Part shown: positions 1 to 64,000 of the stretch, in pieces
Layout of the letters: the number at the start of each line of letters is the position of its first letter
Numbering within the stretch: position 1 is the stretch's first letter
Source: Acidobacteriota bacterium
Lineage (GTDB): Bacteria > Acidobacteriota > Thermoanaerobaculia > Thermoanaerobaculales > Thermoanaerobaculaceae
Assembly (NCBI GenBank): GCA_003133645.1
Contig: PKYI01000101.1
Coordinates: forward strand, 48,430 to 112,429
DNA length: 64,000 nucleotides
Direction: 5' to 3'
The notes under the pieces: generated by a model
What the model was told of the DNA's origin: nothing
The model's database searches: none
The model's input: only the letters and a program-made list of their open reading frames with translations
Translations under genes and position numbers: made by a program

Positions 1-1
1 C

Positions 2-772
2 GAGACGGCGCAGTTGTTCCTCGAGGTCAACCTGGGGGGGACCGCGATCGGCACCGGGATCAACGCCGACCCGCACTACCCCGTGCTCGTGGTCGAGCAC
101 CTCCGGCGGATCACCGGCCTCGACGTGGTGCCTGCGGAGAACCTCGTCGAGGCGACGCCAGACACCGGCGCGTTCGTCATGTTCTCCGGCGTGCTCAAGC
201 GCACGGCGGTCAAGCTCTCCAAGCTGTGCAACGACTTGCGGCTGCTCTCCTCCGGCCCGCGCTGCGGGCTCGCGGAGATCAACCTGCCAGCGATGCAGCC
301 CGGCTCCTCGATCATGCCGGGCAAGGTGAACCCGGTCATTCCGGAAGTCGTCAATCAGGTCGCGTTCCAGGTGATCGGCAACGACCTGACGATCACCCTG
401 GCCGCCGAGGCCGGTCAGCTCCAGCTCAACGTCATGGAGCCGATCATCGCCTTCAGCCTCTTCCAGTCGCTGCAGATGCTCACCGCCGCCGTGAACACCC
501 TGACGACCCGCTGCATCCGCGGCATCACCGCCAACGCGGGGCGCTGCCGCGAGCTGGTGGAGCGCTCGATCGGGATCGTGACGGCGGTAGTGCCGGCGCT
601 GGGGTACGAGCGGGCCAGCGAGATCGCCAAGGAAGCCCTCGAAACCGGCAAGTCGGTCCGCGAGATCATCCTGGCCGCCGGTCTGCTCTCGGGCGCCGAG
701 CTGGACGAGCTGCTCTCTCCCGAGGCGATGACCCGGCCGCGCCCGCTCGCGCCACGCGGCCCGGTGGCGTAA
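2..772 (+). CDS. aspA: Aspartate ammonia-lyase / class II fumarase family, C-terminal part (5' truncated by window edge)
   Basis: [28 protein letters not shown] signature of the fumarase/aspartase superfamily; reading frame open from the window start. Confidence 0.85.
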
Positions 773-800
773 CAGCCGCGCGTTCGCCGGGGCGCCGCCC

Positions 801-2600
801 TTATGCCGGCGGCGCCAGGAGCGCGAGTTCGTCCCCGGTCGGCTGGAAGACCGCCGCCCCGACGCAGCCGGGACCGACGTGAGTGCCGACGACCGGCCCG
901 ATCTCGCTCTCCAACAACTCGGCGATCTCGAACGCGCCGTGCAGCAGGCCGCGCAGCCTTGCCGCCCACTCCGGCGCGGCCGCGTGCGCGATCCCCACGA
1001 CCACCGGCCGGCCGGCCTCGACGCGCTCCTTGAGCAGGGCGACCAGGCGCGCCTGGGCGTTGGCGCCGCCCCGTACCCGGTCCACCGGCACGACCTCGCC
1101 GTTCACCACGCCGAGGATCGGTTTGATGCCCAGGAGCCCCCCGAACCACGCCTGCGCCTGACCGATCCTGCCGCCGCGTGCGAGGTACTCAAGCGTGTCC
1201 ACGACGAAGAGCAAATGGATGCGGGGCCGCATCGCCTCGACCCGCGCGCGGATCTCGGAGGCATCGAGACGCCGCAGCGCCAACCGGGCGGCGATCACAG
1301 CCAGCAGGCCGAGGCCGGTGCTGACCTGGAGGCTGTCGACGACCTCCATGGCCGGCGCGCCGTCCCCGCGCAGCGTGCGGAAGTCGTCGCTTCCCTCCTT
1401 GACCGCGGCGCGAGCGTGGGTCACCGTCTTGGACATCTTCTCCGAGATGTGCACGGAGACGACGTCGCTGCGGCCGACGACCTGCCGATAGGTGGCGAGG
1501 AACTCGCCCTTGGTGGGGGGGCTGGTCTGCGGGTGCCCGCGCTTGTGGTCCTGCAACAGCTCGTAGAACGCCGCCGGCCGCAGGTCGATGCCGTCCTTGT
1601 AGATCTCCTTCCCGAAGAGCACGGAGAGCGGCACGACGTGGATTCGATTCCTCTCCGCCACCTCGGGCGGCAGGTCCGCCGTCGAGTCGGTGACGACCCG
1701 CACCTTGACCTCTGGCTCGTCCAACGCCACCACGCCGAGCTCGCGGAGGTTCGCGATCTCGCCCAGCACCACGCCGTCGAGCTCGGGGGTCCGATCGACG
1801 AAATCCCGGATGGTGCCGCCGCCGTGAGCCCCTGCCAGCACCCCCTGCTGGCCCGCGGTGAACTGCGTGGCGAAGAACGCCGGGCCGATCACCAGGCGCA
1901 GCCGGCTCGCCAGGTCGGGGAGGCGACCGCACGCCTCGGCAAAGCGGGTCTGGTCTTCCATCGCGAGCGCCATCAGGCTCAACATGTCCTCCGCGATCTC
2001 CCGCGGCACGGCGGCCGGCCCGACCAGCACGCGGAAACTGCCGAACGTGGTGCGCGCCAGCCTCGCGAACGCCTTGGCGCCGCGCACGGCGCCGGCACGG
2101 GCGGCCACGGCCTCGCCTTCCTCGAGCGCCACCTCGCCGTCGGCGAGGAGCACGCGGCCGCTCACGACGAGGCGCCGCAGGTTCGGCAACAACTCGAGCA
2201 ACGGCAGCGCCAGCAGGTTCCCCTCGAGAGCCTCCAGCCGGGCGTCGGCCGGGATCCCCAGCTCCCGCCCGAGCAAGGCGGTGCGGACCTTGCGGACGAT
2301 CGCGTCGGGGGCAAGACCGGCTGCGGCCACGACCGGTCCGGGACCCGCGGCTGGGGCCTCCTCCCGGTCGTCGAGCAGGATGCGCAGCGGGCCGGCCTCG
2401 CCCGCGACCGCCGCCATCACGGGACCGGCGAGGGCCGCCTCGATCACGACCGCATCCGGGCTCAATCCCTCCGCGAACCGCTTCCCCTCGTCGCCGTCCG
2501 CGGCCGTGACGACCTCGTAGGCGTACGACGCCAGCCCGCGGGCGAGCTCTTTGCGCCGGATCTCCTGCCGATCCACTACAAGGACGGTCAATCGTGCCAT
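801..2600 (-). CDS. Receiver-like domain + DUF4388-like region + DegV family fatty-acid-binding protein fusion
   Basis: Start MARLTVLVVDR preceded by GGGGGAGA; N-terminus is CheY-like, middle is DUF4388-like, C-terminus has DegV motifs VRVVTDSTADLPPE, TSPPTKGEF, EYLARGGRIG. Confidence 0.85.
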   Translation of the reverse strand: MARLTVLVVDRQEIRRKELARGLASYAYEVVTAADGDEGKRFAEGLSPDAVVIEAALAGPVMAAVAGEAGPLRILLDDREEAPAAGPGPVVAAAGLAPDAIVRKVRTALLGRELGIPADARLEALEGNLLALPLLELLPNLRRLVVSGRVLLADGEVALEEGEAVAARAGAVRGAKAFARLARTTFGSFRVLVGPAAVPREIAEDMLSLMALAMEDQTRFAEACGRLPDLASRLRLVIGPAFFATQFTAGQQGVLAGAHGGGTIRDFVDRTPELDGVVLGEIANLRELGVVALDEPEVKVRVVTDSTADLPPEVAERNRIHVVPLSVLFGKEIYKDGIDLRPAAFYELLQDHKRGHPQTSPPTKGEFLATYRQVVGRSDVVSVHISEKMSKTVTHARAAVKEGSDDFRTLRGDGAPAMEVVDSLQVSTGLGLLAVIAARLALRRLDASEIRARVEAMRPRIHLLFVVDTLEYLARGGRIGQAQAWFGGLLGIKPILGVVNGEVVPVDRVRGGANAQARLVALLKERVEAGRPVVVGIAHAAAPEWAARLRGLLHGAFEIAELLESEIGPVVGTHVGPGCVGAAVFQPTGDELALLAPPA

Positions 2601-2682
2601 TGTCTCCCCCGCGGATCGGACGTCCGGCGGCTGCGAATCGAGCGGAATCTGCGGGCCGCGTTCTACCTTGTAGTATACCGCC

Positions 2683-3414
2683 ATGAGCAAACGCATCCTG
2701 ACGCTCTTTGCCCACCCCGACGACGCGGAAACGATGGCCGGCGGCACCCTCCTCAAGTGGGCGGCCGAGGGCCACGCCATCACCCTGTGCCTGATCACGG
2801 ACGGCGACAAGGGCACGGCCGATCCGAACGACAGCCGCGACGCGGTAATCGCGCGCCGGCGAGCCGAGCAGACCAAAGCCGCGGCCCGTCTCGGCGCGGA
2901 GGTGATCACTCTCGGGTACGAGGACGGCATGCTGCAGCCCACCCTCGACCTGCGCCGCGACCTCGTGCGCGTGATGCGGCGGGTCCGGCCCGACATCGTG
3001 GTCGCCAACGACCCGACCGTCTGGTTCCGTCACGGGACCTACATCAACCACCCGGACCACCGGGCCGCCGGCCACGCCGCGGTGGAGGCGCTCTACCCGG
3101 CGGTCAAGAAGGCGAGCATCTTCCCCGAGCTGATCGCCGAGGGCCTGCAGCCGCACGTGGTCCAGGAAGTCTGGCTCGGTCCCACCGGAGAAGCCAACGC
3201 CTGGGTGGACATCGCCGGCGTCTTCGACCGCAAGATCGAGATGATCTGCGACCACGCCTCCCAGTTTTCGCCGGGGCCGACCCGCGTCGCGTTCGAGCGA
3301 ATCGCGCGCGCGGCCGGTCAGGAACGCGGCCTCGCCCTGGCCGAGTCGTTCCGCACCTTGCGACTGGCCGCGAACACCGTCCAGTCCCTGGCTGGCGGGC
3401 CCGCGCCCTCGTAG
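2683..3414 (+). CDS. PIG-L/LmbE family deacetylase
   Basis: LTLFAHPDDAETMAGGTLLKWAAEGH and NHPDHRAAGHAAVEALY motifs. Confidence 0.88.
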   Translation: MSKRILTLFAHPDDAETMAGGTLLKWAAEGHAITLCLITDGDKGTADPNDSRDAVIARRRAEQTKAAARLGAEVITLGYEDGMLQPTLDLRRDLVRVMRRVRPDIVVANDPTVWFRHGTYINHPDHRAAGHAAVEALYPAVKKASIFPELIAEGLQPHVVQEVWLGPTGEANAWVDIAGVFDRKIEMICDHASQFSPGPTRVAFERIARAAGQERGLALAESFRTLRLAANTVQSLAGGPAPS

Positions 3415-3435
3415 CAGCCGCCGGCGCCGGCTACG
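3410..3435. terminator. Possible bidirectional hairpin between convergent genes
   Basis: CGTAGC...GCTACG arms enclosing the palindrome CCGGCGCCGG; both flanking stop codons lie in the arms; no clear U-tract. Confidence 0.35.
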
Positions 3436-4222
3436 TCGGTCCGCCCCCGAGCGGCGCCAGGCGGACGCCGGCCGCGAGCAACGCGGCGCGCACCGCCACT
3501 GCCACGGCAACGGCGCCGGGGGAGTCGCCGTGGACGCAGATCGTCCGGGCGGCAAGCGCGATCTCGGGGCCACCGAGCGCGGCCACCAACCCCTCGACCG
3601 CGATGCGCACCGCCTGCGCCGCCGCGACCGCAGGGTCGGCGTGCAGCGCCCCGGGCAGCGCGCGGGGGCGCAGCGTGCCGTCCGCCTCGTACGCCCGGTC
3701 TGCGAAGCCTTCGCCGACGGCCTCGAACCCCTGCTCGCGGTACACCTCAAGGCAGCGCGACCCGGCGAGGCCTACCAGCGCGACGGCGTCGCTCCAACGC
3801 GCGACGCCGCGCGCGATCGCGGCGGCAACGGCGTCATTCCTCGCGGCGTCGTTGTACAGCGCGCCGTGCGGCTTCACGTGGCGCAGCTCGACCCCGGCCC
3901 GGCCCGCGGCCGCGGCCAGCGCCCGCACTTGCTCGAAGACGGTTTCCTCGATCGCACCGGGGTCCATCCCCGCCGAGCGGCGCCCGAACGAGGCGCGGTC
4001 CGGGTACCCGGGGTGGGCGCCCGCCGCCACGCCGAGTCGTCCCGCCAGTGCGAGCACGCGAGCCATCGTGCGCTCGTCGCCGGCGTGTCCGCCGCACGCG
4101 ATGTTGGCCGAACTGACGAGCCGGAGCAGCGCCTCCTCCCGTCCGTCATCCAGGGCCTCGGGGAGCTCACCGACATCCGCGTTGAGGTCGATCGTCCCGC
4201 CCCGAATCGGTGCTCCACTCAC
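3431..4222 (-). CDS. pxpA: 5-oxoprolinase subunit A (LamB/YcsF family)
   Basis: IDLNADVGE, ANIACGGHAGD, HPGYPDRASFGRR, VKPHGALYND motifs; GTG start overlaps the upstream MFS gene by 4 nt. Confidence 0.9.
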   Translation of the reverse strand: MSGAPIRGGTIDLNADVGELPEALDDGREEALLRLVSSANIACGGHAGDERTMARVLALAGRLGVAAGAHPGYPDRASFGRRSAGMDPGAIEETVFEQVRALAAAAGRAGVELRHVKPHGALYNDAARNDAVAAAIARGVARWSDAVALVGLAGSRCLEVYREQGFEAVGEGFADRAYEADGTLRPRALPGALHADPAVAAAQAVRIAVEGLVAALGGPEIALAARTICVHGDSPGAVAVAVAVRAALLAAGVRLAPLGGGPT

Positions 4223-5445
4223 CGCAGCTCCTCCCCCCGGGTTTCCGGCAGGAGCAGGATCAGCCCCCCCGCCGCGACGAAGAACGCCGACGTCAGCGCC
4301 AGCGCGCTGCCGATCCCGTGCCGGTCGGCGAGCGCCCCGATGATGAAAGGCGCCAACGCGCTCGCCGCCCGGCCGAAGTTGTAGCAGAAACCTTGCGCCG
4401 TGGCGCGCACCGACGACGGGAACAGCTCGGCGAGCATCGCGCCGAACAGGGAGAAGTAACCGTGCCCGAAGAAACCGATTAGCGGTCCCAGCGCCATCAG
4501 CGCCGCCGGCTGCGCGGCCATTTGCCCGTACACGGGCACGAGCACCGCGGCGGCGAGGACGAACGTCAGGAAGACGGGCCGGCGGCCGAAGCGGTCCGCG
4601 AGCACGCCGAACAAAACGTACCCGAAAAAGGCCCCGATCTGCATCGGGACGATCCACCCCGTGGAGCGCACCACGCCCATCCCCGCGCCGCCACTCGTCA
4701 CCGGGCTCGCCAGGTACGCCGGGATCCAGGTGAACAGGCCCCAATACGCGAACAGCAGGCAGGACGTCAATGTCGTCGCCACCGCAACGTTGCGAACCAG
4801 CGGCGGCCGAAAGAGCGCCGTGAAGCCGAGTCGTGCGTCCCGCTCGGCGCGCCGCCAGATCTCCGGCTCCGGCACCGTCCGCCGCACCCACCAGGCCAGC
4901 AACGCCGGCGCCACGCCGATGGCGAACAGCACTCTCCAGCCGTGGCGGGGAAGGATCGCGGAAGCCAGCAGCGCGGCCAAGATGTAGCCGATCGCCCACC
5001 CCGACTGCATCAGCCCGATCGCCTTGCCGCGGTGCTCGGCGGGCCAGCTCTCGGAAACCAGGACCGACCCGGCGGCCCATTCCCCGCCGAGGCCGATGCC
5101 GACGAGCGACCGCCACAGGACGAGCTGGGCGAGCGAGTGCGAGGTTGCCGTGAGCGCGGTGAAGACGGAATAGATGAGGATCGACCAGACGAGCGACCGC
5201 GCGCGGCCGATGCGGTCCGCGAGGACCCCGAACGCGATCCCGCCGATCGCCGATGTGAGCAACGTCACCGACGCGAAACCGCCGGCCGCGGCGGCCGAGA
5301 GCGAGAACTCGGCGCGGATCGCGGTGAGGGCGAAGGCGTAGAACATCACGTCCATCGCGTCGAGCATCCACCCGAGCATGGCAGCCAGGAGCGTCCGCCA
5401 CTGCGAGGCGGAGACCGAGCCGAGCGTGGCCGGGGCGAGACGCAT
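4219..5445 (-). CDS. MFS transporter
   Basis: About 12 hydrophobic segments; GVLADRIGRARSL and FGVLADRFGRRPVF MFS loop motifs. Confidence 0.88.
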   Translation of the reverse strand: MRLAPATLGSVSASQWRTLLAAMLGWMLDAMDVMFYAFALTAIRAEFSLSAAAAGGFASVTLLTSAIGGIAFGVLADRIGRARSLVWSILIYSVFTALTATSHSLAQLVLWRSLVGIGLGGEWAAGSVLVSESWPAEHRGKAIGLMQSGWAIGYILAALLASAILPRHGWRVLFAIGVAPALLAWWVRRTVPEPEIWRRAERDARLGFTALFRPPLVRNVAVATTLTSCLLFAYWGLFTWIPAYLASPVTSGGAGMGVVRSTGWIVPMQIGAFFGYVLFGVLADRFGRRPVFLTFVLAAAVLVPVYGQMAAQPAALMALGPLIGFFGHGYFSLFGAMLAELFPSSVRATAQGFCYNFGRAASALAPFIIGALADRHGIGSALALTSAFFVAAGGLILLLPETRGEELR

Positions 5446-5450
5446 CCTCC

Positions 5451-7118
5451 TCACGCCTCCCCGATGAGCCCGCGCAGGGTCGCCGCGAGCTCGGCGTACG
5501 CCTCGTCGGCCTCGCCAAGGGAGACCTCGACGAACCGGACCTCGTCGCGCGCCCGCAGCTGGCCGATGCGGTGCAGGTCGGCGGCGATCACGCAGGCGAT
5601 CTGCGGGTAGCCGCCGGTCGTCTGGTGCTCGACGAACGAGACGATCGGCCGGCCGTCCCCCGGTACCTGGAGCGCCCCGAGCGACACGCCCTCGGTGACC
5701 ATCGCCCCCGGCCGGTCGGCCGCGAGCGGCGCCCCGTCGAGACGCAGCCCCATCCGGCTGCTGCTCTCGCTGACGACGTACGGCGACGCGAACAGCGCCG
5801 TCCTCGCCCGCGACGTGAAGCGCTCCCACTGCGGCCCGCGCGTGGCGCGCAACGTGTCGCGCCGCAGCAGGCGCGCCGCCACTTCGGGCGGGAAGCGCCG
5901 GTCGACCGGCCCCGCGTTCCCGGCCACGCCGACGGCCAGGACGTCCCCCGCCCGCAGGGGACGCCCCTCGATCCCCCCGATGCCGGACGTCAGGTGGGTC
6001 GAGGCGCTCCCCAGGACGGGCGGCGCCGCGACTCCGCCGCGCACGCACACGGTGCAGCGCGCCCCCGACCTCGTCGCGCGGCACGCCAAGGTCTGGCCGG
6101 GCCTCACCTCCAGGGCGGTCCAGAGAGGGACGCGGGCGTCGTCGATCGCAGGCTCGAAGTCGGAACCGGTCACCGCGACGACGCAGGCGTCCGCGAACGC
6201 CAGAGCGGCGCCGGTCAGCGTCATCTCGATCGCGGCCGCTCCCTTGGGGTTGCTGACCAGCCAGTTGCCTATCCGCAGCGAGACGGGGTCCGCGGCGCCC
6301 GACGCCGAAACCCCGATATGGGCGTACCCAGGTCGTCCGAGGTCCTGCACCGTGCTCTGGAAACCCGGCGTGACGACGCGGATGGCGCCGACTCTGGCCG
6401 CCTGAGCCGGCGGCGCGAGGGGGGCCGAGTCCACCGCGAGAGCGCTCCCCTCCTCCGTCGCGACGAACCTGACCCGATCGCCCGCGGCCAGCAGCGCCGG
6501 CGGCGTCCGCCCCGGGTCGAACAGCGCGAGCGGCGTGCGCCCGATGAGCTGCCAACCCCCCGGCGAGGCGAGCGGATAGACGCCGGTCTGACTCCCACCG
6601 ATCGCGACGCTCCCCGCCGGGACGCGCGTGCGCGGCGTCGGCCGCCGCGCCGCGGCGATGCGCGGCGGCAGCCCGCCCAGGTACGGGAAGCCGGGCGAGA
6701 AGCCGAGGAAGTAGACGAGGTACTCGGCGCGGCTGTGCTCGCGCACCATCTCAGTCGGGGTGAGGCCGCACGCCGCCGCCACCTCCGCGAGGTCGGGGCC
6801 CCACTCGCCGCCGTAGCGCACCGGGACCTCGACCAGTGCAGGCTTGGGGAGCGCAACCACCCGCGCCTCCTCCACCCGGCGAACAACCTCGTCCCCGATC
6901 CGGCGGCGCTCCGATCCCGGCGGCTCGAGCGTCAGCAAAAGCGACGCGTACGCGGGGTGGAGGTTCGCCACGCCTGGGATCGGCGCCCGCAGCAGCAGAT
7001 GCAGGGCCGCCCGAACCCGGCGGTGCGCATCGAGAGAGATTTCGTCCGCGAAGGTGACCAGGATCGAGTGATCACTGGCAGGCCGGACGGCGGCGCGAGT
7101 CGGCAAGACGGTCTCCAT
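5451..7118 (-). CDS. pxpB-pxpC: 5-oxoprolinase subunits B and C fused in one polypeptide
   Basis: N-terminal KipI-like (LGFSPGFPYLGGLP) and C-terminal KipA-like biotin-dependent carboxylase domain (VVTPGFQSTVQDLGRPGYAHIGV). Confidence 0.88.
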   Translation of the reverse strand: METVLPTRAAVRPASDHSILVTFADEISLDAHRRVRAALHLLLRAPIPGVANLHPAYASLLLTLEPPGSERRRIGDEVVRRVEEARVVALPKPALVEVPVRYGGEWGPDLAEVAAACGLTPTEMVREHSRAEYLVYFLGFSPGFPYLGGLPPRIAAARRPTPRTRVPAGSVAIGGSQTGVYPLASPGGWQLIGRTPLALFDPGRTPPALLAAGDRVRFVATEEGSALAVDSAPLAPPAQAARVGAIRVVTPGFQSTVQDLGRPGYAHIGVSASGAADPVSLRIGNWLVSNPKGAAAIEMTLTGAALAFADACVVAVTGSDFEPAIDDARVPLWTALEVRPGQTLACRATRSGARCTVCVRGGVAAPPVLGSASTHLTSGIGGIEGRPLRAGDVLAVGVAGNAGPVDRRFPPEVAARLLRRDTLRATRGPQWERFTSRARTALFASPYVVSESSSRMGLRLDGAPLAADRPGAMVTEGVSLGALQVPGDGRPIVSFVEHQTTGGYPQIACVIAADLHRIGQLRARDEVRFVEVSLGEADEAYAELAATLRGLIGEA

Positions 7119-7235
7119 GGCGGTTCGAGTGGCTCCGCCAGGGTAGGCACGTCATCCGGCGCCGTCAACGCGACGGCCGTTGGGTGCTTGAGTTGCGGCG
7201 ACGCCGCCGTCAGGCCCCGGGAGCGGTGCCGGCGC

Positions 7236-8864
7236 TCACTCCTCGCCGAGGAACGGGTAGGCGAAGTGCGCCGGGGGCACGAACGTCTCCTTGATCGCCC
7301 GCGGGCTCGTCCAGCGGATCAGGTTCCACAGCGACCCGGCCTTGTCGTTGGTGCCAGAAGCCCGCGCCCCGCCGAACGGCTGCTGGCCGACCACCGCCCC
7401 GGTGGGCTTGTCGTTGACGTAGAAGTTCCCCGCCGCGTCCCGCAGCCGCTCGGTCATCGCCAGGATCGCCTGACGGTCGGCCGCGAACACCGCGCCGGTG
7501 AGCCCGTACGGCGAGCCGGTGTCGCACAGCTCGAGCGCCTTCTCGAGCTCGGCGTCGGGGTAGACGAAGATCGTCAGCACGGGCCCGAAGATCTCTTCCT
7601 GCATGAGCTTGAACGTCGGGTTGCCGGTCAGCACCACGGTGGGCTGGATGAAGTAGCCGGTGCGGTCGTCGCAGCCGCCGCCGGCGATGATCTCGGCTTC
7701 CGGCGAGCCCTTGGCGAAATCGATGTAGGCCTTGATGTTGTCGTAGGCGGGCTTGTCGATCACGGCGCCCATGAAGTTGGTGAAATCCTCGGGGTCGCCG
7801 ACCTTGACCTCGGCGAGTTGGGCCAATAGGCCGGCCTTGACCTTCGGCCACAGCGACGCGGGGACATAGGCGCGCGACGCCGCCGAGCACTTCTGCCCCT
7901 GAAACTCGAACGCGCCCCGCACCAGCGCGGTCACCAGCGAGTCGACGTCCGCCGAGGCGTGCGCGAACACGAAGTCCTTGCCCCCGGTCTCCCCGACGAT
8001 CCTCGGGTACGAGCGGTAGCTCGCGATGGTGTTGCCGATCGTCTTCCACATCTGCTGGAACACCGCCGTGGAGCCGGTGAAGTGGATTCCAGCCAACTCC
8101 GGGCTGGCGAGGACCGGGTTGCCCACCTCCCCGCCCGACCCGACCACCATGTTGACGACGCCCGCCGGCATCCCCGCCGCGATCAGCACCTTCATGACGT
8201 GGTACGCGGAGTAGACCGCGCTCGACGCCGGCTTCCACAGCACGGTGTTCCCCATCAGCGCCGGCGAGGTCGGGAGGTTGCCGGCGATCGAGGTGAAGTT
8301 GAACGGCGTCACCGCGAAGACGAACCCCTCGAGTGGGCGGTACTCGACCCGGTTCCACACCCCGGCGGAGGACGCCGGCTGCTCCTCGTAGATGCGCTGC
8401 GCGAAGAACGGGTTGAATCGCCAGAAGTCGATCAGCTCGCACGCCGAGTCGATCTCGGCCTGGAACACGGTCTTCGACTGCCCGAGCATGGTGGCGGCGT
8501 TGACCTCGTCGCGGAACGGCCCCGCGAGCATCTCGGCGGCGCGAAGCAGGACCGCGGCGCGCTCGGCGAACGGCACCCGCGACCACGTCGCGTGGGCGGC
8601 GCGCGCCGCCGCGATCGCCCGCTCGACCTCGGCCTCGCCCGCCTTGTGGTAGGTCGCGAGCACGTGGCCGTGGTCGTGCGGGACGACGCACGTCCCGAGC
8701 TTCCCGGTGCGCACCTCCTCGCCGCCGATAACCAGCGGGATCTCGATCTGCCGCCCGCGCATCGCAGCGAGCTTCGCCTTCAGCGATTTCTTCTCGGCAG
8801 AGCCCGGCCCGTAGCTCCGGATCGGCTCGTTGATCGGTTGAGGAACTCGGAAAATGCCGCTCAT
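7236..8864 (-). CDS. pruA: L-glutamate gamma-semialdehyde (1-pyrroline-5-carboxylate) dehydrogenase
   Basis: ALDH family; GETGGKDFVFAHASAD, RGAFEFQGQKCSAASRAY; SD GGGAGG upstream. Confidence 0.9.
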   Translation of the reverse strand: MSGIFRVPQPINEPIRSYGPGSAEKKSLKAKLAAMRGRQIEIPLVIGGEEVRTGKLGTCVVPHDHGHVLATYHKAGEAEVERAIAAARAAHATWSRVPFAERAAVLLRAAEMLAGPFRDEVNAATMLGQSKTVFQAEIDSACELIDFWRFNPFFAQRIYEEQPASSAGVWNRVEYRPLEGFVFAVTPFNFTSIAGNLPTSPALMGNTVLWKPASSAVYSAYHVMKVLIAAGMPAGVVNMVVGSGGEVGNPVLASPELAGIHFTGSTAVFQQMWKTIGNTIASYRSYPRIVGETGGKDFVFAHASADVDSLVTALVRGAFEFQGQKCSAASRAYVPASLWPKVKAGLLAQLAEVKVGDPEDFTNFMGAVIDKPAYDNIKAYIDFAKGSPEAEIIAGGGCDDRTGYFIQPTVVLTGNPTFKLMQEEIFGPVLTIFVYPDAELEKALELCDTGSPYGLTGAVFAADRQAILAMTERLRDAAGNFYVNDKPTGAVVGQQPFGGARASGTNDKAGSLWNLIRWTSPRAIKETFVPPAHFAYPFLGEE

Positions 8865-8958
8865 CGCTTGCCTCCCGCCCGGACAGCGCCGGGCCGTCTT
8901 GTGAAGCGCCGGCGCAAAGTCCGGCAGCCAGAGAATACGGGGCTGCCGTTCCCCGGTC

Positions 8959-8980
8959 AACCGCCGCCGTCCCGGCGGTT
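8959..8980. promoter_or_regulatory. Dyad in the divergent pruA / glycosyltransferase intergenic region
   Basis: AACCGCC-N8-GGCGGTT inverted repeat. Confidence 0.25.
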
Positions 8981-9014
8981 TGGGGCCGGTCGCGCTTGCA
9001 CGTATGATTCGTGC

Positions 9015-9995
9015 GTGTCCAAGACCGACGCAGCCCCCCGTCTCTCGATCGTGATCGTCTCCTGGCAGTCAGGGACGGAGTTGGTCGCGTGCGTGGAATC
9101 GTTGGCTGCCGCCCGCCGGCTCGCCGCGTTCGAGATTGAGCTCGTCATCGTCGACAACGCCAGCACGGACTTCCCGGCGAGCGGCGTTGACTCGGCCTGG
9201 CCTGGCGCTCGCCTCATCCGCAACGAGGCGAACCGCGGCTTCGGACCCGCCGCCAACCAGGGAGCGACGGCCGCCGGTGGGGATGTCGTCCTCTTCCTCA
9301 ACCCGGACACGCGCGCCGTCGACAGCCCTTTCCCGCCACTGCTTGACGCCTTCGAGGAGCATCCGGAGGCAGTGGCCGTCGTGCCTCGGCTGCTCGACGC
9401 GGATAGCCCAGGACACGCACCACAGTCCCATTTCCAGCTCCGGCGCCTGCCGAGCATGGGCCAAGCTACGCGCGAGCTTCTTCTGCTCGACCGCCTCTTC
9501 CCAAACAGTCGCGCCGCGCGGCGTGCCCATTATCTGGACCGTGACCTCGACCGCCCATTCGCCGTCGAGCAACCCGCGGCCGCGGCACTGACCGTGCGCC
9601 GCGACGTCTTCCGCCGCCTCGGCGGTTTCGACGAATCGTTTGTCCCGGCCTGGTTCGAGGACGTGGACCTCTGTGCCCGCCTCCTCGATGAGGGAACGAT
9701 CCTCTACTGGCCCACGAGCCGGTTTGACCACCTCGGGGGGGGGGCGGCCAGATCGCTGGGGTACGACTGGTTCCTGCCCGTCTACTATCGCAACGCCTGT
9801 CGCTACTGGCGGAAGCACCACGGTCGCACAGGGAGTGCCACGTACCGAACGCTCCTTTGCGTGGGGATGGTGCTGCGCCTTATCGCCTTGCCGCTTGCGC
9901 CAGCCTCGCCGGCCAGCGCCACGCGTGCCTTCGCGAGGGCGATCCTAGTAGCCCTCGGGATAGGGATCGGGCCGGCCCCCGCCCGCCCACGTTGA
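9015..9995 (+). CDS. Glycosyltransferase family 2 (rhamnosyltransferase-like) with C-terminal hydrophobic segment
   Basis: LSIVIVSWQSG..LVIVDNASTD..NRGFGPAANQG..LFLNPDTR..GGFDESFVPAWFEDVDLCARL. Confidence 0.88.
   Translation: MSKTDAAPRLSIVIVSWQSGTELVACVESLAAARRLAAFEIELVIVDNASTDFPASGVDSAWPGARLIRNEANRGFGPAANQGATAAGGDVVLFLNPDTRAVDSPFPPLLDAFEEHPEAVAVVPRLLDADSPGHAPQSHFQLRRLPSMGQATRELLLLDRLFPNSRAARRAHYLDRDLDRPFAVEQPAAAALTVRRDVFRRLGGFDESFVPAWFEDVDLCARLLDEGTILYWPTSRFDHLGGGAARSLGYDWFLPVYYRNACRYWRKHHGRTGSATYRTLLCVGMVLRLIALPLAPASPASATRAFARAILVALGIGIGPAPARPR
9735..9744 (+). repeat. G10 homopolymer inside the glycosyltransferase coding sequence
   Basis: Direct read: cctc GGGGGGGGGG cggcc; encodes Gly-Gly-Gly-Ala of the DHLGGGA motif. 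Confidence 0.9.
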
Positions 9996-10007
9996 ATTTC
10001 GGGTTGC

Positions 10008-12137
10008 TCAGCGAGTCTGGCTGGCCGTGTGGCGCCAGATGAACTCGAGCGCAAGCGCCACCGGCCGGAAACGCGAAGCGGCGGCGCACCACAACGGCGC
10101 TGGGTACGCGAACCCGATCCTCTCGAGCAGCGGCAGGTGTGGGGCGATCTGCTTCAACGCCTTCAGGTTATCGTGAAAGATCCCCATGCCAAAACGGCGT
10201 TGCTGGATCGCCTGGCGGAGAAACTCGCGAAAGAAACGACGTGAGATTCCAACGACCCTGTGGCGGTTCCAGCCCCCGTCCGAGTAGTTGTCCATCAACT
10301 TCTTCCAGTACTGGAGCCGGCTTCGGATCATCCTCGTCGTATTGCTGTAGTTGTCTTTGTAGATGCGCCACCAGAACGTCGATTCCGGCAGGTAGACGAC
10401 GGACGCGAATGGGAAAAGACGAAGGAACAGGTCGTCATCCTCGTAGCCGGAAAGAGCTTCGTCGAAGCCACCCACCTGTAGCACCAGGTCCCGCGTGACC
10501 GTCATCAGACCTGGCATCACGAAGACATCCTTGAAAAGAAGATCCTCCAGCAGCTCCTTCGGATGGGGCAGGCCGAACCGGTAGTTCCGATGCAAGCCGA
10601 CCAGGGCCCGCCGGCTCTTCTCGTCGATCGTGTCGGCATCCGTGTAGACAAGGTTCACGTTGCCGGTCAGGAGCGGGACCACGCGCTCCAACTTGTCCAA
10701 AAACCAAACATCATCCTGATCCAGGAAGCTCACCCAGGCGCCCCGGCTCAGCCGTACTCCGACGTTCCTCGAACTGGACTGCCCGCCGTTCTCCTTGCGG
10801 CAGTACCGGATCGGGATTCCCAGGTGCGTCTCGAGGAATCGCTGACACACCTCCGCAGTCTCGTCGGTGGACCCGTCGTCCACGATGACGATCTCGATCC
10901 TCCGGTATGTCTGTTGGTAGATACTCTCGAGCGCCTCGTTCAAGTAGTGGGGATCGCTCCGGCATGCGTTATAAACCGGAACGACCACCGAGACGAGAGG
11001 ACCGGTCAGAGCTTTTGTCGTCTCAACCCCCGCCAGGGTGGCGATGTGCGGGCGATAGTCGAGCTCGACGGAACGGCCCTCCGCTAGCGTCTCGAGCGCC
11101 CGCTTCAGTTTCTTCAGAACCGGCTTGAGCTGCCGTATCGGCTTCGTGAGCGCGATTGACCACGACTCGTCGATACGAAGCAGCTGGTCCTCGAGTGCGT
11201 GAACCCTGGCCTCGCTCTCGGCCAGTGTCTCCCTTCCCCGCGTGTCCTCCTGCCGGAGGCGGAGGGCGAGCGCGTTGCGCTCCTCTCCCACCTCGTTGAG
11301 CTCTTCGGGTGTCCATAACTCCCGCCACTTGGCATAGACTCGCAGCCGACCGGCTCGTTGTGCCTCGGCCGTGGCGCCCGCACCCACGCCCGAGCCGCCC
11401 CCGGTGCGGTAGCAGGCGCTGACCTGATCCAGGTGGATGAACGCGCCTCGGCGCGAGAGTCGCAGCCAGAAGTCCCAGTCCTCGTACGCGTCAAGCCGTT
11501 CGTCAAAGCGCTCGCCTTCGTCCACGACGGAACGACGGAAGAGAGCAGCGTGAAGTGGAATGAAGTTCCCACAACGCAGGGCGGCACCGCTATAGGGCTC
11601 GTTGATCGTGTCGCGCGAGCCCTTCTCCGGGTGCACCAGCCGAACCCCGGCGTACGCCACCGGCGCCTCGGGATGTTCCTCGAGAGCGGCCACCAGTGCC
11701 GCGACATGGTTAGGGAGAAACCAGTCGTCGTCGTCGAGAAAGCCGATGTAGCGGCCCCGAACCTCCGCGAGCCCGGCGTTGGCGGCCTCGCTTCTCGGCA
11801 GCCTCCTGGCCTGGCTGACGAGACGTGAGGAAAAGGGGCCGCACCGCTCGCTCAGGGACGGATGGCCGGAGCCAAGGGCATCCACCACAATGACCTCGAT
11901 CCTCGGAAAGGTTTGGACCCCTACCGATTCGATCGCCTCGCTCAGCTCGGGCCGCCCCAGGCTGCGGATAATGATCGAGACCAGGGGCGCTTCGGGGTTC
12001 ATCAGCACCTCAGCGACCTTGTTCTGGAGGGCGGGGTTCTGGCGATTCGGGGCGAGGGTTGTTTCCGACCGTGGCGGCTCACCTAAGGTCTGAGTGCCTT
12101 GTCGCGTTTCTCGAACTCCCTTGCTCTGGCTATCCAA
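10008..12137 (-). CDS. Double-domain family 2 glycosyltransferase
   Basis: Two GT-A modules: VSIIIRSLGRPELSEAIESV...GFLDDDDWF and VSVVVPVYNAC...IVIVDDGSTD...SFLDQDDVWFLDKLE; the listed start is TTG, first ATG is 45 codons further in. Confidence 0.85.
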   Translation of the reverse strand: MDSQSKGVRETRQGTQTLGEPPRSETTLAPNRQNPALQNKVAEVLMNPEAPLVSIIIRSLGRPELSEAIESVGVQTFPRIEVIVVDALGSGHPSLSERCGPFSSRLVSQARRLPRSEAANAGLAEVRGRYIGFLDDDDWFLPNHVAALVAALEEHPEAPVAYAGVRLVHPEKGSRDTINEPYSGAALRCGNFIPLHAALFRRSVVDEGERFDERLDAYEDWDFWLRLSRRGAFIHLDQVSACYRTGGGSGVGAGATAEAQRAGRLRVYAKWRELWTPEELNEVGEERNALALRLRQEDTRGRETLAESEARVHALEDQLLRIDESWSIALTKPIRQLKPVLKKLKRALETLAEGRSVELDYRPHIATLAGVETTKALTGPLVSVVVPVYNACRSDPHYLNEALESIYQQTYRRIEIVIVDDGSTDETAEVCQRFLETHLGIPIRYCRKENGGQSSSRNVGVRLSRGAWVSFLDQDDVWFLDKLERVVPLLTGNVNLVYTDADTIDEKSRRALVGLHRNYRFGLPHPKELLEDLLFKDVFVMPGLMTVTRDLVLQVGGFDEALSGYEDDDLFLRLFPFASVVYLPESTFWWRIYKDNYSNTTRMIRSRLQYWKKLMDNYSDGGWNRHRVVGISRRFFREFLRQAIQQRRFGMGIFHDNLKALKQIAPHLPLLERIGFAYPAPLWCAAASRFRPVALALEFIWRHTASQTR

Positions 12138-12269
12138 TGGTCGTGGCCCTCACCATCATGGAGATGATAGTCGAAGATCCCCACGCCCTGTGGCCCAAGG
12201 TCGGTGTCATCCCCGCGAGATATGGCGAGATCCTGAGGGAACGATGGTTACCGGGGTGCGCCAGCCCCC

Positions 12270-13196
12270 TCATCGCCTCCCCAGGGACTTCAACCGGCCC
12301 AGAAGGGCCCGCAGTCGCCGCAGGAACCTGCGCACCAGCAGCACGTGGTCGTCCCCAGTTCCTCCCCTGGCACTGGGGACACTGTCAGACAGCGACGGCA
12401 GGCTGTCCAACTGCGCGGCCCGTTGCGCCTCGCCGTCGTCGGAGCGGTCGAGAGTTCGGAGGCTGACGAAGAACTCGTGACCCACAGTCGGGAAGAACCT
12501 GGCGACATGGAAGTCCAGAAGCTCCAATTCAATGAGCGTCGCGAGAACCTCGAAGAAGGAGGCGGGCGTGAAGACCCAGCAGTGCACGTCATGGTAGATC
12601 CCATCACTCGACTGCGCCCGCGCAATGTCCCACGCCGTTCTTACTGGGACCTGCCGCATCGGAGCCGATGTCGCACCCGCATCCCAGATGAGCTTTCCGT
12701 CGAGCGTGGCGAACGAAGCCCCATAGTCGAAGAGCTGTCGGAATCCCGGTTTCCTGTCCCGTCGCAGGTAGGCCTCCAGGACATCCCCGGCGGTCGAGGG
12801 TTGCCGAAAGTGATCGAAGCAATACCGCTTGTCCGGAATGGCCAGAGACAAGACCCCGCGAGGTCTGAGGATAGCTCTGATCTCCCCCAGCCAGCCCACG
12901 AAGTCCGGTACGTGCTCGATGACGTGGGAAGCGACCACGTAGTCGAATGGTGCCTCGGGTGCGACCAGTTCCGGTAGGGTTTTGCTTCCCCAGACATAAT
13001 CAACTTCGACGATCTGGTCGACCTTCACAAATGGGTTGTCGCGATTCTTGACCCGCAACTCCTCCGTCGAGGCATGATCGACATATCTGACGCGGCCCAT
13101 TTCGCGACTGACCACGGGTATGTCCAACGGTCCGATCTCAGGGCCAAACCCGCGAGATGGGTCGATAATGTCGAGCATCTTCCCCCGTTTGTCCAT
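12270..13196 (-). CDS. SAM-dependent methyltransferase-domain protein
   Basis: FDYVVASHVIEHVPDFVGWLGEIRAILRPRGVLSLAIPDKRYCFDHFR. Confidence 0.8.
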   Translation of the reverse strand: MDKRGKMLDIIDPSRGFGPEIGPLDIPVVSREMGRVRYVDHASTEELRVKNRDNPFVKVDQIVEVDYVWGSKTLPELVAPEAPFDYVVASHVIEHVPDFVGWLGEIRAILRPRGVLSLAIPDKRYCFDHFRQPSTAGDVLEAYLRRDRKPGFRQLFDYGASFATLDGKLIWDAGATSAPMRQVPVRTAWDIARAQSSDGIYHDVHCWVFTPASFFEVLATLIELELLDFHVARFFPTVGHEFFVSLRTLDRSDDGEAQRAAQLDSLPSLSDSVPSARGGTGDDHVLLVRRFLRRLRALLGRLKSLGRR

Positions 13197-13311
13197 GGCT
13201 TCTCTATTCTTTCCTCTGTACTGGAGCGCGATACGCCCCGATCCAGATGGAATAGTCCTAGCGACGCCAACACCTCGCCGCCCCATTCGCCGGCTCCACT
13301 GGTTCCACGTT

Positions 13312-13339
13312 ATAATATCATTGGAGGGTTCATGGACAA
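13312..13339 (-). promoter_or_regulatory. Candidate sigma70-type promoter for the methyltransferase gene
   Basis: Minus strand TTGTCC (13334-13339) N16 TATTAT (13312-13317); the plus strand of the same site reads TATAAT (13311-13316). Confidence 0.35.
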
Positions 13340-13625
13340 GCCCGTCGCGGACAACAAGATCAAGATCGTTGTTTCCGACCAGCAGGCGCTCGGTACGTAC
13401 GCGAACTTCGCGTCGATCGTCCACAACTTCGCGGAGTTCCTCATCGACTTCGGCCGCATCGTGCCAGGGCGCGACGAGGTCCAGGTCGTCTCCCGCGTCG
13501 TGATGACCCCGGTGCACGCCAGGCAGCTCCTGCGCGCGCTCACGGAGAACGTCGCGATCTACGAGCGCAACTTCGGCGCGATCAACGAGGGGCCTCAGGG
13601 CGCCCCGACCACGCACACTATGTAG
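13332..13625 (+). CDS. DUF3467 domain protein
   Basis: ANFASIVHNFAEFLIDFGRI...VVSRVVMTPVHARQLLRALTENVAIYERNFG; GGAGGG SD upstream. Confidence 0.8.
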   Translation: MDKPVADNKIKIVVSDQQALGTYANFASIVHNFAEFLIDFGRIVPGRDEVQVVSRVVMTPVHARQLLRALTENVAIYERNFGAINEGPQGAPTTHTM

Positions 13626-13846
13626 TGGCGAATGTAGGGCTGGTAACGAGGCCGAACAGGAAACGTCAAAGCTTGAAGTTGAGACGCGCTGCGGCAGCAG
13701 CGGTCGGTGAGGTTCGGAGGGCACGAAAGAAGCAACGGGCTCCCAGGGACCCTACAGGCGTTCCGTCCATTGAGGGTCCTCCCCGCGAGACTGGGTCCGC
13801 AGCGGAGGCGGGTTGCTCGAGCCGAGGCGACGGAGGGGAGTCATGA
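13625..13846 (+). CDS. Possible small basic protein bridging DUF3467 and methyltransferase genes
   Basis: 73-aa ORF; GTG start overlaps the upstream TAG, TGA stop overlaps the downstream ATG (ATGA); no recognised domain. Confidence 0.3.
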   Translation: MANVGLVTRPNRKRQSLKLRRAAAAAVGEVRRARKKQRAPRDPTGVPSIEGPPRETGSAAEAGCSSRGDGGES

Positions 13847-14670
13847 GAGCAGCCTGGTTGGCGTCTCTCCCCGGATTTGCAACCCGTGGACTGCGGTCCC
13901 TTCGGACGTCCGGGTACTGGCTTGGCAGCCCGATCGAGTCAATGGCGCGACGGCTCGGCGGCCGCGAGCCCCTCCCTCCCCTCTGGCTGCGGCGACACAC
14001 GGGACCCGTGAGGGACTTTGTGACCGCCGCGCACGAAATGTCCTCGACGATGCAACGGCTTGGGGTGTTCGAGCCGACGGACCTCGTTCTTGACGTGGGA
14101 TGCGGGTGTGGGGCGATGGCGTTCGAGTTTGCGCGACTCCTTTCGACCGACGGCCGCTACCTGGGCTTTGACGTGCACCGGCCGTCAATTGCGTGGTGCC
14201 GTAGGAGGTTTGCCTCCGACCCGCGGTTCCGTTTCGAGATCGCGGACGTCGCCACGCCCTTCAGCCCTGGCAGGCCAAGACGGGCTGAGGATTACGTTTT
14301 CCCAGCCTCGGACGGCGCCGCCGGCTTCGTCCTCGCCAAGTCCGTGTTCACGCACCTGATGGAACGCGAGGCGCGGCGCTACCTGGACGAGATTCGACGC
14401 GTCCTCAGGACGGGGCGCCGAGCGCTGGTGACTGCCTTTCTGTTTGCGCCGTCCGCCCCAACGCCCGCATTCCCTTTCCCGGACCGGATCGCACCGATCC
14501 GCTGGAGAGTCAGGGTGCGGCCTCACTCCGCCGTCGCGTATTCCCAGCCGGACTTTGAAGCCCTAGTGCAGGACGCGGGCCTCCGGATCGCGGAGATGGT
14601 TCCTGGTTTCTGGCCGGGCGCCGCGTCCACGCCTGTCGCTCAGGACATTCTGCTCCTCTCCCATCGGTGA
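13843..14670 (+). CDS. Class I SAM-dependent methyltransferase
   Basis: DLVLDVGCGCGAMAFEFARLL glycine-rich motif I; GGAGGGGAG SD. Confidence 0.85.
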   Translation: MRAAWLASLPGFATRGLRSLRTSGYWLGSPIESMARRLGGREPLPPLWLRRHTGPVRDFVTAAHEMSSTMQRLGVFEPTDLVLDVGCGCGAMAFEFARLLSTDGRYLGFDVHRPSIAWCRRRFASDPRFRFEIADVATPFSPGRPRRAEDYVFPASDGAAGFVLAKSVFTHLMEREARRYLDEIRRVLRTGRRALVTAFLFAPSAPTPAFPFPDRIAPIRWRVRVRPHSAVAYSQPDFEALVQDAGLRIAEMVPGFWPGAASTPVAQDILLLSHR

Positions 14671-14675
14671 CCTCT

Positions 14676-14718
14676 CGCTGCATCGATCGTGCAGCGCCGG
14701 GTCTGTCCTCGACCCGGC
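14676..14718. terminator. Tandem hairpins in convergent intergenic region
   Basis: CGCTGCA-tcgatcg-TGCAGCG (14676-14696) followed by GCCGGGTC-tgtcctc-GACCCGGC (14696-14718), starting 6 nt after the methyltransferase stop. Confidence 0.5.
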
Positions 14719-14864
14719 CCGGGACCCGGTCGACACGGCTGTTCGCCGGTCGGTGCGTGCCCAGTGCGACCCCGGTTTCCGCGGAGGTCATCTTTTTCTT
14801 CCCCCGGGAGCGTTTCGTCGGCAGCTTCCGAGCCTGCGAACGCCCGGAGGCTTGTACGTCGCCC

Positions 14865-15935
14865 CTATAAGGCCGAGACAATCCACCCCCCACCCAGCAC
14901 GCGGTTCCCGTCGTAGAAGACCGCCGCCTGGCCCGGGGCCGGCGCGAGCACGGGCTCTTCGAAATCGACCCGGGCCGAGCGGTCAGGGCCCGGCGTGACA
15001 ATGGCCGGCTGCGCCCGGTGCCGCGAACGGATCTGCACCTCCACAGCCATCGAACCGGCCGGCGTCGGGGCGAGCCAGTTGATGTCGCGCACTCGGAGGT
15101 GTTGCTGCAACGCGTCCTCCGCCCTTCCGACCACGACCCGGTTGGTGCTCGGCGTGACCTCGACGACGTAGAGCCGATCCTTACCGGCAACCCCAAGGCC
15201 GTGGCGCTGGCCGACCGTGAAGTAGTGGAAACCCGGGTGGCGGCCGACCACCCGCCCGTCCAGGTCCACGACGTCTCCCGCTCCCGGCAACCTCCCGGGC
15301 GCGAGGCGCTCGACCACGTCCCTGTACGAACCGCCCTCGGGGACGAAGCAGACCTCCTGGCTGTCCCGCCGTCCGGAGTTGGGCAGGCCAAGGCCGCGCG
15401 CGAGGGCGCGGACCTCTTCCTTGGTCATCTCGCCGAGCGGGAACCGGACGTTCGCGAGTTGATCGCGCAACAGGCCAAACAGGAAGTACGACTGGTCCTT
15501 CGCGGGGCTGCGGCCGCGCAGGAGCGCTGGCCCGTCCTCGCCGTCGGCGATCCGGGCGTAATGGCCGGTGGCCAGGGCCTGAGCCCCGAACCCAGGGATC
15601 GCCCGCAGCAGCTCGCCGAACTTCACCCGGGCGTTGCAGAGGGCGCACGGGAGCGGCGTCTCGCCCGCCAGGTAGGATTCGACGAAGGGATCGAGGACGC
15701 CCTCGCGGAACGGCCCCGTCATGTCGAGGACGTGGTGCGCGATGCCGAGCCGCCCCGCCACGACGCGGGCCATTTCGACGTCGATCGGGGCGCAGCAGCG
15801 CGACACACCGAGGCCGTCGGCCGAGAGGTCGGCGAGCTGGAGGGTGACCCCGACGACCTCGTGCCCCTCCCGCACGAGCAGCGCCGCCGCCACGGCGGAG
15901 TCCACACCGCCCGACATCGCGACCGCGATCCGCAT
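14865..15935 (-). CDS. mnmA: tRNA-specific 2-thiouridylase
   Basis: MRIAVAMSGGVDSAVAAALL PP-loop; TPLPCALCNARVKFGELL; DSQEVCFVPEG. Confidence 0.95.
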   Translation of the reverse strand: MRIAVAMSGGVDSAVAAALLVREGHEVVGVTLQLADLSADGLGVSRCCAPIDVEMARVVAGRLGIAHHVLDMTGPFREGVLDPFVESYLAGETPLPCALCNARVKFGELLRAIPGFGAQALATGHYARIADGEDGPALLRGRSPAKDQSYFLFGLLRDQLANVRFPLGEMTKEEVRALARGLGLPNSGRRDSQEVCFVPEGGSYRDVVERLAPGRLPGAGDVVDLDGRVVGRHPGFHYFTVGQRHGLGVAGKDRLYVVEVTPSTNRVVVGRAEDALQQHLRVRDINWLAPTPAGSMAVEVQIRSRHRAQPAIVTPGPDRSARVDFEEPVLAPAPGQAAVFYDGNRVLGGGWIVSAL

Positions 15936-15958
15936 CGTCGGGCCCCGGCCCCCGCCCC

Positions 15959-16540
15959 TTACTCGACCACGCCGTCGTGCGCGTTGGTGACGATGAACAT
16001 GACCGTCGTCGTGCCGAGGGAGAACTCCTGGTTGCTGCCGATGGTGGCCTGCTGGATGCGCACCGCCTCGACGTAGGTGCCGTTGGTGGAGCCGAGGTCG
16101 GTCACGACGGCCTCGTCGCCGTGGATCTCGAGCATCGCGTGGCGGCGGGAGACCTCGCTGTCCTGCAGCTGGATGTCGCTCTCGTTCCCGCGCCCGAGCA
16201 CGACGCGAGGCTGCCGGACGACGTGGATCTGGCCCGCGTTCGCACCCATGATCACGGCCAGCGAGTAGCGCTTGGACCGCGGCAGCGGGGCCAGGGACGG
16301 GAGATCCGCCGCGTCCGCAACGGCGGAACCCCCACTCTTGACGAGCTGCTTGGTGGTCTTCTCGGCGCCGCCGGTCGCAACGACCGTCACGGGCGGCACC
16401 ACGGCGTCACCGGGCGCCGGCCTCGTGATCTCGAACACCGTCTCGCACTGGGTGCACTTGAGCCGCTTCGAGGCCGCTTCGCCGAAGCGCGCCTCCTCGA
16501 ACTGGTACTTCGTCTTGCAGCTCGGGCAGCTCACGATCAT
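15959..16540 (-). CDS. MJ0042-type zinc-ribbon + FHA domain protein
   Basis: CPSCKTKYQFEE...LKCTQCETVFEI zinc ribbon; FHA motif VVLGRGNESDIQLQDSEVSRRHAMLEI...DLGSTNGTYV. Confidence 0.88.
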   Translation of the reverse strand: MIVSCPSCKTKYQFEEARFGEAASKRLKCTQCETVFEITRPAPGDAVVPPVTVVATGGAEKTTKQLVKSGGSAVADAADLPSLAPLPRSKRYSLAVIMGANAGQIHVVRQPRVVLGRGNESDIQLQDSEVSRRHAMLEIHGDEAVVTDLGSTNGTYVEAVRIQQATIGSNQEFSLGTTTVMFIVTNAHDGVVE

Positions 16541-16664
16541 GCCGCACCCCCGTCGCCCCGGGACCGAACGCGACCGAGCGCCGCCACGGGCCACACACGT
16601 TGCCCGTTGCGACCCCCGCCCCAACGACACGCCCAGTGTACGCCCGACGTGCTACGATTTCGAG

Positions 16665-18119
16665 GTGAGCGCAAACGCGAGGGGGAGGGGTCCGGGGAGC
16701 AGGTCCGCCGGCTCGCCGGGCGATTCCGGCGGCCAGGGCGCCGCACCCCAGATCCTCAGGATTCCGGCCAACGAGGCGGCCGAACGCGCCGTGCTCGGCG
16801 CCGTCCTCGCCGACGCGAACTGCTTCTACCGCGTCGTCGACACGATCAACGCCGACGACTTCTACAGCGACGCCAACCGGCTGGTGTTCGATGCGTTCCG
16901 CCAGCTCGCCGGGGACAACCGCGACATCGACCTCCTCACCGCTACCGACCAGCTCGAGCGCAGCGGCACGCTGGCATCCGCCGGCGGGGTCGCCTATGTC
17001 GCCAGCCTCGCCGAAGGCCTTCCGGACCCGGCCAATGTCGAGCACTACGCGGCGATCCTGCGCGAGCGCTCAGTCAAGCGCAACCTCCTGCGGATCTCGC
17101 AGGAGCTGATGGCGGCGTGCGCACGCGACGAGGGCGAGGCGATGGACGCCCTCGACGCCGCGGAGACGCAGATCCTGTCGATCGCCGAGCGCGCGATGCG
17201 GGGCGGCCTCCAACCGGTGGGCAAACTCGCCCACGAGGAGGTGGCGCACATTGAGCGCGTCTCGAAGTCGAACGCCCCCTACACCGGGATCGAGACCGGT
17301 TATTACCGCCTCGACGAGCTGACGTCCGGCCTGCAGAAGCAGGACCTGGTGATCCTCGCGGCGCGGCCGGGCGTTGGCAAGACCGCTCTCGCCCTCAATA
17401 TCGCGTCGCACTGCGCCGTCAAGGGCGGCCTCAAGGTGGCCGTGTTCTCCCTCGAGATGTCGGCCGTGGCCCTCGTCAGGCGCCTGCTCGCGGCCGAGGC
17501 GCGAATCAACGTCAAGCGCCTCACCCGCGGCCTGCTCTCCAAGAGCGTGGACAGCCGGCAGGAAGCCTCGGACTGGCAGCGGCTCGCCGAGGCGGCCGAC
17601 CGTCTCGCCGAAGCTCCGCTCTGGATCGACGACACCGCCGGCATCTCGATCCTCGAGCTCCGGGGGAAGTGCCGCCGGATGCTGATGGAGCACGGCCTCG
17701 ATCTGGTCGTCGTCGACTATCTGCAGCTCATGTCTTCCGGCATGCGGGCCGAGAACCGCACCCAGGAGGTGTCGGCGATCTCTCGCGGCCTCAAGGCGGT
17801 GGCCAAGCAGCTCAACGTGCCGCTGCTCGTGCTCTCGCAGCTCTCGCGCAACCCGGAGCGGCGCGGCGACCAGCGCCCGCAGCTCTCCGACCTGCGCGAG
17901 TCCGGCTCGATCGAGCAGGATGCGGACGTCGTGATGTTCATCAACCGCAAGAACCGGGCCCTGCAGGCCGGGGATGCCGGCGAGGACGAGGAGGACTGGC
18001 GCCTCGCGGAGATCATCATCGCCAAGCAGCGCAACGGTCCGACGGACCTGTTCAAGCTCGTGTTCCTGGAAGAGTTCACCCGCTTCGAAAACCCGGAGTT
18101 CTCCAGCTATGAACGGTGA
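16665..18119 (+). CDS. dnaB: Replicative DNA helicase
   Basis: NEAAERAVLGAVLAD; LVILAARPGVGKTALALNIA; VDYLQLMSS; SDLRESGSIEQDADVVMFINR. Confidence 0.95.
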   Translation: MSANARGRGPGSRSAGSPGDSGGQGAAPQILRIPANEAAERAVLGAVLADANCFYRVVDTINADDFYSDANRLVFDAFRQLAGDNRDIDLLTATDQLERSGTLASAGGVAYVASLAEGLPDPANVEHYAAILRERSVKRNLLRISQELMAACARDEGEAMDALDAAETQILSIAERAMRGGLQPVGKLAHEEVAHIERVSKSNAPYTGIETGYYRLDELTSGLQKQDLVILAARPGVGKTALALNIASHCAVKGGLKVAVFSLEMSAVALVRRLLAAEARINVKRLTRGLLSKSVDSRQEASDWQRLAEAADRLAEAPLWIDDTAGISILELRGKCRRMLMEHGLDLVVVDYLQLMSSGMRAENRTQEVSAISRGLKAVAKQLNVPLLVLSQLSRNPERRGDQRPQLSDLRESGSIEQDADVVMFINRKNRALQAGDAGEDEEDWRLAEIIIAKQRNGPTDLFKLVFLEEFTRFENPEFSSYER

Positions 18120-18909
18120 GCAGGCGCGCGCGTCCGGCTTCAACGGGTTCCTCGAAGCGATCGGCCGGAAGAGCCTGGAGCTTTTCGAGGAGGTCGGCCG
18201 GTTCTTCTACATCCTCCACGCCACGATTTACTGGACGTTTCGCCGCCCGTTCGACGCCCGGGAGTGGTTGCGTCAGATGGTCCGAGTCGGGGTCGATTCC
18301 CTCCCGGTCGTGGGCCTGACCTCCATGTTCACCGGGATGGTGATGGCGTTGCAGACGTACCGCGGTTTCGAGCGTTTCCACGCCGAGGGCTTCGTGGCGT
18401 CGGTGGTCTCCCTGTCGCTGACGCGCGAGCTGGCGCCGGTGCTCGCCTCGCTGATGATCGCCGGGCGCGTCGGCTCGTCGCTCGCGGCGGAGCTGGGCAC
18501 AATGCGCGTGACCGAGCAGATCGACGCCCTGTACGCGATGGCCACCGAGCCGATCCAGTACTTGGTGGTGCCCAGGGTGGGGGCCACGACGGTGATGCTG
18601 CCGCCGCTCGTCGCGATCGCGAACGGGCTCGGCATCTTCGGCGGCTACGCCATCTCGGTCGCGCTCATGGGCGCGAACCCCGTTACCTACTGGGAGAAGA
18701 CGTTCCAGTTCCTGGACATGAACGACGTCTCGTCCGGGCTGATCAAGGCCGCCGTCTTCGGCCTCATCCTGTCGGTGACCGGGTGCAGCAAAGGGTTCTT
18801 CACGACCGGCGGCGCCGAAGGCGTTGGCCGGGCAACGACCAGCGCGGTCGTGATGGGCTCGGTCGTGATCCTGGTGTCGGACTTCTTCCTCACGAAGATC
18901 CTCTTCTGA
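18109..18909 (+). CDS. mlaE: MlaE-type ABC transporter permease
   Basis: MCE-associated permease family; LTRELAPVLASLMIAGRVGSSLAAELGTMRVTEQIDAL; overlaps the dnaB 3' end by 11 nt. Confidence 0.92.
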   Translation: MNGEQARASGFNGFLEAIGRKSLELFEEVGRFFYILHATIYWTFRRPFDAREWLRQMVRVGVDSLPVVGLTSMFTGMVMALQTYRGFERFHAEGFVASVVSLSLTRELAPVLASLMIAGRVGSSLAAELGTMRVTEQIDALYAMATEPIQYLVVPRVGATTVMLPPLVAIANGLGIFGGYAISVALMGANPVTYWEKTFQFLDMNDVSSGLIKAAVFGLILSVTGCSKGFFTTGGAEGVGRATTSAVVMGSVVILVSDFFLTKILF

Positions 18910-18925
18910 GCGCAGGGGGGCGGCG

Positions 18926-19726
18926 ATGGCGGCTGGTGAACCGGGGGATCGCATGGTGGCAACCGCGGCGCAGGCGCGCCCGAAGATCGCCGTCATCGAC
19001 CTCTGGAAGAGCTTTGCGGGCCACGAGGTGCTGCGCGGCATCAACCTCGAGGTCCCGGCCGGCGAGTCGCTCGTGATCGTGGGCGGCTCGGGCGCGGGCA
19101 AGAGCGTGCTCCTCAAACACCTTATCGGGCTCATCCCGCCGGAGCGCGGGCACGTCATCATCGACGGCGACGACCTCACCAACTGCGAGCCGGCCCATTG
19201 CCTCGAGATCCGCCGCAAGTTCGGCATGTCGTTCCAGGAAGGGGCGCTGTTCGATTCGATGACCGTATTCGAGAACATCGCGTTCCCGCTGCGGCGCCAC
19301 ACGCGCTCGAGCGAGGGGGAGATCGCGGCGCGGGTGCGCGAGTGCCTGGCGCTCGTCCACCTCGACAAAATCGAGAACAAGGCCACGAGCGAACTTTCCG
19401 GTGGCATGCGGCGCCGGGTCGGGTTCGCGCGCGCCATCGCGCTGCAGCCCGAAATCCTGCTCTTCGACGAGCCTGACACCGGCCTCGACCCGATCACGTC
19501 GGCGGTCATCGACGCCGTGATCGTGGAGATGCGCGAGCAGCTCGACGTCACCATGGTCACGATCACCCACAACATGCAGTCGGCGTTCCGCATCGCCGAC
19601 CGCATCGCCATGCTCCGGAACGGGCAGATTACGGCCGTCGCCCAGCCGGACGTCTTTCGCTCCCTGGCGGACCCTTACATCCAGAAGTTCCTCGCGGGCG
19701 AGCCGCTGGAGGAGGAGGTGGCATGA
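18926..19726 (+). CDS. mlaF: MlaF-type ABC transporter ATP-binding protein
   Basis: Walker A GGSGAGKSVLLKH; signature LSGGMRRRVGFARAIALQPEILLFDEPDTGLDPI. Confidence 0.92.
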   Translation: MAAGEPGDRMVATAAQARPKIAVIDLWKSFAGHEVLRGINLEVPAGESLVIVGGSGAGKSVLLKHLIGLIPPERGHVIIDGDDLTNCEPAHCLEIRRKFGMSFQEGALFDSMTVFENIAFPLRRHTRSSEGEIAARVRECLALVHLDKIENKATSELSGGMRRRVGFARAIALQPEILLFDEPDTGLDPITSAVIDAVIVEMREQLDVTMVTITHNMQSAFRIADRIAMLRNGQITAVAQPDVFRSLADPYIQKFLAGEPLEEEVA

Positions 19727-21228
19727 GTCACACCGCACGCGTCGGAGTTTTCATGCTGGCCGCCCTGGTCATCCTGGGCGTGTTCATCGTCAAGATCGAG
19801 GAGATTCCGATCGGCACCAGGGGCGGCCGCTTCCGGGTGAAGGCCGTCTTCCCCTCGGTCGCCGGTCTCGACGAGAAGAGCGCCGTCCGCATCGCCGGCG
19901 TCCGCGTCGGGATCGTCGAGAGCATCAAGCTCCAGGGCGATCGCGCGCTGGCGACACTGGCGCTCGATCGCGACGTCGTCCTGCACGAAGGGGCGCGCGC
20001 CGAGGTGACCAGCCTCGGCATGCTCGGCGACAAGTACGTCGAACTCTCCCCCGGCTCGCCTTCCGGCCCGGTGCTTCCCGCCGGCGCAACGCTCAACGGC
20101 ACGAGCCCGATCGGTTTCGACGAGGCCCTCAAGAGCTTCAACTCGGCATTCTCGAACATCGACGCCGTCGCCGGTTCGCTGCGCGGCTCGCTCGCCAGCC
20201 CGGAGGGTGAGAAGCGGCTCAACGAGATCATGGAGAACATCCGCCAGCTCACGGCCTCGGTCCGCGACCTCGTGCAGGCGAACCGCACCAACGTCGATGC
20301 CACGATGGCCAACGTCCGGGACTTCTCCGAGACGCTGAAGACCGAACTGCCCCGCCTGGCCGACAAGCTCGCCGCATTCGCGGACCACCTCGACGCCCTG
20401 GTGGCCGAGAACCGCGGCAACGTCGACGCCTCGATCGCCAACGTCAAGCAGGTCACGGCCGAGATGCGGGTCACGGTGGACAACATCAACAAGATCACCG
20501 GGAAGATCGCCTCCGGGCAGGGCTCGGTCGGCAAGCTGATCAACGACGACGCCACGGTCGACAACCTCAACTCGACGCTGACCTCGGCCCGCGGCGCCGC
20601 CGACTCGCTGAAGAACACGCTCGGGCGGGCCGAGCGCTGGCACCTCGACATGAACATGCGCGCCGAGGCGCTGCCGGGCCTGACCAAGAACCGTGCTCTC
20701 GGCGTGCTGTACAACTCCCGCAGCGCGTTCGGGTTCGACCTGCACACCACGGCCGAGCGTTTCTACCGCCTCGAGCTCGTGGACTCGCCCGTCGGGCGCG
20801 TGAACAACTACACGCAGACGATCACGACGATCTCCCCGGACGGCCACTCGGAGACCTCGATCCAGGAAACCCAGCGGATCTCCGACAACAACACCTTCAA
20901 CGCCCAGGTCGGGTTCGAGTACAAAGGCTACACCTTCCGGGCTGGACTGTTCGAGTCGCGCGGCGGGGTCGGCGTAGATCGGGCGCTCCTCGACCACCGG
21001 CTGAACCTGACGCTCGAGGCGTACGACTTCAGCCGCGACGTCAAGCCACCGCACATCCGCTTCGAGACGCGCTACTTCCTCACCCGCAACCTGTTCGCCT
21101 ACGCGGGCCTGGACGACCCGGTGTGGGCGCAGCAGCGCTCGGTGCTGTTCGGCGGCGGCGTCACCTGGCGCGACGAGGACATCAAGTACCTGCTCGGTAC
21201 GGTTTCGTCCATGGGATCAGGCAAATAG
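19723..21228 (+). CDS. mlaD: MCE/MlaD family protein with long C-terminal extension
   Basis: GRFRVKAVFPSVAGLDEKSAVRIAGVRVGIVESI MCE fold; helical repeats NRTNVDATMANV / NRGNVDASIANV; about 170-aa aromatic-rich beta-like C-terminus. Confidence 0.88.
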   Translation: MSHTARVGVFMLAALVILGVFIVKIEEIPIGTRGGRFRVKAVFPSVAGLDEKSAVRIAGVRVGIVESIKLQGDRALATLALDRDVVLHEGARAEVTSLGMLGDKYVELSPGSPSGPVLPAGATLNGTSPIGFDEALKSFNSAFSNIDAVAGSLRGSLASPEGEKRLNEIMENIRQLTASVRDLVQANRTNVDATMANVRDFSETLKTELPRLADKLAAFADHLDALVAENRGNVDASIANVKQVTAEMRVTVDNINKITGKIASGQGSVGKLINDDATVDNLNSTLTSARGAADSLKNTLGRAERWHLDMNMRAEALPGLTKNRALGVLYNSRSAFGFDLHTTAERFYRLELVDSPVGRVNNYTQTITTISPDGHSETSIQETQRISDNNTFNAQVGFEYKGYTFRAGLFESRGGVGVDRALLDHRLNLTLEAYDFSRDVKPPHIRFETRYFLTRNLFAYAGLDDPVWAQQRSVLFGGGVTWRDEDIKYLLGTVSSMGSGK

Positions 21229-21230
21229 CC

Positions 21231-22586
21231 GTGGGACGCGAGCCGGCCGTCTTCGAGTGCACCGCGTGCGGTCAGCGCTCGCAGAAGTGGCTGGGCCGGT
21301 GCCCGGGGTGCGGCGGCTGGAACACCTTCGAGCAGGTCCCCGGGGAACTGCGCCATGAGGTGTGGGCCCGCGGCGCGGCGGTGGAGCCGGTCCCGCTCTC
21401 GGCCGCCGAGCTCTCCGACGCGCCCCGGGTGGCCACCGGCATCGCCGGCCTCGACCGCGTCCTCGGCGGCGGGCTGGTCCCCGGCAGCGTCGTCCTCGTC
21501 GCCGGCGAGCCGGGCGTCGGCAAGTCCACCCTGCTCCTGCAAGCGGCGACGCGGCGGCCGGAGCTGGGCCGCGTCCTCTACGTGAGCGCCGAGGAATCGG
21601 CGCAGCAGGTCGCGCTCCGCGCCCACCGCCTCGGGTGCGTGCAGGACACCGTCCTCCTCCTCGCCGAGCCGTCGGTCGAGGCGGCCGTCGCCGCCGCGCG
21701 CCGGCTGCGGCCGGCGCTCGTCATCGTGGACTCGGTGCAGACGATGTACTCGGAACGCGTGCCGGCGGTTTCGGGGAGCGTGACTCAGGTCCGCGAGGTC
21801 GCCGGCCAACTCCTCGAACTCGCCAAGCGCGACGGGCCTCCCGTGATCCTCGTCGGCCACGTGACCAAGGAGGGAATGGTCGCCGGCCCGAAGGCGCTCG
21901 AACACCTGGTCGATGCGGTGCTCGAGTTCTCCGGCAGTCCCAACCACCCGCACCGGATCCTGCGCTCGACGAAGAACCGGTTCGGGTCGGCGCTCGAACT
22001 CGCGTTGTTCGCGATGAGCGACGCCGGCCTCGAGGAGATCGTCAGCCCCTCCGCCGTCCTGCTCGCGGACCGGCGGCCTGGAGCGCCCGGCTCGGCCGTG
22101 GCGGTCGTCCTCGAGGGCTCGACCCCCCTCCTGGTCGAAGTCCAGGCGCTCGTCTCGCGTTCCGGACTCACCAACCCGCGGCGCGTGGCGCAGGGCGTGG
22201 ACCCCGGACGTCTTGCGCTCCTGCTCGCCGTGCTCGAGAAGCGGGCCGGCGGCCGGTTCGGCGACCGTGACGTCTTCGTCAACCTCGTTGGTGGCGTGAG
22301 CGTCGAGGAGCCGGCGCTCGACGTCGCGGTCGCGGCCGCGGTGATCTCCTCCGCGGCGGACTGTCCCCTCCCCGACGATCTGGCGTTCTTCGGCGAGGTC
22401 GGCCTGCTCGGCGAGATCCGCGCGGTCAGCCGCCCCGCCGAACGGCTGCGGGAGGCGCGCACCCTCGGGTTCACCCGCTGTGCCGTTCCCGCGTCGGTGC
22501 AATCCGCCGGCGACACCGAGATTTCACTCCTCCCCCTCGGCGACGTTCGCGAGCTCGGCCGCCTGCTGCAAGCGCTAGAATCGTAA
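21231..22586 (+). CDS. radA: DNA repair protein RadA
   Basis: FECTACGQRSQKWLGRCPGCGGWNTFEQV; GEPGVGKSTLLLQ; KNRFGS motif; C-terminal Lon-like domain. Confidence 0.95.
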   Translation: MGREPAVFECTACGQRSQKWLGRCPGCGGWNTFEQVPGELRHEVWARGAAVEPVPLSAAELSDAPRVATGIAGLDRVLGGGLVPGSVVLVAGEPGVGKSTLLLQAATRRPELGRVLYVSAEESAQQVALRAHRLGCVQDTVLLLAEPSVEAAVAAARRLRPALVIVDSVQTMYSERVPAVSGSVTQVREVAGQLLELAKRDGPPVILVGHVTKEGMVAGPKALEHLVDAVLEFSGSPNHPHRILRSTKNRFGSALELALFAMSDAGLEEIVSPSAVLLADRRPGAPGSAVAVVLEGSTPLLVEVQALVSRSGLTNPRRVAQGVDPGRLALLLAVLEKRAGGRFGDRDVFVNLVGGVSVEEPALDVAVAAAVISSAADCPLPDDLAFFGEVGLLGEIRAVSRPAERLREARTLGFTRCAVPASVQSAGDTEISLLPLGDVRELGRLLQALES

Positions 22587-22599
22587 CAGGAACGTTGTC

Positions 22600-24678
22600 G
22601 TGACCGAGGGAGACCGTGCCGCCGCAGTCGTGCGCCTGTTCAGCGATGTGGAAGCGTTGCGACGGGCGTTGCGCCTGTACCCGCCGTCACACCCCTCGCT
22701 GCAGCCCGCCCGGGCCAGGTTGCGCGAGCGGGCGCTCACCCTTGCGGAGCCCGGCGAGGTCGCGACCGCCTCGTTCGGGCCGGATCGCCTGTTCTGGGCC
22801 GGCGAAGAAGTCGCCATGCCGGCGACGGTTCCTGCCGCGCGCCTGGTCCGCACGCTCTTCCATCTCGGCCTCGCGGCGATTCACCTCTCCTTTCCGGAGG
22901 CCGCCGACGGCGTCGTCGAGCTCGCCGACCGCCTCGCCGCGCTCAACGATCCCCCGGGAGAGGCGGACCGCGTCAGGCTGCTCGGCGGGGCCGCGCCTGC
23001 CGGCGTCGAGTTCGTACCGATCGACCTCTCGGGCGTGCAGCTCCTCGATTCCGACCACGTGCGCGACGAGAGGGGTTCGCGTCCGGTCTGGGCGGAACTC
23101 GCCCGCCGCCTGGCTCGTGATGGCGCGTTCGCCGCCGTCGGCAAGATCCATCAGGGCGAGTTGAAGCCGGGCACGGTCGCGGACCTGCTGACGGCGGCCT
23201 CCGACCCCGAGACGCTGTTCGACCACCTCTTCATCCAGCTTGCCGAAATCGCCCGCGCCCCCGCCCTGGACCGACGGCCCGCGGCGCTCGCCGAGGTGCG
23301 GGAGTTCTTCGCTGAGCTAATCAGCCTGCTCGACCACGACCGCCGGAGGCTTGCGGTCGTGACCGGCCTCCGCCACCTGCCGCTTGCCAACCCCGACGAC
23401 CCCTGGGTGGCGGGTGAGCTCCTGCTCGACGCCATCGAGCGCATGCTGCTGGAGAACCTCCCGGTGCCGGAGGTGGTGCAAAGGGTCCTCCATCGCATGG
23501 CGGCGCCTCTCTCCGATCAACCAGCGGGCGTACCGGGGGATCTGGCCGGCCGCGCGCGGCATCTCCTCGCCCGACTCCCGGTCAGCTCCCCGGACACCCG
23601 GGACGAGGAGGAGGTGCGGCCGGGCGTGGACTGGAGAGGCTCCGCGCACGCGCAGGAACTCGTCGCGGAACTCGGCGACGAGCGGCTGCGCCTGCACCTC
23701 ATCCGCCTGCTCCAGGAAACGATCATGCTCTGGCCCGACTCCCCGATCGCGGAAAGCTCCGCAATCAGGCTTGCCGAGGAGTTCGCCACCGCCCTTGACG
23801 TCGGCGACCTCGAGACTGCCGTCCGCCTCGCCCCGCTCCTGGGGGCCATCCGCAGCGCCAAGGCTCATCAGGCGATCAGGGAGAACGGTGTGCCGGCCGC
23901 GGTGCGGGCGTTCAAGACACTCGAGAAGAGCCACCACCCGGACCTCACGGCGCTCCTCATCGCCCTCGGCGAGCCGGCGCTACCGGCGGTCCTGGAGGCG
24001 CTCGGGGAGGAAGACAGCCTCGCCGTCAGGAAGCGCCTCCTGGAGGTCGTCGCCCGTCAGGGACGCCGCGCGCTCCCATACGTCCAGCCGATGCTCGACG
24101 ATCCGCGCTGGTACGTCGTTCGCAACGCGGTGTTCCTTCTCCGCCGGCTCGGCGGGCCGGATGTGTCGGCCCTGCTCAAGTCCCGGATTGAGGGTGCGCC
24201 GCCAAAGGTGGTGCGCGAGATCCTCAAGGCGCTGGTCGAGCTCCAGGATCCGGATTGGTTCAAACTGCTCCTGCAGACCATCGACTCGGCCGACGACGAG
24301 AGACGGCGGGTGGGCATCGACGTCGCCTCCCGGATCCGCCACCCCGACGTGGTCGGCGCCCTCGTGCGCCGCCTGCGGGAGAACATAGGCAACCGCCTAC
24401 GCGAGCCGGCGAGCCTTGATCTCATCCGTGCCCTTGGCCGGCTGCGCGACCCGGCGGCGCTCGATATCCTGCGCGAGATCCTGACCTTGAAGCAGTGGCG
24501 CTACCCGTTCCCGCTGACCGAGCCCCGACGCGAGGCGGCGGCGTCGATCGCGCGCCTCGAGGGTGCGGAGGCCAGCCGGCTTGCCGCCGCCCTCGCGCGC
24601 GGCCGCGACGGCGACGTCGCCGAGGCGGCGCGCGGGGCGCTGCGTGCCCAGCCGGAGGAGAAGGAGGACGAGGAGTGA
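22600..24678 (+). CDS. HEAT-repeat domain protein with N-terminal module shared with the next gene
   Basis: HEAT-like helical repeats (LLEVVARQGRRALPYVQPMLDDPRWYVVRNAVFLLRRLGG...); GTG start. Confidence 0.75.
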   Translation: MTEGDRAAAVVRLFSDVEALRRALRLYPPSHPSLQPARARLRERALTLAEPGEVATASFGPDRLFWAGEEVAMPATVPAARLVRTLFHLGLAAIHLSFPEAADGVVELADRLAALNDPPGEADRVRLLGGAAPAGVEFVPIDLSGVQLLDSDHVRDERGSRPVWAELARRLARDGAFAAVGKIHQGELKPGTVADLLTAASDPETLFDHLFIQLAEIARAPALDRRPAALAEVREFFAELISLLDHDRRRLAVVTGLRHLPLANPDDPWVAGELLLDAIERMLLENLPVPEVVQRVLHRMAAPLSDQPAGVPGDLAGRARHLLARLPVSSPDTRDEEEVRPGVDWRGSAHAQELVAELGDERLRLHLIRLLQETIMLWPDSPIAESSAIRLAEEFATALDVGDLETAVRLAPLLGAIRSAKAHQAIRENGVPAAVRAFKTLEKSHHPDLTALLIALGEPALPAVLEALGEEDSLAVRKRLLEVVARQGRRALPYVQPMLDDPRWYVVRNAVFLLRRLGGPDVSALLKSRIEGAPPKVVREILKALVELQDPDWFKLLLQTIDSADDERRRVGIDVASRIRHPDVVGALVRRLRENIGNRLREPASLDLIRALGRLRDPAALDILREILTLKQWRYPFPLTEPRREAAASIARLEGAEASRLAAALARGRDGDVAEAARGALRAQPEEKEDEE

Positions 24679-25841
24679 GCGCGCGTACCGAGTGGGAGTT
24701 GCAGGTCGACCGCGTCCTCGGCGATCTCGCCGGCGGCGCCACGGCTGTCGGCCTGTACGGCGCCACGCACCCCCGGGCAGCCGAGGCCGTACAGCGGATC
24801 TCCCTGCAGCTCGCCAAGCTCCTTGCCACCGAGCCTGAACTCGCATTCGTCCTCCTCGGCGAGGAGTTGTTCGTGCAGGGGCGTCCGTTCACCCGCGTCT
24901 CCCGGCACTCCGGATCGCTCATCCGCCGGTTCCGCCGCCGGGAGATCGAGCACGCCACGATCCGCGCCGGCGTGTCCCAGGAGGAGATTCACGGCTTTCT
25001 GGAGGACCTGGCGCGGACGGACGAGGCGGCCGTGCAGTCCCGGCCCCACATTCAGGTCGGGCGGGTCGAGCTCTCCGACCGCGAGCTGGGGGGCCCGGAC
25101 GCCTCGGCCGGCGGCGCGCAGGGGCGCAAGCTGGCGACGGTCCGCGACCGCGTCGCTCTCATCCATGACGATTTCGCCCAGTTGGTGGCCGGGAACGGCG
25201 TGGCCGTCGGCGACCTCGGCCGCGTGGCTCGCGCCATCCTGGACGGGCTCGAGGCCGACCCCGACCCGCTTCGTCAGTTCGCCCCCTGGGAAGGCGAGGA
25301 GCGCTGGCCAGCCGTCCACGCTCACAACGTCGCCGTCCTGAGCATGGGCCTCGCGCGCCTTGCCGGGGCGGCCGCCAGCCCTTGCGCCGACCTCGGCTTC
25401 GCGGCTCTTGTGCATGATGTCGGCAAGCTCTTCCTCCCGCCGGAGGTCTTGAGCCGGGAGCTCGCCCTCGCCGGCGACGAACTCGAGTTCATGCTCGACC
25501 ACTCGAAGATCGGCCTTGAAGTCTTGCTTGAGAACGCCCAGGTCCCGCCTCTCGCTCTTGTCGTGACGTTCGAGCACCACCTCAACTACAACGGCACCGG
25601 AACGCCGCGGCTCTCCCGGCCGCGACGGCCCCACCCGGCCGCCAGGGTCGTCACCGTCGCCGACGCGTTCGTGTGCCTGTTCACCGCGCGGGGGGGCAGG
25701 GGCCTCCTCACGCGCGAGGGGACGATCGCCTGGATCACAGAACACGCCGGCACGGCGCTCGACCCCGATTGGGCCGGCGGCCTGGAACAGGTGCTGGAGC
25801 ATCCCGCTGACGGCCGGCCCGTGGCTCAGCCGCCGGGGTAG
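24675..25841 (+). CDS. HD-domain phosphohydrolase, HD-GYP-like variant
   Basis: VHDVGKLFLPPEVL; FEHHLNYNGTGTPRLSRP...VVTVADAFVCLF; GTG start overlaps the upstream stop (GTGA). Confidence 0.8.
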   Translation: MSARTEWELQVDRVLGDLAGGATAVGLYGATHPRAAEAVQRISLQLAKLLATEPELAFVLLGEELFVQGRPFTRVSRHSGSLIRRFRRREIEHATIRAGVSQEEIHGFLEDLARTDEAAVQSRPHIQVGRVELSDRELGGPDASAGGAQGRKLATVRDRVALIHDDFAQLVAGNGVAVGDLGRVARAILDGLEADPDPLRQFAPWEGEERWPAVHAHNVAVLSMGLARLAGAAASPCADLGFAALVHDVGKLFLPPEVLSRELALAGDELEFMLDHSKIGLEVLLENAQVPPLALVVTFEHHLNYNGTGTPRLSRPRRPHPAARVVTVADAFVCLFTARGGRGLLTREGTIAWITEHAGTALDPDWAGGLEQVLEHPADGRPVAQPPG

Positions 25842-25881
25842 CAGACGGAAATCGTCCGCACCTCGACGGCGTCACGGTCCC

Positions 25882-27006
25882 CTACGCATCCGCCGGGGGC
25901 GGGGTCGCGAGCCGCTGGTACGCCTGCCACGCCGGTCCCCTCCCCTGCGCAAGCACCTTGAGGTCGGTCCCCATGCCGGTGGGCAGCAGCAGGCGCTTGA
26001 CCTCTCCGAGCGCGCCCCACTCCGTCGGGGAGAGCGGCTCACCACTCGCGACCCGGGAGGGGAGGAGCGACAGGGCGCCGTGGATCGTCAGGAACGACCC
26101 CAGCGGCCGCAGCACGCCGCGCTCCCAGCCGGCGTCGGCGGCTCCGCGCTCGAGGTCGTCGAAGTTCACGTGCGCCGTGATGTCGACCTCGCCAGGGTCG
26201 GCCAGCACGTCCTCGACGAGGGCGTGGCCGCGGTAGCCCACCAGGGAACCGCCGCGGCGCGCCCGCGGGTCGTACAGACGGCGCCCGGGATGGCCGTAGT
26301 CGAGCACAAGCGCCACGCCGCCGTGGCCGCACCAGCGCAGATTGCCGGCGTGGAGAGCGCGCGCGGCCGGGCGGATCTCGGCCACCTGACCCTCGGCGAG
26401 CGAGAGGCCGCAGTCGCCGAGGTAGGCCATGATCTCCGGCGCGCTGGGCTCGCCCAGCCTCCACTGCAACCTCCCGTGTTCGTCGGCTTCAACGAAGAAC
26501 TCCGCGAGCGCCCCGTCCTGCACCGTGATCCTGTGCACAGGAAGCGCGTCGTACAGCTCCGACGCGAACAGCAGCACGGGGCCCTCCGGCCAGCGGGCCT
26601 CGGCCAGGCTCGCCACCGCCTCCACGCCCTGGCAGCGCCCAGCCGTCCGCGCGCGCGCCCACGCCCCTGCCTCCGTCACGATCACCCGCCGGACCGACGC
26701 CGCCCGCCGTTCCCCGAGTTGCTCGAGGAACTCAGACAGGAACAACCCTTCGCCCCCGCCGAGCTCAACGAAGGTGACGGGCTCGCCGAGCTCCGTCGCG
26801 AGCTGCTGCACGAGGTTGCCGATGGTGCGGGCAAAAACCGGCGAGGCGGTCGGGGCGGTGAGGAAGTCGCCGCAGCGCCCGGCCGGACCCGGGCCGCTCC
26901 GTGGCCTGGTGTAGTAGCCCGCCTCGGGGTGGTAGAGCGCCAGCTCCATGAACCGGGCGAAGCTCACCCGCCCCCGCCGCTGCACCTCCGCCACGATCAC
27001 GTTCAT
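25882..27006 (-). CDS. Class I SAM methyltransferase, MidA/NDUFAF7 family
   Basis: FARFMELALYHPEAGYYTR; CGDFLTAPTASPVFARTIGNLVQQ; VELGGGEGLF. Confidence 0.88.
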   Translation of the reverse strand: MNVIVAEVQRRGRVSFARFMELALYHPEAGYYTRPRSGPGPAGRCGDFLTAPTASPVFARTIGNLVQQLATELGEPVTFVELGGGEGLFLSEFLEQLGERRAASVRRVIVTEAGAWARARTAGRCQGVEAVASLAEARWPEGPVLLFASELYDALPVHRITVQDGALAEFFVEADEHGRLQWRLGEPSAPEIMAYLGDCGLSLAEGQVAEIRPAARALHAGNLRWCGHGGVALVLDYGHPGRRLYDPRARRGGSLVGYRGHALVEDVLADPGEVDITAHVNFDDLERGAADAGWERGVLRPLGSFLTIHGALSLLPSRVASGEPLSPTEWGALGEVKRLLLPTGMGTDLKVLAQGRGPAWQAYQRLATPPPADA

Positions 27007-27035
27007 GAGATCAAGACTAGCACCGGGGGGTCGCC

Positions 27036-28502
27036 TCACTCCCGCTCACGCGGCGCACCTCGCTGTTCGAGGTCGGCGGCCTCGGCCTCGATCATCCGCC
27101 ACGCCTCGGCGACGTGCCGTTCGTCCGTGTTGGTCTGGCCGACGCACAGGCGCAGGACGAAGCGCCCGCCGAGCGTCGTGTGCGTCAGGTACAGCCGGCC
27201 GGACGCGTTGAGCCGTTCGAGCAGCTCGCGGTTGAACGCGTCGCCGGCGGTGTGCCGGAAGCAGACCAGGTTGAGCGGCGGGCGCACCGCGAGCTCGAAC
27301 CTTGGCGACGCCTCGACCCAGCGCGCGAACGCCTGCGCCAACTCGACGTGGCGGCGGACGTGGTGCTGCAGGCCGGCGATGCCGTAGTGCCTGATCACGA
27401 ACCAGAGCTTGAGGGAGCGGAAACGCCGCCCGAGCGGGACCTGCCAGTCGCGGTAGTCGATGACGGCGCCGGACTCGGTCGCCCGGTTCTTCAGGTACTC
27501 GGGGAGGATCGAGAGCGCCCTCACCAGCGCCGCGCGGTCGGCGACCCAAAAACAGTCGCAGTCGAAGTTGGTGAACATCCACTTGTGCGGGTTGAAGCAG
27601 TAACTGTCGGCAAGCTCGAGTCCAGCCTGGAGGTGGCGGAACTCCGGGCAGACTGCGGCGGTGCCGGCCATTGCGCCGTCCACGTGCAGCCACACCCCCT
27701 CGGCACGGCAGATGCGCCCGATCTCGGGCAGTGGGTCCACGGCGTTCGACGAGGTCGTCCCGACGGTCGCTGCGGCGAAGCAGGGCACCAATCCGGCCGC
27801 CCGGTCACGGGTGATCGCTTCGGCGAGGGCCTCTGGGCGCATCGCGAACGCCTCATCGACGTCCACCAGCCGCAGATTGGCCCGGCCGATCCCGGCGATC
27901 TTGACGGCCTTCTCGATCGACGAGTGGGCCTGCGACGAGGCGTAGGCGACGAGACGCCCGTCACACCCGCTCTCGTTGCTGCGCAAGCCGGTGGCGCGCT
28001 CGCGCGCCGCCAGCAGCGCGCACAGCGCCGCGCTCGACGCGGAGTCCTCGATCACCCCGCCGCCGGCCGCCGACGACTTGAACGCCGGCGGCAACCCGAG
28101 CATGTCGACCAGCCAGTCCAACACGTGCGTCTCGAGCTCGGTGCACGCCGGGCTCGTCGCCCACAGCATCCCCTGCACGCCCAGCCCGGCGGCAAGCAGT
28201 TCGCCCAGGATCGCCGCCCCCGAGGCGTTCGCCGGGAAGAACGCGAAGAAGTTCGGCGACTGCCAGTGGGTGATGCCCGGCACGATCACCGAGTCCACGT
28301 CGCGCAGCACCGCCGCGAACGGCTCTGGGTCCCGGGGCGGATCCGCCGGCAGGGCGGCCCGGATCGCCCCCGGCTCGACGCGCGACAGCACCGGCAGGGA
28401 TTCGATGCGCTCGTAGTAGTCGGCGATCCAATCCACGACCTCGCGGCCGTGTTTCCTGAACTGGTCCGGGGTCATGTGAAAACTCGTCCGCTGATCGCTC
28501 AT
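27036..28502 (-). CDS. PLP-dependent aromatic amino acid decarboxylase family
   Basis: MTPDQFRKHGREVVDWIADYYERIESLPV; WLHVDGAMAGTAAVCPEFR; ADSYCFNPHKWMFTNFDCDCFWV (Schiff-base Lys). Confidence 0.9.
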   Translation of the reverse strand: MSDQRTSFHMTPDQFRKHGREVVDWIADYYERIESLPVLSRVEPGAIRAALPADPPRDPEPFAAVLRDVDSVIVPGITHWQSPNFFAFFPANASGAAILGELLAAGLGVQGMLWATSPACTELETHVLDWLVDMLGLPPAFKSSAAGGGVIEDSASSAALCALLAARERATGLRSNESGCDGRLVAYASSQAHSSIEKAVKIAGIGRANLRLVDVDEAFAMRPEALAEAITRDRAAGLVPCFAAATVGTTSSNAVDPLPEIGRICRAEGVWLHVDGAMAGTAAVCPEFRHLQAGLELADSYCFNPHKWMFTNFDCDCFWVADRAALVRALSILPEYLKNRATESGAVIDYRDWQVPLGRRFRSLKLWFVIRHYGIAGLQHHVRRHVELAQAFARWVEASPRFELAVRPPLNLVCFRHTAGDAFNRELLERLNASGRLYLTHTTLGGRFVLRLCVGQTNTDERHVAEAWRMIEAEAADLEQRGAPRERE

Positions 28503-28600
28503 GCTCCCTCCCGCTCGGACAGGGTCCGGCTCACCGCCCCGGAGCCTACGCTACCACTCCCGGCAGCAGGCGCGGACAAGGGGCGCCGAGCCGGTCGGCT

Positions 28601-29611
28601 TCAGGGTGATGGCGCGGCGGCCATCTTGAGCATGCGCTCGAGGGGTTTGAGGGCGGCGAGGCGGAGGTCCTCGGGCAGCTCAAGCAGCGGGACGCCGTCT
28701 CGCAAGCAGGCGTGGAGGTTGGCGAGCGTGTTGCGCCGCATGTAGGGGCACACGTTGCACGCGCACTCGCCGCTCCCACCCGGCACCGGGATGAAGCGCT
28801 TGCCCGGGGCGAGCTTCTCCATCTGGTGGATGATCCCCGGCTCGGTGGCGATCAAGAACTCGGGCGCGGGGTTTTGCTGTACGTAGCGCAGGATCGAGGA
28901 GGTCGACCCGACGTGGTCGGCCAGCGCGAGGATCGTCTCGGGGCACTCGGGGTGCGCCGCGACGAGTGCGCCCGGGTGCTCGACCTTCAGTTCGACCAGC
29001 GCCTGGTAGGAGAACTGCTCGTGGACGACGCACGTCCCGGGCCACAACACCATCTTCCGGCCGAGCTTGCGTTCGAGGTACGCGCCGAGGTGCCGGTCCG
29101 GTGCGAACAGGATCGTCGTGTCCGCCGGGATCTGCCGCAGGATCCGCTCGGCCGACGACGAGGTCACGATCACGTCCGACAGCGCCTTCACCGCCGCCGA
29201 GCAGTTGATGTAGGTAGCCGCGAACGCGCCGGGGTGCTCGGCCCGCCAGCGCGCATACGCATCGGGGGGACACGACTCCTCGAGCGAGCACCCGGCCTCG
29301 AGGTCGGGGATCAGCACGTCGGCGGCCGGGTTCAGGATCTTCGCGACCTCCGCCATGAAGCGCACGCCGCAGAATACGATGACCTTGGCCGCGGCGCGCT
29401 CCGCCTCGCGGGCCAGCTCGAGGGAATCCCCCACGAAGTCCGCCAGGTCCTGGATCTCCGGGTCCTGGTAGTAGTGCGCCAGCAGCATCGCGCCGCGCTC
29501 GCGCTTGAGCCGGAGGATCTCCTCCACGAGCGAAGCGCCTGCAGGGGAAGTATCGCGCGCGACCAAGGGCCGGGCAGTCATCTCCTTCCAAGATAACGTC
29601 GGACGGCGCAT
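28601..29611 (-). CDS. nadA: Quinolinate synthase A
   Basis: AHYYQDPEIQDLADFVGDSLELA; FCGVRFMAEVAKILNP; CACNVCPYMRRNTL; an internal ATG at 29581 is an alternative start. Confidence 0.93.
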   Translation of the reverse strand: MRRPTLSWKEMTARPLVARDTSPAGASLVEEILRLKRERGAMLLAHYYQDPEIQDLADFVGDSLELAREAERAAAKVIVFCGVRFMAEVAKILNPAADVLIPDLEAGCSLEESCPPDAYARWRAEHPGAFAATYINCSAAVKALSDVIVTSSSAERILRQIPADTTILFAPDRHLGAYLERKLGRKMVLWPGTCVVHEQFSYQALVELKVEHPGALVAAHPECPETILALADHVGSTSSILRYVQQNPAPEFLIATEPGIIHQMEKLAPGKRFIPVPGGSGECACNVCPYMRRNTLANLHACLRDGVPLLELPEDLRLAALKPLERMLKMAAAPSP

Positions 29612-29635
29612 CGCTGTTCCCCGGCTCGTCCCCGG

Positions 29636-30940
29636 CTAGCGCCGGCCCACCATCGCCTCGACCGCCGCCGCGTCCCGCGGCAGCGCGCCCGAGAGGTTCT
29701 CGGCGCCGCCCTCGGTGATCAGGTAGTCGTCCTCGACGCGAATGCCGACACCCTCGGCCGGCAGGTAGACCCCGGGCTCGACGGTCACCACCATCCCGGG
29801 TTCCAGGACGGGCCCCTCGCCGCCCGCGTCGTGCGCCTCCAGGCCGAGGAAGTGGCCGAGTCCGTGGATGAAGAAGTTGCCGAGCGTCCGCCCGCCGTCG
29901 CCGGTCACGCCGCTCCCCTCGAACGCGGCGAACGCCGCCTTGCGAGCGGCGGCGATCGTCGAGCCCGGCTTCAGCGTCGCGGATGCCGCGTCGTACGCGG
30001 CCAGCACCGCGCCATAGAGCTGCCGTTGCCGCAGGGTGAACGCGCCGCTGACCGGGAACGTGCGCGTGAGGTCGCCGCAGTAGTACCCGTGGCGGGCGCC
30101 GATGTCCACGACCACGAGCTCGCCTTCCGCCAGCACGCCGAGGTTCGCGTCGTAGTGCAGGACGCACCCCGCCGGTCCCGAACCGACGATCGGAGGAAAC
30201 GACCAACCCTCGGCGCCGGCGGCGCGGAGCGCGGCAAACGCCGCGCCCTCCACCTCCCCCTCCGTGCGGCCCGCTCCCACCGTGGCTGCCGCCGCACGCA
30301 TCGCCGCGACCGTCGCCGCGACTGCCTTGCGCATCAGCGCCAACTCACCGGAGGACTTCCGCAGGCGCAGCTCCGCCACCACCGGCGCCAGATCGCGGAC
30401 CGTGAAGCTCGGCAGACGGTCGCGCAGGCCCTGGACCAGCCTCTGCTCCGGCGTGAGTTCGCCCGCGGCCGAGCCCGGAAGCGCCACCCAGAGCGCCCCG
30501 CCTTCCTGAAGCGCCCCGGCAACCCGATCCAGCAGCCCCGGGACGCCGCGGCGACGGGCGTCCACGACCACCTCGGACGGGTCGCGGTCGCAGACCTGGT
30601 CAAAGCCCAGTTCGCGCGCCGCCTCCTCGCCGGGGCCGAACTTCGGTCCGGTCCACGCTTCGAGCGCCGGCCGCCGCGCGGGCAGCAGCAGCATCTCGCG
30701 CTCCTTCTCGAGTAAGATCACCGCGCCGGGGAGCTCGACCCCTGTGAGGTAGAAGAAACCCGGCTCCTGCCGGAACGTCCCGACGTCCCCGTACCCGCGC
30801 GCATCCGTGGCGCCGAGCACGACCGCGACGTCTCCGGGCTCGAAGCGTGAACGCACGTTTTCTCGGCGGGTCCGGTAGAGTTCGGGCGCCTCACGTTCGG
30901 CGGCGTACTGGCCGCCGCGAAACACGCGTTCGTCGATCAT
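29636..30940 (-). CDS. pepP: Aminopeptidase P family (M24B) Xaa-Pro peptidase
   Basis: VDIGARHGYYCGDLTRTFPVSG; HGLGHFLGLEAHD; VTVEPGVYLP; GGGAGGGG SD. Confidence 0.92.
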   Translation of the reverse strand: MIDERVFRGGQYAAEREAPELYRTRRENVRSRFEPGDVAVVLGATDARGYGDVGTFRQEPGFFYLTGVELPGAVILLEKEREMLLLPARRPALEAWTGPKFGPGEEAARELGFDQVCDRDPSEVVVDARRRGVPGLLDRVAGALQEGGALWVALPGSAAGELTPEQRLVQGLRDRLPSFTVRDLAPVVAELRLRKSSGELALMRKAVAATVAAMRAAAATVGAGRTEGEVEGAAFAALRAAGAEGWSFPPIVGSGPAGCVLHYDANLGVLAEGELVVVDIGARHGYYCGDLTRTFPVSGAFTLRQRQLYGAVLAAYDAASATLKPGSTIAAARKAAFAAFEGSGVTGDGGRTLGNFFIHGLGHFLGLEAHDAGGEGPVLEPGMVVTVEPGVYLPAEGVGIRVEDDYLITEGGAENLSGALPRDAAAVEAMVGRR

Positions 30941-31000
30941 GCAACCCCTCCCAGGATCTTGCGGGAGCACCCCGCGGCGCCGGCCGGCCGTGGCCGCGCC

Positions 31001-31720
31001 CTAACGGCGCTCGTCATCGTGGATCGCCTCGAGCGTGAGCGCGGCGCGCCGGACGTAGTCGGCGCCCGAGATCACCGTGAACGCCATGGCGATGTAGAAG
31101 CACGCCAGCAGCGCCCTTTCGGGGACCGGCGTGACGTTCGCGATCAAGACCGCGGCAACCGTCACGATGTGGAGAAACGTGGTCCATTTCCCCCAGACGG
31201 AGGGCGGAAACTCGCGCATCCCGGCCCCCAGGTAGAGCAGAAGCGCGACGAGCACGATCAGGAAATCGCGCGAGAGCGCCATCACGGTGAGCCAGAGCGG
31301 CACGGTCACGGAGCCCGGAATCGGGAGCGTGAGCGCGACGTACGCCGCGACCAGCAGCGTCTTGTCCGCGATCGGGTCGAGATAGCTGCCGAGAAGCGAC
31401 CGCATCCCGAGCAGGCGGGCCAGCAGGCCGTCGAGCGCGTCGGAGATGCCCGCCGCGACGAAGATCCCGAGGGCGAGTCGGTGGTTGCCCTCCAGAATCG
31501 CGAGCACCAAGAACGGGGTGAGCGCGAGCCGAAGGAGGGTGATGCCGTTGGGGATCGTGAACGGCCGCAGCGCGGCCCTCACCTCCTGCGCCGCCCGCTG
31601 CGCCACGGCCCCCGCCCGCACCGCCGGCCGGTCGCCACTCCTGGCGTCAGCGGCTGGCAGGCCATCGCGGTCGCCGCCAGTTCCGCCGCGGGCCCTGGGG
31701 TCGTCGCCGCGAGCGCTCAA
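31001..31720 (-). CDS. pgsA: CDP-diacylglycerol-glycerol-3-phosphate 3-phosphatidyltransferase family
   Basis: SDALDGLLARLLGMRSLLGSYLDPIADK CDP-alcohol phosphotransferase motif; start uncertain (TTG at 31720 would overlap the crp-like stop). Confidence 0.85.
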   Translation of the reverse strand: MSARGDDPRARGGTGGDRDGLPAADARSGDRPAVRAGAVAQRAAQEVRAALRPFTIPNGITLLRLALTPFLVLAILEGNHRLALGIFVAAGISDALDGLLARLLGMRSLLGSYLDPIADKTLLVAAYVALTLPIPGSVTVPLWLTVMALSRDFLIVLVALLLYLGAGMREFPPSVWGKWTTFLHIVTVAAVLIANVTPVPERALLACFYIAMAFTVISGADYVRRAALTLEAIHDDERR

Positions 31721-32400
31721 TCCGCCGCCTCCGACAGGACCGACTCCTTCAGGTAGCTCATCTTCCCCTCGTTCACGACGAGGCCCCGCTGTTCCAGGTC
31801 GTTCATCAGGCGGGTCACGGTCTCGCGCGACGTCCCGATCGAGTTGGCGATGTCCTGATGCGTCGGGCGCCGGACCGCCACCCAACCGTTGCCGAGGATC
31901 TGCCCGTGCTGCTTCGCCAGGTCGATGAAGTACCGGGCGAGCCTCCCGACCACGTCGAGCGTCGCCAGCGACTCCATTTGCGCGTTCGAACGCCGCAGGC
32001 GCAAGGAGAGTTCGCGCAGCAGCTTGCGGGCGATCCCCGAGTGCTGTTCCAGGAGCCGCTCGAAGTCGCCGCGGCGGATGCAGTAGGCGACCGTCGCGAG
32101 TTGCGCCACGACGCTCGCGGAGCGCGTGGCGTCGTCGAGCAGCGCCATCTCGCCGAAGAACTGGCCGGGACCGAGCGTGGCCAGGATCAACTCCTTTCCG
32201 CCGGCCGACGAAACGCACACCTTGACCCTGCCGCTCGCGATCACGTAGAAGCTGTCGGCCCGCTCGTGCGCCGCGAACACCACCTCATCCCGCTGGAACT
32301 CCTGGCGCTCCGCGGCGCGGGCCAGAGCCTCGAGTTCCTGGGGTTCGAGTTCGCCGAAGAGCGAAGCCTTTCCGATCAGGTCGGTCAGCGCTGCGCACAT
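31717..32400 (-). CDS. Crp/Fnr family transcriptional regulator
   Basis: cNMP-binding fold LATLGPGQFFGEMALLDDATRSASVVA and HTH THQDIANSIGTSRETVTRLMNDLEQRGLV. Confidence 0.92.
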   Translation of the reverse strand: MCAALTDLIGKASLFGELEPQELEALARAAERQEFQRDEVVFAAHERADSFYVIASGRVKVCVSSAGGKELILATLGPGQFFGEMALLDDATRSASVVAQLATVAYCIRRGDFERLLEQHSGIARKLLRELSLRLRRSNAQMESLATLDVVGRLARYFIDLAKQHGQILGNGWVAVRRPTHQDIANSIGTSRETVTRLMNDLEQRGLVVNEGKMSYLKESVLSEAAD

Positions 32401-33608
32401 GGGTCATCTCCCTCGCCCGCGACCCGGCGCACCAAGGCGGCGGCCGCTTCCCCGTCCACGGTTTCCGGGAGCTGCAGACACCCCTGTGCGGCCGCGCCGC
32501 ACCACCGCGGCGCTGGCCGCCGCAGGACCGTCGCCAGGCGATCCAGCGTCGCCGCCAGCTCCCGCGCCCCCACCACCCGGTTCGGGCCGAAACGCCGGGC
32601 GATCGCGTCGCCCGGAATCACCCCGGCGCGCGCCACGGTCACGATGTCGCGGCGCTCCTGCAGCTGGACGACGTCCTCGAACACCGGCACCGCGCCGGCG
32701 GCATCTGCGGCCAGCGCCGGCACCTCCCAGGCGATGATCGCCGCCAGTCCGGCGCGGCGCAGCGGCCGCGCCGCGAGGGCGTCGGTCAGGTATGGGGGCG
32801 CGTCGCTCAGGCGCAGGCGCCGCCGCGCGCCGGAGATCAGCTCGCAGCGGTGCGGGCTGTCGGCCGGCAGCCGCGTGTAGAACTCCAGGGCCAGGTCCCA
32901 TTGGCCGAGCGCCTGGGCGACGTTGCCCTTCAACTCCAGGCCCTCCGCGGTATCCGGCAACCCAGGCACGAGTTCGGCGGCCCCGCGGGTGTCGCGCAAC
33001 GCGAGCAGTGCGCGGACGGCGAGGAACCGGCCATCGACGGCACCCGGGGCGGTCTGGAGAGCCTCCCGGGCGCGCGCGAGGGCGCCGGCGGCGTCGCCCG
33101 AGCGCAGCAACGCGTTCCCCTGGGCGACCAGCCGCTCCGGGACGGCGCTCTCGATCTCGGTCGCCACCCGCCCCCACCCGGCGTCCGGCTGCAGCCCCGA
33201 CGCGGTGCGCGCGGCGGCCAGCGCCGCGCGTTCGTCGCCTTCGCGCCGCGCCGCGAGCACGACGAGGCCCCATGCGGACCCATACCCTGGGTTCGCCGTG
33301 GCGAGCGCCTTGGCCTCGGCAAGCACGGCCTCGCCGCGCAGGAACCGCAGTTCGAGTCCGGCCAGCGCCCGCACCGGATGGCCGGCCGGCAGCAGCCGCA
33401 GGCTCTCCTCGCCCTTGGATACCTCGCCGCCCTCGGCCGCCGCGACCGCCTCCCGCGCCGCCTCGAGCTGGGCCGGCGTCAACGCCGGACCCGCGATCGG
33501 CGGCCGGGTGGGGTCCGGCATCCGGCGAATCTGCAGCGGCGCGGTGCTGCGGCACGCGGCGAGCGCCACCACCGCCGCAAGAGCGAGCCTACTCGCCGCT
33601 CTGCGCAA
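32385..33608 (-). CDS. TPR-like repeat lipoprotein of unknown function
   Basis: Lipobox LAAC in the signal peptide; alanine-rich helical repeats. Confidence 0.65.
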   Translation of the reverse strand: MRRAASRLALAAVVALAACRSTAPLQIRRMPDPTRPPIAGPALTPAQLEAAREAVAAAEGGEVSKGEESLRLLPAGHPVRALAGLELRFLRGEAVLAEAKALATANPGYGSAWGLVVLAARREGDERAALAAARTASGLQPDAGWGRVATEIESAVPERLVAQGNALLRSGDAAGALARAREALQTAPGAVDGRFLAVRALLALRDTRGAAELVPGLPDTAEGLELKGNVAQALGQWDLALEFYTRLPADSPHRCELISGARRRLRLSDAPPYLTDALAARPLRRAGLAAIIAWEVPALAADAAGAVPVFEDVVQLQERRDIVTVARAGVIPGDAIARRFGPNRVVGARELAATLDRLATVLRRPAPRWCGAAAQGCLQLPETVDGEAAAALVRRVAGEGDDPCAQR

Positions 33609-33846
33609 GGTGGTCTCCGTCGCCGCGGGCCAGGCAGACGGTGGCGATCGCGTGCTTGTAGACCAGGTGCTCGAGCCCGTGGCTTTCCACGATCAGGGCA
33701 TAGCGGTCGAACCGCTTCAGGATTCCGGTCACCCGCTTGCCGGTGAGGAGATAGACGTGGATCGGCCGCCCGTCCCGCCGTAAGGCGTAGAAAAAGCTGT
33801 CCTGCACGTTGACGCTGACCTTAGACCGGTCCTGTCCCTGTTCCAC
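33589..33846 (-). CDS. hfq: RNA chaperone Hfq
   Basis: NVQDSFFYALRRDGRPIHVYLLTGKRVTGILKRFDRYALIVESHGLEHLVYKHAIATV (Sm1 and YKHAI Sm2); GTG start inside the miaA 3' end. Confidence 0.9.
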   Translation of the reverse strand: MEQGQDRSKVSVNVQDSFFYALRRDGRPIHVYLLTGKRVTGILKRFDRYALIVESHGLEHLVYKHAIATVCLARGDGDHLAQSGE

Positions 33847-34756
33847 CGCGCGCCTCCCGTCGGCCGATCGCAACCGCCAGCAACTCGTCGCCGCGACCGG
33901 CCAGCCACTGCACGCCCGTCTCCCGCCGCAACCAGGTCATCTGCCGCTTCGCGAGCTTCCTGGTTGCCGCCGCCGCCAACTCGGCCGCCTCGCCCGCGGT
34001 CAGCTCTCCGGCCAGCACCCGGCACGACTCCCGGTAGCCGATCGCCTTGAGGGCGTGGCAATCAGGCGAGAGGCCACCCCCAAGCAGCCCTCTCACCTCG
34101 TCGACGAGCCCGGCGGCGAACATCCGATCCACCCGCTGGGCAATCGTAGCATGAAGCCCCGCCCGATCCGGACCGATGCCGAACAACGTGAAGGCGTAGC
34201 GCAGATTACCCCTCGGATTCTCCTGCCACAGCTCGCTCATCGCCCGGCCGGCGGTGAGGCACACCTCGAGCGCGCGCAGCGTGCGCTGCCGGTCGTTGGC
34301 CGCGATGCGCGTCGCGGCAGCTGGGTCGAGCGCCGCCAGGCGCGCCCGCAGCTGTGCCCGGTCGCGGGCCCACTCTCTTTCGAGCTGATCCCGCACCGCC
34401 GCGTCCTTCGGCGGCTCTGGGAACAGCCCGAACAGGAGCGCCCGCACGTAGAAGTGCGTACCACCCACGACCACCGGCACCTTTCCCCTCGCCCGGATGT
34501 CGGCGATCGCAGCGTCGGCGTCGCGCACGAACATCCCGGCGGAATAGCGCTCGGCCGGATCGGCCACGTCGATCAGGTGGTGGCGGACCGCCTCCCGCAG
34601 CGCCGGCTCGGGTTTGGCCGTGCCGATGTCGAGGCCGCGGTAGACGGCGAACGCGTCGGCCGACACGACCTCGCCACCGACCCGCTGCGCGAACGCGGCG
34701 CCGAGCGCGGTCTTCCCCGATGCCGTCGGACCCACGATCACGACCAGCTCACTCAC
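33821..34756 (-). CDS. miaA: tRNA dimethylallyltransferase
   Basis: VVIVGPTASGKTALG; SADAFAVYRGLDIGTAKP; VVVGGTHFYVRALLFGL. Confidence 0.95.
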   Translation of the reverse strand: MSELVVIVGPTASGKTALGAAFAQRVGGEVVSADAFAVYRGLDIGTAKPEPALREAVRHHLIDVADPAERYSAGMFVRDADAAIADIRARGKVPVVVGGTHFYVRALLFGLFPEPPKDAAVRDQLEREWARDRAQLRARLAALDPAAATRIAANDRQRTLRALEVCLTAGRAMSELWQENPRGNLRYAFTLFGIGPDRAGLHATIAQRVDRMFAAGLVDEVRGLLGGGLSPDCHALKAIGYRESCRVLAGELTAGEAAELAAAATRKLAKRQMTWLRRETGVQWLAGRGDELLAVAIGRREARGGTGTGPV

Positions 34757-37061
34757 CGGTCCCCCTCCTCACCCGCGCGACCCGCACCGGCTCACCGGGA
34801 CCCACCGTCAGCGGTCCGGCGTCGTTCCACCCGATCCAGACCACGCCCCCATCCTGCGCGACCAGGACCGCCGGGATCGCAAGAGCCCGCCGCGCCACCG
34901 CTGGGTCAGGGTACGCGAAACGGGGACGCACCCCCGTCGCCGCCAGCGCGATCAGCGGCCGGACCGCGGCAAGGAACGCCGGCGTGGACGACGTCCGCGA
35001 GCCGTGGTGCGGCAGTTGCATCACCTCGCCCTCGATCCGGCCGCCGTGGGCGAGCAGCGCCGCCTCGCCGCGCGCCTCGATATCGCCCGCGATCACGAGG
35101 CGGGGTCCACCCAGGTCTACGCGCGCGACCAGGCTCGCGTCGTTGTCGACCCCTTCCATCGTGGCGGGAGGCCACAGGACCTCCCAGGTCGCGCCGCCCA
35201 GGATGACCGCCTGGCCGCGCTCGAGCGGGATTTCCTCCACTCCGCGCAGGCGTGCAATCCTCCTCAGGGGCGCGATCTCGGCGCGGTCCCCGAGCGCGCG
35301 GGGAAAGGCGAACTTCCGCACCGGCATCCGTTCGAGCAGCAGCGCCGCCCCGCCGGTGTGATCGGCATCGGGGTGTGTCACCACCAGCGCATCGAGGCGC
35401 CGCACCCGCACCCGGGCGAGTTCCCGCCACGCCTCGACCGGCGAGCGGCCGGCGTCCACCAGGGCCGCGCGCTCGCCGCTGCGGACCAGCAGCGCCATCC
35501 CTTCCCGCACGCCCAGCGCCCGGACCTCGTGCCGCCACCCGAACGATCCGGGGCCCGCCATCCAGGCGACGGTCGCGGCGACGAGCAGCAGCGCGGCAGG
35601 CAAGGCCGCGCGCGAGCGGGTCAGGGCGACGAGCCCGAGGACCCCCAGCAGGAGCGCGAGCGCCGGCGTGAGCGGCGCGAACGGCACGCTGGCCGCCCCG
35701 CCCACTGCCGAGGCGCGATCGAGCAGCCACTGGCCCGCCGCCACCGCTTCGAGCCCGATGCCTCCCAGCCGGGCCGAAACCGACGCCGCGGCGAGCGACG
35801 CCAGGCTCGCGCCCACCAGGACGAGTTCCAAGGGTGCCGCCAGCACGCTCGCTACGATCCCCAGCAGAGGCACCAGCGAGAAGGTCGCCCCCACCAACGG
35901 GCTCGACGCACCCTGCGCGACGACGGCGACCGCCAACGCGAGCGACAGGCGCTGCGGCAGCGCTCGGAGGGCGAGCGCGAGCGGTTCGACCCACCGCACC
36001 AACGCGAGCGTGACGAACGCGGAGAGCTGGAAACCGGGCTGGACGAGCACCGAGGGCTCCAGCAGCGCGAGGCCGGCGACGATCCCCCAGACGGCGGGTA
36101 ACGCCTCGAGCGGCCGCCCGAGCTGGCGCGCGAACAGATACGCGACCGCCCCAGCGGCGGCCCGCCGCACCGGCGCGTTGCCGCCGGCGAGCAGCGCAAA
36201 CGCGACCACGGCAACCGCCACGAGCCAGCGCCGGGTCGCGGGGGCAACTCCTGCCGCGTTCAGCAGCGCCCAGACGAGCACCGCGACCAGGCCGACGTGG
36301 AGCCCCGACACCGACAGCAGGTGGACGAGCCCCGAGCGCCGCATGCTGGCTACCTCGCCCTCCTGCAGCGATTCCTGGCGCTGCAGCACGAGCGCGGCCG
36401 CGAGCCCGGCCGCGCGCAACCGGCGGACGTCGGTTCCTGCGCTCGCTTCGAGCGCCCGGACGCCAGCGTCGCGGACCCGGTCCACGCGCGAACCCCCGGC
36501 CGCACGGTGCGCGAGCAGCAGCGTCTTCACCCGCAGGCGCCCGGCCGCCAGCGGCAGGGTGCGGTCGAAGACGAGTTCGCCGCTCCCCTCCAGGCGCGAG
36601 CCCGAAGCCGGTAGCTCGGCGAGACCCACCGGGGCGGTGACGTCGAGCTCCATCTCCCGCGGCCGCGCGAGTTCGCGCCCTTGCCCCTCAAGGCGCACCA
36701 CCCGGACCCGGTTCCCCCAGCCGCGCACGCCGCTTACCCAACCGTCCCGGACCGTGACTACGAAGCGGACCGGCACCGCCTTGCCGGCGAGCCCGGGCGG
36801 TGTCCGGGCCGCAAAGGCGCACGCGGCGAGCCCGAGCCCGACGCCCGCCATGACCCACCAGCCCCACCGCCGGCCCTCACCCACCAGGCCGCGCCACGCT
36901 GCCAGCGAAACGACCGCCGCGAGCGGGACGCCCCACCCCACGGCCGGCGGTGCGAAATTGCCGAACGCGACCGCAGCGACGGCGCTCGCGCCCAGCGCGA
37001 TCAGGCGCGATCCCGGGGCCTCAGGCCGCGCCGCGACTAAATGACGCCAGGATTTCCACAT
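34749..37061 (-). CDS. comEC: ComEC/Rec2 family DNA internalization protein
   Basis: Competence domain (HLLSVSGLHVGLVAVLVW) plus metallo-beta-lactamase-like domain (VVTHPDADHTGGA, QLPHHGSRTSST). Confidence 0.92.
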   Translation of the reverse strand: MWKSWRHLVAARPEAPGSRLIALGASAVAAVAFGNFAPPAVGWGVPLAAVVSLAAWRGLVGEGRRWGWWVMAGVGLGLAACAFAARTPPGLAGKAVPVRFVVTVRDGWVSGVRGWGNRVRVVRLEGQGRELARPREMELDVTAPVGLAELPASGSRLEGSGELVFDRTLPLAAGRLRVKTLLLAHRAAGGSRVDRVRDAGVRALEASAGTDVRRLRAAGLAAALVLQRQESLQEGEVASMRRSGLVHLLSVSGLHVGLVAVLVWALLNAAGVAPATRRWLVAVAVVAFALLAGGNAPVRRAAAGAVAYLFARQLGRPLEALPAVWGIVAGLALLEPSVLVQPGFQLSAFVTLALVRWVEPLALALRALPQRLSLALAVAVVAQGASSPLVGATFSLVPLLGIVASVLAAPLELVLVGASLASLAAASVSARLGGIGLEAVAAGQWLLDRASAVGGAASVPFAPLTPALALLLGVLGLVALTRSRAALPAALLLVAATVAWMAGPGSFGWRHEVRALGVREGMALLVRSGERAALVDAGRSPVEAWRELARVRVRRLDALVVTHPDADHTGGAALLLERMPVRKFAFPRALGDRAEIAPLRRIARLRGVEEIPLERGQAVILGGATWEVLWPPATMEGVDNDASLVARVDLGGPRLVIAGDIEARGEAALLAHGGRIEGEVMQLPHHGSRTSSTPAFLAAVRPLIALAATGVRPRFAYPDPAVARRALAIPAVLVAQDGGVVWIGWNDAGPLTVGPGEPVRVARVRRGTGE

Positions 37062-38256
37062 GGTGCGATCCGGCGAACAGGTCCCACAGCTCGGCCGACT
37101 CCAGACGGTACCCGCTCGCGAGCAGACGGCCGCCGTCGCGGCCGAACCTCGCGGCGTCGCAGGCCAGCAGCACGATCCGTTCGGGGCGCCAGCGCACGAG
37201 GCCCTCCGCCGCCGGCCGCGACAGCCCCGTCCTGGGAGGGTCCACGATCGCGAGCGTGCCGGCCGCCGCGCCCGGCGCCGCAAGATAGGCCTCCGCCGCA
37301 GCCGCGATCACCGTGGCCTCGGGCAGGTTCCGCCGCGCCGCTGCGGCCGCCGGTCTGGACGCCTCCACGACCGTCACGTCGCCGGCCCCGGCGTGCCCCG
37401 CCGCCGCCGCCAGGAACCCGACGCCGCCGTACAGGTCCACGACACGGGCCGGGTCGGCTGCTCGAACGAGCTCGGTCACCGTCGCGAACAGGCCGGGCAC
37501 GAGGTGGCGGTTTCCCTGGAAGAACACCCCGACCGGCACGCAAAGCGGAACAGGTAAGTACATCATCACGCCGGTCTCACCCCAGCCGCCCGGCACGATC
37601 TCACCGTCGCCGGTGAGCCGATGGAAGCCCGCGAGTTCGCCCAGCGGCCCGCCGGGCACCGTGGCACCCCGCCATCCGGCGACCGCCTTCTCCCCCGCCA
37701 GGTCCTCGATCCACTCGAGCTCCCCATCCCCGGCCCCGGCGAGCCTCAGTGCGCCGGCAACCTCGGGCAGCGCCCGCAGCAGGAGCGGCGACACGACGCG
37801 GCACGGGGCGATCGCCACCACGTCGTGCGAGCGAGCGGCGCGAAAACCGAGCACTCCGTGCGCCGAGTCCCAGTGCAGTCTGGCGCGCAGCCGCCACCCC
37901 ATTGCCGAGACGCGAACCGGCGCTTCCCGCACCGCGTCGGCCAGGACGGGCGGCGCGTGGCGCAGGGCGCCGATTGCGGCGCTGCGCAGGACCTCGGACG
38001 CGGCCGCACGTTGCAGGTGAGCCAGGTCGCAGCCGCCGCACGCGCCCGCCACCGGGCACGGGGCCGGTTCTCGCCAGGGACTCGCGGCGATCACCTCCCG
38101 CGTGCGGGCCTCCACGATGCCCGCGCGCTCACGCTCGACCTCGGCGTCCACCACCTCCCCGGGGAGCGCACCGGCCACGAACCACACCTTAACGCCGCTC
38201 CTGGCGACGCCGCGGCCACCGCCGGCGAGCCCCGTGATCTCAAGCCGCACCGGCAT
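37021..38256 (-). CDS. rlmD: 23S rRNA (uracil-C5) methyltransferase, RlmD/RumA family
   Basis: TRAM-like N-terminus; CPVAGACGGCDLAHL Fe-S motif; VVDLYGGVGFLA; IVDPPRTGLS. Confidence 0.88.
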   Translation of the reverse strand: MPVRLEITGLAGGGRGVARSGVKVWFVAGALPGEVVDAEVERERAGIVEARTREVIAASPWREPAPCPVAGACGGCDLAHLQRAAASEVLRSAAIGALRHAPPVLADAVREAPVRVSAMGWRLRARLHWDSAHGVLGFRAARSHDVVAIAPCRVVSPLLLRALPEVAGALRLAGAGDGELEWIEDLAGEKAVAGWRGATVPGGPLGELAGFHRLTGDGEIVPGGWGETGVMMYLPVPLCVPVGVFFQGNRHLVPGLFATVTELVRAADPARVVDLYGGVGFLAAAAGHAGAGDVTVVEASRPAAAAARRNLPEATVIAAAAEAYLAAPGAAAGTLAIVDPPRTGLSRPAAEGLVRWRPERIVLLACDAARFGRDGGRLLASGYRLESAELWDLFAGSHHVEILASFSRGAA

Positions 38257-38908
38257 CGAGCTCCAGGCGCGGCACGCCGACCAGCCGGCGCACCGCCTTG
38301 AAGACAAGGGCGCGACGGGTGCGCTCGCGGACGTCGGTCTCGAGGCCAAGACGTTCCAGGCTCTCCCCGACCTCGTGTTCGATGGCCCTCTTCGCATCGG
38401 CCGGGAGTGCGCGCGCCAGCGCGTCCAGCGCGCCGAACTCGAGGTCCGCAAGGGCCTTCTCGATTGCCGCCGGATCGCCATCCGCGGGCACGCTCGCCAC
38501 CGCGCGCTCGAGGTCGCCGAGCACCTCGCGGACGGCCCGCTGTTCGCTCCAGCGCGCCTCGGCGTCGCCGATGGCGGCTACGAGCGCAGCCAGCGCCGCC
38601 ACAACGTCCGGGGCCGGCACCGCCTCGGCGGCGCCGGCGCGCGCCGCCATCAGCCTCTTGCCGTGGCGCGCCACCGCGTGGCGGCAGTACGAGAGCGACG
38701 ACACCGGATCTTCCTCGCGTTCGCGCCGCCGCTCCCAGGCTTCCGCGATCCCGGCCAGGACCGCCGCGAGCGGAACGCCTTCCCGCCACCACCGCCGCAG
38801 CAGTGCAAAGTCCTTCGGCGAGAAGAGGAACGGGGTCCCGCGCAACGCCGCAAAGTGGTCCTCGACCGCGCGGTAGTAGGCGATCTCGGCGTCGTCAGGG
38901 TCGGTCAT
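38240..38908 (-). CDS. Conserved hypothetical protein
   Basis: 222-aa ORF overlapping rlmD by 17 nt, same operon; no recognised domain. Confidence 0.6.
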   Translation of the reverse strand: MTDPDDAEIAYYRAVEDHFAALRGTPFLFSPKDFALLRRWWREGVPLAAVLAGIAEAWERRREREEDPVSSLSYCRHAVARHGKRLMAARAGAAEAVPAPDVVAALAALVAAIGDAEARWSEQRAVREVLGDLERAVASVPADGDPAAIEKALADLEFGALDALARALPADAKRAIEHEVGESLERLGLETDVRERTRRALVFKAVRRLVGVPRLELDAGAA

Positions 38909-38923
38909 CGCGGCCTCGCCCCC

Positions 38924-39697
38924 TCAAACGCACTCCGGGCGGTTCCGCTCCCACAGCAGGCGCAGCCCCTTGAGCGTGAGGTCGTCGTCGATCGCGTCGA
39001 AGATCTCGGTGTAGCGGGCGATCACCCGAGCGAGACCGCCGGTCGCAACCACGCGACCGCCCCCGAGCTCGGCGAGCACGCGCCGCGTGAGGCCCTCGGT
39101 CAGCCCCACATACCCGAGCACGATCCCCGCCTGCATCGAGTCCACGGTGCCCTTCCCGATCGCACGCTCCGGGGCCGCGAGCTCGATGCGCGGCAGCTTC
39201 GCGGCGCGCGAGAAGAGCGCCTCCGCCGAGATCTCGAGGCCGGGCGCGATCACGCCCCCGACGTACTCGCCCTTCCCGGAGACCACGTCCCACGTAGTGG
39301 CCGTGCCGAAGTCCACGACGACGCACGGACCGCCGTGCTCGGCGAACGCCGCGACCGCGTTGCAGAGGCGGTCCGCCCCGAGTTCGAGCGGGGTGTCGAC
39401 CCGCAGCGGCATGCCCGACTTGATCCCGGGCGCCACGAACAGCGGTTCGGCGTGCAGGTAGGTCGCGATGGCCGCCCGCATCGCGCCGTCGATCTGGGGC
39501 ACCACCGAACCCACGATCACGCCCTTGATGTCCTCCGGCCTAATCTCCGCCCACTGGCAGAGCTGCCGCAGGAAGATGCCGAGCTCGTCCACGGTGCGCT
39601 CGTGTACGGTCGTCAGCCGCCACCGCCGGAGGATCTCGCCGCCGCGGAAGACGCCGATCGTCATGTGGGTGTTTCCTACGTCGAGGGCAAGGAGCAT
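38924..39697 (-). CDS. coaX: Type III pantothenate kinase
   Basis: MLLALDVGNTHMTIGVF; TPLELGADRLCNAVAA; VVVDFGTATTWDVV. Confidence 0.93.
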   Translation of the reverse strand: MLLALDVGNTHMTIGVFRGGEILRRWRLTTVHERTVDELGIFLRQLCQWAEIRPEDIKGVIVGSVVPQIDGAMRAAIATYLHAEPLFVAPGIKSGMPLRVDTPLELGADRLCNAVAAFAEHGGPCVVVDFGTATTWDVVSGKGEYVGGVIAPGLEISAEALFSRAAKLPRIELAAPERAIGKGTVDSMQAGIVLGYVGLTEGLTRRVLAELGGGRVVATGGLARVIARYTEIFDAIDDDLTLKGLRLLWERNRPECV

Positions 39698-40476
39698 CAC
39701 ACGCCTCCGGGAACCCCGTCGGGCACGATCTCGCCGACCGCGAAGCGCCGCACTTCCCCCGCCACCGCGAGTTCGAGGCGGCCGTCGCGGCCCAGGCCCG
39801 CGAAGCGGCCCTCCACCACACCGGTCTCCAACCGCAGGCGGACGGCGTCGCCGCGACGGTGGACCGAGCGCGCCTCCCACTCGGCGTGGGTGGTTTCGCT
39901 CCGGGTGAGCGCCTCGTGAATCCGCGTCAGGAAGCGGCTCGCGATCACGCGGATCGCGTCCCCGGCGTCGCCGGAGAAGCCGAGCGCCGCGAGCGACACC
40001 GGTCGCACGGGGTCGCCGGCATCGAGTTCGGGGGAGATCGCCACATTGATGCCGAACCCCACCGTCGCCCACACGCTCTCCCCGCCTCCCCGGCTGCGGC
40101 AGAGCACGCCGCCCAGCTTGCGCCCACCCACCTCGAGGTCGTTCGGCCACTTCAGGCCGACAGCCACGCCGGGAACGAGTCTTTCCACGGCCTCGGCGAG
40201 CACCACGCCCGCCGCGATCGGCAGCAGGGCCAGCGCGGCGACGGGCATCGGCCCCAGCCAGTTGGCGTAGAGGCCGCCCGCCGGCGACGCCCAGCGATTG
40301 CCGCCGCGCCCCCGCCCCCCGGTCTGGCGCCCGGCGAGGACGAGAGTCTCGGGCAACGGCTCCGCGTCGGCCGTCGGCCAGAACTCCATCAGGCGTTCGG
40401 CGAACGATGCGGTGGAGTCGAGCTCGTCGAACCAGACGACGTTGGCCGGCGGCGGCGGCGACAGCAGTGGGATCAA
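39697..40476 (-). CDS. birA: Biotin-[acetyl-CoA-carboxylase] ligase (no HTH domain)
   Basis: DELDSTASFAERLM; TGGRGRGGNRWASPAGGLYANWL; GLKWPNDLEVGGRKLGGVL. Confidence 0.92.
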   Translation of the reverse strand: MIPLLSPPPPANVVWFDELDSTASFAERLMEFWPTADAEPLPETLVLAGRQTGGRGRGGNRWASPAGGLYANWLGPMPVAALALLPIAAGVVLAEAVERLVPGVAVGLKWPNDLEVGGRKLGGVLCRSRGGGESVWATVGFGINVAISPELDAGDPVRPVSLAALGFSGDAGDAIRVIASRFLTRIHEALTRSETTHAEWEARSVHRRGDAVRLRLETGVVEGRFAGLGRDGRLELAVAGEVRRFAVGEIVPDGVPGGV

Positions 40477-43142
40477 GGCTCCCGTCCCAGAGTCCCGGCG
40501 AGCATTCTCGCCTTGTGCGTGAGCTCAGCCGCGCGGGTCCGCGCCCCCGCGACCACATCCTCGGGCGCGCGGGCGGTGAACGACTCGTCGGCCAGGCGGG
40601 CGCTCGCCGACGCGAGCTCGCGCTCGACCTGCGCCAGTTCGACGACCAGCCGGGTCCGCTCGGCCTCGCCGAGCGCACCGTCGGGGAGCACGATCGCGAC
40701 GTTCACGCCCCCGGCGATGTCGCGGATCGCCCCGGCCGGGATCACGGCCGGGTTCAGCTGCAGCGACGACAGGCCGGCCAGACGTTGCATCTCGGCCGCG
40801 AGCTGCGCCAGGGCGGCAGCCCGCTCCGGCGCGACGCCGGTGAGCGAAAGCTCCAGCGGCGTCCCGGGCGGAAGACCGACCAGGTGGCGGTACGAGCGGG
40901 TCTGCTGGACGACCGCCTGGAACGCCTCGATCAGCGCCAGCGCTTCCTCGTCGAGCCGGCGGCTGCCCGGCGCCGGATACGGTGTCGTGATCAGCAGCCT
41001 CTCCGAACCGAGGTACCGCGCGATCTCCTCGGTGATGAAAGGCATCACCGGGTGCAGCAGCTTGAGCGCCTCCAGGAGCACGCCGCGCGCGACCGCCCGC
41101 ACGTCCTCGCCGCGCCTGGCAGGCGTGCCGCCCGCGGCGGGCGGCTGCCGGACGCCGTCGTCCTGGAGCGCCGGCTTGGCCATTTCGATGTACCAGTCGC
41201 AGTAGTCGTTCCACACGAACTGGTAGAGCGCGCGGCACCCCTCATCGAAACGGTAGGCCTCCCAGGCGCGGTTGACCGCCGCGGTCGTGCGCTCGAGTTC
41301 GGCGAGGATCCACCGCTCCGGGAGCGTGAGCGCGGCGGCGTCGACCGCGTCGAGCGCCGGCTCGGCGCCGTCGAGGTGCATCTGGACGAAGCGCGCCGCG
41401 TTCCAGAGCTTGGTCGCGAACGCGCGGTACCCCTCCATCCGCTTGTTGTCCAGCGGCAGGTCCCGCCCGGGCGAGGCCAGCGCCGCGAGTGTGAACCGGA
41501 CCGCGTCGGCGCCGTACTCCCGCACCAGGTCGAGCGGGTCCATCACGTTCCCCTTCGTCTTCGACATCTTCTGGCCGTGCGCGTCGCGCACCAGGCCGGT
41601 CAGGTGCACCTGGGCGAACGGGGCCTTGCCGGTGAAGTGGCCGCACATCATGATCATCCGGGCGACCCAGAAGAACAGGATGTCGAACCCCGTGATCAGC
41701 AGGCTGGTCGGGTAGAACGCCCGCATCTCCGGCGTATCGTCCGGCCATCCCATCGTCGAGACCGGCCACAGCCCGGAGGAGAACCAGGTGTCGAGCACGT
41801 CGGGGTCCTGCTCGACCGGCTTGCCGCAGGTGGCGCACACGGTCACGTCGTCCTCGGAAACGGTCGTGTGCCCGTCGGCGCAGTAGAAGGCCGGGATCCG
41901 GTGCCCCCACCAGAGCTGGCGGGAGATGCACCAGTCCATGATGTTCCCGAGCCAGTTCTCGTAGGTCGCGACCCAGAAGTCGGGGACGATGCGCACCTCC
42001 CCCGAGCGCACCGCGGCGAGCGCCGCGTCGGCCATCCCCCGCATCGAGCAGAACCACTGCATCGAGAGGTACGGCTCCACCACCGTGTCGCAACGCTGGC
42101 AGTGACCCACCGCGTGGCGGTGCGTCTTGTCGCCCCGCCGCAGGCCCTTCTCCGCCAGCGCCGCCAGCACCGCCTTGCGCGCCGCGAAGCGGTCCAGGCC
42201 GGCGAACGGCCCGCCGTTGCCGTTGATCGTGCCATCCTCAGTCAGGATGTTGATCTTGGCGAGGCCGTGGCGCTCGCCGGTGGCGAAGTCGTTGGGGTCG
42301 TGCGCCGGCGTCACCTTGACCGCTCCCGTCCCGAACGCGGGATCGACCAGGGCGGCGTCGGCGATCACCGGGAAGGTGCGGTCCACGAAGGGGTGCCGGA
42401 CCAGCTTCCCGACCAGGTGCCGGTAACGCTCGTCGTCGGGGTGGACGGCGACCGCCGTGTCCCCGAGCATCGTCTCCGGCCGGGAGGTCGAAACCACGAT
42501 CTCCCCGCCGTCGGCGAGCGGGTACGCGAAATCCCACATCCCGCCGTCGATGTCCTTGTGGACCACCTCGAGGTCCGAGAGCGCCGTGAGGCAGCGCGGG
42601 CACCAGTTGATGAGCCGGTGCGCGCGGTAGATCAGCCCCTCGTCGTGGAGCTGCACGAACGCGTGCCGGACCGCCCGCGACAGCATCGGGTCGAGGGTGA
42701 AGCGTTCGCGCGACCAGTCGCACGACGCCCCCATCGCCTTCGCTTGGTGCGAGATGTTGCCCTTGTACTGCGCCTTCCACGCCCACATCCGTTCGAGGAA
42801 CCGCTCGCGGCCGAGTTCGCGGCGGCTGCTTCCCTCCTTGGCCAGCTCGCGCTCGACCATCACCTGGGTCGCGATCCCGGCGTGGTCCGTGCCCGGGAGC
42901 CAGAGGGCGTTGAACCCTTGCATCCGCCGCCACCGGATCATCAGGTCCTGGAGCGTGAACTGCAGGGCGTGGCCGATGTGCAGCTTGCCCGTGACGTTCG
43001 GCGGCGGGATCAGGATCACGAACGGCGGCCGTTCGGACGGCAGCGCGGGGGCGAACGCTCCCGAACCTTCCCATGCGGCGTACCACCGTCCCTCGAACGA
43101 GGTCGGGTCGAAGCGAGTCGGCATCGGTTCGGGACGGCTCAC
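40473..43142 (-). CDS. valS: Valyl-tRNA synthetase
   Basis: PPPNVTGKLHIGHAL HIGH motif; KMSKTKGNVMDPLD KMSKS motif; GTG at 43142 follows GGAGG, ATG at 43124 is an alternative. Confidence 0.93.
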   Translation of the reverse strand: MSRPEPMPTRFDPTSFEGRWYAAWEGSGAFAPALPSERPPFVILIPPPNVTGKLHIGHALQFTLQDLMIRWRRMQGFNALWLPGTDHAGIATQVMVERELAKEGSSRRELGRERFLERMWAWKAQYKGNISHQAKAMGASCDWSRERFTLDPMLSRAVRHAFVQLHDEGLIYRAHRLINWCPRCLTALSDLEVVHKDIDGGMWDFAYPLADGGEIVVSTSRPETMLGDTAVAVHPDDERYRHLVGKLVRHPFVDRTFPVIADAALVDPAFGTGAVKVTPAHDPNDFATGERHGLAKINILTEDGTINGNGGPFAGLDRFAARKAVLAALAEKGLRRGDKTHRHAVGHCQRCDTVVEPYLSMQWFCSMRGMADAALAAVRSGEVRIVPDFWVATYENWLGNIMDWCISRQLWWGHRIPAFYCADGHTTVSEDDVTVCATCGKPVEQDPDVLDTWFSSGLWPVSTMGWPDDTPEMRAFYPTSLLITGFDILFFWVARMIMMCGHFTGKAPFAQVHLTGLVRDAHGQKMSKTKGNVMDPLDLVREYGADAVRFTLAALASPGRDLPLDNKRMEGYRAFATKLWNAARFVQMHLDGAEPALDAVDAAALTLPERWILAELERTTAAVNRAWEAYRFDEGCRALYQFVWNDYCDWYIEMAKPALQDDGVRQPPAAGGTPARRGEDVRAVARGVLLEALKLLHPVMPFITEEIARYLGSERLLITTPYPAPGSRRLDEEALALIEAFQAVVQQTRSYRHLVGLPPGTPLELSLTGVAPERAAALAQLAAEMQRLAGLSSLQLNPAVIPAGAIRDIAGGVNVAIVLPDGALGEAERTRLVVELAQVERELASASARLADESFTARAPEDVVAGARTRAAELTHKARMLAGTLGREP

Positions 43143-43246
43143 GCTCCCCTCCAAACACCATTGTGGACCGCGAGTCTAGCATCTCCAAGCAGGGCCGCCG
43201 GCGGGTCTGCCGGCCGTTCGCCGCGGTCGGCAGTGCTGGTTCCAGC

Positions 43247-44347
43247 TCAGAACAGCGCGGAGAACGGACCCTCGGGCGGCAGCGCCTGCAGCTCGGCGTA
43301 GACCGTCGCGGCCTCCAGGCCGGACACGGGGACGTCGAGGACGACCCCGCCCAGTCGCGGGAGCACCCAACCCACTCGCCCCCCCTCGCGCTTCTTGTCG
43401 CGGGCGATGTACGGCGCCACCTCGTCCCACCTCAGCGCCGCGAGGCTCGGGAGCGGGGCGAGGGCGTGGATGCGGTCCGCCCAGGCGAGCGCCTCGGCAG
43501 TTGAGAGCAGCCCCCGGTCGCGGGCGAGCCGCAACTCCGCCAGCAGCCCCCACGCCACCGCCTCGCCGTGGAGGAAGCGCGTGTAGGAGGTCGCGCCCTC
43601 GATCCCGTGGGCGAGGGTGTGCCCGAGGTTGAGCGCCTGCCGCGGCCCGGTCTCGCGCTCGTCGAGGCTGACCACGTCGCTCTTGACCCGGGCGCAGCCG
43701 ACCACCAGCTCGATCGCCTGCAGCGGATCCCCCGCCGCGACCGGCGCCAGGTGGCTGTCGAGCACGTGTTCCAGCGACGACGGCGCGATCATCGCCGCCT
43801 TGACCACCTCGGCGAGGCCGGCGTGCAACTGGCGCTGGTCGAGGGTCGCAAGCGCAAGGGTGTCGGCAACGATCGCCCGGGGGGGCCAGAACGCGCCGAT
43901 CAGGTTCTTCCCCTCGTCGAGGTCGATCCCCGTCTTGCCGCCGAGCGCCGCGTCGACCATCGCGAGCAGCGTGGTGGGGACCGCGACCCAGCCGACGCCG
44001 CGCAGCGTGACCGCGGCCGCGAAGCCTACGATGTCGGTGACGACGCCGCCGCCGACCGCCACCAGCAACGCGGAACGCTCGACTTCGTGGGCGAGAAGCC
44101 ACCGTACGATCCGTTCCACCGACGGCCAGCGCTTCTGCTCCTCCCCGGCGGGCAGTTCCAGACACGGTGCCGCGAGTCGTTCCGCGACGTCGAAACCGTA
44201 AAGCGGCCCCACCGTTGTGTCGGTCACGACGAATGCCGGCCGGCCTCGGAGCGCCGGTCCGAGCAACTCCGAGATCCTGCCGAGCAGCCCCTCGCCGATG
44301 TGGTAGGGAGCGGTCTCGCCGGCGGCCGCGAGCGTGAGCGTAATCAC
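43247..44347 (-). CDS. aroB: 3-dehydroquinate synthase
   Basis: VAVGGGVVTDIVGFAAAVTLRGVGWVAVPTTLLAMVDAALGGKTGIDLDEGKNLIGAFWPP; RQALNLGHTLAHGIE. Confidence 0.95.
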   Translation of the reverse strand: MITLTLAAAGETAPYHIGEGLLGRISELLGPALRGRPAFVVTDTTVGPLYGFDVAERLAAPCLELPAGEEQKRWPSVERIVRWLLAHEVERSALLVAVGGGVVTDIVGFAAAVTLRGVGWVAVPTTLLAMVDAALGGKTGIDLDEGKNLIGAFWPPRAIVADTLALATLDQRQLHAGLAEVVKAAMIAPSSLEHVLDSHLAPVAAGDPLQAIELVVGCARVKSDVVSLDERETGPRQALNLGHTLAHGIEGATSYTRFLHGEAVAWGLLAELRLARDRGLLSTAEALAWADRIHALAPLPSLAALRWDEVAPYIARDKKREGGRVGWVLPRLGGVVLDVPVSGLEAATVYAELQALPPEGPFSALF

Positions 44348-45099
44348 CCGCTCCCCCGCCCGCGCCGCAGGATGCGCACGGCCAGCACGCCCGCGCCGAA
44401 GCCGTTGTCGATGTTGACCACGCCGACGCCGGGGGCGCAGGCGTTGAGCATGGCGAGCAGCGCGGCCAGACCGCCGAACGCCGCCCCATAGCCTACCGAG
44501 GTCGGCACCGCCACCACCGGCGCGGGCACCAACCCGGCCACCACTGCCGGCAGCGCACCCTCCATTCCCGCGACCGCGATCACCACGTCCGCCTGGCGCA
44601 GCGCCTGGAGATGGCCAAGGAGCCGGTGCAGGCCGGCAACTCCCACGTCGTGCACGCGGGTGACCGCCGCGCCGAGAGCCTCCGCCGTGATGGCGGCTTC
44701 CTCCGCCACGGGGAGATCCGAGGTTCCTGCGCAAACGACGGCGACCGTGCCCCGCACCTTTTCCGCGCCCGGCAGCACCACCATCCGCGCCGACGGGTGG
44801 TGCACGGCGCCGGCGACCGCCGCGGCGATCGCGCGAGCGTGCTCGTCCGTCGCTCTCGTCGCCAGCACCGGGCCGCCCGGCCCCGCCAGCGCGGCGAACG
44901 CCGCCGCGGCCTGCTCCGGCGTCTTGCCGGAGCAGAACACCGCCTCGGACTCTCCCGTGCGCAGGGCACGGTGCGTGTCGGCCATGACCCCTTCGCCGAG
45001 CGCGAACGGAAGCCCCGCGAACCGCTCGGCAGCCGCATCGGGCGAAAGCGCTCCGCTCGCCACATCTTCCAGCAACCGATGAAGGGCGTCTGGGCGCAT
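44344..45099 (-). CDS. larB: LarB family nickel-pincer cofactor biosynthesis protein (AIR carboxylase-like)
   Basis: AGTSDLPVAEEAAITAEALG; DVGVAGLHRLLGHL; AGMEGALPAVVAGLVPAPVVAVPTSVGYGAAFGGLAALLAMLNACAPGVGVVNIDNGFGA. Confidence 0.9.
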   Translation of the reverse strand: MRPDALHRLLEDVASGALSPDAAAERFAGLPFALGEGVMADTHRALRTGESEAVFCSGKTPEQAAAAFAALAGPGGPVLATRATDEHARAIAAAVAGAVHHPSARMVVLPGAEKVRGTVAVVCAGTSDLPVAEEAAITAEALGAAVTRVHDVGVAGLHRLLGHLQALRQADVVIAVAGMEGALPAVVAGLVPAPVVAVPTSVGYGAAFGGLAALLAMLNACAPGVGVVNIDNGFGAGVLAVRILRRGRGSG

Positions 45100-45112
45100 A
45101 TGCGGATGATAC

Positions 45113-46273
45113 CTACTCGACGACGGCGCGCACCAGCGCCGGCGACAATCGCGCCAGAATTTCGTAGTTGATGGTGCCCCCGAGCTCGGCGAGTTCCTCG
45201 GCGGTCACGCGCTCTTCGCCGTCGGCCCCGATCAGCGTGGCGACGTCGCCCTCCCCGGCGCCGGGGATGTCCGTGACGTCCGCCATGACGATGTCCATGC
45301 AGACGCGGCCGACCACGGGCGCGGGCCGCCCGCGCAGGAGGACGCGCGCACGGTTCGAAAGCGCGCGCGGGTACCCGTCGGCGTAGCCCACCGGCAGCAC
45401 CGCGATCGTGCTGGGCCGTGTCGGCCGGTACGTGAGGCCGTACCCCACCGGCGCGCCGGCCGCGACGCGCTTGACCTGACCGACGCGCGCCCTCCAGGCG
45501 AGCGCCGGCTCGAGCCTGACGCCGTCGCGCCCGTGCGCCAGCAGCCAGGAGAGGTGCGTCTCCTTCGAGGGCCAGTGGCCGTATAGCGAGATCCCGACGC
45601 GGACCATGGTGAAATCCGCCTCGCGGAAGAGCAGCGCCGCCGCCGAACACGCCGCGTGCACCCAGCGAACGCGGCCGACCCGGCCCTCGACGGCCGCCAC
45701 GGCGCCCCGGAAGCGGTCGAGCTGCGCGAACGCGTAGCCGTGGTCCGTGGTGTCCTCGATGTTGGCGAAGTGCGTCGCCACGCCGACCACCGCGAGCCCC
45801 GCATCGTGCGCCGCGGCGGCGAACTCGGCGGCGTCGGCCGGCTCCACACCTTGCCGGTGGGTGCCGCTGTCCACCTTCACGTGCACGGGCAGGGCCGCCC
45901 CGAGACGCCTCGCCTGTGCCGCCAGCGCCTCGACGACCTCCCGGGACGATGCCAACACGTGCACGCCCGGCCGCACGACCTCCTCGACCTGGGCGGGCGT
46001 GAGGTACCCCATGACGAGCACCGGAAGCTCGTTCCCCGCCCTCGCGAGCGCCGAGACCTCGGCGGCGGTGTGGACGCCGAGCATGTCCGCGCCCTGCTCT
46101 GCGCACACGCCAGCGACCTCTTCGAGGCCGTGCCCGTACGCGTTGGCCTTGACGACCGCGAGCAGACCCGTGCCGGGCCCGAGCAGGCCCCTGAAGATCG
46201 AGAGGTTGTGCGCCAGCGCCCCGCGCGACACCTCGATCCACGTTGTCAGGCCGGAGAACCGCTCGCTCGCCAC
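45113..46273 (-). CDS. alr: Alanine racemase
   Basis: VVKANAYGHGLEEVA PLP-Lys motif; VKVDSGTHRQGVEPAD; VCMDIVMADVTDIPG; GTG start. Confidence 0.95.
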   Translation of the reverse strand: MASERFSGLTTWIEVSRGALAHNLSIFRGLLGPGTGLLAVVKANAYGHGLEEVAGVCAEQGADMLGVHTAAEVSALARAGNELPVLVMGYLTPAQVEEVVRPGVHVLASSREVVEALAAQARRLGAALPVHVKVDSGTHRQGVEPADAAEFAAAAHDAGLAVVGVATHFANIEDTTDHGYAFAQLDRFRGAVAAVEGRVGRVRWVHAACSAAALLFREADFTMVRVGISLYGHWPSKETHLSWLLAHGRDGVRLEPALAWRARVGQVKRVAAGAPVGYGLTYRPTRPSTIAVLPVGYADGYPRALSNRARVLLRGRPAPVVGRVCMDIVMADVTDIPGAGEGDVATLIGADGEERVTAEELAELGGTINYEILARLSPALVRAVVE

Positions 46274-46331
46274 GGACGCAAGTGTACCGGATCGTCGCCA
46301 TAGCGCGGAGCTCCAGCTAGAATGACGCCGC

Positions 46332-47444
46332 ATGAAGATGCTCGACCCGGACTGGCGCCAGAGGCTCAGGCGGCGGCGGGACAAGACCGCAGCCATCGGC
46401 CGCCTGCTGCACCGGCGCTACTCCAGGCTGTTCTGGACGCTCCACTCCACCTGGGCGCTGATCAGCGGCGGGATCGTCCTCGTCCTCGCCCACAACCGCT
46501 ACGGGTTCCTGCCGTGGGTCGTCGTCTTCCTCACCCTGACCTGGGCCTCGACGCTCTTCTTCTCGCGGTTCGCGGCGCCCGGCGGCTCCGAGAGGCTGCG
46601 CTTCGCCCGCGGTTTCGTCTCCTACCTCACCCGGGTGATGTACCAGGAGACGCTCTTCTTCTTGCTCCCGTTCTACTTCTACTCGACGACGTTCCCGTCA
46701 TGGAACAGCTCGTACGTCGTGGTCCTCGCCGCGCTCGCGGTGCTGTCCTGCTTCGACGCGTTCTTCGGCCAATTGCTCCGCACCAATAGGTGGTTCGCGC
46801 TGGCGTTCTTCGCGTTCGTCACCTATTCGGCGCTCCAGTTCTTCCTGCCCCTCGTCCTGCACGTCCCGATCCACAACGGCGCCTACCTCGCCGCCGGGGT
46901 CTCGTTCTTTGCGTCGCTGCCGCTCGCCTACTCCGCCGCCGACCTCAGGCAACCCCGCCGGAAGGCGTTGATCTTCCTGGCGCTGGTCGGGATCATCGCC
47001 GTCCTCAAGGTGGGCCCCGCCCTCATCCCGCCGGTCCCGCTGCGCCTCGCCTCGCTCTCGTTCGCCACCGGCATCGACCGCGCCACCCTCCGGCTCGAGA
47101 ACGAGTTCCCGCAGGACGATGTGGTGCCGGCGAGCAGGCTGCGCGAGCGCCACCTGATCGTGCGCGCGACGATCTTCTCCCCCGGCCGCCTCCCGGTCCG
47201 GATCCAGATCCGGCTCGCCCGCGACGGCGTCGTCCTGCACAGCTCGCGCACGCTCGACCTCGTCGCCCACAGCAGTGGGTTCCGGGTCTGGGACTCGCTG
47301 CCGATCGGCCCGCGCGGTCTCGCCCCGGGAAGGTACCGGGCCGAAGTGTGGACGGGGGAAGGCCAGCTCGTGGGCCGGGGCGAGATCCGCGTCGTCGCAG
47401 ACTCCGGGCCGGCGGCGATGCCCGGCGCTAGCGCGCGCTCCTGA
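46332..47444 (+). CDS. Membrane protein with DUF5924/DUF2914-like architecture
   Basis: Multiple TM helices followed by a soluble beta-rich region (GIDRATLRLENEFPQ...YRAEVWTGEGQLVGRGEIRVV). Confidence 0.7.
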   Translation: MKMLDPDWRQRLRRRRDKTAAIGRLLHRRYSRLFWTLHSTWALISGGIVLVLAHNRYGFLPWVVVFLTLTWASTLFFSRFAAPGGSERLRFARGFVSYLTRVMYQETLFFLLPFYFYSTTFPSWNSSYVVVLAALAVLSCFDAFFGQLLRTNRWFALAFFAFVTYSALQFFLPLVLHVPIHNGAYLAAGVSFFASLPLAYSAADLRQPRRKALIFLALVGIIAVLKVGPALIPPVPLRLASLSFATGIDRATLRLENEFPQDDVVPASRLRERHLIVRATIFSPGRLPVRIQIRLARDGVVLHSSRTLDLVAHSSGFRVWDSLPIGPRGLAPGRYRAEVWTGEGQLVGRGEIRVVADSGPAAMPGASARS

Positions 47445-47943
47445 TGGCGGCCAGGGCGGCGCCGTACTCCGGCTCCTGCGCCACCTCCGGCACCAGTTGC
47501 AGGTAGCGCAGCGTTCCGTCCTTGCCGATCACCAGCACCGCCCGGGCCAACAGGCGCAGCTCCTTGATGAGCAGCCCGTAGGCGGCGCCGAACGACGCGT
47601 CGCGGTGATCCGACACGGTCTCCAGGTTGGCGATCCCCTCAGTGGAACAGAACCGGCTCTGCGCGAACGGCAGGTCCATCGACACGACGATCACCTTGAC
47701 GTCGTCACCGAGGGCCGCCGCCTCCTGGTTGAACCGGCGTGCCTGCGCCGCGCACACCGGCGTGTCCAGCGACGGCACCGAGTTGATCACGACCGTCTTG
47801 CCGCCCGTCTGAGCGAGCGTGAACGGCGATAGGTCACCGCGCAGCGCCGTGAACCCAGGCGCCGGCTTGCCGATCTCCGGCGCGGAGCCGAGCAGCGTCA
47901 GGGGTGTCCCCTTGAAGGTGATGAAGCCGTGGCGTTCGTGCAT
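47428..47943 (-). CDS. tpx: Thiol peroxidase
   Basis: VVINSVPSLDTPVCAAQARRFNQEA; SMDLPFAQSRFCSTEGI; GAGGAGGG SD. Confidence 0.95.
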   Translation of the reverse strand: MHERHGFITFKGTPLTLLGSAPEIGKPAPGFTALRGDLSPFTLAQTGGKTVVINSVPSLDTPVCAAQARRFNQEAAALGDDVKVIVVSMDLPFAQSRFCSTEGIANLETVSDHRDASFGAAYGLLIKELRLLARAVLVIGKDGTLRYLQLVPEVAQEPEYGAALAAIRSAR

Positions 47944-48019
47944 GTCCGAACCCTCCTCGCGGACGAACGAGCGCCCGCCCTGTCCGGGAAACGGCGGGGC
48001 CGCGGTATCATTCCACACC

Positions 48020-48412
48020 ATGATCCCGCAACCCTCCGCGCCTCTCGTCGTGACCGCCGGCCAGGGGACCCGGCGCCTGGTCGCCGTCGCCTGCCGCGCC
48101 GGCGACGACGTCGTCGTGACGCTCACCGGCGGCGAGCGTCCGCACGTCGGATGCGTCGTGCTCGCCCAGCCGCACCCCACTCGCGGCGACATGGCCCGGA
48201 TCCGCGTCACGAGCACGGTCGTTGCGATCCCCCCGCACCGCGAGGAGGCCCTCGCGCGCCCGCTGGCCGAGCGACTCGCCCAAGCCCTGGGCGCAACGGT
48301 GGTGGTGAGCGCCGGAGTTCACGAGGACGTTCTTTCGGCCGAGGGTGTGGCCGCCTATCTTCGGCTCGGGGACGAGCTGGCGGCGGCGCTGCTCGACGCG
48401 CTCGCGCCCTGA
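48020..48412 (+). CDS. LpdD-like (prenylated-flavin chaperone-like) domain protein
   Basis: [28 protein letters not shown]...[31 protein letters not shown] pattern recalled for this family. Confidence 0.5.
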
Positions 48413-48813
48413 TCTTCCCCGACGCCCAGGCGCTCGCGCAGGAAGCGCACGATCTCGCGGGTATCGGTGCCGGGCGGAAACAGGCGTTCGATACCCGCCT
48501 GCAGGAGGACCGCAACGTCCTCCTGCGGGATGACGCCGCCGCCGAACACCACGACATCGCCCGCCCCCGCCTCGCGGAGCGCGCGCACGACCGCGGGAAA
48601 GAGCTCGCGGTGCGCCCCGGAAAGGCTCGAGAGGCCGACGGCGTCGACATCCTCCTGCACAGCGGCCTGCGCGATCTGCGCCGGGGTCTGACGCAGCCCG
48701 GTGTAGATGACCTCGAAGCCGGCATCACGCAACGCCCGCGCCACGACCTTCGCCCCCCGGTCGTGACCGTCGAGACCGGGCTTGGCCACCAGGATCCTCT
48801 TGGGTGCCGTCAC
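48355..48813 (-). CDS. Cobalamin (B12)-binding domain protein, methylmalonyl-CoA mutase small-subunit/C-terminal type
   Basis: [52 protein letters not shown]; DxHxxG motif present. Confidence 0.9.
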
Positions 48814-48879
48814 TGCTCGCGACCTCCTCCTCCAGTATCCACGCCGGCGGGGGCCGCGACAAGGCTTGCACCCCCGGGC

Positions 48880-48909
48880 TTGATTTTCAACTCGCGTCGC
48901 CCGTAAGCT
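48880..48909 (+). promoter_or_regulatory. Candidate sigma70-type promoter for the OPT transporter gene
   Basis: TTGATT (48880-48885) N18 TAAGCT (48904-48909), SD GCGAGGGAG before ATG 48942. Confidence 0.4.
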
Positions 48910-48941
48910 CGCCCCCGTCACAGCGAGGGAGACCACACACG

Positions 48942-50969
48942 ATGGAAACCGCGAGGAGCACCCTTCCCGAGAACGCCTACTCGAAGCTCAAGCCGGGCGA
49001 GAGCTACGCGCCGGTGGTCCCCGCAGGGGCGAACGTGCCGGAGTTCACCAGGCGCTCGCTCTGGCTCGGCCTCGCGATGTCCGCGCTGTTCTCCGCCGCC
49101 GCGGCGTTCCTCGGCCTCAAGGCGGGGCAGGTGTTCGAGGCCGCGATTCCCATCGCGATCATTGCCGTCGGCATCGGCGTGGTCCTGCCGCGGCGCTCGA
49201 CGCTGCTCGAGAATGTCATCATCCAGTCGATCGGCGCCGCCTCCGGGCTCGTCGTGGCCGGCTCGATCTTCACCCTCCCGGCGCTCTTCATCCTCGGCCT
49301 GGACGTCAACCTCATTAAGCTCTTCCTCGTCGCACTCCTCGGGGGCACCCTCGGGATCCTGTTCCTGGTCCCTCTGCGGCGCTACTTCGTCAGCGAGATG
49401 CACGGGGAGTTCCCGTTCCCAGAGGCGACGGCCACGACGGAGGTGCTCATCGCCGGCGAGTCCGGCGGTAACCAGGCAAAGGTGCTGGGCGCCGCCGCCG
49501 CGATCGGAGGCGTGTTCGACTTCGTGATCATCCACCTGGAGGGGTGGGCCGAGGTCTTCACCTCGCGCTCGCTGCCGTTCCTGGCCGGTCTCGCCGAACG
49601 GGCCAAGATCGTCCTCCGTGTCGACGTCCTGTCGTCGATCCTGGGCCTGGGCTACATCATCGGGATGAAGTACTCGGCAATCATCTGCGCCGGCTCGTTC
49701 CTCTCATGGTTTCTGCTCGTCCCCCTGGTGGGCCATTTCGGCGCCCACCTCACCACCGCGATCCCGCCGGTCGCCGACGGGACCCTGATCGGGAGCATGT
49801 CAGCCGAGGCGATCTTCCGCAATTACGTCCGCCACATCGGCATCGGCGCCATCGCCGCGGCCGGCATCATGGGAATCCTGCGCTCGTGGCGCGTCATCGC
49901 GAAGGCGTTCGCGATGGGGTTCACCGAGCTGTTCCGCCGCAGGGGGCGGAGCGTGGCACCGGTGTCGGCAGTTCGCACCGACCGTGACCTTCCCATGGGG
50001 CTCGTCATGGGCGGCATCCTCGTGACCGCCCTGGCGGCTTGGCTCTTCTTCCGCTTCGGCGTTTTGTCGTCGCAGCCGGGGGCGATGAAGCTCTCGCTCA
50101 TCGCGCTCGCGGTCGTCATCGTCATCTCGTTCCTGTTCACGACCGTCGCGGCGCGGGCGATTGCGACCGTCGGCACCAACCCAGTATCCGGCATGACCCT
50201 GATGACCTTGATCCTCACATCCGTGTTCCTGGTCGAGGCCGGGTTGTCCGGCAAAGCCGGGATGCTCGCGGCGCTCCTCATCGGCGGCGTCGTGTGCACG
50301 GCGCTCTCGATGGCCGGGGGGCTCATCACCGACCTCAAGATCGGATACTGGCTCGGCGCCACACCCGCCGTGCAGGAGCGCTCCAAGTTCCTCGGCACCA
50401 TCGTCGCGGCGGCGACGGTCGGCGCCGTCATCCTGCTCCTCAACCAGGCGTACGGTTTCGTCCCCTCCGCGGCCCATCCGGCGGAGGGCGTGTTCGCCGC
50501 CCCGCAGGCCAATGCCATGGCGGCGGTCATCAAGACGCTGATGTCCAACGAGCCGGTGCCGTGGCTGCTCTACGGCGTCGGGGCGTTCATCGCGATGACG
50601 ATGCAGATGATCGGCGTGCCGGCCCTGGCGTTCGCCCTCGGGATGTACATTCCGCTCGAGCTCAACGTGCCGCTCGTCGTGGGTGGGCTGATCGCGCACC
50701 TGGTCCAGAGGTCGGCAAAAGGCGACGAGAAGCTGGCACATGCCCGTAGCACCAGAGGCACGCTGATCGCGTCCGGCTTCATCGCCGGCGGCGCGCTCAT
50801 GGGCGTCGTGGCGGCCGTGCTCAAGATCGCGAACTTCTGGACGGGCGTCAGGGTCGGTTCCGGCCTGCTCGGCCACGGCACCGGCGCGGGCGCCGAGATC
50901 CTGGCCCTCGTGATGTACGTCGCCCTCGCGACCTACATGTATTTCGACGCCCGCCGCGGTCAGGTGTAG
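48942..50969 (+). CDS. Oligopeptide transporter (OPT) family
   Basis: Multi-TM protein; [71 protein letters not shown]. Confidence 0.9.
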
Positions 50970-51000
50970 CCGCCGGGTCCGGCCCCGACTCCGCCCCGCG

Positions 51001-51864
51001 TCACTTCGGCTGCGGCGGGACCTGCGGCGAACTTCCCATCGCGGTCGGGGAAACAACGGCCATCATATTGGACGGCAACGAATTCGGGGAGGCCGCTGCG
51101 GCCGTCGATGCGCCTGCAGCCGCAGCAGGAGCGGCCGGCATCGAGGCCTGGCCCGGCGGCTTCGGCGCACCGGCGGGCCCCGGCTTCGCAGCCGGCGTCG
51201 GAACCGGTTTGATCTCCTGCCAGGAGAGGTCCACGGCCACCTGGGGCGGCTCGGTGTCAAGGGCGACGCGGGCCGTGATCGTGCCCTGCTTGCCCGGGTC
51301 CAACTTGCCCAGCACCGAACTGGAGCCGGTGGTGACCGGCTTGCCCTTGGCGTCGAGGACGCGCACGAGGGCACTCACGTTCTGCACGGCGTTTTTGCCC
51401 TGATTGGCGACCGTAGCGGTGATCGCCCACTCGTCCTTTCCAACCAGCTTCTTCTCGTAGCCGACCAGGACCACCTGCCCGCCCAAGGGAGCATCCTGGT
51501 CCCCCTTCGCGGCTTCCTCGCCCGCAGCCTCGGTGTCGATGTGCTTCACGTCCGCATCGGTGACGACGAGCCCTCCCGCCTTCGTGGAGGCCCTGGCCCC
51601 GAGGAACGGGCTGTGCGGCCCGGAGTCGGCGCCCGCGGCCGGCGGGGCCGCAGTCTGGCCGCTGGCCGCCCTGGTCGCCGCGAGGTCCACGGCCGCGAGG
51701 GGGTACCACTCTTGGCGGCCGTTCGCATAGTGCACCGTGACGTAACTGCCGCTCACCGAATAGGCAGAGACATCGAGCCGCTTGCCGCCGGTCAACACGA
51801 CCGTAGCGGCCTGGGCCCCGACGGCCAGCACGAGTGTCGCCAGGAACATCGTCGCTCTCTTCAC
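51001..51864 (-). CDS. Secreted/periplasmic protein of unknown function
   Basis: Signal peptide MKRATMFLATLVLAVGAQA; FxLYD-like beta region; Ala/Pro-rich C-terminus. Confidence 0.6.
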   Translation of the reverse strand: MKRATMFLATLVLAVGAQAATVVLTGGKRLDVSAYSVSGSYVTVHYANGRQEWYPLAAVDLAATRAASGQTAAPPAAGADSGPHSPFLGARASTKAGGLVVTDADVKHIDTEAAGEEAAKGDQDAPLGGQVVLVGYEKKLVGKDEWAITATVANQGKNAVQNVSALVRVLDAKGKPVTTGSSSVLGKLDPGKQGTITARVALDTEPPQVAVDLSWQEIKPVPTPAAKPGPAGAPKPPGQASMPAAPAAAAGASTAAAASPNSLPSNMMAVVSPTAMGSSPQVPPQPK

Positions 51865-51971
51865 GTCGCACCTCCGAACCTTACCCGACCATCATAGCGC
51901 CTGGATGCAACTCCAGCCACGCGAACCCCCGTGTCGAGGCCGAGACGGGGCGAACCGCCCCAACAGACGAA

Positions 51972-51996
51972 CGCCCCGGGTGGGTGCCCCGGGGCG
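51972..51996 (-). terminator. Intrinsic terminator-like hairpin downstream of the OmpA-family gene
   Basis: Perfect 9-bp stem CGCCCCGGG-tgggtgc-CCCGGGGCG; minus-strand continuation TTCGTCTGTT is only moderately U-rich. Confidence 0.5.
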
Positions 51997-52023
51997 CGAA
52001 TCAGGCAAGAACGACAGCCTGGG

Positions 52024-52665
52024 TCAGTAGAGAACGACCAGCGTCACGCGGCGGTTCTTCGCACGCCCTTCGGCGTTCTTGTTGTCGGTGATCGGCTTGA
52101 ACTTCCCGTAGGAGACGGCGCTCATGCGGCTCAGTGGGAAACCGTGCTGCATGTTGAGGTAACGCAGCACCGTCTCGGCGCGCGCCTGACCCAGGGCGAG
52201 GTTACCCTTGTCGGAGCCGATGCTGTCGGTGTTGCCCTGGATCTCGATGTAGACGTTCTTGTTCTCATCCTTCACCTTCTGGGCGAACGCGTCGAGGGCG
52301 GCCTTGGCCTCCGCCGAGAGGTCGCTCTTGCTGAAGCCGAAGTGCACGGCATCGTCGGTGAGCGTCACCTCGAAGAGGAACGAGTGGTTCGCAAGCTTGT
52401 TGGCCTCGTTGGCGCGGGCGAGCGCCTCTTTGGTGGTATCCGACAGCTTCGCGATTTGCTCGTTCTGCGTCGCGTCGGACTTCTTCAGGTTCGTCACGTC
52501 CATCTGGGTCGCCTCGACCTGCTTCTGAACCTCGCCGATCTTGGCGTCGGAACCCTTGGTGGCGGCCGCCACCTGCTCCTGGACATAGGTCTTCGTGGCG
52601 CATCCCGTGGCGCCCAGCGCGCCGACCAACCCCACGGCAAGAACACCCAACAGCGACTTTCTCAT
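52024..52665 (-). CDS. OmpA-family peptidoglycan-associated lipoprotein
   Basis: Lipobox GATGC; coiled-coil; OmpA-C IEIQGNTDSIGSDKGNLALGQARAETVLRYL, NRRVTLVV. Confidence 0.9.
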   Translation of the reverse strand: MRKSLLGVLAVGLVGALGATGCATKTYVQEQVAAATKGSDAKIGEVQKQVEATQMDVTNLKKSDATQNEQIAKLSDTTKEALARANEANKLANHSFLFEVTLTDDAVHFGFSKSDLSAEAKAALDAFAQKVKDENKNVYIEIQGNTDSIGSDKGNLALGQARAETVLRYLNMQHGFPLSRMSAVSYGKFKPITDNKNAEGRAKNRRVTLVVLY

Positions 52666-52729
52666 GAGCTTCCTCCCTTTGCTCCCGGTCTCGGACGTGT
52701 TATTGAATCACGCTCGCAGCAACGCAGCT

Positions 52730-52760
52730 GTTATAGCACAGGTTTCCCTTGATCTGTCAA
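52730..52760 (-). promoter_or_regulatory. Candidate sigma70-type promoter for the OmpA-family gene
   Basis: Minus strand TTGACA (52755-52760), N19, TATAAC (52730-52735), about 60 nt leader with GGGAGG SD. Confidence 0.45.
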
Positions 52761-52777
52761 GACCTGTTGTCCTCGTT

Positions 52778-53707
52778 TCAGGGCAGCGTCCCGCGGTACC
52801 CCTGGCGCGCGAGGACCGTGTAGCCGCCGTCCACCGTGACCTCGAGCCTGCGCCACTTCACCATCCCCAACCCCGAAGGATCGAACGTGATGATGTACCG
52901 CATCGTCAGCTCCTGCCGCAGCGCGCGGGCGAACTCAGGGAGCTTCGCGGCGGTGTCCACGCGCAGGTAACGCCCGCCTGATGCCGCCGCAAACCGAGCC
53001 AACGCCTCCTCGTAGCTATCGGGCGGACCCTCCTCGGCCGGCGGCGGCTCGATACCCAGGGCGTAGAGCGGGTCGGTCAGCCCCTCCAGGATCTTCACGG
53101 CGTCCGCCGGCGACATCGTCGAGGCGGTGTCCACCCCGTCGGTGAACAGGAGCGCCACCCGCCGGATGTTGTGCGCCCCCTCCATGACCTGCGGCGTGGC
53201 CGTCAACATGTCGTAGAGCGCCGTGGTGCCGTAGCCTTTGAGCGACTCGAGCACCCTGGGCAACAACCCCGGGTCGGTCCCGAAGGCGAGTCGGCGCTTG
53301 ACCTCGCCGCTTCCGAATGTGATCAGGCACACCTCGTCATCCGGCCGCGACTCCCGCATGAACTCCATGATCGCGTCCCTGGTCCTGACGAGCCGCCGGC
53401 CGTTCATCGAACCCGAGGTGTCCACGACGAAGGCGTAGGAAATCGGCAGCCCGCCCTCGCGCCAGAACGACTTGATCGGGAACTCGATGCCGTCCACGAA
53501 AAGGTGGAAGCGCTCCTTTTCGAGCGTCGCCACCAAGCGACCGCGGCTGTCCTTCACCGTCACCGGCACCAGGATCGACGACACCTCGGCGGAGGCCCGG
53601 AACATCCCCTTTTCGGGCGGCTGCTCCGCTCGAGACACGCCCGCCAGAAAGACGGCGAGCCCGAGGGCGCCCGCCGGCACCGCCCGCCACCACAGGCAGG
53701 GTCGCAT
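52778..53707 (-). CDS. VWFA-related domain protein, acidobacterial type
   Basis: ISYAFVVDTSGSMNGRRLVRTRDAIMEFM MIDAS; SSILVPVTVKDSRGRLVATLEKERFHLFVDG. Confidence 0.87.
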   Translation of the reverse strand: MRPCLWWRAVPAGALGLAVFLAGVSRAEQPPEKGMFRASAEVSSILVPVTVKDSRGRLVATLEKERFHLFVDGIEFPIKSFWREGGLPISYAFVVDTSGSMNGRRLVRTRDAIMEFMRESRPDDEVCLITFGSGEVKRRLAFGTDPGLLPRVLESLKGYGTTALYDMLTATPQVMEGAHNIRRVALLFTDGVDTASTMSPADAVKILEGLTDPLYALGIEPPPAEEGPPDSYEEALARFAAASGGRYLRVDTAAKLPEFARALRQELTMRYIITFDPSGLGMVKWRRLEVTVDGGYTVLARQGYRGTLP

Positions 53708-53714
53708 GCGCGCG

Positions 53715-54353
53715 TCAGAGGACGAAGGTGAGGCCGAGCCCGACCTCCGTGAACGTCAACCAGTTGCGGTCGTACGAGCAGTCGCCCCACCAGCTGCAGT
53801 CGCTCCGGTTGTCGATGTTGACGCTGTGCCCTCTCCAGTCGAGCCGGAGGGCGATCTGAGGGGTGAAAAAGAGCTTCAGCCCGCCGCCGAAGTCACCGAC
53901 CAGGCGCGTGTCCGAGGAGAGGGCCCCGCCGCTGTTAGCGAAAAGGGTGGGCTCAAGCCGCATCGCCCCGATGCCTCCGGCCAGGAACGGTACCAGCCGG
54001 CTGTGGCCGAAGCTGACCTCCATGTTCGCCTCGGCCGTGGTCATGTCCATCCTGCCGACCCGGGTTTGCCCGCCGAAGAGCTCCCGGTGCCCGGTGATGA
54101 GGTCGGCGCGGCCGCGCGCGAGGAACCCCTCGAACGCCCAGCTGGGCGTGAACCTGTACGCGATCCGAAGACCATACGACGGGGCGTCGTCCACGGTGAC
54201 GTCGAACGGCACCGTATTGATCGTCCCGCGCGAGATCGTGTCGCCGAACCAGTACCCGACCGTGGGGGTCAGTTCCACCGTGTTGGGCGTCCCCTGCGCA
54301 AACGCCCAAGGCGCTGCAACAGCCAGGCAGAGCACGAACAGTAATCGGCGCAT
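53715..54353 (-). CDS. Outer-membrane beta-barrel protein
   Basis: Signal peptide; alternating amphipathic strands; terminal FTEVGLGLTFVL. Confidence 0.78.
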   Translation of the reverse strand: MRRLLFVLCLAVAAPWAFAQGTPNTVELTPTVGYWFGDTISRGTINTVPFDVTVDDAPSYGLRIAYRFTPSWAFEGFLARGRADLITGHRELFGGQTRVGRMDMTTAEANMEVSFGHSRLVPFLAGGIGAMRLEPTLFANSGGALSSDTRLVGDFGGGLKLFFTPQIALRLDWRGHSVNIDNRSDCSWWGDCSYDRNWLTFTEVGLGLTFVL

Positions 54354-54354
54354 G

Positions 54355-54915
54355 TCACTTCCCTCTCTTTCCAGAGCGCTCGGCCAACAGCCCGAGCAAC
54401 TGGCGGCGCATATCCTGCACCGACTCCGCCGAGTAGCCCGGATAGACGCGCACAACTCTCCCCTTGCGATCGAGCAGGACCGAGAACGGAATCTGGTTGA
54501 TGGCCAGGGTCATCTGCGTCTTCCCATCGACCAGGAACACCGGCAGCGTGATGCCGGACCGCGTCAGGAAACCCTCGATGTGCGGCTTGACCACCGCGAG
54601 CTGGCCGGCAACCCCTACCTCCTCCGGCGCCGGCGGCAGGTCCACGTTCACCGCCAGGACAACCAACCCCTTTCCGCCCAACTCATTGGAGAGTTTCTGC
54701 AGTTCCGGCATCTCCAGCCGGCACGGCCCGCACCAGGTGGCCCAGAAGTTGAGGACGGTTGCCGTGCCGAGCACGTTCTTGAGGGGGACGGTCTGGCCGG
54801 ACAGGTCGGTAAGTTCGATCGAGGGAAACTCCGGGCGCACCGGCTCGGCCGCAACTGCGAGGGCGGCGGCGAACACGAACCCGAAGATGGCAGCGGCGAT
54901 CGAGCGTTCCTCCAT
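54355..54915 (-). CDS. TlpA-like thioredoxin-fold protein
   Basis: VLNFWATWCGPCRLEMPELQKL; start taken at ATG 54915 because of the TAGCAT-N7-ATG arrangement (alternative ATG 54924). Confidence 0.88.
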   Translation of the reverse strand: MEERSIAAAIFGFVFAAALAVAAEPVRPEFPSIELTDLSGQTVPLKNVLGTATVLNFWATWCGPCRLEMPELQKLSNELGGKGLVVLAVNVDLPPAPEEVGVAGQLAVVKPHIEGFLTRSGITLPVFLVDGKTQMTLAINQIPFSVLLDRKGRVVRVYPGYSAESVQDMRRQLLGLLAERSGKRGK

Positions 54916-54936
54916 CGGCCGCATGCTACCACGCCG

Positions 54937-54965
54937 TTGACAGCCGGCCGCGCTTGCGCTAGATT
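54937..54965 (+). promoter_or_regulatory. Sigma70-like promoter giving a probable leaderless mRNA for hbd
   Basis: TTGACA (54937-54942) N17 TAGATT (54960-54965); predicted TSS at about 54972, next to ATG 54973; no SD. Confidence 0.55.
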
Positions 54966-54972
54966 TCACAAT

Positions 54973-55884
54973 ATGAGCGAACGTGAGCTGCATCGCATCG
55001 CGGTCGTCGGCGGCGGGATGATGGGCCGCTCGATCGCAACTCGGGTCTCCCAGGCCGGCCTCGGCGTCATCGTCCGGGACATCAGCCCGGAACGCACCGA
55101 CAAGGTCGCCGAACTCCTCGGGGTCGACCTCGACCGCGAGATCGAGCGGTGGGGGCTGACGCAATCCGAGAAGAGAGCGATCTTGGCGCGCATCGAGTTC
55201 ACAACCGAGCTGCCGAAGACGGCGGGCTGCGACCTGCTCATCGAGACGATCAACGAGGACTACGACGCAAAGAGAAAGCTGCTCCTCGAGCTCGACGCCG
55301 TTCTTGAACCCGGGATCCCGATCATCATCAACACGTCCACCCTGTCGATCAGCGAACTCGCCCAGGGCCTGCAGCACCCCGAGCGCGTCCTCGGGATGCA
55401 CTTCCTCTATCCCGTCACCACCACCAGGGTCGTCGAGGTCGTCAAGGGCCAGGTGACGAGCGACGACGCGTTCGAGACCGCGCGCCGCTTCGTCCGGATC
55501 CTGGGCAAGGTGCCGATCCAGGAGTTCGAGTCGCCGGGGTTCATCACGACACGTGTCATCATGCCGCTCATCAACGAGGCGGCCCACGTCGTCATGGAAG
55601 GCGTGGCCAGCGCCGGCGAGGTGGACCTCGCAATCAAGCTCGGGTACGACTTCAGGTACGGGCCCCTGGAGTGGGCCGATCGTACCGGGCTGCACCGCAT
55701 TCTCAACTGGCTCGAGCACCTCTTCCACGAGACCGGCGAAACCAAGTTCAGGCCGTGCCCGGTCATCCGGAAGCTCGTCCGGGCCGGGCACACCGGCGCC
55801 AGGGTCGGCAAGGGATTCTTCACCTACGACAGCGAGCGCAGCCGGCTCGACCGGCTCCCCGACGACACCCCGAAGCTCTCCTGA
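54973..55884 (+). CDS. hbd: 3-hydroxyacyl/3-hydroxybutyryl-CoA dehydrogenase
   Basis: RIAVVGGGMMGRSIATRVSQAG Rossmann motif; GMHFLYPVTTTRVVEVVKG; FITTRVIMPLINEA. Confidence 0.92.
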   Translation: MSERELHRIAVVGGGMMGRSIATRVSQAGLGVIVRDISPERTDKVAELLGVDLDREIERWGLTQSEKRAILARIEFTTELPKTAGCDLLIETINEDYDAKRKLLLELDAVLEPGIPIIINTSTLSISELAQGLQHPERVLGMHFLYPVTTTRVVEVVKGQVTSDDAFETARRFVRILGKVPIQEFESPGFITTRVIMPLINEAAHVVMEGVASAGEVDLAIKLGYDFRYGPLEWADRTGLHRILNWLEHLFHETGETKFRPCPVIRKLVRAGHTGARVGKGFFTYDSERSRLDRLPDDTPKLS

Positions 55885-55928
55885 ACGGTCCGGTTCCGAT
55901 TACGCTGCACGACGATGGGAGCTGACGC

Positions 55929-57194
55929 ATGAAAGTCCTCGTCCTCAACTGTGGTTCCTCGTCGGTGAAGTTCCAGGTCATCGAAACCTCGCTCGAGATG
56001 ATCGAGGCCAACGCCGACCTCACTCTCGCCCGCGGCGCCGTGGAGAAGATCGGCCTGTCCGACTCCCGCCTGTCGCTCGACGTCCCCGATCGCAAGCCGC
56101 ACCAGGAGATCGCCGAGATCCTCGAGCACCGCGCCGCCATCGAGCGCGTCCTCAAGGTGCTCGTGAACCCCGAGCACGGCGTCCTCGGCAACGTCGCCGA
56201 GATCGAGGCGGTGGGCCACAGGGTGGTGCACGGCGGCGAGAAGTTCGCCTCCTCGGTCCTGGTGAACCCCGAGGTCGAGGCGATGATCGAGGAGTGCGTC
56301 GTCCTGGCGCCGCTCCACAACCCGCACAACCTGCGCGGCCTCACGGCGGCCCGCAGCCTGCTGCCGGGCGTACCGCACATCGCCGTCTTCGACACCGCGT
56401 TCCACCAGTCGATGCCGCCGAAGGCCTTTGTCTACGGTCTCCCATACGAGCTCTACACCCGCCAGGCGATCCGGCGCTACGGCTTCCACGGCACGTCGCA
56501 CCGCTTCGTGTCGATCCGCACCGCCAATCTGCTCCGCCGCCCGATCGAGGATCTCAGGATCGTCACCTGCCACCTCGGCAACGGCTGCTCGATGGCCGCC
56601 GTCGACCGCGGCCACTCGGTGGACACCTCGATGGGGTTCACGCCTCTCGAAGGCCTGCTCATGGGGACCCGCTGCGGCGACCTCGACGCGGCCATCGTGC
56701 CGTGGGTCCTGGCCATGGAGGAGGTCACGCTCGCGCAGCTCAACGCCATGCTCAACAAGCACTCCGGCCTGTATGGCGTCTCCGGCGTTTCTTCGGACAT
56801 GCGCGAGATCGAAGCGGCGTGCGCAACGGGGAACAAGCGCGCCTGCCTGGCGCTCGACATCTTCTGCTACCGGATCCGGAAGTACGTCGGGGCGTACGCG
56901 GCGGCCATGGGCGGCCTCGACGCCGTGACCTTCACCGGCGGCATCGGCGAGAACTCACCCCTCATCCGTGCGACCACGCTGGCGGGGATGGACTTCTTCG
57001 GGATCGAACTGGACGAGGACGCCAACCGCAATGCTCCGCGCGGCAAGGAGGTCCTCGTGTCGCGCCCCGGCACGCGCGTGGCCGTGGCGGTCATCCCGAC
57101 GAACGAGGAACGCGTCATCGCCCGCGACACCGTCCGCGTCCTCGGGGGCGTCATGCCGTCGTTCGCGGTCGCTGGCACCGACGCTCCCCGCTGA
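55929..57194 (+). CDS. ackA: Acetate kinase
   Basis: MKVLVLNCGSSSVKFQVIE; GHRVVHGGEKF; RRYGFHGTSHRFVS; TCHLGNGCSMAAV; TFTGGIGENS. Confidence 0.95.
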   Translation: MKVLVLNCGSSSVKFQVIETSLEMIEANADLTLARGAVEKIGLSDSRLSLDVPDRKPHQEIAEILEHRAAIERVLKVLVNPEHGVLGNVAEIEAVGHRVVHGGEKFASSVLVNPEVEAMIEECVVLAPLHNPHNLRGLTAARSLLPGVPHIAVFDTAFHQSMPPKAFVYGLPYELYTRQAIRRYGFHGTSHRFVSIRTANLLRRPIEDLRIVTCHLGNGCSMAAVDRGHSVDTSMGFTPLEGLLMGTRCGDLDAAIVPWVLAMEEVTLAQLNAMLNKHSGLYGVSGVSSDMREIEAACATGNKRACLALDIFCYRIRKYVGAYAAAMGGLDAVTFTGGIGENSPLIRATTLAGMDFFGIELDEDANRNAPRGKEVLVSRPGTRVAVAVIPTNEERVIARDTVRVLGGVMPSFAVAGTDAPR

Positions 57195-57397
57195 GCGGCC
57201 AACCTCCCCCACCCGCTCCAAGGACCCGCACTCGAGTCGCCCACGGCCGCTCGCCGCCACCACCGGGGATCGAACTCCACACTTCCACCGCCCGCTGTCT
57301 TCTCTTGCGCCGCGACCTGCCGCCGGATACCGCTGGCTCGCGCCTTCTCTTCACTGCGTGCGGCTGTTCTGTTTTGCCCCGCGGGCTAAGAACTCTC

Positions 57398-58252
57398 CTA
57401 CCGCCACTCCGGGCGCGCAAGGAATTCGCGCGCCGCCGCTCGCCCAGCGGCCACGGCTTCGTCCATCGCCTCGTAGTCGGCCCAGTGCAGGTGGTTGACC
57501 GCGGGCGCGATGACCGCGTCGGCCTCGGCCAGGATCCGCCGCCGCAGCTCCTGCCAGCCCATCGCCGCCACCCGGAACAATACCCTCGGGACCTGCTCGG
57601 CCCCGCGGTCCAGCGGCGGCAGCGCCTCGCTCACCTCGACCGCAACCACCGGACCGCCGAGGTCGCGAGCCGCGCCCACCGGGATTTCAGCGACCGCGCC
57701 GCCGTCCTGCAGCGGGCGGCCGGCCCAGAGAACGGGATGGGTCAGGCCCGGCATCGCGGAGCTGGCGGCGACCGCGAGCCGGAGAGGGCCGCGCGTCAGG
57801 CGCACCTCGGCGCCGGTAGCGCTGTCGGTCGCGACGACGGCGAACGGCCGCGGCAACGCCTCGATCGAAGTGTCAGGCAGGAGGAGCGCGATCCGGGCCG
57901 CGAGCTCGTTCGCCGTCACCGATGGCCCCCACGCCATCGCCTTGAGCAGCGTCGCGCCGTGCCGGAAACGGCCCCAGACGCGATGGCCACGCCCGCCCGC
58001 GGCTCCCCCGAGATCGGGAGGGTCATCGCCCCCCATCGCCGCCACGAACTTGCCCACGGCCCGGAGCGCAGGTTCCGCGCCGCTGAGGAGCCAGAGCGCT
58101 CCCATCATGGCGCCGGAACTCGTGCCCGCGATTCCCGACACCTCCACACCCGCGCGCTCGAACTCCGCGAGCACGCCCAGGTGCGCGATCCCTCGCACAC
58201 CCCCGCCGCCGAGGGCGAGCACTACCCCGCCGGCGAGGTCCAGCTCTCTCAT
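57398..58252 (-). CDS. Patatin-like phospholipase
   Basis: LALGGGGVRGIAHLGVLAEFE; GTSSGAMMGAL (GxSxG); LQDGGAVAEIP (catalytic DGG). Confidence 0.92.
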   Translation of the reverse strand: MRELDLAGGVVLALGGGGVRGIAHLGVLAEFERAGVEVSGIAGTSSGAMMGALWLLSGAEPALRAVGKFVAAMGGDDPPDLGGAAGGRGHRVWGRFRHGATLLKAMAWGPSVTANELAARIALLLPDTSIEALPRPFAVVATDSATGAEVRLTRGPLRLAVAASSAMPGLTHPVLWAGRPLQDGGAVAEIPVGAARDLGGPVVAVEVSEALPPLDRGAEQVPRVLFRVAAMGWQELRRRILAEADAVIAPAVNHLHWADYEAMDEAVAAGRAAAREFLARPEWR

Positions 58253-59127
58253 ATTCGCGCCGGTTCCCGCGGCTGCACCCGGTCCTTGTTGAGGACGATC
58301 GCCTCGAGGACGCCCTCCGCTACCCGTTGGGTCTTATCGGAGATGTGTTCGAGGTCGTCGGTGACGCCGCGGGGGTCGACATCGCCGATCTTGTCGCCCG
58401 TCTCCACCGGCACCCCGTCGCGCAACAGCCCGCGGATCACGCCGGAGATGCGCGCCACCACCGGGTACTCCGAGTCCACCGGCACGCCGCGGTAAAGGTC
58501 CTCTCGGGTCAGGAGCAGGACGACGACGCCGATCTTCTCGCCGCGTTCGATGCGGTTGCCGATGTCGTGGTTGGTCCGGAAGATTCCCGGCCGCTGCGCC
58601 TTGATCACGCGTTCCCGGGTGAAGCCCATGATCTCCGCCGGAGGCTCCGGCGCCAGCGACTGCCCCCCCAGGAGCACACGGCCGAGTTGCGGGCCGCGCA
58701 CCGTTTCGACCACGGCGTGGCAATCCCTGCCCGCTTGGTAGCCCGGCCCGAGGGCGATCACGAGTGGCGCGAGCTCACGGGAGAGACCCCAGTTGGCGCG
58801 CAGCATCGCCGCGTCGACGAAGATGTCGGGCGGCCAGGCGGCGAGCACCTCGGGGAGAGGCTGGGTCGTGATCGCCAGGTCGCCGAGCTCGTGCACGAGG
58901 TCGACCTCGGAGAGCAGCATCACGAAACGGGCGGTCACGCCGTCCACCGTCTTGCCGTGGTTGAACACCGCTTCGGAGAAGCAGACGTGGCGCCGCACGG
59001 CCTTCGGAAACGCACGCTCGACCATGAGGACACGGCCAAACCCCTGCCGCGCCAGGTGCGCCGCCACGCCGCTGCCCAACTCCCCGGCGCCCCGAACCAG
59101 CACGCGAGCCTGATGCAACAACTCCAC
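58249..59127 (-). CDS. yqeB: YqeB-family protein, selenium-dependent molybdenum hydroxylase system (EF2563 family)
   Basis: VRGAGELGSGVAAHLARQGF; RRHVCFSEAVFNHGKTVDGVTARFV; IALGPGYQAGRDCHAVVETVRGPQLGRVL; KIGDVDPR..ISDKTQRVAEGVLEAIV. Confidence 0.87.
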   Translation of the reverse strand: MELLHQARVLVRGAGELGSGVAAHLARQGFGRVLMVERAFPKAVRRHVCFSEAVFNHGKTVDGVTARFVMLLSEVDLVHELGDLAITTQPLPEVLAAWPPDIFVDAAMLRANWGLSRELAPLVIALGPGYQAGRDCHAVVETVRGPQLGRVLLGGQSLAPEPPAEIMGFTRERVIKAQRPGIFRTNHDIGNRIERGEKIGVVVLLLTREDLYRGVPVDSEYPVVARISGVIRGLLRDGVPVETGDKIGDVDPRGVTDDLEHISDKTQRVAEGVLEAIVLNKDRVQPREPARI

Positions 59128-59513
59128 TAGCGTGCCGCCACAGCTTCGACCTCGACCTGGGCGCCGCGCGGCAATGCGGCCACCCCGATCACCGCGCGCG
59201 CAGGCCTGTGCGAGCCGAAGAACTCCGCGTAGATCTCGTTGAACTCGCTGAAACGGGCCAGGTCGGTCAGGTAGACTGTCACCTTCGCCACCGCCGTCCG
59301 GTCGCATCCGGCCGCCGTCAGCACCGCGTCGAGGTTGGCCAGGGCCCGGGCCGCCTGTCCGGCAAAGCCGCCGCCCACCAGCTCGCCGCTGGCCGGGTCG
59401 AGCGGGATCTGGCCCGACAGGAACACCCATCCCCCGACCGCGAGCGCCTGACTGTACGGGCCGATCGCCTTGGGCGCCGCGTCCGTATGAACGATCTCCG
59501 CTCCGACCCTCAT
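59127..59513 (-). CDS. RidA family (YjgF/UK114) deaminase
   Basis: AIGPYSQALAVGGWVFLSGQIPLDP; RPARAVIGVAALPRGAQVEVEAVA. Confidence 0.94.
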   Translation of the reverse strand: MRVGAEIVHTDAAPKAIGPYSQALAVGGWVFLSGQIPLDPASGELVGGGFAGQAARALANLDAVLTAAGCDRTAVAKVTVYLTDLARFSEFNEIYAEFFGSHRPARAVIGVAALPRGAQVEVEAVAAR

Positions 59514-60043
59514 GGTGTCGCCTCCCCGTCCGGAACGAACTCCCGAATCTCCGGAAGGTTACGGAAGCGCTCGGCAAAGTCAAGGCCGAAGCCGACCACG
59601 AACCGGTCCTCGATCTCGAAGCCGACGAAATCGAGCCTCACCTGGACCTTGCGGCGCGACGGTTTGGAGAGCAGCGCGACGACCTGCACGGAGCGGGGGT
59701 GCCGCGCCTGCAGGAGCGCCACCACGTCGGCGAGGGTCAAACCGGTGTCGACGATGTCCTCGACGACGTAGATGTCCTTGCCGGCGATGTCCACCGTCAC
59801 GTCCTTGATCAGGGTGACGGTGCCGGAGGACTCGGTCGTGGCGCCGTACGACGAGGCCTGGATGAAGTCCACGACCACCGGATGCCTGATGCGCTGCGTG
59901 AGCGCCGTGAAGAAGTACACTGCTCCTTTGAGGACGCAGATGAAGACTGGCTCCCGTCCCTCCAGGTCGGCGTCGATCTCGCGGGCGAGGACTGCCACTG
60001 CCCGTTGGATCTCGTCGTGCGTGATCACCGTCTCACCCAGCAC
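59510..60043 (-). CDS. hpt: Hypoxanthine phosphoribosyltransferase
   Basis: FICVLKGAVYFFTAL; VYVVEDIVDTGLTL PRPP motif; DFVGFEIEDRFVVGFGLDFAERFRNLP; GTG start after GGGGAGG SD. Confidence 0.93.
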   Translation of the reverse strand: MLGETVITHDEIQRAVAVLAREIDADLEGREPVFICVLKGAVYFFTALTQRIRHPVVVDFIQASSYGATTESSGTVTLIKDVTVDIAGKDIYVVEDIVDTGLTLADVVALLQARHPRSVQVVALLSKPSRRKVQVRLDFVGFEIEDRFVVGFGLDFAERFRNLPEIREFVPDGEATP

Positions 60044-60106
60044 CGGCCACCTCCCCTTTCCCTTCGTCCCCGTCCCTGGTGTAAACTCGCGATCGGAAGT
60101 CTCAAA

Positions 60107-61687
60107 ATGAGCGAATTCGGCCTGCACGAACTGAACCAGCGTTACGTCCGGTTGACTGACCGTTGTCGGTCGCAGTGGACGTTCTACCAGTATCTGCAGG
60201 GTCTCTTCAAGCACCTCTTCAACTCGCCCTGCCCGATCGAAATCGATTTCCCGTCTCTGTTCAACGAGTTCCGCCAGCTCGGCTCGGAACTCGGCCACCC
60301 CGAACCGGGCCGTACCGACAAGACGATGACGCACCTCGGCGTCAGGCTCGACACCCAAGGCCGCAACCTCCTCAAAGTCGACGAGCAGATCGAGCCCTCA
60401 CTCCTGCGCCGGTTCTTCGACCGGCTGCGCAATCAGGACGAGAAGGTCCTGCTGGCGATCATCAAATTCTACCTCGACGGGAGTCACGGCGGCGAGGACA
60501 CCCTCGACAAGCTGGACATCCTGTTCACGCGCCTCGCCGAGATCCCACGCGGGGACAACGGCAGCCTCGTGCGCGAGCGCCACGAGATCCAGAGGCTCGT
60601 CCAGCCGCTCCTCCAGCTGCTGCCGCCGAGCCAGGCCTCCGAGCAGGAACTCGAGGTCCTCGTCCACGCCCTCGCGGACCTCAAGAGCGAGGTCCTGGTT
60701 TGCCGCACCTTCACCGAGCTCGCCGGGGGCGGGGCGCTCGACCGCTTCCGCACCCTCAAGCGGCGTCTCGGCGAGACGATGCTGCACCCGCAGCTCCTGC
60801 CGGTTCTGCTGGAGACCACCGTTGCGATCAAGAACCGCTTCCGCGAACTCTGGGAGGACGAGGAAGCCGCGCTGCTCGCCGACACCAACAAGGTGCGGGA
60901 GCTGGAGAAGCAGCTCTCCGGCCACCCCGAGATCGCGACGCCCGACGTGCGCGAGATGCTCGAGGTCTTTGCCTCCGCACAGCAGCGCTTCGACCACGGC
61001 AAGCAGACCGAGAACCTCCGCCGCGACGACGCCCTCAAGCTCAGGATGGCGCTCAACCGGATCCTCGAGCAGTTCGACGTCACCCAGTTCGGTGGGATCT
61101 TCCCCGCCCCGATCGAGGCCGCGACCGCGCCGGCCTCCGCCGGGGACCCCGATCCCGCGGCCGCCGCGGGCGAGGTCCCGGTTTCTCCATTCCAGGCGGA
61201 CGGGTTGCTGCAGGAGTACGTGAGCAAGATCCTCTTTGCGCTCGAACTGGTGGGGGACGACCGTCCCGCCGCTGAAACGGTGACTGCCAAGGAGCTCGCG
61301 TCCCTCAGGCTCGAGGCGTGCGAGGTCGAGGCGTGCCGGAGGCTCCTCGACGGACAGCCGCCCTCCGCCTCGATCGGGTACGAGCGAGCGCGCCTGCTCG
61401 TGCAGGCGGCCGCGCTGCGGATCCGCATGGACGAGGAGGCGCGCGAGATCGACCGGTTGCACCGCAGGGGCTCCGACCACCTCGCCGAGACGCTCGAACG
61501 CGGCTCGCAATCGCTCCAGCGCGCCTCGGAGATCGACCGCCGCTTCGCCTGGCTGGTGGACGACGCGCTCTACCGCGGCGACACCAATCAGCTCGAGCAG
61601 CTCTACCGCTGCCGTTTCCGCCTGCTGCGCGCCTACTCGGGGCTGTGGCTCATCCACAACGAGCGTGGTGGAATCTCGCCCTTCTGA
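60107..61687 (+). CDS. Large alpha-helical hypothetical protein
   Basis: 527-aa ORF; upstream TAAACT box and GGAAG; predicted mostly helical; no recognised domain. Confidence 0.65.
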   Translation: MSEFGLHELNQRYVRLTDRCRSQWTFYQYLQGLFKHLFNSPCPIEIDFPSLFNEFRQLGSELGHPEPGRTDKTMTHLGVRLDTQGRNLLKVDEQIEPSLLRRFFDRLRNQDEKVLLAIIKFYLDGSHGGEDTLDKLDILFTRLAEIPRGDNGSLVRERHEIQRLVQPLLQLLPPSQASEQELEVLVHALADLKSEVLVCRTFTELAGGGALDRFRTLKRRLGETMLHPQLLPVLLETTVAIKNRFRELWEDEEAALLADTNKVRELEKQLSGHPEIATPDVREMLEVFASAQQRFDHGKQTENLRRDDALKLRMALNRILEQFDVTQFGGIFPAPIEAATAPASAGDPDPAAAAGEVPVSPFQADGLLQEYVSKILFALELVGDDRPAAETVTAKELASLRLEACEVEACRRLLDGQPPSASIGYERARLLVQAAALRIRMDEEAREIDRLHRRGSDHLAETLERGSQSLQRASEIDRRFAWLVDDALYRGDTNQLEQLYRCRFRLLRAYSGLWLIHNERGGISPF

Positions 61688-62519
61688 GCCCGTCCGCCTG
61701 CGCCTCCGGCTGGGCGAGACGATATTCGCTCTCGACAGCGAGAAGGTCGTCATCGGCCGCAGTCGCTCGTGCGACATCCGTCTGCGGGAGGACACGGTCT
61801 CGCGGCTGCACGCGGCGTTCGTCCTCCGGGACGGCGCGCTGGTGCTCGAGGACCTCGGGTCCTCCAACGGCACCTACCTCAACGGCGAGCGCGTGTTGAC
61901 GCCGTGCGTCGTCGCAGCCGGCGACGCCGTCCGCTTCGGCTCCCTGCGCGGCAGCATCGAACCAGCCGACGCGCCGCCGCCGCGGTCCCAGACCGGAGAG
62001 GACGGTAGCGGGGACCGCTTTACCTCCGGCCTGACCGACGCCAGGCCGGCCGGATTCGGCTGGCGGGTGCTGGCGGTCGGGGCCGATGCCGTCCTTCTCG
62101 CTCTCGGGTCCCTCGTGCCGTTCGCGCCGCTGCTCGCGACCTTGGCCGTGGAGCGCTACCTGCTCCCGGCGGACACCCTGCCGACGAGCCTGGAGGCCAA
62201 GTCCGTATTGGCCGGGGCGTGCGGCGCGCTGTGGCTCGTGTATGTCTTCTACTTCGTCGTGCACGGCTGGGCGCGGCGCGGCGGCACGCTCGGAATGAGG
62301 CTCTGCGGGCTTCGCCTGCTCGACTGGCGCCAGCGCCTTCCGATCGGCTACGGCCGGGCGCTCCTCCGGCTGGCAGCGGGCCTCGTGACGGTCCTCACAC
62401 TCGGGCTCGGGTTCCTCCTCGTGCTGTTCCGCAGGGACCGCAAGAGCCTGCATGACCTCCTGGCGGGCACTATGGTCGTCCGGCGCCGGCCGTTTGGCGG
62501 GGCGGGCCCGCCCGCGTAG
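61665..62519 (+). CDS. FHA domain + RDD transmembrane domain fusion protein
   Basis: FHA VVIGRSRSCDIRLREDTVSRLHAAFVL...DLGSSNGTYLNG; RDD GTLGMRLCGLRLLDWRQRLPIGYGRALLR...RDRKSLHDLLAGTMVV. Confidence 0.88.
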   Translation: MVESRPSEPVRLRLRLGETIFALDSEKVVIGRSRSCDIRLREDTVSRLHAAFVLRDGALVLEDLGSSNGTYLNGERVLTPCVVAAGDAVRFGSLRGSIEPADAPPPRSQTGEDGSGDRFTSGLTDARPAGFGWRVLAVGADAVLLALGSLVPFAPLLATLAVERYLLPADTLPTSLEAKSVLAGACGALWLVYVFYFVVHGWARRGGTLGMRLCGLRLLDWRQRLPIGYGRALLRLAAGLVTVLTLGLGFLLVLFRRDRKSLHDLLAGTMVVRRRPFGGAGPPA

Positions 62520-62529
62520 AATCCTCCCC

Positions 62530-63201
62530 ATGAACGAAATCGCGCAGGCGTTTGCCGCCACCGGCCCGGTGGCCAAGTCGGTGCTCGCCGTCCTGGCCGT
62601 GTTTTCGCTGTTCTCGTGGACCCTGATGTTGCTCAAGCTCGTTCAGCTCCGGCGCGCGGACGCCGAGAACCGCTCGTTCATCCAGGAGTTCCGTCGCGCC
62701 ACCCGTCTCGCCGACGTCCAGACCGCGGCCAACAAGAGCCCGGGGGCACCGCTCGCGGGCGTGTTCCGCTCCGGCTACCTCGAGCTCGAGGCCCAGGTCC
62801 GCGTGATGGAACACGCCGGCCAGACCTCCGGCCAGATCAAGAGCTTGGCCGCGGTGGAGCGCGCGCTGCAGCGGGCGATCGGCGTCGAGGGGGCGAAGCT
62901 CTTGCGTTACCTCCCCTTCCTGGCGACGACCGCGTCGGCGACACCGTTCATCGGGCTGTTCGGAACGGTGTGGGGGATCATGACGACGTTCCACGCCATC
63001 GCCGCCTCGGGCTCCACCTCGATCGTGACGGTGGCGCCGGGGATTGCCGAGTCCCTCGTCAATACCGCCGCCGGCCTCGCCGCGGCGATCCCTGCGGTCA
63101 TTGCGTACAACGCCTTCCTGGGGGCGTTGCGGCGGCAACGCGGACTGATGGAGGACTTCCTGCTCGAGTTCCTCAACCTCACCGAGCGGACGTTTACGTA
63201 G
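62530..63201 (+). CDS. tolQ: MotA/TolQ/ExbB proton channel family
   Basis: LATTASATPFIGLFGTVWGIMTTFHAIA...VAPGIAESLVNTAAGLAAAIPAVIAYN. Confidence 0.92.
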   Translation: MNEIAQAFAATGPVAKSVLAVLAVFSLFSWTLMLLKLVQLRRADAENRSFIQEFRRATRLADVQTAANKSPGAPLAGVFRSGYLELEAQVRVMEHAGQTSGQIKSLAAVERALQRAIGVEGAKLLRYLPFLATTASATPFIGLFGTVWGIMTTFHAIAASGSTSIVTVAPGIAESLVNTAAGLAAAIPAVIAYNAFLGALRRQRGLMEDFLLEFLNLTERTFT

Positions 63202-63236
63202 ACCGCCTGCAGGCGGCGGAGCCGAGAGGGGGGCAA

Positions 63237-63653
63237 ATGGCGTTCAAGAGCTCATCCGAGGAGTTCGAGACCATGGCGGAGATCAACATCACGCCGCTCG
63301 TCGACGTGATGTTGGTCCTGCTCATCATCTTCATCGTGACCGCGCCGATGCTGGTCCAGGGCCTGCAAGTCCAGCTCCCCCGCGAGGCGGCGAGCCCCCT
63401 CGCGCACAAGGGCGCCGAGCCGATCGTCCTCACCCTCACCCGCGACCAACTCGTGCTGGTCGGAGACCAGCCGGTGCACCGCAATCTCCTCGCCGCCAAA
63501 CTCGGCCCGCTGCTGGCCGGCGGCCCGCGCCCCGTCTACCTCAAGGGCGACCAACGCCTCCCCTATGGCTTCGTCGTCGACGTCCTGGCGACCCTGAACC
63601 GAATGGGCGTCGAGGAGATCGGGATGGTCACCGTCCCCCCCGAGAAGCGATGA
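63237..63653 (+). CDS. ExbD/TolR family
   Basis: MAEINITPLVDVMLVLLIIFIVTAPMLVQGLQVQLP. Confidence 0.93.
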   Translation: MAFKSSSEEFETMAEINITPLVDVMLVLLIIFIVTAPMLVQGLQVQLPREAASPLAHKGAEPIVLTLTRDQLVLVGDQPVHRNLLAAKLGPLLAGGPRPVYLKGDQRLPYGFVVDVLATLNRMGVEEIGMVTVPPEKR

Positions 63654-64000
63654 ACGACCCGGTTTCCAGCGAGCTCGAGCAACGCGCCCGCCTCGACCTG
63701 CCCTGGCGCTGGGCCGTCGCCGGGGCCGTCGGCATCCACCTCGCCGTGGCCGGGATCCTGCTCCTCTCCCCCACGCACCACCGCCGCGCCCTCACGCTCC
63801 CCAGCGTCCAGGTGCGCATCATGGCCGCCCCGCTCCCGGGCCCCGTCGCTCGCGGCGGGACACCGCCCACCCGCGCCGCCGCCCCCGCGAAGCCCCAGGC
63901 CCCGGCGCGCCCGGCGAAGACCAGGCCCGCCAGGCCTGCGGAACCGGTCCCCCGGCACGTCGTGCCCAATGCCGGGCCGGGACGGGCGCGCGGTGCGCCG
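63650..64000 (+). CDS. TonB/TolA-like protein, N-terminal part (truncated by window end)
   Basis: Single N-terminal TM helix followed by a Pro/Ala/Lys/Arg-rich linker, downstream of tolQ-exbD. Confidence 0.7.
   Translation, partial: MNDPVSSELEQRARLDLPWRWAVAGAVGIHLAVAGILLLSPTHHRRALTLPSVQVRIMAAPLPGPVARGGTPPTRAAAPAKPQAPARPAKTRPARPAEPVPRHVVPNAGPGRARGAP

Follow-up and report, generated by a model that had tools for sequence, protein, structure and literature searches.

We found that two overlapping genes in the window (the whole stretch of 64,000 nucleotides that was analysed) encode a HEAT-repeat protein and an HD-GYP protein which both start with a homologous module of about 125 residues. The order of the two genes, HEAT then HD, is conserved, and no fewer than four bacterial phyla have the pair. 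We consider it probable that the two genes form a conserved cyclic-dinucleotide signalling unit, in which the HEAT-type (T) and HD-type (H) copies of the module would pair and the HEAT solenoid would control the HD-GYP phosphodiesterase. HD-GYP enzymes, HEAT scaffolds and protein complexes of HD-GYP enzymes are already known. Neither the module nor the unit of HEAT and HD-GYP proteins, nor its wide occurrence, turned up in the databases and the open literature that we searched.

The overlapping genes and the module their products share

The two genes had been placed by the initial annotation with a GTGA overlap between them, and both the coordinates and the overlap were correct when checked against the sequence (Table 1). 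The Shine-Dalgarno-like AAGGAGG of the HD gene lies seven bases upstream of its GTG. A longer open reading frame (ORF) beginning at 24495 is unlikely to give the true start of the HD gene, since alignment with related HD proteins sets in only near 24675. Ahead of the pair and in the same orientation (16272-22586, +) the window has dnaB, mlaE, an ABC ATPase gene, mlaD and a radA-like gene, a housekeeping context, and the genes downstream of the pair are convergent. The closest named relatives of the window HD protein come from Acidobacteria and Thermoanaerobaculaceae/Thermoanaerobaculum MAGs.

Table 1. Positions of the two genes in the window and of the features found within them
Feature	Position	Strand	Evidence
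HEAT protein gene (T), 692 aa	22600..24678	+	Pfam HEAT_2, E 4e-13; AlphaFold; PDB fold matches
T-type module copy, residues 1-140	22600..23019	+	HMM/hhalign homology to HD-protein N-terminus; AlphaFold element order
Alpha-solenoid/HEAT repeats, residues 162-683 (HEAT_2 best at 462-545)	23083..24648	+	Pfam, AlphaFold, fold matches
AAGGAGG, Shine-Dalgarno-like site of HD gene, within HEAT gene end	24661..24667	+	Sequence inspection
GTGA, HD start GTG overlapping HEAT stop TGA	24675..24678	+	Sequence inspection
HD-GYP protein gene (H), 388 aa	24675..25841	+	Pfam HD_5, E 1e-11; PDB relative PmGH (4mcw), E 4e-10
H-type module copy, residues 1-129	24675..25061	+	HMM/hhalign; AlphaFold
HD-GYP catalytic domain, residues 219-365 by Pfam	25329..25769	+	HDxGK, H, EHH, G(T)P and D motifs

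The initial annotation had aligned the two N-termini by eye and suggested the duplication of a common module. The alignment by eye is not significant alone, since a direct BLASTP comparison of the window HEAT and HD proteins gave no N-terminal match. Homologues of the HEAT and of the HD protein, gathered from related genomes and genome contigs, were aligned apart and separate N-terminal profiles were built from them. We found that an HMM made from HEAT N-termini only finds HD N-termini with E-values down to 7e-19 (6.9e-15 for the window HD protein). Reciprocally, the HD N-terminal HMM finds HEAT N-termini with E-values down to 6.5e-19, the window HEAT copy being found weakly at 0.035, and the profile searches returned no match beyond module-bearing ORFs. 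When the two profiles were compared by hhalign the match was 99.2% (E 1.9e-19, 110 columns) while four control comparisons of the module with the HEAT or HD parts gave at most 1.3%. The residues picked out by eye proved to be the conserved ones of the family alignments, namely LYP..HP, the L(F)..G strand, the G(I/V)..l.f strand and the E..fL..L helix.

AlphaFold models of the HD module and of the HEAT protein place the same alpha/beta order of helices and strands in both module copies; the comparison is one of element order and not of superposed coordinates. The HD module (pLDDT 90.3, pTM 0.82) was predicted from an alignment that included both T and H modules, with elements H6-28 H33-52 E55-61 E64-67 H79-88 E93-97 H102-113 E126-129 (H H E E H E H E). 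The HEAT protein (pLDDT 81, pTM 0.48) was predicted from HEAT sequences alone, and the elements of its module are H3-26 H32-48 E54-59 E64-66 E69-71 H78-88 E91-97 H101-113 H121-129 E136-140. Both alignments, drawn from the window and a subset of the loci, were shallow (29 and 14 rows). The profile homology together with the shared predicted element order supports the proposed duplication, and different folds at the two N-termini, which would have counted against it, were not predicted.

The module has no convincing match in Pfam, NCBIfam, PDB sequences or PDB folds. Pfam found HEAT_2 and HD_5 in the window pair and nothing at either N-terminus, and 49 diverse module copies scanned singly against Pfam and NCBIfam gave only isolated, single-member weak matches to unrelated families. 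A module profile searched against PDB sequences gave partial matches only, the best of them to a designed protein; Octarellin V.1 (E 3.5e-7, about 40 residues), a designed alpha/beta protein, was rejected as an artefact. Foldseek comparison of the module model with the PDB and with viral models returned nothing at E ≤ 0.001, and the matches to a GAF fold were weak (E > 1, probability about 0.1) and were not accepted.

The HD-GYP domain and the HEAT solenoid

The window HD protein scores above the Pfam cut-off for HD_5, and the nearest solved relatives of its HD domain are PmGH (E 4e-10) and V-cGAP3 (E 6e-9). Its first His (VHAHN) lies just ahead of the Pfam domain boundary. All seven metal positions (H, H, D, H, H, H, D) are intact in the window protein and in 65 of the 71 copies in total; among the other six, Asp is changed to Glu in three, the first His is lost in one, and three positions are lost in two. 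The Tyr of the GYP motif (HHExxDGxGYP) is retained in 64/71 copies. In the window the motif reads EHHLNYNGTGTP, with Thr instead (GTP), and it is also degenerate in the nearest relative of the window HD protein. The protein is an HD-GYP domain enzyme with conserved metal ligands, and its candidate substrates would be c-di-GMP or 3'3'-cGAMP. The initial annotation had called it an HD phosphohydrolase and missed both its HD-GYP character and the fusions of the module-HEAT unit to GGDEF, PilZ and cNMP-binding domains described below.

The metal ligands of PmGH include the Glu E185 (PMC4159591). An equivalent of this trinuclear PmGH-type ligand was not found in the window protein, which has Trp in the corresponding column, four residues before the first His; the column holds Tyr in 44 and Trp in 14 of the 71 copies, together 58/71. 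With Tyr or Trp at this place in most copies, the metal site could be unlike that of PmGH.

The two copies that have lost three positions (L083:12610-13767 and L103:8178-9332, +) belong to one genus and carry AD or VD for HD, Arg for the first His and Val for Asp. These HD partners are candidate pseudoenzymes, and the gene pair is still kept. Because the catalytic residues are lost in these two genomes, hydrolysis may not always be the point of the pair.

The window HEAT protein matches HEAT_2 with 49.8 bits against a Pfam cut-off of 27.7. Its AlphaFold model has about 29 helices after residue 160, arranged as an all-helical solenoid, and its nearest PDB folds are HEAT/armadillo solenoids. On this model the T protein is predicted to be a HEAT-repeat solenoid.

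Distribution, gene pairs and fusions of the module

We found the module in 109/297 genomes of Acidobacteriota, the phylum of the window, in 84/198 genomes of a deltaproteobacterial phylum (that of L016), in 103/148 of a Nitrospirae-type phylum (that of L010) and in 33/40 of an Eisenbacteria-type phylum (that of L011, Candidatus Eisenbacteria). These phylum names follow the titles of the sequence records. The number of module matches per genome is often even. In the Eisenbacteria-type sample, 29 of the 33 genomes together contain 44 pairs of copies on the same strand with a spacing of 1631-1889 bp, which accounts for 88 of the 102 copies. Among the other 14, the "singles", two or more (L185, L187) do have a HEAT partner, with its module below threshold or off the contig.

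A HEAT partner lies directly upstream and on the same strand in 66 of the 71 module-HD genes, a count of the HD genes seen in loci fetched for carrying either partner and not of a random sample. At that place the HEAT ORF is cut, split or overlapping in four of the remaining five, which contig ends or the calling of ORFs account for, and it is lacking in L140, an apparent orphan. The pair co-occurs strongly in distant phyla, as expected of the two-protein system that had been proposed. HEAT and HD distances are strongly correlated (Mantel r 0.91, n = 66 pairs, 0/999 permutations), a correlation which includes shared species history.

While the HEAT-HD adjacency is kept, the flanking genes differ between genomes (mla, radA-like, TatC, amidohydrolases, ABC transporter, kinases). 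The pair itself is therefore the unit, and since the flanking genes are not common to different genomes, inference of function from neighbours was dropped. Single neighbours, conserved in no other locus, are a GGDEF-EAL protein (L090:5378-7414, -) and a PAS-rich hybrid histidine kinase (L101:3958-7731, +). The pair is duplicated in tandem (HEAT-HD-HEAT-HD) at five loci (L122, L123, L124, L131 and L133), where the duplicates have diverged to distances of about 0.53-0.6 for HD and about 0.75 for HEAT. A plasmid search with the HD protein matched 164 records, none of them across more than 80% of the query. A description of the HEAT-HD-GYP pair was not found in open-access full-text literature, judged by titles, abstracts and term counts.

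HEAT-only module copies with no HD partner are common in some groups, including a whole Acidobacteriota family (f35), in which L125, L126 and L141 have a module-HEAT protein and no module-HD partner nearby. Since such copies exist, the module must also act without an HD partner.

The HMM search for the module and its domain partners, proposed in the initial annotation, found HEAT, HD-GYP, GGDEF plus AAA, and cNMP-binding plus PilZ partners. Four proteins of about 1430-1470 aa carry GGDEF, AAA_16 and HEAT repeats by Pfam, with two tandem modules between them by profile (L152:2190-6533 and 6788-11083, -; L127:4862-9139, -; L166:3077-7480, +). Proteins at L172-L181, of which L176 is cut by the contig end, seemingly belong to the same family by length, position and module/HEAT matches, Pfam having been run on the first four only; at times two paralogues of the family stand in a row. 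A 1690-aa protein (L161:4984-10053, +) consists of a module, HEAT repeats, and cNMP-binding and PilZ domains. Because module-HEAT units are fused to GGDEF, PilZ and cNMP-binding domains, cyclic-dinucleotide signalling is the likely context of the module. The genome of the window itself has GGDEF genes, with nine matches of which two belong to a single ORF, and also six above-cut-off matches to PilZ.

A score from the T and H profiles sorts known modules correctly for 51/55 T and 36/37 H copies, a few of these test copies being re-fetched training loci. By this score the first copy is T-like in 14 and the second H-like in all 16 tandem-module proteins. As these proteins are one family, their T-then-H order could go back to one event. 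This order mirrors that of the genes, which suggests that T-type and H-type modules work together.

A proposed signalling unit and its relation to known systems

In the reading that we favour, an old duplication of one module would have been followed by divergence into the T type and the H type. The T-type module would pair with the H-type module, thereby tying the HEAT solenoid to the HD-GYP protein. Binding of a target or signal by the solenoid would set the activity or location of the HD-GYP protein, whose catalytic domain would remove cyclic dinucleotide nearby. HEAT-only copies may homodimerise or pair with other module proteins. Physical pairing is suggested by the adjacency, the overlap, the correlated divergence and the tandem copies, and regulation of the HD-GYP protein by the HEAT protein is what the domain content points to.

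The module could instead be a small-ligand or stress sensor working separately in each protein, the two proteins then belonging to one pathway with no direct contact and the HEAT protein binding some other target. HEAT-only genomes speak for this account, and the module does occupy the N-terminal place of many HD-GYP sensor domains, for example the GAF domain of PmGH (PMC4159591). Against this stand the near-obligate adjacency, the stop/start overlap in the window and the correlated divergence, and the presence of T-type and H-type copies in tandem in one chain suggests that they act as a pair. We regard separate sensors as unlikely, though deserving of serious thought. A chiefly structural or effector role for the HD-GYP protein, which would then bind nucleotide or protein and not act as a phosphodiesterase, is rather improbable. 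Such a role would suit L083 and L103, which keep the pair without the metal ligands, and the degenerate GYP of the window and its nearest relative, and the HD-GYP protein RpfG can act by protein contact (PMC3749722). Against it, all seven metal positions are present in 65/71 copies, and alanine mutations of GYP largely spare the activity of PmGH (PMC4159591).

Two further accounts carry much less weight. An anti-phage defence system or other mobile two-gene cassette might be expected to look like a two-gene unit with variable flanks, and PADLOC gave one weak match, to OloA (E 0.017), in the HEAT part. PADLOC gave none for the HD protein, and the pair was not accepted as a known anti-phage system. 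The window pair stands beside dnaB, mla and radA-like genes, and the presence of the module in most sampled genomes of two phyla fits core inheritance; this account is very improbable. That the N-termini, as parts of GC-rich helical proteins, resemble each other by chance or convergence would agree with the empty BLASTP comparison, but profile E-values of 1e-15 to 1e-19, the lack of matches outside module-bearing ORFs and the matching predicted structures leave this hardly credible.

In the signalling unit that we favour, a domain missing from the databases that we searched would connect an HD-GYP enzyme with a partner protein across large parts of at least four phyla. A definable domain with a defined partner offers a handle on local second-messenger control in poorly cultured bacteria. 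The usual regulators of cyclic-dinucleotide enzymes are known sensor domains such as PAS, GAF and receiver domains. We put forward more tentatively, as a proposal that may well turn out otherwise, that the module is a new pairing domain of two complementary types, T and H, and a general link through which HEAT solenoids are joined to the HD-GYP and GGDEF enzymes of cyclic-dinucleotide signalling and to its PilZ and cNMP-binding receptors. The link would act in trans where the unit is made of two genes, and in cis within the GGDEF proteins. If this were true, second-messenger signalling would have a wiring principle, so far undescribed, that spans several phyla.

Among known systems, PmGH (PDB 4mcw) and V-cGAP3 (PDB 5z7c) have the same catalytic domain, with metal positions H, HDxGK, H, HH and D; the GYP loop is present in most copies here, though the window reads GTP. 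PmGH has an N-terminal GAF domain whereas the HD protein has the module in its place, and the column of E185 is Glu in PmGH, Tyr or Trp in most copies here and Tyr in V-cGAP3 according to a printed alignment. The HD-GYP part also matches the NosR-family response-regulator c-di-GMP phosphodiesterases (NF053512, E 4e-14), but with 52 bits against a cut-off of 400, and the window HD protein has no receiver domain. In the RpfG-GGDEF-PilZ complex of Xanthomonas campestris an HD-GYP protein likewise stands in complex with c-di-GMP-type proteins (PMC3749722); its contacts are made by the HD-GYP and GGDEF domains themselves, without a HEAT protein or a shared module. The fold search with the HEAT protein also returned the PP2A A subunit (e.g. 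8uwb), a HEAT solenoid holding a phosphatase. Such a match is common to HEAT/armadillo folds in general and the PP2A enzyme is unrelated to HD-GYP; PP2A serves as an analogy only.
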